Virus record (IMG/VR): IMGVR_UViG_3300009537_000197
Span: 1 to 22,398 of that record
Origin: a virus
DNA length: 22,398 nt
Strand: one strand, 5' to 3'
Both the position numbers and the translations under genes were made by a program. The notes below the pieces were generated by a model, which worked only from the letters and a program-made list of their open reading frames with translations, ran no database searches and was not told where the DNA came from. Positions 1-22,398 of the stretch are shown one piece after another (within the stretch, counting starts at the first letter, position 1; each line of letters opens with the position of its first letter).

Positions 1-560
1 ATATATTATACAAAGCCCTCAATAACTATCCTGAACTGCAAGACCTCGACCTCTCTCCTCAAGAACTTATCTTCAGTATCGAATATACTAAAAACTATAA
101 TGCAACCCAATCTGCTAAAAAAGCAGGGTATAAAGATAAAAACGCCTGCTATCAGGGTGTTGCATTATTGAAACAACACAATGTGCTCACCGCATGTCAA
201 ATCCTGACGCAGTATACAATATCGGAATTGCAGGCCGACGTAAACGTCTCCGTTGGATGGGTATTGAAAAACTTAAAAGAGGTCGTGTCTCGATGCCTAC
301 AATCAACGCCTGTATATGAAGGTGTCGGGAAGAACAGGGCGGCCACTGGAGAATACAAGTTCGATAGTGCTGGAGCTACACGGGCACTGGAGCTAATAGG
401 CAAGCACCTGGCCATGTTTATCGAAAGAAAAGAGGTCACACATCAAGTGCGCTGGGAGGATGCCGTCAAGCAGATCCGTGATGAAGAAGAAGAGCCAGTG
501 CGCCCACGTAATGAGATAGACATAACGCCCATTGAGATCAAAATGGATGAAAGTAGATGA
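1..560 (+). CDS. terS: Terminase small subunit, 5' end cut by window edge
   Basis: The open frame runs from base 3 without an upstream stop, so the gene begins outside the window. TerS recognises phage DNA and hands it to the large terminase for packaging. What is visible matches the Terminase_2 family: near the start is a segment reading NATQSAKKAGYKDKNACYQG, followed by LL and a polar stretch, the family's usual N-terminal helix-turn-helix signature. The C-terminal part contains a GATRALELIGKHLAMF helix, also typical of the family, then an acidic tail. A TTG at 168 could start a shorter protein but would cut through the DNA-binding domain, so I reject it. TerL follows only after a gap of roughly 900 bases holding two small genes and an origin-like region; the two terminase genes are more often adjacent. 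Confidence 0.85.
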   Translation, partial: ILYKALNNYPELQDLDLSPQELIFSIEYTKNYNATQSAKKAGYKDKNACYQGVALLKQHNVLTACQILTQYTISELQADVNVSVGWVLKNLKEVVSRCLQSTPVYEGVGKNRAATGEYKFDSAGATRALELIGKHLAMFIERKEVTHQVRWEDAVKQIRDEEEEPVRPRNEIDITPIEIKMDESR

Positions 561-739
561 GCCTTACTATGGCTTTTATGCTAAGTCGGCTTTAAAGGGG
601 CAATATGGAGCAAATCACCATATACAGCCTATACGATATGCCTAAGTCGTTGATATTATTGAGGGAAGTATAAGAGTTTACATAATACATGTAAGCGGAC
701 GTAACATTGTAAGTTATCATTATCATTAACCTTTTAGAG

Positions 740-803
740 TTATCCACATTAGGGCTATGGGAAAGTTATCCACAAACAGGTGTTATCCACAGTTTCATCC
801 ACA
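740..803 (+). promoter_or_regulatory. Cluster of DnaA boxes
   Basis: Three perfect copies of the consensus DnaA box TTATCCACA lie at 740-748, 766-774 and 783-791, and a one-mismatch copy (TCATCCACA) at 795-803. All share one orientation, with start-to-start spacings of 26, 17 and 12 bases. Such clusters bind the initiator DnaA at bacterial, plasmid and some phage origins. The T-rich DNA 150-230 bases downstream could serve as an unwinding element. A DnaA-titration or transcription-control role is also possible. Confidence 0.7.
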
Positions 804-1035
804 AGTTGTCATTGTCTTAATCGTCGCGATCTTCTGCATGATAGACGGCTGCACACATCCTGTCCCTGCCTATACACCCCCCACCACCCATCAAGCCGGT
901 CTGGATAGTGGGGCAGCGATAAGGTATATAATCCGTCCCCAGAGTATCCCTCTTTTGGTTTTCCCCAATTTTCAGGGTTTTCCAAAAAAGTCGTTTTCAA
1001 TTTTTCCTCGGGGTAATTTTTTTGAACTTTTTTAG
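757..1035 (+). CDS. Doubtful small ORF overlapping DnaA boxes
   Basis: A 92-codon open frame whose first 15 codons are made largely of DnaA-box sequence. It encodes a hydrophobic stretch (VVIVLIVAIFCMIDGC) ending in Cys, then a proline-rich segment, which superficially resembles a lipoprotein signal. Against it, no good ribosome binding site precedes the ATG, the lipobox is poor (Asp at -2), and the C-terminal third is encoded by low-complexity T-rich DNA. It is probably a chance ORF in an origin-like region; a small lipoprotein remains possible. Confidence 0.2.
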   Translation: MGKLSTNRCYPQFHPQVVIVLIVAIFCMIDGCTHPVPAYTPPTTHQAGLDSGAAIRYIIRPQSIPLLVFPNFQGFPKKSFSIFPRGNFFELF

Positions 1036-1068
1036 TGAGCTATAGTGGATTTGGTAGATATATTTGAG

Positions 1069-1218
1069 ATGGATTTACAGAATCATTGTTTTAATAAGGA
1101 TGGAGTGTGTTACCATTGTGGTCTTCTGCGTGAGGAGGTTGAGCCTGATACAGAGTTGTGTGTTCACCATAGGGAGAGAGTAGGGAAGAGTGGGTTTAGG
1201 GAGGTAGAGGGTCAATGA
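1069..1218 (+). CDS. 49-aa zinc-finger microprotein
   Basis: Small gene starting MDLQNHCFNKDGVCYHCG and ending 4 nt inside the next gene (ATGA overlap at 1215-1218), the coupling seen throughout this operon. The spacing Cys-x2-Cys (CYHC, residues 14-17) followed about 15 residues later by CVHH fits a single zinc knuckle/ribbon with two Cys and a Cys/His pair, with another Cys at position 7. A GTG at 1045 would add eight residues. Tiny zinc-binding proteins next to terminase genes are common in phages, and some are truncated HNH-like folds, but the catalytic HNH residues are not visible here. Function unknown; possibly DNA binding in packaging or regulation. Confidence 0.55.
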   Translation: MDLQNHCFNKDGVCYHCGLLREEVEPDTELCVHHRERVGKSGFREVEGQ

Positions 1219-1475
1219 GTAAAGACAAAGTGATAAGTCTTGCCGAGCGTTTTGAGGATGCAACGAAGTGGTCAGTCGAGGATATGCTTTTAGATGCCTT
1301 AGAGAGGGTGCGGAGTGGGGAGAAAGCGAATAAGAAAGCGATAGTTCTTTTCCTTGACGATACAGAGGATAGATATCTCCATGGGTTTAGCCAGGCGGGG
1401 ATGGCTATGTCGGAGTGTGTGTTGCTTTGTGAGATGGCCAAGACGATGTTCAAGGACGAGATGGGATATGAGTAA
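1215..1475 (+). CDS. Hypothetical 86-aa protein upstream of terL
   Basis: Predicted mainly alpha-helical and charged (starts MSKDKVISLAERFEDATKW). It overlaps the preceding microprotein by 4 nt and the terminase start by 8 nt (ATGAGTAA), so the three are probably translated as a coupled unit. No catalytic motif or membrane segment is visible. I do not recognise a named family. Its place directly before terL suggests an accessory head or packaging role, but this is inferred from position only. Confidence 0.7.
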   Translation: MSKDKVISLAERFEDATKWSVEDMLLDALERVRSGEKANKKAIVLFLDDTEDRYLHGFSQAGMAMSECVLLCEMAKTMFKDEMGYE

Positions 1476-3201
1476 AGAGATATCCCCCGAGCACATCGAA
1501 ATGCTTAAGGATTTTGCGAAGGATTTTACATATTACGCGACTAAGTGTTTGAAGATTCAGACTATGGATGCAAAGCTGATAAACTTCAAGTTCAATATCA
1601 GCCAGCGCGTGCTTATGGCGATATATGATCATATTGTCGCGAGTGGTCGATTGAAGAGGGTAGTTATTTTGAAGGGCCGGCGCCAGGGGATGTCTACCTT
1701 TACTACGGGCCGAAATTACTGGAAGACCTCTACGAATTACAATCGGTATGCTGTTACGGTAACGCACGAGCCCGATGCTACTTCGTTTCTTTTCAAGATG
1801 GTTAAGCGTTTCCATGGTCATACACCAAAGGCATTCCAGCCGGAGACGAGATATAGTAATCAGAAGCTTTTAGAGTTCAACTCTGAGGACAATACAGGCC
1901 TCGACTCCGCATTCAGGGTTGGTACGGCTGGGAAAGAGGATTTTGGATCGGGCCAGTTGATACATTATTTACATTTATCAGAATTAAGTAAATGGCCTAC
2001 TCATACCCAGACAGAGCTTATAACTTCCCTTTTTCAGTGTGTACCCGATAATCAAGATACAGAGATTGTTTTGGAATCAACGGCCAAGGGTATAGGTGGT
2101 GAGTTTTATTCGAGGTTCTTTGGTGCCAGGTATCAGTACGAGGTTTATTTGAAGGATGACAATACTGTGACCTTCCGGTGTACGATCAATGAGTCTGCCG
2201 ACGAGGACAATGAGTTTTCTGCTGTATTCCTGCCATGGTTTGTATTTGAGGATTATGTCAGGACCCCGGCAGAGGATTTTATTAGAACGGAAGAAGAAGA
2301 AGTGATGGTAAAGAGGTATAACCTGAGTGATGAGCGCCTCGCATGGCGAAGGTGGGCGATTGTAAATAGATGTGGTGGTATTAAAGAGACTTTTTTTCAA
2401 GAATATCCAAGTTGCAGTAAAGAAGCTTTTTTGGTATCTGGTACCCCAATATTCAACAATATCCAGTGCCAGGAACTCAAGGAAGGATGCTCTCTCCCTA
2501 TTGCCAGATATAATTGCCAGATTGCTTCCGGGTCATGGATTGCTCACGAACATGGTTCTTTGCGCGTTTGGGAAGAGCCTAAAGTGGGAAGGGCGTATGT
2601 TATCGGTGCCGACGTCGCCGAGGGGCTGGCAAATGGGGACTTTAGCTGTGCCGACGTACTTGACCATAGGACGGGGAAGCAAGTGGCCCAGTGGCACGGA
2701 AAATGTGATGCTGATGAATATGGGCGAATCCTTGGGTACCTGGGACAGAGATACAATCACGCCTGGCTGGGTGTCGAGAGGAATAACCACGGCCTGACGA
2801 CACTGACAATACTGCAGCAAGATAAGTACAAGCGCCTCTATGTGGAGAAAATAGAAGAACCCCCGGCCAAGCCCCGGAAGAGATTTGGCTGGCTGACTAC
2901 AAGATCTACCAAGCCCCTCGTTATTGACTGGCTCATCGAAGAGATGCGGGAAGAGTCCCATGGAATTGTTTGTGCCGAGACATTTGAAGAGATGATGAGC
3001 TTCAAAAAGCAGGACAATGGAGATATGGAGGCCGATGCCGGTATGTTTGACGATAGAGTTATGAGTAGAGCCATTGCCGGAGCGGTGCGTAGAAAAAGCC
3101 CTCTTCCTTCTCAGCGCCTACTAGAGGGCAAGACTAACAATGCCCCGAGGGAGAGAGGGGTAAGACGCAATAAGAAACCACCAAAAGGGAGCTGGACTTG
3201 A
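1468..3201 (+). CDS. terL: Terminase large subunit (packaging ATPase/nuclease)
   Basis: Motor that translocates phage DNA through the portal and cuts it. The ATPase half shows a Walker A-like KGRRQGMST (residues 69-77), a Walker B-like strand IHYLHLSE (165-172, with Ser before the catalytic Glu) and the coupling motif ESTAKG (203-208). The RNase H-like nuclease half shows its acidic residues in GADVAEG (Asp382), GVERNN (Glu437) and FDDRVMS (Asp528/529). At 577 aa it has a normal length. I chose ATG 1468 because it makes an 8-nt overlap with the previous gene; the frame stays open upstream to an ATG at 1354, but those 38 residues lie wholly inside the previous gene and look unlike a terminase. 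No intein or intron interrupts it. Confidence 0.95.
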   Translation: MSKEISPEHIEMLKDFAKDFTYYATKCLKIQTMDAKLINFKFNISQRVLMAIYDHIVASGRLKRVVILKGRRQGMSTFTTGRNYWKTSTNYNRYAVTVTHEPDATSFLFKMVKRFHGHTPKAFQPETRYSNQKLLEFNSEDNTGLDSAFRVGTAGKEDFGSGQLIHYLHLSELSKWPTHTQTELITSLFQCVPDNQDTEIVLESTAKGIGGEFYSRFFGARYQYEVYLKDDNTVTFRCTINESADEDNEFSAVFLPWFVFEDYVRTPAEDFIRTEEEEVMVKRYNLSDERLAWRRWAIVNRCGGIKETFFQEYPSCSKEAFLVSGTPIFNNIQCQELKEGCSLPIARYNCQIASGSWIAHEHGSLRVWEEPKVGRAYVIGADVAEGLANGDFSCADVLDHRTGKQVAQWHGKCDADEYGRILGYLGQRYNHAWLGVERNNHGLTTLTILQQDKYKRLYVEKIEEPPAKPRKRFGWLTTRSTKPLVIDWLIEEMREESHGIVCAETFEEMMSFKKQDNGDMEADAGMFDDRVMSRAIAGAVRRKSPLPSQRLLEGKTNNAPRERGVRRNKKPPKGSWT

Positions 3202-3305
3202 AAGAGCAATTTAGAGCCACAATCATCGACGCTCTTAAGAAACTCGAAGGATTAAAGACTATGCTGCACAAGATTCTGGATATAGTCGAGAAGTTGCCGG
3301 GGTGA
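3198..3305 (+). CDS. Possible 35-aa coupled peptide
   Basis: A TTG start overlaps the terL stop (TTGA) and follows the purine-rich AAAAGGGAG at 3183-3191 with 6-nt spacing, a good Shine-Dalgarno arrangement. The product starts LKEQFRATIIDALKKLEGLK and looks like a single amphipathic helix. It ends 9 nt before the promoter at 3314. No homologue is recognised; the helix could pack on a terminase or be non-functional. The ribosome binding site is the main support. Confidence 0.4.
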   Translation: MKEQFRATIIDALKKLEGLKTMLHKILDIVEKLPG

Positions 3306-3313
3306 AAAAATAG

Positions 3314-3341
3314 TTGACATTTTATTTCAATACGATATAAT
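3314..3341 (+). promoter_or_regulatory. Consensus sigma70 promoter
   Basis: Perfect -35 TTGACA (3314-3319) and perfect -10 TATAAT (3336-3341) separated by 16 bp, in A/T-rich DNA. Transcription should start at about 3348. This is the only consensus promoter I see in the window, and it points into the non-coding segment and the small gene at 3801, so that block can be expressed by host RNA polymerase independently of the late operon. Confidence 0.85.
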
Positions 3342-3347
3342 CCGGGG

Positions 3348-3460
3348 AAATATATAGAAAAAGTCATTACGGGACTTAGCAGAGCAAGAATGTTTTTGCC
3401 GAAAGGCCGAAACTCTAACGCCCTGATAGATGCCGTAATCATCTTGATGGGCGTTTTTTA
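3348..3460 (+). ncRNA. Short structured leader/sRNA ending in a terminator-like hairpin
   Basis: From the predicted start the RNA folds into a 5-bp hairpin (AAGTC 3361-3365 with GACTT 3373-3377), a longer arm closed by AGAG/CTCT (3381-3384/3413-3416) and capped by GCC-GAAA-GGC (3398-3407), then the hairpin with T-run at 3418-3459. It is either a free small RNA of about 110 nt or an attenuating leader (riboswitch-like) for the downstream RNA and gene. It matches no riboswitch consensus that I know. Confidence 0.5.
3418..3459 (+). terminator. Intrinsic terminator or attenuator
   Basis: ACGCCC (3418-3423) pairs with GGGCGT (3449-3454) and, inside, AGATG (3428-3432) pairs with CATCT (3440-3444); a run of six T (3454-3459) follows. 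The two stems are separated by a symmetric TGAT/TGAT internal loop that could form tandem G-A pairs. It sits about 75 nt after the predicted transcription start, the position of an attenuator. Confidence 0.7.
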
Positions 3461-3484
3461 TTGCCTAAAATAATGTTTATGAAG

Positions 3485-3790
3485 GCACCATAGGGCCTGT
3501 GACTCCACCAAAATTGACTTACTATGGGACCCCCTCAAAGGTCAAACCGCACTCCTAAGTCTGAAGATGGGAGGGGAGGCAGGAAGTGGACTGTCTAAAG
3601 TAGCAGACATCTAGTCATTCTCCACTGGGATGATTAGCCCATAAACGATACCTTGGCTCCGTTGAGTGCTTGTAGGTCGTTTATAGGAAGGTGAACTCTC
3701 TCTTGTTTAAGGGGGACTTAGCCTCCTATGCCCAAAACTCCTCCTTTCACCAAAGAGTGCTTATTGTTCTTACTTAGAATATTAATCAAG
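3485..3790 (+). ncRNA. Candidate novel structured RNA with pseudoknot
   Basis: About 300 bases without a credible ORF but rich in helices: CCATAG 3488-3493 with CTATGG 3522-3527; TGTCT 3592-3596 with AGACA 3605-3609; ATAAACGA 3641-3648 with TCGTTTAT 3677-3684, extended by CC/GG; GGTGAA 3690-3695 with TTCACC 3746-3751. AGTGGA 3585-3590 pairs with TCCACT 3621-3626, which lies in the loop of an 8-bp helix (3611-3618 with 3630-3637), giving an H-type pseudoknot. I looked for group I intron core elements and the 5' elements of tmRNA and RNase P RNA and found none. It may be a stand-alone RNA or the 5' leader of the gene at 3801. Boundaries are approximate and the folding was done by eye. Confidence 0.5.
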
Positions 3791-3800
3791 GAGTAAGTAA

Positions 3801-4010
3801 ATGCAATTCAACAAACAAGCCCAGGCAGCAAGAGAGAGAGGTATAAGAGATTATGAAGCCGGACTAAGTTTAGATCAAAACGCTTTTAGATATTTCGCTA
3901 ATTCTCAAGGTGCTATTTCTCTCATGGCACAGTGGGATGCTGGCTGGAAGATAGCTGAACTTAAAGATAAAGACCCCGAGCAATATAAAAAATTGATGTC
4001 CACCCAATAA
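3801..4010 (+). CDS. Rmf/CrpP-like small protein
   Basis: 69-aa protein with a strong ribosome binding site (AAGGAG at 3788-3793). The pattern RGIRDYEAGLS, then an Asn-aromatic segment, then QWDAGWKIAEL resembles the small ribosome modulation factor (Rmf)/CrpP fold, in which a Gly-containing helix, an N-P-Y-like turn and a W-x2-G-W helix recur. Known Rmf proteins inactivate ribosomes by dimerisation in stationary phase; CrpP-like homologues occur widely on mobile DNA. Here the canonical Pro-Tyr is replaced (NAFRYF), so the match is fold-level only. It lies in a unit with its own promoter (3314) and terminator (4086-4131), which suggests an accessory gene expressed independently of the virion genes. 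Confidence 0.55.
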   Translation: MQFNKQAQAARERGIRDYEAGLSLDQNAFRYFANSQGAISLMAQWDAGWKIAELKDKDPEQYKKLMSTQ

Positions 4011-4085
4011 TCCACTTGCTTTTCTCACCATAATTTGATATAGCTTAAACCACATACACCCTACACCTCATCAACACGCGAGGAC

Positions 4086-4131
4086 AAAGGCCATTTAAGG
4101 AGAATTTCTCCCTTATTTGGCCTTTTTTTTT
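4086..4131 (+). terminator. Strong intrinsic terminator before portal gene
   Basis: AAAGGCCA (4086-4093) pairs with TGGCCTTT (4118-4125), with an inner GGAGA/TCTCC stem (4099-4103/4107-4111), and the hairpin runs into nine consecutive T (4123-4131). The portal Shine-Dalgarno begins only about six bases later, so the portal gene cannot have its own promoter after this terminator and must rely on read-through or antitermination. Upstream, 4011-4085 shows only a weak promoter-like pair (TTGCTT, 17 bp, TATAGC). Confidence 0.85.
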
Positions 4132-4147
4132 GCTTTAAGGAGAGTCC

Positions 4148-7060
4148 ATGCAAGCAGGCGCAATACCTATAGGCACGAGTGTTGGGAGTTCAGGCCTTAT
4201 AAGCGTCAGGAATAACCAGCAACTTGACGAGATGAACCGTCAAAGATTTTCTCGCGCAGTCACTAAGAACCCAGACGAATCACTTACCCATCTTTCCGGC
4301 TATCTCAAGAACTATTGGGAAAAAGCCAAACAAGCAAAAAGAACAATCGAGAACAGGCTTGTCAAGTGCAAGCGTAATGTCGAAGGCGAGTACGATGCCG
4401 GGAAGCTGGCTGAAATACAACAAATGAGTGGCTCGGAAGTCTTTATGATGATCACAGCCCAGAAGAAGCGTGATGCTAAGGCTTGGATTATGGATATTCT
4501 GAGGCCTGTGGGAGCTTCTGAGCGACTTTATACCCTCGCCCCTACACCTATCCCTGATTTACCTCAAGATATCGTAGAAGAGCTTGAATCTCGTGTTATG
4601 AACGTCATGATTCAAGACTTCATTGTTCAGTCTGCAATGGAGGGTCAAGAAATAGATCCCGACCAGTTGCCGGGGATTATGGAAGGCATGGTAGCCCAGG
4701 TTAAAGAGTTGGTGCAGGACGAGGTAGACGAGAGAGCCCTGGAAGTTATCGAGAAGATGAGCAGGAAGATTGACGACCAGTTAGTAGAAGGCAAGTGGTA
4801 CAAGGTTTTCAAAGATGTAGTAGATGATTTCTGCACCTATCCTTCTGCAATTATGAAGGTGCCGGTTTTAAAAAGAAAGAAGAAGAAGACCTACGCACCA
4901 GACCCCATGACCGGAAAGATAGGAATAGTGGTAGAGAAAAAAATTTCAGTATGCTTTGGAAGAACAAGCCCTTGGGACTTCTATCCTTTTGCCGATGCTT
5001 TTATATCCGATGAAGGATACCTGCAGGGCGGATGTGTAGAAAGACATCGCCTTACCAGAAAAGAATTGCAGTCGTTTATAGGCGTTCCTGGATTTAAAGA
5101 GGAAAACATCAGGAAGGTACTCGAAGAATATGGAAAAGGTGGTCTCCGTGAATGGCTATGGACTGACGCAGAGAGGGCAACCCTTGAAGGAAAACCAAGT
5201 TACATCCCATCAGAGAAGATCGATGCTCTTCAATATTTCGCTTCTATTCCCGGAAATCTTCTATTGGATTGGGGTATGGAACCTGACGAAGTCCCGGACG
5301 CAGACATGGATTACGAAGTTGAGTGCTGGCAGATAGGAAACTATGTGATAAAGGCCGTAAATACTCCTGATAAGTTGGATAGGACACCTTATCTCATATC
5401 TTCTTTTGATAAGGTGCCGGGTTCTATTTGGGGCAATGCGCTACCTGAATCCATAGAAGACACGCAGACAATGTGTAACGCAGCTGCAAGAGCTGTTCAC
5501 AATAACATGGGAATAGCCTGTTTGACAGGGGATACGGTTGTTTATCGTCACGAGCGCAAAGGCGCAACGAAACAGAGAAAGCATGATGATCACAAATTGG
5601 TTGAAGTGACTCTTGATGAACTATGGGAACAGAAGCATAAGAAAAATAGTGGACTAAGACGAAACTGCTTACGGTCACTGGATGAGTCAACCGGTGAGTT
5701 TTATGGAAATCGTGTAGTTGATATTTTTAATAACGGAATTAGAGATGTATTCCGTGTGACTACAGCAAAGGGATATTCTATCAAGGCCACAATGAATCAT
5801 CGGTTTATGAGCGACGATGGTGACTATAAATTCCTTGAAAACTTCTCAATAGGCGATTTGATGGCAGTCAATGGCACATCTTTAACACCTCGACCTACAT
5901 GTATCGACTGCGGTGCAGGGATAAGTAAAAAACCTACAGCAGTGCGCTGTAAATCTTGCGCAGCAAAAATAAACACATGGAATGTAAAACAGGCAAGGGA
6001 AGCCCTCGATAATAAGGACGCTTCTGAGACTACAGCAAGAGGCAGAAAGCTTGTCAGGGACCAAATGAAAGACTCTTGTGAAGAATGTGGGCGCACAGTC
6101 AGGCTGCATATTCACCACATGGACAAAGATCCTATGAATTGCGAGCCAAGTAACTTAAAGACCCTCTGTGAACCATGTCATAAACAATGGCATGTTAGGC
6201 ACGATAATCTTGGAAACTCCTTAAGGCATGTCTTTGTAGATTATGACGCTATCGTCAGCATAGAGCCTCTCGGGAAAGAACGTGTCTTCGACCTTCAAAT
6301 GGAGGCTCCTGATCATAACTTTGTGGCAAATGGTTTTGTATCTCACAATTCTGGTCCCCAGGTAGAGATAAACACCGAAAGAGTAGACAACCCGGACGAT
6401 ATCTGGCCGTGGAAAATATGGGAAGCCACTGATGATCAGATGGGTAGCGGTGCTCCTGCAGTTAGGTTCTATCAGCCCTCTATGCATGCAGAGCCTCTTA
6501 TGGCTATCTACGACAGGTTTAAGAAAGAGGCGGACCATCATTCCGGGATACCGGCGTTTGCCCACGGCGATACGCAGGTTGGCGGCGCGGGCAACACGTC
6601 AAGTGGATTAAATATGCTCATGTCTGCTGCAGCGAGAGGAATTAAGGCAGCAGTGTCTAATCTTGACATGGACATAATCGCGGAAGGCGCCGAAAGAATG
6701 TACGACCACAATATGCTTTACGACTTAGATGAAAGTCTGAAAGGTGATGCAAGGGTTAAGGCCGGCGGTAGTGCGGCACTGATAGCAGCAGAGCAGTTGG
6801 CGGTCAGGCGCGGTGAGTTCCTTGACAAAACGAATAACGATATAGACATGACAATCATAGGCCTTAACGGAAGGGAGTACCAGCTTAGAGAAGCGGCGAA
6901 ATCCGTAGAGCTCGACCCGGACGAATTGATAAAAGGCGGCGGGATGGCGCTACAAGGGCAACCCACGGGGCAACAAGGGAAGCCGAAGGTTTTGCTCCCG
7001 GATGGGTCAGAGGCAGGTGGTGACAAAGTTAAAATAGATAGAAATGATGGAGGCACATGA
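4148..7060 (+). CDS. Portal protein precursor with intein
   Basis: Encodes 970 residues, of which 277 (458-734) are an intein; the mature portal would be 693 aa, close to P22-type portals. The portal forms the dodecameric ring at one capsid vertex through which DNA enters. The N-terminal part is helix-rich (MNRQRFSRAVTKNPDES, then KNYWEKAKQAKRTIENRL), and the C-terminal extein contains the portal-like ADHHSGIPAFAHGD and a Gly-rich loop followed by SSGLNMLMSAAARGIKAA. The start ATG has a good AAGGAGAG site at 4136-4143. The exteins join as NNMGIA + SGPQVEIN, giving a seamless portal sequence. The gene follows terL in order but is separated from it by the promoter/ncRNA/terminator cassette. It overlaps the next gene at its stop. 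Confidence 0.92.
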   Translation: MQAGAIPIGTSVGSSGLISVRNNQQLDEMNRQRFSRAVTKNPDESLTHLSGYLKNYWEKAKQAKRTIENRLVKCKRNVEGEYDAGKLAEIQQMSGSEVFMMITAQKKRDAKAWIMDILRPVGASERLYTLAPTPIPDLPQDIVEELESRVMNVMIQDFIVQSAMEGQEIDPDQLPGIMEGMVAQVKELVQDEVDERALEVIEKMSRKIDDQLVEGKWYKVFKDVVDDFCTYPSAIMKVPVLKRKKKKTYAPDPMTGKIGIVVEKKISVCFGRTSPWDFYPFADAFISDEGYLQGGCVERHRLTRKELQSFIGVPGFKEENIRKVLEEYGKGGLREWLWTDAERATLEGKPSYIPSEKIDALQYFASIPGNLLLDWGMEPDEVPDADMDYEVECWQIGNYVIKAVNTPDKLDRTPYLISSFDKVPGSIWGNALPESIEDTQTMCNAAARAVHNNMGIACLTGDTVVYRHERKGATKQRKHDDHKLVEVTLDELWEQKHKKNSGLRRNCLRSLDESTGEFYGNRVVDIFNNGIRDVFRVTTAKGYSIKATMNHRFMSDDGDYKFLENFSIGDLMAVNGTSLTPRPTCIDCGAGISKKPTAVRCKSCAAKINTWNVKQAREALDNKDASETTARGRKLVRDQMKDSCEECGRTVRLHIHHMDKDPMNCEPSNLKTLCEPCHKQWHVRHDNLGNSLRHVFVDYDAIVSIEPLGKERVFDLQMEAPDHNFVANGFVSHNSGPQVEINTERVDNPDDIWPWKIWEATDDQMGSGAPAVRFYQPSMHAEPLMAIYDRFKKEADHHSGIPAFAHGDTQVGGAGNTSSGLNMLMSAAARGIKAAVSNLDMDIIAEGAERMYDHNMLYDLDESLKGDARVKAGGSAALIAAEQLAVRRGEFLDKTNNDIDMTIIGLNGREYQLREAAKSVELDPDELIKGGGMALQGQPTGQQGKPKVLLPDGSEAGGDKVKIDRNDGGT
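5519..6349 (+). mobile_element. HNH-containing intein in portal gene
   Basis: In-frame insertion of 277 codons, residues 458-734 of the precursor. Block A is CLTGDTVVY, with the nucleophile Cys458; block B has T548 and H551 in TMNHRF; the C-terminal block reads VFDLQMEAPDHNFVANGFV and ends in His733-Asn734, followed by extein Ser735. These are the residues needed for self-splicing, so it looks active. The central insert carries two CxxC pairs (CIDC, CKSC) followed by an HNH nuclease (CEEC, LHIHHMDKDP, SNLKTLCEPCHKQWH), which would cut intein-less portal alleles to promote homing. No stop or frameshift interrupts it. Confidence 0.92.
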
Positions 7061-7284
7061 TGGGGATGATATTCAATGTTGACGGCAGGGGCGGTAACGC
7101 AATAGAAGTGATGATGACAAGCGAGTACGCAAAGCGTTTTGCTGATGATCTTCGTGAGGCAGTACATAAGCTGGAAGGCAAGCAGGAGTATGTCATGTTC
7201 AACCTGGTAGGGACTCCGGTAGCAGATAAAGACGTGATGCTCTCTGAGATACAGGACGGCAATAAGAAGATCATGGTGCATTGA
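7060..7284 (+). CDS. Hypothetical 74-aa protein after portal
   Basis: Starts MGMIFNVDGRGGNAIEV and appears to be a compact alpha/beta protein with no recognisable motif. Two adjacent ATGs exist, at 7057 and 7060; GGAGG at 7049-7053 is six bases from the second and only three from the first, so I chose 7060. The portal stop codon overlaps both. It was probably acquired as part of the head module; function unknown. Confidence 0.7.
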   Translation: MGMIFNVDGRGGNAIEVMMTSEYAKRFADDLREAVHKLEGKQEYVMFNLVGTPVADKDVMLSEIQDGNKKIMVH

Positions 7285-7544
7285 TGAAGGTATTTACCCC
7301 TGCAGAGAAGACACTGATGGCGATGGTCGCCCTTGAAAGGGACGAAGACTTCGTGGAAGTTATGACCTACCTGGAGGCCAATGAAATATACCTGGCCAAG
7401 CTCGCCTGTAAGATGCCGGAAGAGAGGGGTTCAGCTTTATGCCAAGGGGGGTCGGCAACGATTACGTCCTTCATAGGGCAAGTATCAGAAGCAAGAGAGT
7501 CCTTGGAAAAATTAAGGTCCAAGGAAGCTAAAAAGCAGAAGTAG
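7284..7544 (+). CDS. Hypothetical 86-aa helical protein
   Basis: Begins MKVFTPAEKTLMAMVALERD and ends in a Lys-rich tail (KLRSKEAKKQK). Its ATG overlaps the previous stop by one base (TGATG), the usual coupled arrangement. Largely helical and charged. Small helical proteins between portal and scaffold genes occur in many phages, but I cannot assign a role. A TTG at 7281 would add one residue only. Confidence 0.7.
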   Translation: MKVFTPAEKTLMAMVALERDEDFVEVMTYLEANEIYLAKLACKMPEERGSALCQGGSATITSFIGQVSEARESLEKLRSKEAKKQK

Positions 7545-7545
7545 C

Positions 7546-7674
7546 CGGAATACCTCAGTAGAGGCTCCGTTATTTTAGTCGAATACCGCTTAGTCGGCTC
7601 GACACCAAATAAAGCAAGTCCGAAGACCGTAAAGTCGGCTCGGGAATAGATGAAGACCGTAGAGTCGGCTCATC
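7546..7674 (+). repeat. Four tandem hairpins with co-varying stems
   Basis: Four copies of one architecture: a variable outer stem, a 5' internal loop ATA or AGA, a 12-base inner hairpin, a single C on the 3' side, and the outer stem's other strand. Outer stems are CGGA/TCCG (7546-7549/7566-7569), TCGA/TCGA (7579-7582/7599-7602), CCGA/TCGG (7620-7623/7640-7643) and GATGA/TCATC (7649-7653/7670-7674). Inner hairpins are CCTC/GAGG in copy 1 and CCG/CGG in copies 2-4. The outer stems differ in sequence yet always pair, so the structure, not the sequence, is preserved. Copy 4 ends just before the scaffold ribosome binding site. Confidence 0.8.
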
Positions 7675-7689
7675 GAAAGGAGTGAGATC

Positions 7690-8637
7690 ATGGCATTACC
7701 AAAAGCAGTTTTAAAGCAGCAGGAAGAAGCGGCAAAGATCATTGAAGCAAACAAGAAGAAAGACGAGCTAGTAGCTCCGGTAGTTGAACCTGTAGTTGAA
7801 CCTGTAGTTGAACCTGTGGAAAAGCCAGTTGTTGAGTCTATCACAGCAGAACCGGCCCTTACAGTATCAGGGACACAACCTGACCCCTCAGACCAGAGAT
7901 ACAATGTTTTGCAGGGGAAGTACAATAAAGAGGTTGTGGAAGTAAGGCAGGAGAACAAGAAGCTTGCAGACCTTGTAACTTCTCTCTCTGCGAAAGTAGA
8001 AGGGTTGGAAGCAGGAGCAAGCCAATCAGTAAGCCAGCCAACGCCCACTACTGCCAACGCAGCCCTGGAAAAAATCAGGGAAGATTATGGAGATGATTTC
8101 GTCGATCTGATAGTAAACGCTTCAAGGAGCATTGCCAAGGAGGAAGTAGCAGGGGTTAGAACTCAAATGGATTCCGTTGTGGAACGTCAGGTAAAGACAG
8201 ACGCGGAGAAGTTTTCAGAAGCGTTGATCAGATCAGTGCCTGATTGGGACAAGATAAACAAGATGCCACAGTTCGCAGAGTGGCTTCAAACGGGAGATCC
8301 GATAGTAGGTGTGTCTTACGGAACGCTTGCTATGGACGCAAACCAGAACCTCAATGCTCCAAGACTCGCTGCGGTTTTCAATAAGTTCAAAAGTGAAAAT
8401 CCAAAACTGTTTAAAGGTAAGGTAGATCCACTAGAAGCCCTCGTATCACCAGATGGAGGGTCAGGAGGTAGCGCAGACGTAGCACTTACGGAGTCCACAG
8501 TGCCGACCATATCAAGAGCGGAAATGTTGCAGTTTGCAAAAGACGTTTCAGTGGGTAAGTACAGAGGACGCCAGGAAGAGCAGGCCAAAATGCAAGCCAA
8601 GATAAATGCGGCCACAATAGCCAAGCGCATAACGTAA
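7690..8637 (+). CDS. Probable capsid scaffold protein
   Basis: 315-aa, charged, mostly helical protein located between portal and major capsid genes, the standard position of the scaffold that templates procapsid assembly. After a helical start (MALPKAVLKQQEEAAKIIEA) comes a VEPV repeat linker (about residues 30-45), then a coiled-coil-like segment (VVEVRQENKKLADLVTSLSAKVEGL), a central domain and a basic helical C-terminus (GRQEEQAKMQAKINAATIAKR) of the type scaffolds use to contact coat protein. It has a strong AAGGAG site and is preceded by four structured hairpins. Assignment rests on position and composition rather than a conserved motif. Confidence 0.75.
   Translation: MALPKAVLKQQEEAAKIIEANKKKDELVAPVVEPVVEPVVEPVEKPVVESITAEPALTVSGTQPDPSDQRYNVLQGKYNKEVVEVRQENKKLADLVTSLSAKVEGLEAGASQSVSQPTPTTANAALEKIREDYGDDFVDLIVNASRSIAKEEVAGVRTQMDSVVERQVKTDAEKFSEALIRSVPDWDKINKMPQFAEWLQTGDPIVGVSYGTLAMDANQNLNAPRLAAVFNKFKSENPKLFKGKVDPLEALVSPDGGSGGSADVALTESTVPTISRAEMLQFAKDVSVGKYRGRQEEQAKMQAKINAATIAKRIT
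7780..7815 (+). repeat. 12-bp tandem repeat in scaffold gene
   Basis: Three exact copies of GTAGTTGAACCT encode Val-Val-Glu-Pro units; imperfect VAPV and VEKPV versions flank them. Identity at the base level implies recent slippage. The unit is a multiple of three, so the linker can change length without a frameshift. Confidence 0.9.
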
Positions 8638-8640
8638 ACA

Positions 8641-8662
8641 AGAGCAGCCTCCAAGGTGCTCT
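8641..8662 (+). promoter_or_regulatory. Hairpin between scaffold and capsid genes
   Basis: AGAGCA (8641-8646) pairs with TGCTCT (8657-8662), right after the scaffold stop codon and about 20 bases before the capsid gene's GGAGG. No T-run follows, so it is not a standard terminator. It could stabilise or process the capsid mRNA. Confidence 0.45.
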
Positions 8663-8691
8663 AAAACAATTTAACTTTGGAGGAAAAGAAA

Positions 8692-11297
8692 ATGGGAATC
8701 GGACTAGCAGCAGGGCATCCGAATTATAGTTCGGACGGAGATTCAAAATTTATCCCTTGCCTTTAAATTGGGGATGTAAAACCCTCTCTGAATAACTGGA
8801 ACCGAACTTCGGGTGTCGGAACCAGATGAAACCGCAAAAATAAAAAAACTAACGCAGTTCGGAGGAATCCATGAAGCGACTAAGTTGGAAATACATAGCA
8901 GGTCTAATTGATGGGGAAGGTTGTTTGGACTTTCAGCAAATAACCAACAAGAACTATCCAGGAAGGAAGTACTTAACACCACGGGTAAGATTAACATTCG
9001 CAACCCCTGGGTTACAGGTCTTAGAAATGATGCAAGCCAATCACGGAGGCTCATTAAATCACAGGACAGTAGATAATCCTAACTGGAACGACTCAGCAAC
9101 CTGGCAGATACAGGGAAGGAAAGTTAGACCTTTTATTCAAAATATCGTTAATCACTTGATTATAAAGAAAGAACAGGGGAAGTTCCTGATCTGGTTTATA
9201 GACAACGTGATGGGCAAGCACCAAACAAAGGAAAATAGGGAGTGCGCCAAGAACGAATTGAGTGCTATGAAGGCGGATCAGCAGAGACTAAGCGAGAGGG
9301 CAGCGCGAAAGATTCAAGGCTTGATTAAGGAAAAAGAAGAATCAAAGTCTTGGTCTGAAAATTACGAAGCTTGTACTGAATGTGGCACAACAAATACACG
9401 GCATGGGTCAAAAGGTAAATGTGTTAATTGTGACAAGAGGTACAAAAGGAAAGCTCGTAGCGCTGATGCGATAGTCCACCCGGCTTAAGAGCCGGCAGGA
9501 AATATGGAGCACGAATTTGCTTGTCAAGTTCTACGCTGCCACAGTTTTCGCGGATATCTGTAATACCGAGTACGAGGGTAAGTAATTTTGCTCTCGCTAA
9601 ACTCCTTTAATTGCGGGGATACCCTTAGAGCCCTTACTACGATACCATCCGGTAACGAGATGGCGTTCCGTAAAAATGTAAGGGATTGGGCAATCCGCAG
9701 GCAAGCCTCCTGTAACCAGGTGGAAGCTTCAACGACTAGAGTTAGTAGCCTAAGTCTTAAAGATATGGTAAACGCTCCACGAATGGGGAGATTTATTACT
9801 TGCGAGATTAAAAAGACTGGTGATATAGTACGCTCCAAACTAAATGGAGGTAGTGCTATGCAAGGGAAAAGAAAGCTTGACGTTGTCTTTACTAAAGAGA
9901 TGCTGGAAGAAGATTATCTGGAACTGAAGTCAATGTTGAAGATTTCCAAAAAGTATGGGGTTAGCAAAAAAACTATACTGAATTACATGAATAAGTTTGG
10001 GATATCTAGGAGAGAATGGGTAGTGCCAGTGAAAGATGTTCGTTTGCTCGCTGTCCAAGGATTAGACTCTAAAGAGATCGCAAAAGAATTAGGTGCATCC
10101 AGAACAACAGTGAATAAAGTAGCCAAGGCAAATGATATCGAAGTGGTCAATAGGTATCATAAAGGTTATATTGTCACTCACAATGGATATACCATGGTTC
10201 AGCGCCCAAAACATGTACAAGCAGATAGTAAAGGTTATGTAAGGCTCCACCGTTTATTGATGGAAGAGCACATAGGCCGCACGTTAGATTTATGTGAGGT
10301 AGTCCACCATATTAACGGGGATAAGTCTGATAACCGAATTGAGAACCTTGAAGTGATGATGAAAGCAGACCATGTTAGACATCACCATACTGGGAAAGTA
10401 GGAAGAGGCCCTAGCAAATCACCAAGAAAAAACGCGAGAGTAAGTAAGATATAGTCTGGACTTGCCCGAGAGGGTAAGAAGGTAGGATAAAGAGCCTACT
10501 GATAACAAACGGAAATAAAGCAAATGGGGGACAAGGTCCACATCAGAACTGTCCCCGATGTGCAAATCAAGACGTACAAGAAGGGAATGAAGCTCGTCTA
10601 TGAAAACCTGGAAAGTGACAGCGTTGAGCTGAACATCGACCAGGGTGAGTATTTCGGCTTCCTGGTTGACAGCGTTGACGCATACCAGTCAGATCTCAAT
10701 CTGATTGATACATGGTCGGCAGACGCGGCAGAGCAGATGAAGCAGAAGATCGACACCGGTATCCTTGGTGCCATCTACGCCGATGCTCACGCCAGCAACT
10801 CAGGTTTGACAGCAGGGGCAGATTCAAGCTCCTACAACATGGGAGTAACTGGTACGCCGGTTGCAGTCACAAAGTCAAACATCCTTGACTACCTGGTAGA
10901 CATGGGTAGTGTACTGGACGAGCAGAACATACCTGAGAGCGACAGGTTCGTTGTAATCCCTACCTGGATGGCCGGCCTCATCAAAAAGTCCGACCTGAAA
11001 GACGCCTCTCTCAGCGGTGATGGTACTTCCATGATGCGTAATGGAAGGCTCGGTATGATCGACAGGTTCACCCTGTACTCATCTAACAACTACACCGCTG
11101 TCACAGATGGCGCGAACAGTTGTTACAACACCATTTTCGGCCACAAGTCTGCGACCACGTTTGCAGCTCAGATGACCGAGATGGACACCCTTAAGGCAGA
11201 GTCGGCCTTTGGTCAACTTGTCCGTGGTCTTAACGTCTACGGGTACGAGACAATCAAAACCGAGTCTCTTGGTAACTTCTACTGCTACAAAGGTTAA
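8692..11297 (+). CDS. Major capsid protein, three exons split by two group I introns
   Basis: The coat protein is encoded by exon 1 (8692-8757, 22 codons), exon 2 (9499-9579, 27 codons) and exon 3 (10512-11297, 261 codons plus stop), joined to give 310 aa. The joined N-terminus reads ...DSKFIP-EIWSTNLLVKFYAATVF...NTEYEG-EIKQMGDKVHIRT..., which restores the beginning typical of this HK97-like coat family: the N-arm, the EIWS segment and the GDKVxIRT strand. Start ATG 8692 has GGAGG about 8 bases upstream. Without splicing, translation would stop two codons after exon 1 (TGC CTT TAA) and right after exon 2 (AAG TAA). Splice sites were placed from the IGS pairings and the coat reading frame. Confidence 0.88.
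8758..9498 (+). mobile_element. Group I intron 1 in capsid gene
   Basis: 741-base intron. The exon end AUCCCU (8752-8757) pairs perfectly with the internal guide GGGGAU (8770-8775), with the diagnostic U-G wobble at the 5' splice site. P7 can form from GACUA (8878-8882) and UAGUC (9472-9476), the latter in an S-like element GATGCGATAGTCC. A P9-like hairpin CCGGC/GCCGG (9480-9484/9491-9495) precedes the terminal G at 9498. Upstream, CTGG..CCGA pairs with TCGG..CCAG around an ACTTCGGG-type loop (about 8798-8825). The remaining core helices are less clear to me. It carries a LAGLIDADG ORF. Confidence 0.82.
8871..9488 (+). CDS. LAGLIDADG homing endonuclease in intron 1
   Basis: 205-aa homing endonuclease that would cut intron-less capsid genes so that repair copies the intron. 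The signature IAGLIDGEG lies at residues 9-17. Only one copy of the motif is evident, so it probably acts as a homodimer. A C-terminal extension carries CTEC (168-171) and CVNC (184-187), a zinc finger after a Lys/Glu-rich helix, likely an added DNA-binding module. GGAGG precedes the ATG. The start codons overlap the P7 5' strand and the stop (TAA, 9486-9488) falls in the P9 loop, so the coding frame runs through part of the ribozyme core. No frameshift is seen. Confidence 0.9.
   Translation: MKRLSWKYIAGLIDGEGCLDFQQITNKNYPGRKYLTPRVRLTFATPGLQVLEMMQANHGGSLNHRTVDNPNWNDSATWQIQGRKVRPFIQNIVNHLIIKKEQGKFLIWFIDNVMGKHQTKENRECAKNELSAMKADQQRLSERAARKIQGLIKEKEESKSWSENYEACTECGTTNTRHGSKGKCVNCDKRYKRKARSADAIVHPA
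9580..10511 (+). mobile_element. Group I intron 2 in capsid gene
   Basis: 932-base intron with textbook elements. P1: exon CGAGGGU (9573-9579) with guide GCUCUCG (9590-9596), U-G at the splice site. P10: 3' exon GAAAU (10512-10516) with AUUUU (9585-9589). P4: UGCGG (9612-9616) within AATTGCGGGGA, with CCGCA (9695-9699) within AATCCGCAGGCAAGCC. R element GCTTCAACGACTAGA (9726-9740); S element AAGATATAGTC (10446-10456); P7 is GACUA/UAGUC. P9 is CTTGCCC-GAGA-GGGTAAG (10461-10478) with a GNRA loop. The intron ends in G at 10511. It encodes an HNH endonuclease. Confidence 0.93.
9858..10454 (+). CDS. HNH homing endonuclease in intron 2
   Basis: 198-aa protein. Two helix-turn-helix-like segments (about residues 19-50, SKKYGVSKKTILNYMNKFGI, and 60-96, SKEIAKELGASRTTVNKVAK) precede an HNH_3-type nuclease: GYVRLHRLLMEEHIGR, then VVHHINGDKSDNRIENLEVM (about 127-168) and DHVRHHH, with His150/151, Asn159 and Asn163 as the core. 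It is expected to cleave intron-less capsid genes. I chose ATG 9858 for its GGAGG; the frame is open upstream to 9588, but that part is the ribozyme core (P4, P6, P7). The stop TAG lies inside the S element. Confidence 0.92.
   Translation: MQGKRKLDVVFTKEMLEEDYLELKSMLKISKKYGVSKKTILNYMNKFGISRREWVVPVKDVRLLAVQGLDSKEIAKELGASRTTVNKVAKANDIEVVNRYHKGYIVTHNGYTMVQRPKHVQADSKGYVRLHRLLMEEHIGRTLDLCEVVHHINGDKSDNRIENLEVMMKADHVRHHHTGKVGRGPSKSPRKNARVSKI
10512..11297 (+). CDS. Major capsid protein exon 3 (bulk of coat protein)
   Basis: Contains the coat domain proper, from EIKQMGDKVHIRTVPDVQI to the C-terminus ending NFYCYKG. The ATG at 10524 is an internal Met that gene callers could mistake for the start: it has no convincing Shine-Dalgarno, and four coding codons (GAA ATA AAG CAA) precede it immediately after the intron 2 end. 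Confidence 0.88.
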   Translation, partial: EIKQMGDKVHIRTVPDVQIKTYKKGMKLVYENLESDSVELNIDQGEYFGFLVDSVDAYQSDLNLIDTWSADAAEQMKQKIDTGILGAIYADAHASNSGLTAGADSSSYNMGVTGTPVAVTKSNILDYLVDMGSVLDEQNIPESDRFVVIPTWMAGLIKKSDLKDASLSGDGTSMMRNGRLGMIDRFTLYSSNNYTAVTDGANSCYNTIFGHKSATTFAAQMTEMDTLKAESAFGQLVRGLNVYGYETIKTESLGNFYCYKG

Positions 11298-11322
11298 GTA
11301 GAAGGTAAGAACAAACAACTTC

Positions 11323-11337
11323 GGGGGCTTCGGCCCC
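11323..11337 (+). terminator. UUCG hairpin after capsid gene
   Basis: GGGGC (11324-11328), TTCG loop, GCCCC (11333-11337): a very stable C(UUCG)G tetraloop hairpin about 26 bases after the capsid stop. The downstream T-run is interrupted (TTGAGTTTAACTTTT), so it may act as an mRNA-stabilising element or a partial terminator. Confidence 0.6.
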
Positions 11338-11371
11338 TTGAGTTTAACTTTTAAGTTGGAGGGAATGAAAA

Positions 11372-11809
11372 ATGCCAGTAATTGCAACTATGGTTGTGGA
11401 TAGCGATGGAGTTATCCCATGGAACGGAAAGGACAAGCATTACGTCCTTGCAGGGACTTTTGACTTCTCTGTTGCGGCTAATAACGCTGCAAGTGCAGAT
11501 ACCGTTACTCTTTTTGAAGTAGCGGCAAATCAGCTCTGCAAGGGAATAAGTGTCAGGGTCACTACTGTTGAGGGTGGTACCGCTACAGTCGATATCGGTC
11601 TGACCGGTGGAGACGTAGATCTGTTTATCGACGGTGCGGATCTGAACGCTCTCGGTACTACATGGTCTGGTCAGGCTACTACTGATGAGGTCGTAATCGC
11701 AGGAGGTGGTCATTACTTCACCGCTGCAGACACAATCGACATGCTCTGTAATAACGCACTTGACGCTGCTGTTATTGAAGTCAGGGCCATGATGGTCGAC
11801 CTCAGTTAA
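11372..11809 (+). CDS. Probable capsid-associated (decoration-like) protein
   Basis: 145-aa beta-rich protein starting MPVIATMVVDSDGVIPWNG, rich in Gly, Ala, Thr and Asp and without catalytic motifs or membrane segments. It directly follows the major capsid gene, with a good TTGGAGGG site about ten bases before the ATG. Small beta-sandwich proteins in this position commonly decorate or stabilise the capsid surface. I do not recognise a specific family, so the role rests on context. Confidence 0.6.
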   Translation: MPVIATMVVDSDGVIPWNGKDKHYVLAGTFDFSVAANNAASADTVTLFEVAANQLCKGISVRVTTVEGGTATVDIGLTGGDVDLFIDGADLNALGTTWSGQATTDEVVIAGGGHYFTAADTIDMLCNNALDAAVIEVRAMMVDLS

Positions 11810-11812
11810 TCT

Positions 11813-11842
11813 AAGGGCCCTGCTCCGGTGGGGCCTTTTCTT
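11813..11842 (+). terminator. Hairpin with T-rich tail
   Basis: AAGG-x-CCC (11813-11820) pairs with GGG-x-CCTT (11830-11837) with one G-G mismatch and a 9-base loop, followed by TTTTCTT. It ends only ~10 bases before the next gene's AAGGAGG, so it likely trims expression between neighbours instead of ending the operon. Confidence 0.6.
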
Positions 11843-11865
11843 AAACCTTTAAGGAGGATAATGGC

Positions 11866-12828
11866 ATGAAGAAAATACTTTTATCTGTACTGGTGTTCAC
11901 CATGCTTGCATGGCTACCGATACAGAATGGGTACACGGCCTGGAGAAATCAGGTCGATATCGGGGTTATAGACCTCGAAGGTGAGACAATCAGTGGCGTT
12001 AAAACGCTATTGAGAGATAGCAATGGTGACATTCTCTTGGCAACCGGCACTACGGTTCCAACGGATACGACAACTGGGTACGCAAAAGGTTCTCTATTTA
12101 TCGACACAGATGTAGTGACAGGAACTAAGGGCCTCTATGAGAACCAAGGGACAAATACGAGTTGCGTATTCGACCTTATAGGAGCTATTAGTAGCACGGA
12201 TCTAGTTGACGGCACTATAGTCAATGCTGATATAAGTGCCAGTGCCGCGATAGCGCCGTCTAAGTTCGCTGTTCTCTCTTCCACACAGCTATATATTGGA
12301 AGTTCAGCAGGAGTAGCAACTGTGAGGACTGTGACTGGTGATGTGACAGTCAGTAATACCGGCGTAACTGCTATCGCCTCTGGTGTAGTGGCAGAAGCGG
12401 ATCTTGTTGATTACTCCACAGATGCCCTTCATCCAAATAGGATAGCCAGGGCGACTTTTGACTTTGCGGTAGATGGCGGAGTGCATAATACTGACTATGA
12501 TATGGGCGTTGACCTGCCTGATAATGCGGTTGTAACAAGAGCGTGGTATGAAGTCATCACTACTTTCACAAGTGCGACTGACGCCGCTGTTTTTGGAATA
12601 GGACTTCCTACTGATGACGCTCAGGGGATTGTAGCCTTTGCTTCTATCAGTTCAGGTACACCATTCGATGCTGGATATCACGAAGCAATACAGACCGGAA
12701 CAGCAGCAAACTTCTCCACGAAGACAACTGCGGCAAGGGCTGTCACCTTCAATCTTTCAAGTACGGCAGATGGCGACCTGACAGCAGGGGCCCTGGTTCT
12801 GTTCCTGGAATACACCGTATCCGATTAA
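11866..12828 (+). CDS. Signal-peptide-bearing virion-like protein
   Basis: 320 aa. The N-terminus MKKILLSVLVFTMLAWLPIQ is a classic Sec signal (two Lys, hydrophobic core), with likely cleavage after the Ala of NGYTA. The rest is Gly/Thr/Ser-rich and beta-prone, with a fibre-like segment (STDLVDGTIVNADISASAAI, around residues 110-130) seen in phage tail-fibre shafts, and a compact C-terminal domain (ARATFDFAVDGGVHNTDYDM onward). The ATG at 11866 has AAGGAGG eight bases upstream; the ATG at 11861 runs straight into a stop. A secretion signal on a protein coded among capsid genes is unexpected. It could be a surface-exposed or periplasmic adhesin-like factor. Confidence 0.7.
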   Translation: MKKILLSVLVFTMLAWLPIQNGYTAWRNQVDIGVIDLEGETISGVKTLLRDSNGDILLATGTTVPTDTTTGYAKGSLFIDTDVVTGTKGLYENQGTNTSCVFDLIGAISSTDLVDGTIVNADISASAAIAPSKFAVLSSTQLYIGSSAGVATVRTVTGDVTVSNTGVTAIASGVVAEADLVDYSTDALHPNRIARATFDFAVDGGVHNTDYDMGVDLPDNAVVTRAWYEVITTFTSATDAAVFGIGLPTDDAQGIVAFASISSGTPFDAGYHEAIQTGTAANFSTKTTAARAVTFNLSSTADGDLTAGALVLFLEYTVSD

Positions 12829-12834
12829 CTTAAT

Positions 12835-12859
12835 GGGGGAGTTTTTCTCCCCCTTTTTT
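12835..12859 (+). terminator. Strong intrinsic terminator
   Basis: GGGGGAG (12835-12841), five-T loop, CTCCCCC (12847-12853), then six T. The next ribosome binding site (AGGAGG) begins about six bases later, so the next gene has no room for its own promoter and depends on read-through. Confidence 0.85.
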
Positions 12860-12875
12860 AAGCCAGGAGGACACC

Positions 12876-13190
12876 ATGGCAGCAAACATTCTAAAAGATG
12901 CCGACACCCTAAACGACACAGGAAACGCTTTAAAGCTCGGCAGGCCGGTTAAAGACCACACTCTCCAAGTCACTTGTCCTGCCTCAGTAACGGCTCTTAC
13001 AATAGAAGTACACGGCTCTCTTGACGGTGCATCATGGTTTACTATCGACTCCCATGCTCTTAGTGCCCCGGAGATTACAGCAGAAGCAGCCCTTTATCAT
13101 ATCACCGATGAGATCGTAGAGTATGTTAGAGCTAAGGTCGCGGCACTTACGGGTACCGGGACTATTAATGTTCTTCATTCAGGGAAATGA
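12876..13190 (+). CDS. Small beta-rich virion protein
   Basis: 104 aa, starting MAANILKDADTLNDTG. The middle (LTIEVHGSLDGASWFTIDSH) and the alternating hydrophobic strands near the C-terminus (VEYVRAKVAALTGTGTINVL) suggest a small beta-sandwich resembling modules in phage head or tail decoration proteins. AGGAGG lies just upstream. It ends in an ATGA overlap with the next gene. Structural role inferred from the neighbourhood. Confidence 0.65.
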   Translation: MAANILKDADTLNDTGNALKLGRPVKDHTLQVTCPASVTALTIEVHGSLDGASWFTIDSHALSAPEITAEAALYHITDEIVEYVRAKVAALTGTGTINVLHSGK

Positions 13191-13411
13191 AAAAACCATA
13201 CTGGAAAAGGGTAATTGTATCAGTCGATCAGCTTTTGAATACTATCACTGGCGGCAATGAGGATGAAACAATCAGTTCACGGTGCGGCAAGAAGGTCAGG
13301 GATTATGGCCGTAAATATAAACTAGCCTATTATCTATGCCGGGCTTTGCATTTCTTAGACCCCGGGCATTGCGAAAAATCTATAGAAAATGATGAGGGAG
13401 GAAAAAAGTAA
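13187..13411 (+). CDS. Conserved phage small protein (QLLNxxxGG...DExxSSR type)
   Basis: 74 aa, basic. It carries the pattern YWKRVIVSVDQLLNTITGG followed by DETISSRCGKKVR, then a hydrophobic helix ending LDPGHCEKSIENDEGG. I recognise this arrangement (YWKR, QLLN..GG, DExxSSR, later HC) from many small phage and prophage proteins, usually annotated as hypothetical and encoded among virion or lysis genes. No enzymatic activity is evident. It overlaps the previous gene by 4 nt and the next by 1 nt. Confidence 0.75.
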   Translation: MKKPYWKRVIVSVDQLLNTITGGNEDETISSRCGKKVRDYGRKYKLAYYLCRALHFLDPGHCEKSIENDEGGKK

Positions 13412-13719
13412 TGGGACTTAAAGAAATAAAAGCAGCAGGTGAAATGGCGGCAAGGTTGTCTGAGGCTGCACAAAGCATGAACAGTATCCACAATACCTAC
13501 AAGCCGAAATATGACGAACTACTTACAGCAATACAGGCCGTACTTGGTGAGACTAAAACCCTCAGTAATCTAACAGATGCAGAAATCAACGGGTTTTTCT
13601 TCGGTGGCATGGGTGATGTTACAGCCATTACTAACGCCCAGATTATACTTGCCGAGTGGGAGAAGAATATCACGGGGCTTGCCGCTGGTGTGCTTTTACT
13701 TCCGGCTAATGATATCTAA
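13411..13719 (+). CDS. Hypothetical 102-aa protein
   Basis: Starts MGLKEIKAAGEMAARLSEAAQ; helical first half, a short glycine/phenylalanine segment (INGFFFGGMGD) and a mildly hydrophobic C-terminal stretch (TGLAAGVLLLPAND). Its ATG shares one base with the upstream stop (TAATG) and its own stop does the same with the next gene. The C-terminal hydrophobic stretch is short for a membrane helix. Family not recognised. Confidence 0.65.
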   Translation: MGLKEIKAAGEMAARLSEAAQSMNSIHNTYKPKYDELLTAIQAVLGETKTLSNLTDAEINGFFFGGMGDVTAITNAQIILAEWEKNITGLAAGVLLLPANDI

Positions 13720-14729
13720 TGGCTGAAACGGTAAAAATACCGATATTTGATGGGACTGATACGGCTAGTGTTGTCGGTATCGATACCCATGATTCTGTTG
13801 ATGACAGGATTGCCCTTGTAACGGCAGATGATGATTTTGCTGATGGGGTACTGGGTTGGCAGTGGTTAAATTATACAACCGGAGGAGCTGCTAATCCTGT
13901 TGAATCTGGGGGAGTGTTAAGTTGTGATTTACCCAGCGCTGCGGGGGTGCGGTATACGGGATATAGAGCTCTATCAACTATCAGTGGGGATTTCGCAGTG
14001 CAGGTTGATTTTAGTAATTTTTCACGAGTATCTGGATCTGCTCATGCAAGAGGTAGGATTTATATAGATCTATCAGGTTTATATGTAAATTTATATAGAG
14101 GGTTAGCGGCGAGCAATGAAATAGTAGCAGAAACTAATTTTAATGGTAACTCCAACGTGGCATACACAAATGCTGGCGGAACTCTGTATATAGAAAGACG
14201 TAATGATGTTTTTCTAATATTCTACAAGACACCTACGGGAAACAAAACATTATTAAAAGCGTTCGTTGGTGGCCCCGTAACCCCAGCTCTTTTATACATA
14301 ATAGGTGAAGCGGGAGCTAGTACAGCGCTTAACATAGATTTTGACAATTTCACAATAACTAAAAGCGGTTGGTTCCCCACTTCATCCCCTTCTCCGGCTC
14401 AAATATGGGAAGGCCTGCCAGTAGGCTCGATTATAGATATGTCAACAATTCGCATCCCTGAGTTTGCAGACCAGAGCATATTATACAAACTGGCATCAAA
14501 CGGAGGGGCGCAGGGTAGTAGTTTAACACAGGCACAACTTAGGGCAGAGAGTGACATTACTGTAACTGACGCTACACAGAGCATATCAGTCCAGCCGATC
14601 ATCCCATGGAGTTCCGGGAATATAAGACCGGAGGTGGCAGTCAACGCACTTGTAGATGTAACCTTTCCCTCGGGAGGTGGTAAATATGATAAATTTGCAA
14701 TATATGGACACAGGAGGATAGCAGCATAA
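13719..14729 (+). CDS. Lectin/laminin-G-like virion protein
   Basis: 336 aa. After a short start (MAETVKIPIFDGTDTAS) a beta-rich region from about residue 36 (DDDFADGVLGWQW) to about 215 resembles the concanavalin/laminin-G jelly rolls found in phage receptor-binding proteins: strands such as GDFAVQVDFSNF, GRIYIDLSGLYVNLYRG and NIDFDNFTI recur. The C-terminal part (about 225-336) is another beta-rich segment ending FAIYGHRRIAA. It likely sits on the virion surface and binds carbohydrate; no hydrolase residues are evident. Frame couplings at both ends are TAATG. Exact fold is inferred by eye. Confidence 0.6.
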   Translation: MAETVKIPIFDGTDTASVVGIDTHDSVDDRIALVTADDDFADGVLGWQWLNYTTGGAANPVESGGVLSCDLPSAAGVRYTGYRALSTISGDFAVQVDFSNFSRVSGSAHARGRIYIDLSGLYVNLYRGLAASNEIVAETNFNGNSNVAYTNAGGTLYIERRNDVFLIFYKTPTGNKTLLKAFVGGPVTPALLYIIGEAGASTALNIDFDNFTITKSGWFPTSSPSPAQIWEGLPVGSIIDMSTIRIPEFADQSILYKLASNGGAQGSSLTQAQLRAESDITVTDATQSISVQPIIPWSSGNIRPEVAVNALVDVTFPSGGGKYDKFAIYGHRRIAA

Positions 14730-16477
14730 TGGCTAAGACAATTATTGACCTGACGAGTACAGGACTGGCAATAGGCGACTGCACCTTTTCGTGGTGCAAG
14801 AAGATATCAGATGGAACGGCTGTAACTACCTCTGGGGCAACACTGACCGAGAGGGGAAATGGTATCTATGTACTCGACGTGACTGTTACGGAAGATAGCG
14901 ATTTTAGGATATATGAAACTGCAACGCCAGCTAATTATTCGGTGGGAGTATTCAGTCCGGCAGATGGAGATATAGCCCTTGCCAGTGTAACAGGAAACAC
15001 CTACGCCCTTGCAGCCGGAGCAACTGGCTTTGCGGCTATTGATACGGTAGTGGATACGATAGCAGCAGCGGCAACCGAGGCCCGTCTTGCAGAGCTGGAT
15101 GCGGCTAATTTGCCTACTGATGTTGCTGATTGCTATGCAAGGCTTGGGGCGCCTGTTGGAGCATCAATAGCCGCAGATATAGCAACTAATTTAGAGGCCA
15201 TTTTAACAAGACTAGCCTCTTCAGTTTATGGTTCAGATGTGTGCCCCACGGCAGTTACGGTTACAGATGGAACAATACTTTCAGGTGCTTACATAGATGC
15301 ATGTTCCATTAATCGGAAATACTTGAAGGTGCAAGAAACTGGCAAATTCAAAATTGATTTTGACTTTACTGGCCTTTCATCTACAGAATCTGTAATTAAT
15401 ATGATATACAGATACTTTGGCACAGGATCATCAAATCATAAAGTCGAGTGCTTAATGTGGAACTATGTTACCTCTGCGTGGGATGATATGCTTGCAACCG
15501 ATAGAGACTTCCCGGGGACAGATGTCGATGTAAATGTCGAAATTGCTATATCAGGAACGGTGGCTGATTACTTTACGGGCGTATCCCCTAATATTGCTGC
15601 GAAAGTAAGAATTGAGCACGTTAGTAATTTCAACACAGATCATCAATTCTGGATAGACTTTATTACCCTTGGGGCACTGGAACAAATATATGTTCCAGCT
15701 GATAATATTGGAATATCAACTATCAGAGAAGTAGTAGAGAGTGTGGTTTACGGTAACTCTGCTTTGCAGGCACTTATTAATGCAATACCAACTACTCCAA
15801 TGAGGGGAACTGACAATGCAGCAACTGAAGCAAAGCAGGACGCAACGGACGTAGTAATTGCCGAGCTTACGACTCAGGGCGATACGAATGAAGCGGCGAT
15901 AGCGGCTTTAACTCTTACGGGCACGAGGACAATCACTATCCAGCTTTACGAAACAGCCACCACGACACCTATCGCAGATGTGGCCGTTTCGGTGTTTAAC
16001 AGCGACCAGACACTATTCCTGGGTAGGCTTACAACAGACGCAAATGGTCAGATTGTAATAGGCCGTGATGACGGAACGTATAAGCTGGTATTCACAAAGG
16101 CCGGAGTGACATTCACAACACCTGAGACCATGGTGGTAACTGTGGACGCAACGAAGACATATTACGGCGATACCTTTATTATTGCTGCCCCTGCTGATGC
16201 TGATGTATGCAGGGTGTATGATTATCTATTTCTCGCAGATGGAGTAACGAAGCCAAGTACAATAACAGCCACGGCGATTATACAAAGTCTACCTTATGAC
16301 GTGGATGGGAAGCTTCATTCTGGCATTAATATCCCAGAAGTATATGATGCGAACACAGGCCTTGTTTATTGGGATATAGTTCAAGGGGCAACAGTGAAGT
16401 TTAAAGTGGATAAATTCATATCAACATCTAAAATAATACCGTCAGTACCGACAGTTAGATTAATTGAAATAACGTAA
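14729..16477 (+). CDS. Tail-fibre-like modular protein
   Basis: 582 aa built from modules: an N-terminal beta domain (MAKTIIDLTSTGLAIGD, about 1-80); a segment with ARLAELDAANLPTDVADCY (about 118-136), a motif shared by many phage tail proteins; a beta domain of about 150 residues (SVYGSDVCPTAVTVTDG onward); a coiled/trimeric-type module at 358-394; a carboxypeptidase-regulatory-like Ig domain (TITIQLYETATTTPIADVAV to about 475); and a C-terminal beta domain. The 358-394 module recurs in the gene at 19407. Probably part of tail appendages or fibres. No peptidase or lyase residues stand out. Confidence 0.65.
   Translation: MAKTIIDLTSTGLAIGDCTFSWCKKISDGTAVTTSGATLTERGNGIYVLDVTVTEDSDFRIYETATPANYSVGVFSPADGDIALASVTGNTYALAAGATGFAAIDTVVDTIAAAATEARLAELDAANLPTDVADCYARLGAPVGASIAADIATNLEAILTRLASSVYGSDVCPTAVTVTDGTILSGAYIDACSINRKYLKVQETGKFKIDFDFTGLSSTESVINMIYRYFGTGSSNHKVECLMWNYVTSAWDDMLATDRDFPGTDVDVNVEIAISGTVADYFTGVSPNIAAKVRIEHVSNFNTDHQFWIDFITLGALEQIYVPADNIGISTIREVVESVVYGNSALQALINAIPTTPMRGTDNAATEAKQDATDVVIAELTTQGDTNEAAIAALTLTGTRTITIQLYETATTTPIADVAVSVFNSDQTLFLGRLTTDANGQIVIGRDDGTYKLVFTKAGVTFTTPETMVVTVDATKTYYGDTFIIAAPADADVCRVYDYLFLADGVTKPSTITATAIIQSLPYDVDGKLHSGINIPEVYDANTGLVYWDIVQGATVKFKVDKFISTSKIIPSVPTVRLIEIT
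15800..15910 (+). repeat. 37-residue module, copy 1
   Basis: Encodes MRGTDNAATEAKQDATDV and 19 further residues; it matches the copy at 19734-19844 at 34 of 37 positions. Confidence 0.9.
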
Positions 16478-16507
16478 GAAAAACTTTAACCTAGAGGAGA
16501 AATGATA

Positions 16508-16858
16508 ATGACAAGATATTTGAAGAAGAAAGGTACAAATCAGGTTTTTATCCGAACAGAGCACCTTGCCGAAAGCAGGCCAAATCTGATTGAGATATCA
16601 GAAAAAGAGGCAAGGAGGATTCTCTCTGGTGAGCCTGAAAAAGAAGTCAAGCAGGAGCTTAATACCGAGACAAAGATTGCTCTCATGGCCGAGGCGATAG
16701 GCATGCTTGATGCTATTGAGGACTTTACCAAGGGTGGTATAGCCAACGACGGCAAGCCAAATATCCTGGCACTGGAAGCAATGTCTGGTATAAACGAAAT
16801 AACGGCTGCAATGAGAGACGCGGCTTTTGATCAGTACAAGGCAGCTCAAGAGGGGTAA
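16508..16858 (+). CDS. Hypothetical 116-aa protein before adaptor
   Basis: Starts MTRYLKKKGTNQVFIRTEHL, a small beta-like N-terminal segment, followed by a helical half with many Glu and Ala (EISEKEARRILSGEPEKE). Two ATGs are close together (16502, 16508); GGAG at 16496-16499 is 2 bases from the first and 8 from the second, so I chose 16508. It precedes the adaptor gene by 5 bases. Function unknown; likely part of the neck or head-completion set by position. Confidence 0.7.
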   Translation: MTRYLKKKGTNQVFIRTEHLAESRPNLIEISEKEARRILSGEPEKEVKQELNTETKIALMAEAIGMLDAIEDFTKGGIANDGKPNILALEAMSGINEITAAMRDAAFDQYKAAQEG

Positions 16859-16863
16859 AGAAT

Positions 16864-17781
16864 ATGACGCTTCTGGAAATCATAGACGTAACAAGAAACG
16901 ACTTTCTGTACGACAGCAATTCTATCCTGTGGTCTGATACCCTGCTGGAATTGTATGGTAATGAGGCTGTAAGGGAGGCCTGTCGAAGGGCACATCTTAT
17001 TGTCGATAATTCAACAGCCGATGATTCCGAAGCGTCACCTTTACCGCTCTGTCAGTTAACCCTGGTGGGTGGGACTGCAACCTACACTCTTTCACAAAAA
17101 ATAATCAGGATATTGAAGTGTGTTCCATCATATAACTCAATTCAGCTACATCAGAAGACAGAAGATGACCTGGATGCGCTCATGCCATCATGGAGGACAG
17201 CCACAGGACAGCCACGGTACTTCGTGCAGGACAAAGGGAAGATAACACTTGTTCCCGAGCCCGAAGCAAATGACACTCAATCTGTTTCAAGTATTACAAG
17301 GGCAGGCACTACCGCAACAGTGATACATTCGGTGCATGGCTACGATGACGGAGCGACAGTGACTCACGCTGGAGCAGACCAGGCAGAATACAACGTCACA
17401 GCGGTTATTACGAAGATCGACGCAAACAGCTATTCATATACTGTCACAGGAGCGCCGGATTCGCCCGCTACCGGCACTTTAACCGCTATCCTAAAGGATA
17501 CTATTGCTTTAACAGTATCAAGGCTCCCTTTGGCAAATATGTCTATTGGAGGAGGAGAATCCCCCGAAATACCGGAAGAGTATCATCTTCATCTAATAGA
17601 CTGGATATGCCATCTTGCTTTGATGAAGCACGATCAAGAGGCTGAAAATATTAAAAAAGCCTTTTTGCACGGCGCCAAATTTGAGAAGGCTTTTGGAGTA
17701 AGAGAGTCGGCCCTTGTCGAAGCAAATAGAAGGAGATCCGTTAGGAACCCAACGGCAAGGCCGAGAAGGTCAGGTCTTTAA
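16864..17781 (+). CDS. Head-tail adaptor protein with inserted beta domain
   Basis: 305 aa. The N-terminus (MTLLEIIDVTRNDFLYDSNS, then LLELYGNEAVREACRRAHL) and the LTVSRLPLANMS / EIPEEYHLHLIDWICHLAL segments match phage head-tail adaptor/connector proteins (DUF6682-like, functionally akin to P22 gp4 and T7 gp11), which seal the portal ring. Between residues about 140 and 209 lies a separate beta domain (SITRAGTTATVIHSVHGY, TGAPDSPATGTLTAIL) of a type found inserted in many virion proteins. Its C-terminal tail is strongly basic (RRRSVRNPTARPRRSG). Assignment is by family resemblance and position just before the hub gene. Confidence 0.75.
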   Translation: MTLLEIIDVTRNDFLYDSNSILWSDTLLELYGNEAVREACRRAHLIVDNSTADDSEASPLPLCQLTLVGGTATYTLSQKIIRILKCVPSYNSIQLHQKTEDDLDALMPSWRTATGQPRYFVQDKGKITLVPEPEANDTQSVSSITRAGTTATVIHSVHGYDDGATVTHAGADQAEYNVTAVITKIDANSYSYTVTGAPDSPATGTLTAILKDTIALTVSRLPLANMSIGGGESPEIPEEYHLHLIDWICHLALMKHDQEAENIKKAFLHGAKFEKAFGVRESALVEANRRRSVRNPTARPRRSGL

Positions 17782-17806
17782 TTTAGATCGCAAAAAGGAC
17801 TAATTG

Positions 17807-18916
17807 ATGAAAGTAAACGGTTTTCCATTATCACGCGCATTCAAGAAAGGATTACGTCCAAAGATTGAAATGGACCATGACCCTGAGTACCTTTCTTTAG
17901 CCACGAATATATATTTATCAAAGGATGGGTGTTTTAATGCGGAGAAATTCACCCGCACCTTTGCCCTTGATGAACATGCCCAGATATTCCCCACCTACAA
18001 AGGTGTTTTTGTCCTTACCGGCTCGGCATTATATTCATACATTGCTCCTACGCTGACGCCCCTCTTGACAGGCCTCTCCATTGGAGGCCTATGGAGCTGT
18101 GCTGATTTTGGCGAGTACGTCCTTTTTACAAATGGCAGCGTAAATCTGATAAGGAACCCTACAACGGGGGTATTTGCTACTGATTCAGGGGTCGTTTTCC
18201 CTCTTGCAACCTCTATATGCGCCCACAGGGGGAGACTTATACTAGGAGGGCCTAAGAATTATCCCTATGCGGGAGATGCAAACACTAATTGGGTAGCATG
18301 GAGTGATATAAATAATCTTGATTTCCTTCATACTCCTCTACTGACAACAACAATCGCTACACTTGCGACACAAGTAAGTTTTACTTTGACAGCAGGCAGC
18401 GCGGTTGATGATACTTACAATGACATGATCGCGGTTATCACGGACGCAGGAGATAGCACCGTCAAGGCATACGCGCCTATTCTTGACTACACCGGGAGCA
18501 CGAAGACAATAACCCTTAATGTCGACCCTGCTATATTTACAATGGCAGTCACCGATGAGGTTAAGATATTTGATAGTACAGACAATAACCAGGCAAGACA
18601 GAATCTAGCTGGTTATATGCCTATGCCTTGGGAAGGCAGTATACTTAGATTGGCAACGCTTGATGATAAGGTTGTAGTGTATGGAGATAATGGTATAACT
18701 GCCATGAAGCTTGCATCTGTTCAAGGAGCAGCATCTACTTACGGTCAAGTGCCTATTTATAATCTAGGACTAATTGAGCAGAGCGCTATGACAACAAATG
18801 ATAAAGAAGATGAGGGTAAAGTACATTATTTTGTTGATTCCGTCGGCTGGCTTAATAAGTTAGGCGTAGATTTACAGGTAGACAGACTCGGATATAAAGA
18901 ATTTTTTGAGGCGTAA
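17807..18916 (+). CDS. Tail hub/stabilisation protein, beta-propeller-like, N-terminal part
   Basis: 369 aa starting MKVNGFPLSRAFKKGLRPKI. Repeated strand-turn units (FVLTGSALYSY, GEYVLFTNGSVNLI, RGRLILGGP, DKVVVYGDNGITAM) suggest a beta-propeller such as the P22 gp10-like tail-needle hub. A beta domain is inserted at about residues 190-255 (SFTLTAGSAVDDTYNDMIAV to DEVKIF), of a type common in phage tail proteins. AGGA at 17796-17799 favours ATG 17807 over the TTG at 17804. It ends in tandem TAA-like stops just before the next ORF, with which it may once have been one gene. Confidence 0.65.
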   Translation: MKVNGFPLSRAFKKGLRPKIEMDHDPEYLSLATNIYLSKDGCFNAEKFTRTFALDEHAQIFPTYKGVFVLTGSALYSYIAPTLTPLLTGLSIGGLWSCADFGEYVLFTNGSVNLIRNPTTGVFATDSGVVFPLATSICAHRGRLILGGPKNYPYAGDANTNWVAWSDINNLDFLHTPLLTTTIATLATQVSFTLTAGSAVDDTYNDMIAVITDAGDSTVKAYAPILDYTGSTKTITLNVDPAIFTMAVTDEVKIFDSTDNNQARQNLAGYMPMPWEGSILRLATLDDKVVVYGDNGITAMKLASVQGAASTYGQVPIYNLGLIEQSAMTTNDKEDEGKVHYFVDSVGWLNKLGVDLQVDRLGYKEFFEA

Positions 18917-18918
18917 TA

Positions 18919-19407
18919 ATGGCAAATGATATAATACTATCTTTCAATCCGAGAAGAAATGAACTCTTTATAACTAAGGAAAGTTCATTAACTTATGTAT
19001 TGTCTGACCGCGGCCTGGGTGCCGTTTCTGCAAAGATATCTGATATTGTATATAACCAGGGAGAATTTATTGTACACTCACCCGCAGGCATCTCTCAAGC
19101 TGACATCAATATAAAGACTGACATCTTGACCCTCGGATCTTTGGGGAGCAAAAGGATTTTAGGTGTTGAGGCCGAAGTAATGAGCCCCGACGATGTATTC
19201 ATCTCCATAGACTACAGGACAAGCAGATCCGCGGCTTTTATCACGACACCTGAAGTTGAACTTGATAAAGATAAGGGTTGGGCTAAGTTCGACATAAGTG
19301 GCGTCGAGTTTAGAATAAATTTTAGGGTAGACAACTATACCTCCATGCGTCTGGAAAATGCTATTGTGCGATATTCATATTTAGATAGATTGAAGAGGGG
19401 AATCTGA
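18919..19407 (+). CDS. Hub C-terminal-like 162-aa protein
   Basis: Starts MANDIILSFNPRRNELFITK and looks like the C-terminal part of the preceding hub family, where the propeller's last blades would continue (LTYVLSDRGLGAVSAKI) before a small beta domain. The two ORFs are in different frames, separated by two bases after the stop of the first. Either the gene was split during evolution and both parts interact, or a frameshift has occurred. Its own start lacks a clear Shine-Dalgarno but is coupled to the upstream stop. Confidence 0.6.
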   Translation: MANDIILSFNPRRNELFITKESSLTYVLSDRGLGAVSAKISDIVYNQGEFIVHSPAGISQADINIKTDILTLGSLGSKRILGVEAEVMSPDDVFISIDYRTSRSAAFITTPEVELDKDKGWAKFDISGVEFRINFRVDNYTSMRLENAIVRYSYLDRLKRGI

Positions 19408-20231
19408 TGCAACTTGCCTACGGGATAGCAGTTGATTTTTATATCACACTTAAGACGGCCGGGACAAATAACTTTCAGGCAAATCCCACACTTGTTGCTG
19501 GTGATGTGCAGATAAGCATTGATGGAGGTACTTTTAATAACTTAACAACTCTTCCGTCTGCTGTACCTGCTGCTGGTAATCAAGTTAAGATTCCATTGAG
19601 TGCAGCTGAGGTGACAGGTAAAGTAATGTCTATTCATTTTATTGATGCAGCCGGAGCAGAGTGGGATGATCTTGAGATAAACATAGAGACTTATGGCCAT
19701 GCTTCTTCGCTTCACCCAAACATCGGAGAGGTTATGCGTGGCACAGACAATGCGGCCACTGAGACAAAGCAGGATGCAACAGACGTAGTGATTGCTGAAC
19801 TTACAGCTCAAGGCGACACAAATGAGGCAGCGATCGGAGCTTTGAATAACATAGCGGCAACGGACATTGTTTCTGCCGGAGCCATAACTACCCTATCCGG
19901 GGCAGTAGTTAATGTTGACCTTGTAGATACCTGCACGGCAAATAGCGATATGCGCGGTACAGACTCCGCAGCACTCGCCTCCGTATGCACCGAAGTAAGG
20001 CTTGCCGAACTAGGGGCGGGGAATTTACCGGCAGATTTTGACACATTGCTAACCGAGTCCCAATCGCACCCCACGCTGGGAGAGATCGAGGCATCTACCG
20101 TGCTCGCAAAAGAGGCAACTATAGGTAGTATTAAGACACAGACAGATAAGATTACATTTACTGCAGGTGATAATGTGCAGAGTGAGCTTGCGGCTGAACG
20201 ATTCGCAGACTTTACTGAGACGATTTACTAA
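19407..20231 (+). CDS. Fibre-like modular protein sharing a module with upstream gene
   Basis: 274 aa. The N-terminal beta domain (MQLAYGIAVDFYITLKTAG, about 1-95) resembles small tail or baseplate domains. From residue 110 to 146 it carries a module almost identical to one in the 14729 gene (MRGTDNAATETKQDATDV). A second, divergent copy begins MRGTDSAAL near residue 182 and runs into RLAELGAGNLPADF. The C-terminus is helical (SELAAERFADFTETIY). Probably a trimeric fibre component. Couplings are TGATG upstream and TAATG downstream. Confidence 0.65.
   Translation: MQLAYGIAVDFYITLKTAGTNNFQANPTLVAGDVQISIDGGTFNNLTTLPSAVPAAGNQVKIPLSAAEVTGKVMSIHFIDAAGAEWDDLEINIETYGHASSLHPNIGEVMRGTDNAATETKQDATDVVIAELTAQGDTNEAAIGALNNIAATDIVSAGAITTLSGAVVNVDLVDTCTANSDMRGTDSAALASVCTEVRLAELGAGNLPADFDTLLTESQSHPTLGEIEASTVLAKEATIGSIKTQTDKITFTAGDNVQSELAAERFADFTETIY
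19734..19844 (+). repeat. 37-residue module, copy 2
   Basis: Second copy of the module at 15800-15910. 34 of 37 residues are identical, while about 19 codons differ only by synonymous changes, so the duplication is old and the protein sequence has been kept. Confidence 0.9.
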
Positions 20232-22102
20232 TGGGTAAATGGTGCGGAGGTAATTGTGGAATAGGCACTCCATGGGAAGATGGAGTAACTCCACATTGCG
20301 GAGCAAATGAACCTTGGGTGGATGGAGCAACCCCACACTGCGGGACAGAAGCTCCATGGGAAGATGGAGTAACTCCGCACTGTGGGACACAAGATCCTTG
20401 GGTAGATGGGAGTGTTGATTTTTGTGGTGTGCAACCTCCTTGGGTAGATGGAACTAATCCCTACTGTGGAGTACAAAGTGAGTGGGGTGATTCTTTCACC
20501 GGAGGCCTACACGTAGTTGCCGTATCAGGAACAGGTTGCAATATTTTATACAATCTAATAGGCGATGAAACTACTCTTTACCCTGTTACAGATATACAAG
20601 TTAGAACAGTTATAGATGGGAATAAAGTAGAGACGTCTTGGTCAGCTTGGGCACCTGTGGTAGGGCAAGCTACATTAGCAAATGCAGCTGATTTTATTGC
20701 AATAGGGAAATCAGATTTCTGTGGTATAGAATATAAAGGAATTGATGCTTGTGGTAATGTTATAGCAACTAAGGTATTACCTCTATTAGATTGTGCTGCT
20801 TGTGGAGGAGGGAGTATTGTAAGTGGATTGACTGCTTTAGCATGGGCAGCCAATGCACAGTATGCTTTCGATAACACAGACGGAGATACTGTCAATTGGG
20901 AAGTTGTTGGTACAGTAGGTAGCGGAGGTGGAATAGATAGTGGCGGTTTACTTGCGACAGGTGTTGCACCTAAGTTAGCCTGTTTTGATGAATCTTTGGT
21001 TATTAAAGGGTATACTCGTTGTTGCCAAGGAGAACTTATAGCGATTGTAGACCACAACTCTCGTGCCTTATGTCCTTCTTCAGAGGCGCATAGTATAGCA
21101 GGTGTGAGCAAGGTAAATAACTGTGGCGATACTGCACAGTATACTCTTCTTGATGCCAGAGGAAATTCCGTAGCTGCTACTTGGCGTATTGTTAATATAG
21201 GAAGCGGCAGTGCAGGAACTGATGGTAATATAAGTACAAGTGGCTTATTAACTACTGGCGCAGGTTGCTCTGGTATAGTGGTAATAGAAGGACGTAGTAC
21301 TGAAAGTTGTTGCGGAGCAGAGAAAACTATATCAATGCCGGATATTTTACCTCTGCCTGGTGCTTGTGATGGAAGAGTTTTACAAACTATAAGCCAAGTA
21401 ACAGCTCCCTGCGGAACAAATACTTTTCAGGGAGGCTCATCAGGAGGACTAGGAACTGTTGCGTATTATGTAGATGATATGTTTAATACAGTTAATGAAG
21501 CTGGGGATAGCTTTTCAATAGACGCAAACGGACTTATTACGCTTAATGGATGTAGTAGTGGTTGGCCTCCTTGGATAATGTATTGGGCCTGTGATGATTG
21601 TGGTTGTTCCTCTGGTACTATATGGTTAGAAGATTGTTCGGATGATTGTTGCGTAACGCCTTGCAACCCTTTACCTACAGTAACAGGGGCTGATACAATA
21701 GGGCCAAATACGACAGGGCAATATACTCTTAATAATTCACAAGGAACAGTTACATGGGCAATAAGTGGTTCAGGTTTTTCGATAGACCAGAGCGGATTAG
21801 TTACAACGTCTAGTGCTTGTGGCACGGCTAATATAACTGGAACAGATGATTGTTGTGGGGAGTTTACAAAAGATATACGGTCTACTGAGGGGACTTGGGG
21901 GGTTGAGTATTTAATATGTCCAGAGATACCCGGTTGTTGTGCGGGGGCACATGTTTGGGGATTTTGTACAATAGGTGCTAGTAGATTTCGTGGGTGTGCG
22001 GCAAATGCTATAGAGAATTGTGGCGGTGACCTTTGTGATCCAGATAGTGTTAATAGATACGCTTGCTGGACATATCAAGTAGACTGGGAGTGTGTGCCGT
22101 GA
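20231..22102 (+). CDS. Cysteine-rich Ig-like repeat protein
   Basis: 623 aa with about 42 cysteines (roughly 7%), very unusual for a phage protein. Residues 14-83 are five 14-residue repeats of the form PW(E/V)DGxxPHCGxxx, with a partial sixth (EWGDS). The remainder contains about four Big2-like beta modules, each ending in a strand such as IDQSGLVTT or GNISTSGLLTT (clear examples around residues 195-248, 293-358 and 505-560), interspersed with CC and CxxC pairs. There is no signal peptide and no catalytic motif. The gene reads as more A/T- and TGT-rich than its neighbours. The product could be a metal-binding or disulfide-stabilised virion surface adhesin. Confidence 0.65.
   Translation: MGKWCGGNCGIGTPWEDGVTPHCGANEPWVDGATPHCGTEAPWEDGVTPHCGTQDPWVDGSVDFCGVQPPWVDGTNPYCGVQSEWGDSFTGGLHVVAVSGTGCNILYNLIGDETTLYPVTDIQVRTVIDGNKVETSWSAWAPVVGQATLANAADFIAIGKSDFCGIEYKGIDACGNVIATKVLPLLDCAACGGGSIVSGLTALAWAANAQYAFDNTDGDTVNWEVVGTVGSGGGIDSGGLLATGVAPKLACFDESLVIKGYTRCCQGELIAIVDHNSRALCPSSEAHSIAGVSKVNNCGDTAQYTLLDARGNSVAATWRIVNIGSGSAGTDGNISTSGLLTTGAGCSGIVVIEGRSTESCCGAEKTISMPDILPLPGACDGRVLQTISQVTAPCGTNTFQGGSSGGLGTVAYYVDDMFNTVNEAGDSFSIDANGLITLNGCSSGWPPWIMYWACDDCGCSSGTIWLEDCSDDCCVTPCNPLPTVTGADTIGPNTTGQYTLNNSQGTVTWAISGSGFSIDQSGLVTTSSACGTANITGTDDCCGEFTKDIRSTEGTWGVEYLICPEIPGCCAGAHVWGFCTIGASRFRGCAANAIENCGGDLCDPDSVNRYACWTYQVDWECVP
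20270..20479 (+). repeat. Five 42-bp tandem repeats
   Basis: Each unit encodes Pro-Trp-Glu/Val-Asp-Gly-x-x-Pro-His-Cys-Gly plus three variable residues. Units 1 and 3 are closely similar at the base level (both begin CCATGGGAAGATGGAGTAAC), suggesting an 84-bp higher-order duplication. Units 4 and 5 diverge (DFCG, PYCG). Confidence 0.9.
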
Positions 22103-22398
22103 TTAATAATAATATAGATATGATAAAGACGATGGTTGATATTTTTGACTATGCGGAGTATGTGGTTAAGTGTAAAGAGAGTGGGGTTGTTGAGAATGAT
22201 CTTAATAGGTTTTGTATAGGTGTTGGTACTCTTATGGTAGCAAGGGGGAGGTATCCTAAGTTAGATTGGCAAGAGGCTTATACAAAGACTTTTCAAGACA
22301 TGAATGAGGAACAGAAAATAACCTCTGAGCCAAATAGTCAAATAGAAACTAAACCGAAGAGTAGTTGTTGCGGTGGAGAAAAAAAGAAAGCCCCTAAT
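22099..22398 (+). CDS. Hypothetical protein, 3' end beyond window
   Basis: GTG start overlapping the previous stop by 4 nt (GTGA), open for 100 codons to the window end. It begins VINNNIDMIKTMVDIFDYAE (or at the ATG at 22120), helical and acidic, then a Lys-rich tail with a CCGG segment (SSCCGGEKKK), echoing the cysteine pairs of the upstream gene. Family not recognised; possibly a partner or chaperone of the Cys-rich protein. Confidence 0.6.
   Translation, partial: MINNNIDMIKTMVDIFDYAEYVVKCKESGVVENDLNRFCIGVGTLMVARGRYPKLDWQEAYTKTFQDMNEEQKITSEPNSQIETKPKSSCCGGEKKKAPN

Follow-up and report, generated by a model that had tools for sequence, protein, structure and literature searches.

In phage lambda, the strong sigma70 promoter PR' is followed by a short leader RNA (the 6S RNA), by the intrinsic terminator tR' and, downstream, by the structural genes. 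In the ColE1 system, RNA I and RNA II make kissing contacts through 7-nt loops that are fully complementary over 7 nt. More generally, in phages that have been studied well, late gene expression is controlled positively, either through an antiterminator working at a late promoter or through an activator (PMC10695390). Morons are recognized by the presence of their own promoter and terminator, and are transcribed independently of the phage genes (PMC6469090). In the phi29 group, the loops of the pRNA pair over 3-4 nt (PMC12670572).

We analysed a virus record that is a linear fragment of 22,398 bases (hereafter the window, i.e., this stretch of DNA over its whole length). On its + strand are found, in this order, a small terminase-like gene, terL, a 35-aa ORF, the block studied here, portal, a scaffold-like gene, the major capsid gene region, and further structural genes. 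TerL is ~50% identical to its nearest relatives in viral contigs and 33% identical at best to known phages, and a search for closer relatives via portal led again only to the contig of L019, the closest relative. An earlier note had described the block as a self-contained, moron-like cassette, in which a promoter, two foldable RNA segments, a small gene and a terminator would form one unit. The features of the locus are the following:

1468-3201, + strand: terL (terminase large subunit), upstream flank, with PHROG terminase matches and 21 relatives by tblastn
3198-3305, + strand: 35-aa ORF, sequence LKEQFRATIIDALKKLEGLKTMLHKILDIVEKLPG, with a TTG start overlapping the terL stop
3314-3341, + strand: sigma70-type promoter, TTGACA-16-TATAAT, 12/12, start expected near 3348
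3348-3460, + strand: predicted RNA of ~112 nt, terminated and folded into three hairpins
3361-3377, + strand: hairpin H1, AAGUC[AUUACGG]GACUU
3387-3416, + strand: hairpin H2, with a GAAA tetraloop
3418-3460, + strand: hairpin H3, which is intrinsic terminator 1, with the loop CCGUAAU (3433-3439) and a T6 tract
3462-3800, + strand: non-coding stretch of 339 nt, ahead of the small gene
3770-3800, + strand: weak 7-bp hairpin by sequence, TTACTTA/TAAGTAA, whose loop holds the AAGGAG ribosome-binding site
3801-4010, + strand: ORF of 69 aa, with a weak resemblance to ribosome modulation factor (RMF; Pfam PF04957)
4066-4131, + strand: intrinsic terminator 2 (4086-4131), preceded by a small hairpin, CCTC/GAGG
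4148-7060, + strand: portal gene with an intein and an HNH domain, downstream flank

The perfect sigma70 promoter of the earlier note is confirmed and is unique in the window. When both strands were scanned, 3314-3341 was the sole site reaching at least 11/12, and 20 shuffles of the window gave 0.00 sites of 12/12 per strand by chance. Between this promoter and portal, we found no other strong promoter and two intrinsic terminators. The first one, which had been overlooked, has a hairpin of -15.4 kcal/mol and a T6 tract; as it ends at 3460, the promoter would first yield an RNA of ~112 nt. Concerning the two foldable segments, the proposal holds for the first one, 3348-3462 folding more stably than its shuffles (z -2.4), and is not supported for the second one (3462-3800), whose folding energy is ordinary.

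The loops of H1 (AUUACGG) and H3 (CCGUAAU) are perfectly complementary, over 7/7 nt. A 7-nt loop match was reached in none of 20,000 dinucleotide shuffles, and 6 nt in 24 of them, a count to be taken as a guide and not as a strict probability, because the match was noticed before being tested. Scanning the whole window returned complementary 7-nt loops only in overlapping pieces at 3348-3460. The same loop sequences can alternatively form a nested helix in place of the terminator, the energy of this fold being -28.8 kcal/mol versus -29.2 kcal/mol for the terminator fold. In the partition function, the terminator stem has a probability of 0.57, versus a median of 0.998 when the 5' part is shuffled; a probability as low as 0.57 is given by 5.8% of these shuffles, i.e., the bistability is significant at the ~6% level only. 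Thus, the loop match is well supported and the switch less so (0/20,000 shuffles versus 5.8% of shuffles). The loop contact may take place within one molecule or between two, the sequence being compatible with both. In ColE1, the kissing loops are on two RNAs made from opposite strands, whereas here both are in one RNA.

This ~112-nt RNA with matching loops is a candidate new RNA, drawn from one sequence only. Using gathering as well as permissive thresholds, Rfam gave no match at the site apart from SpF43, which is a chance match, and an RNA-pattern search of viral contigs and genomes retrieved no relative, so that there is no covariation for this RNA. Two sets of hits were discarded: the 17-mer shared by L084 is a chance match in an unrelated context, and L086-L093 lack the two hairpins. 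Kissing loops of at least 6 nt were found in none of the terL-portal junctions of the relatives. A tRNA origin of the RNA received no support. A group I intron origin was likewise unsupported, RF00028 remaining unmatched in 3200-4160 at E values up to 5, unlike the capsid-region introns near 9570 and 10331, which were detected.

The phi29 pRNA (RF00044) is also a phage RNA of ~110-120 nt carrying two mutually complementary loops (7/7 nt here). However, the present RNA differs from it by its fold and by the 7-nt length of its loop match, its phage has an ordinary large terminase, and in 3200-4160 the RF00044 covariance model was not matched at any E up to 5. We consider this comparison as suggestive only. 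It is very improbable that the ~112-nt RNA would form dimers or rings by self-association via its perfectly matching 7-nt loops, like the phi29 pRNA, and would serve packaging or head assembly. Such a role would account for its place between terminase and portal and, if true, would make it the first RNA of the packaging type to come from outside the phi29 group.

Downstream of terminator 1, the 339-nt stretch had been seen as part of a large unknown RNA, a proposal that we do not take as demonstrated: its folding energy is indistinguishable from chance (z -1.6 as a whole, 6/100 shuffles being equally good, and z -0.7 to -1.0 for its 170-nt pieces) and is unexceptional also compared to the rest of the window. 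On the + strand, ORFs of 40 aa are absent from this stretch, and neither an Rfam match, nor a tRNA, nor a relative was found for it.

The 69-aa ORF that follows is preceded, 7 nt upstream, by the AAGGAG ribosome-binding site, and its codon use is within the range of the other genes of the window. The RMF family is the only Pfam profile matched by the protein (residues 4-52 versus positions 4-48 of 53), with 14.2 bits and E 0.046, which among 24,736 models is a chance event in a few per cent of queries; the curated cut-off of PF04957, 27.9 bits, is not reached, the score being about half of it. Hence, the Rmf-like pattern previously proposed is present, but weak. As RMF had been named beforehand from the sequence alone, the family match gains a little extra weight. 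The protein is similar to RMF and CrpP (the comparison being made with RMF only) by its small size, its probably helical nature, and its RG-x5-AG and W-x2-GW pattern. When aligned with an approximate E. coli RMF sequence, R-x-Y-x-AG and W-x2-GW-x-A line up. Unlike RMF, the protein is longer, scores far under the family cut-off, and has AF at the proline-tyrosine position. A low-confidence model, computed from the single sequence without alignment, consists of two long helices (pLDDT 74, pTM 0.30), and a Foldseek search with this pTM 0.30 model gave no match at E <= 0.001 and listed no RMF, a result that is neutral for or against RMF.

Protein relatives of the 69-aa product were found neither in viral contigs, nor in genomes, nor in phages. 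The best local match among the relatives, in L056 (11/21 residues), falls at the C-terminal end of a scaffold-like protein and may be due to chance. PF04957 was detected in none of 50 related records, by a less sensitive search that also missed the weak match of the window itself, and the literature searched provided nothing useful on RMF-like or CrpP-like phage proteins. Because the RMF profile match is sub-threshold, we only infer that the protein could bind ribosomes, and we propose, at most as a hypothesis, that it may act like RMF on the host ribosome. If it acts on ribosomes, the phage would possess a tool for idling host translation.

The strong terminator announced ahead of portal is indeed present at 4086-4131, with a hairpin of -19.7 kcal/mol and T9 (z -5.2 for 4020-4140), and its T-tract ends 5 nt ahead of the portal ribosome-binding site. 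Among the relatives, the terL-portal gap is variable, from -58 to 3,839 nt. In L019, terL is followed by three small ORFs, the last of which is like the 35-aa ORF, and then by only ~80 nt up to portal; the block is therefore absent at this junction, as the earlier note had expected of a related phage. This last L019 ORF (38 aa, 7176-7292), just before the junction, resembles the 35-aa ORF by eye and was not found by tblastn. No good junction promoter is present in L019, and no credible DNA relative of the block was found in phages and plasmids.

On the other hand, the elements flanking the block recur. Over 44 junctions (window included), we counted 13 promoter sites of at least 10/12, whereas shuffles gave 3.1 and the opposite strand 3. 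Promoter-like sites lie directly after the terL stop in L012, L016, L027, L058, and L061 and, at 9/12, in L004 and L008, while those of L034, L036, and L039 overlap a small coding frame or decayed coding sequence. Similarly, strong terminators stand directly before portal in 15/41 junctions, i.e., those with room for a terminator, window included, versus 17/323 other gene starts. The T-tracts of these pre-portal terminators adjoin the ribosome-binding site and so leave no room for another promoter. The succession of promoter, short RNA, terminator, and portal is found in L027 and L029, without any gene of at least 35 aa between the junction promoter and portal in L029. Many junctions encode a ~50-aa protein of no Pfam family, and tRNA genes (Met, Tyr, Thr) are located between terL and portal in L025 (4421-4585), in L065 (7582-7667), and at the L033 junction. 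Because the promoter and terminator sites recur in relatives with different cargo, the window is one variant of a common layout made of a promoter, variable cargo, a terminator, and portal. The cassette probably sits inside such a pre-existing junction, both of its ends belonging to the junction architecture.

Several minor observations were made at these junctions. The ~50-aa gene (L002 3317, L032 6947, L034 6671, L056 4833, L059 6671, L065 7419, L070 8133) often precedes a terminator abutting the portal ribosome-binding site. Near-tRNA sequences are present at the terL-portal junction of L002 and L023. Just before the portal terminator of L027, L029, L034, and L039, a small hairpin is followed by ACCA/ATTA and GAA, which could be what is left of tRNA 3' ends, or else a leader motif. 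The terL of L056 (1803-4739) is apparently interrupted by an intein, its 978-aa frame containing a long insert after GSGQLIHYFHG.

The reading we lean towards, to which we give nearly an even chance, is that the terL-portal junction constitutes an accessory site behind a promoter, and that the short RNA is a leader, or attenuator, located upstream of both an accessory gene and the structural operon. A host-type RNA polymerase would start at ~3348 and produce the ~112-nt RNA, which would fold into its three hairpins and stop at the intrinsic terminator ending at 3460. Its outer hairpins could kiss over 7 bp, or the loop sequences could pair as the alternative helix, which means that the RNA could exist with or without the terminator. 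The polymerases reading through would enter the 339-nt untranslated stretch and then the RMF-like gene, which is moron-like accessory cargo and encodes a protein possibly acting on the host ribosome. Portal transcription, whether coming from the junction promoter or from upstream, would have to pass the pre-portal terminator; the structural genes would need read-through of terminator 2, either in the manner of lambda PR'-6S RNA-tR' and Q or as partial read-through. We infer all these steps, i.e., transcription, attenuation, read-through, and protein function. Two more intrinsic terminators, at 11,836 and 12,854 of the window, separate structural genes and are not followed by any strong promoter; the presence of such terminator-like hairpins inside the structural operon suggests that read-through may be general in the late region.

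We read the promoter and the 112-nt RNA as a late leader with attenuator because late genes are positively controlled in well-studied phages and because portal transcription has a terminator to pass. Like a Q-type late leader, the locus has a strong promoter, a short RNA, and an intrinsic terminator ahead of late genes. Unlike the lambda late leader, the present one is located between terL and portal, contains matching loops, and is separated from portal by an extra gene and a second terminator. In addition, the lambda leader works with the antiterminator Q, whereas here the record is only a fragment and the early region is outside the window.

It is unlikely that the block is a classical moron, whose promoter, gene, and terminator would have been acquired together and would be self-expressed, for instance in a lysogen, to alter the host. 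As in a moron, conserved structural genes enclose an extra gene that has promoter and terminator motifs around it and is missing in a relative (L019), and the cargo of this junction varies among relatives, down to the tRNAs of L025, L033, and L065. The insertion relative to L019 thus stands from the earlier proposal, but the self-contained character of the unit is not supported: the promoter and terminator are probably not the cassette's own, recurring as they do at junctions without the 69-aa cargo, and the block is not one unit, because the terminator at 3460 lies between the promoter, with its proximal RNA, and the 69-aa gene. Codon use does not distinguish this gene either. With a perfect promoter ahead of it and a compact RNA of three hairpins that ends in an intrinsic terminator, 3348-3460 could also be an independent gene for a trans-acting sRNA, operating by base pairing, protein binding, or self-association, the 69-aa gene then being a separate one served by a weak promoter or by read-through; but no relative, Rfam match, or target is known for such an RNA, and we regard this reading as quite unlikely.

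Compatible with any of these readings is the idea that the 339-nt stretch derives from decayed genes or tRNAs and has no function as RNA, an idea which is possible, if somewhat doubtful. Its ordinary folding energy and the genes and tRNAs that relatives have at this junction are consistent with it. However, no tRNA-like remnant was detected in 3462-3800 even at a relaxed 80% threshold, the gene that follows the stretch has a good ribosome-binding site, and phage genomes rarely retain several hundred idle bases. As for the leader reading, the layout it implies, with moron-like cargo and a late leader, is of an already known kind. If the RNA is an attenuator, a group of uncultivated phages may separate packaging from the expression of structural genes by means of RNA structure, and this at a junction where accessory genes and tRNAs accumulate as well.

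Further downstream in the window, portal contains an intein with an HNH domain (5520-6370), and the major capsid gene (8640-10524) seems to be interrupted by group I introns, so that both genes bear homing elements. The intron matches, at 9570-9791 (E 2.7e-7) and, for a weaker 3' end, at 10331-10478 (E 0.28), are both under the Rfam gathering score, and they are accompanied by a LAGLIDADG ORF (8871-9488) and an HNH ORF.

Follow-up and report, generated by a model that had tools for sequence, protein, structure and literature searches.

A widespread RNA hairpin motif at the start of a phage scaffold-like gene that probably sets the amount of scaffold protein

The window analysed in this study is the full 22,398-nucleotide stretch of a 22.4-kb virus record (IMGVR_UViG_3300009537_000197). 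Between its portal and major capsid genes lies a plus-strand gene at 7690-8637, encoding a 315-aa protein with long helices that belongs to phrog_13678, a family of 'unknown function'. The same family was matched by all 47 aligned homologues of this protein, one of which also gave a weak match to a 'head scaffolding protein' family. No library gives the name 'scaffold' to the phrog_13678 protein; we use it because the gene sits between the portal and major capsid genes, its AlphaFold2 model is mostly helical (pLDDT 82), and it holds the same place in relatives, with the order portal/scaffold-like/capsid also found in Rhizobium phage RHph_TM3_14A. Sequence and fold searches of Pfam and PDB with the scaffold-like protein returned no informative match, a viral model search led to other uncharacterised proteins, and neither its sequence nor its AlphaFold2 model resembled a known RNA-binding domain. 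Among named phages, megablast of the window found no match, and tblastn with five scaffolds found only four Rhizobium phages. Inside the gene, a short tandem repeat (GTAGTTGAACCT x3.2) occupies 7780-7817.

The neighbouring head genes are interrupted in several places. Within the portal gene (4148-7060) lies an intein (PF14890) that resembles HNH endonucleases. The major capsid gene (8692-11297) is apparently split: 8692-8766 encodes MGIGLAAGHPNYSSDGDSKFIPCL and a stop, the phrog_267 match of the capsid body at 10524-11297 starts only at position 72, and the two parts are separated by a pair of HNH endonuclease ORFs and by a group I intron match below threshold (9570-9791, E 2.5e-7). In a related phage (L198), a group I intron (RF00028, above gathering, 5022-5946) was found just 3' of the scaffold gene. 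The head genes seem to be a hot spot for mobile introns. Near the far end of the window, at 20269-20409, a 42-nt unit is repeated 3.4 times close to where a cysteine-rich 623-aa ORF begins.

A small ORF ends at 7544 and the scaffold gene begins at 7690; the space between them contains four units built to one plan. In each, an outer stem strand ending in GA is followed by ANA, a 12-nt inner hairpin of the form CC..GG, a single C, and an outer strand that begins with UC. Copy 1 (7546-7569, plus strand) reads CGGA-ATA-CCTCAGTAGAGG-C-TCCG, with its outer stem at 7546-7549/7566-7569, ATA at 7550-7552, the inner hairpin at 7553-7564 and the single C at 7565. Copy 2 (7578-7603, plus strand), GTCGA-ATA-CCGCTTAGTCGG-C-TCGAC, has its outer stem at 7578-7582/7599-7603, ATA at 7583-7585, the inner hairpin at 7586-7597 and the C at 7598. 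In copy 3 (7619-7644, plus strand), TCCGA-AGA-CCGTAAAGTCGG-C-TCGGG, which contains one G-U pair, the corresponding parts are 7619-7623/7640-7644, AGA at 7624-7626, 7627-7638 and 7639. Copy 4 (7649-7674, plus strand), GATGA-AGA-CCGTAGAGTCGG-C-TCATC, comprises 7649-7653/7670-7674, AGA at 7654-7656, 7657-7668 and 7669, and its 3' end is separated by a 1-nt gap from the Shine-Dalgarno (SD) sequence AAAGGAG of the scaffold gene (7676-7682, plus strand), which is placed relative to the hairpin as at other loci. Direct reading thus confirmed the coordinates and layout of the four hairpins at 7546-7674 that had first been noted in this sequence.

Beyond the constant GA/UC, the outer stems of the four window copies are paired at 11 of 11 positions despite their differing sequences, which by our own arithmetic has a chance of about 2e-5 at 6/16 per position. 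The folding energy z was -0.99 for the whole leader and -1.3 to -2.5 for single copies; being weak evidence, it was set aside as proof of structure for the window leader. The strong part of the case for the window hairpins is comparative. A covariance model, R2, built from other subfamilies without the window sequence or its close relatives, ranked the four window copies first in the window: copy 1 at 7544-7571 (19.8 bits, E 8e-4), copy 2 at 7577-7604 (25.7 bits, E 1.1e-5), copy 3 at 7618-7645 (20.3 bits, E 6e-4) and copy 4 at 7648-7675 (20.7 bits, E 4e-4). The E values of the four thus run from 1e-5 to 8e-4, and the next match was not below E=0.16.

When units from other homologues, recovered by protein similarity, were compared, such as CCAA-ACA-CCGG.ATAC.CCGG-C-TTGG, GTGA-ATA-CCCCG.GCAA.CGGGG-C-TCAC and TCGGA-ACA-CC.GCAAG.GG-C-TCCGA, what stays constant is the 3x1 internal loop, asymmetric in form (5' A-ANA-C / 3' G-C-U) and set between two short stems; the stems and the hairpin loop change from unit to unit and show covariation. 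The original layout therefore holds for the window subtype, but the 12-nt inner hairpin does not stand as the conserved core, which is the internal loop. The outer stem measures 3-8 bp and the inner stem 2-5 bp. The pair closing the internal loop is usually A-U, the others being U-A (L279), G-C (L395 and L397) and C-G (L396), and the middle and third bases of ANA can vary (ACC, ATC). The AUACC/GGC of the unit is loosely like what we take to be the theophylline aptamer core. One leader (L388, about -90 to -20) carries two direct copies of GCTGACCGTTAAGTCGAAGCCCG, whose CCGTTAAGTCG apex is the same as in the window subfamily while the internal loop is apparently rearranged; this may be a unit that has diverged.

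The spread of the motif was assessed in a homologue set of 120 clusters at 85% identity, or 60 groups at 50% identity. With a model R1 (E<=1), the motif was found near the gene start in 86 of the 120 distinct scaffold homologues and in at least 42 of the 60 groups, and at least 10 clusters beyond the 86 were judged by eye to carry it. No recognisable copy is present in about 15-20 of the 120 homologues, among them those of the only named phages (the Rhizobium RHph_TM3_14A group), so that control by the element is not essential to the scaffold family. At E<=0.1, R1 gave 93 matches within 260 nt of a scaffold start on the sense strand, against one match elsewhere in about 1.4 Mb searched on both strands; likewise, a descriptor of the motif matched at 3.52/kb around scaffold starts, compared with 0.073/kb elsewhere and 0.074/kb on the opposite strand.

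The loop-side and inner-hairpin pattern was also scanned over all viral contigs, ignoring outer stems and gene context. The result for this unscreened 14-letter pattern was two-humped, with outer stems of 0-2 bp, taken as chance, at 92 of 126 sites and of at least 4 bp at 31; the sites in L052/L058, L011, L104 and L015 were put aside as chance pattern matches. A sharper pattern, GAAGACCGTNAAGTCGGCTC, searched without conditioning on the gene, matched 16 contigs, 14 of them with the match just 5' of, or at the start of, a scaffold homologue gene, and the remaining two (L052, L058) represent one common coding sequence. Allowing the inner-stem letters to vary added 38 contigs; a CCG/CGG inner stem occurred in none of them, and most lacked a long outer stem. 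These were rejected as chance, indicating that a CCG..CGG core typifies the window's subfamily alone.

Carriers are almost all uncultured; cultured ones are prophages in Pseudomonas alcaligenes NBRC 14159, Stutzerimonas xanthomarina DSM 18231 (where the unit has U in place of the single C), Endozoicomonas and Bowmanella. Prophage carriers were found in distant hosts, namely Pseudomonas, Neptuniibacter, Endozoicomonas, Desulfobacteraceae and a Campylobacteraceae MAG.

Across all matches, 118 double-sided changes were counted, compared with 40.6 in shuffles, and the covariation score was 0.534, compared with at most 0.09 with slid partners; the double-change counts lean towards structure because the matches came from a structure model. 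R1 itself was seeded from sequences selected for pairing, so its A-U closing pair and the pair counts are partly ascertainment. Less of this bias affects the position statistics and the swap test. In the latter, at start-codon loci, 71% of motifs had at least 6 pairs with their own sides and 29% with swapped sides (33% when sides were swapped between loci with the same peptide start), and at a threshold of at least 7 pairs the values were 39% and 9%. The start-codon class keeps the peptide M(S)ALP through different codons and hairpin registers, and the non-coding 5' side changes along with it, as seen in the MSALP loci L315 (GGA-ACA-CGC..GCG-C-TCC), L292 (AGA-AGA-CGG..CCG-C-TCT), L275 (GAGA-ACA-CGC..GCG-C-TCTC) and L311 (GGTA-ATA-CGC..GCG-C-TACC). 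It had been reasoned that relatives keeping the genes and losing the pairing would speak against a selected structure. The opposite was found, with pairing kept at about 20-30% scaffold identity; in the first aligned set, the scaffold proteins are only about 20-26% identical. With an element that is widespread and covarying, and with R2 recovering the window copies, the proposal of a selected RNA structure was borne out, and we regard a conserved RNA element as near certain.

These data also bear on a DNA-level element, such as a phage RNA polymerase promoter hairpin or a packaging or recombination site. The units are palindromic and close to the gene start, as such an element would be; however, the strict sense-strand orientation, a position set by the ribosome-binding site, the codon-level compensation in copies containing AUG and the nesting of units all speak against it, and it is strongly disfavoured, with hardly any probability left to it.

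Units occur in tandem, nested, within the early coding sequence or around the start codon. Among the 109 R1 matches near the start (E<=1), 57 lie wholly in the leader and 38 extend over the start codon; a further 12 start no earlier than the annotated gene start, a few of these reflecting only a miscalled start (L194, L276, L318). Most leader copies stand 0-7 nt away from the SD. The remaining ones are chiefly the inner units of nested pairs, in which it is the outer unit that extends to the SD. At start-codon loci, the Shine-Dalgarno strand itself serves as the 5' outer strand and AUG or GUG lies inside the hairpin. On their own these hairpins are of marginal stability (-5 to -6 kcal/mol), as expected where a ligand is needed, and units without a start codon are stable (-9 to -14 kcal/mol). 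Such placement at the ribosome-binding site, together with the stability pattern, is expected of an operator clamped shut by a protein. Extra units were seen inside the gene at about codon 20-30 (L236 172-199, L244 4993-5020, L159 3906-3933, L056 3035-3062, L038 160-187). Several of these encode G/A-N-T-x-x-x-A in one fixed frame, and here an RNA constraint may be shaping a linker of the scaffold protein.

Upstream of the first unit, terminator-like hairpins were observed within 120 nt at, for example, L091 (about 3950-4030), L056, L043, L235 and L244; none occurred in the 38 loci of the start-codon class. In L091 and L032, a promoter-like TTGACA/TTGACT stands a short distance 5' of the terminator, an arrangement that would suit the production of a small RNA there. 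Terminator-like sites were present in 14 of 43 leader loci, compared with 13 of 860 random windows, which makes it plausible that transcripts start or are processed close to the element. This would suit an element that promotes expression through 5'-end protection, as an RNase processing site, or as a ribosome standby or enhancer, and so would tandem leader hairpins upstream of an accessible SD. Since tandem hairpins alone do not hide the SD, activation or mRNA stabilisation is possible for the tandem leader class. Against a promoting role, the specific 3x1 loop is left unexplained by it, as is the start-codon class, in which the unit enfolds SD and AUG, and units of about 9 bp are generally short for RNase III; a T7-type RNase III site has a long stem (20 bp or so), and the stems here are of 3-8 plus 2-5 bp. 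We consider this explanation improbable.

Translational control of the scaffold gene is likely. As expected of an operator, the conserved RNA structure lies at the ribosome-binding site or start codon, and its base pairs covary by both the covariation counts and the swap test. As expected of autogenous control, it is restricted to the scaffold gene: no other gene in 25 whole phage records, capsid and portal genes included, carries a copy, and nothing convincing was found in six host genomes outside such a prophage. Translational feedback, one of the functions first proposed, is the best supported, because copies of nearly every class either border the ribosome-binding site or include it, and the element was seen at no other gene. 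Autogenous control is the simplest circuit, since the scaffold gene alone carries the element, and we infer repression rather than activation. Our favoured reading, to which we give somewhat better than even chances, is a cis-acting operator of the scaffold gene under negative feedback, with the scaffold protein as the most likely ligand.

In the proposed mechanism, the last unit would abut the SD (tandem or nested leader), or would itself hold the SD strand and start codon. A phage protein, most likely scaffold in excess and free of procapsids, would bind the internal loop, stabilise the hairpin and block the 30S subunit. Scaffold synthesis would thereby be matched to capsid assembly, and several units per mRNA could give cooperative, dose-dependent repression.

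The scaffold protein is the putative ligand; the main rival is the capsid protein. The same operator could be bound by free major capsid (or portal) protein, which would repress scaffold synthesis. The placement and enrichment data fit equally, both genes are neighbours of the scaffold gene in an order that the window and the Rhizobium phage have in common, and RNA-phage coat proteins repressing replicase offer an analogy for capsid protein. However, neither the capsid nor the portal gene carries a copy in the 25 phage records, and autogenous control is the published mode of phage operators like those of gp32 and gp43 (PMC3014915); we judge this ligand unlikely. A host factor such as a ribosomal protein, through which the phage would tap host regulation, would suit the carriage of the motif by prophages of distant hosts if that protein were universal. 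The lack of strong copies in the six host genomes outside a prophage and of any Rfam ribosomal-protein leader match makes it very unlikely.

With about equal odds, this is an undescribed RNA family in which the scaffold is a sequence- and structure-specific RNA-binding repressor of its own mRNA, acting through modular 3x1-loop hairpins that report procapsid assembly and are sited in the leader, at the start codon or in the coding region. The suggestion of an undescribed tandem motif held up, since it is widespread and matches no Rfam family: in Rfam 15, the window gave no match at gathering cut-offs and its element none at E<=10 (riboswitches, ribosomal leaders, c4 and phage RNAs included), 19 related loci yielded only one group I intron at gathering cut-offs, and no paper on the motif was found in the open-access literature. 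Taken together, the hairpins probably constitute a widespread and so far undescribed RNA control element through which the amount of scaffold protein is set.

The matching of scaffold supply to capsid assembly in tailed phages has been studied genetically in P22, and we know of no defined RNA target for it. The present element is a defined, portable RNA whose natural covariation is a ready-made mutant set, and its ligand can be sought directly in cultured hosts with carrier prophages. The element further offers a compact example of codon choice and the register of a gene start both being shaped by an RNA constraint, and possibly a new RNA-protein tethering pair.

Several known systems invite comparison. 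The MS2/R17 coat operator is a single hairpin with a bulged A and an ANYA-type tetraloop. Like it, the present unit is a short hairpin interrupted by unpaired bases and is located at a ribosome-binding site or start codon, where it would control a gene linked to structural assembly. In contrast, it has a 3x1 ANA/C internal loop with freely varying hairpin loops in place of the bulged A and tetraloop, and it belongs to the scaffold gene of dsDNA tailed phages in several tandem, nested or in-gene copies. The P22 scaffolding protein reportedly autoregulates (Wyckoff and Casjens, 1985), and its gene likewise lies between portal and coat; R1, however, found no match in the P22 head-gene region (22000-31000, E<=3), so the RNA element is not common to P22, and the head regions of T7, phi29, A118, phiCD27 and the Rhizobium phage gave no R1 match either. 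The candidate RNAs GP20-a and GP20-b lie upstream of GP20 scaffold-like genes of Firmicutes phages and resemble the present element as structured RNA candidates upstream of a phage scaffold-type gene, whereas the window element matches no Rfam model at E<=10; RF02937 was rejected as a GP20 RNA, being Clostridiales-2. In T4, RegA, gp32 and gp43 repress translation by binding operators at ribosome-binding sites, that of gp43 consisting of a leader hairpin (UAAC loop) plus ribosome-binding-site sequence and that of gp32 of a pseudoknot (PMC3014915). These cis RNA sites, overlapping or just 5' of the AUG, share the autogenous logic proposed here (PMC3014915); they are single sites of replication genes, whereas the present element is a modular internal-loop unit found across dozens of protein groups.
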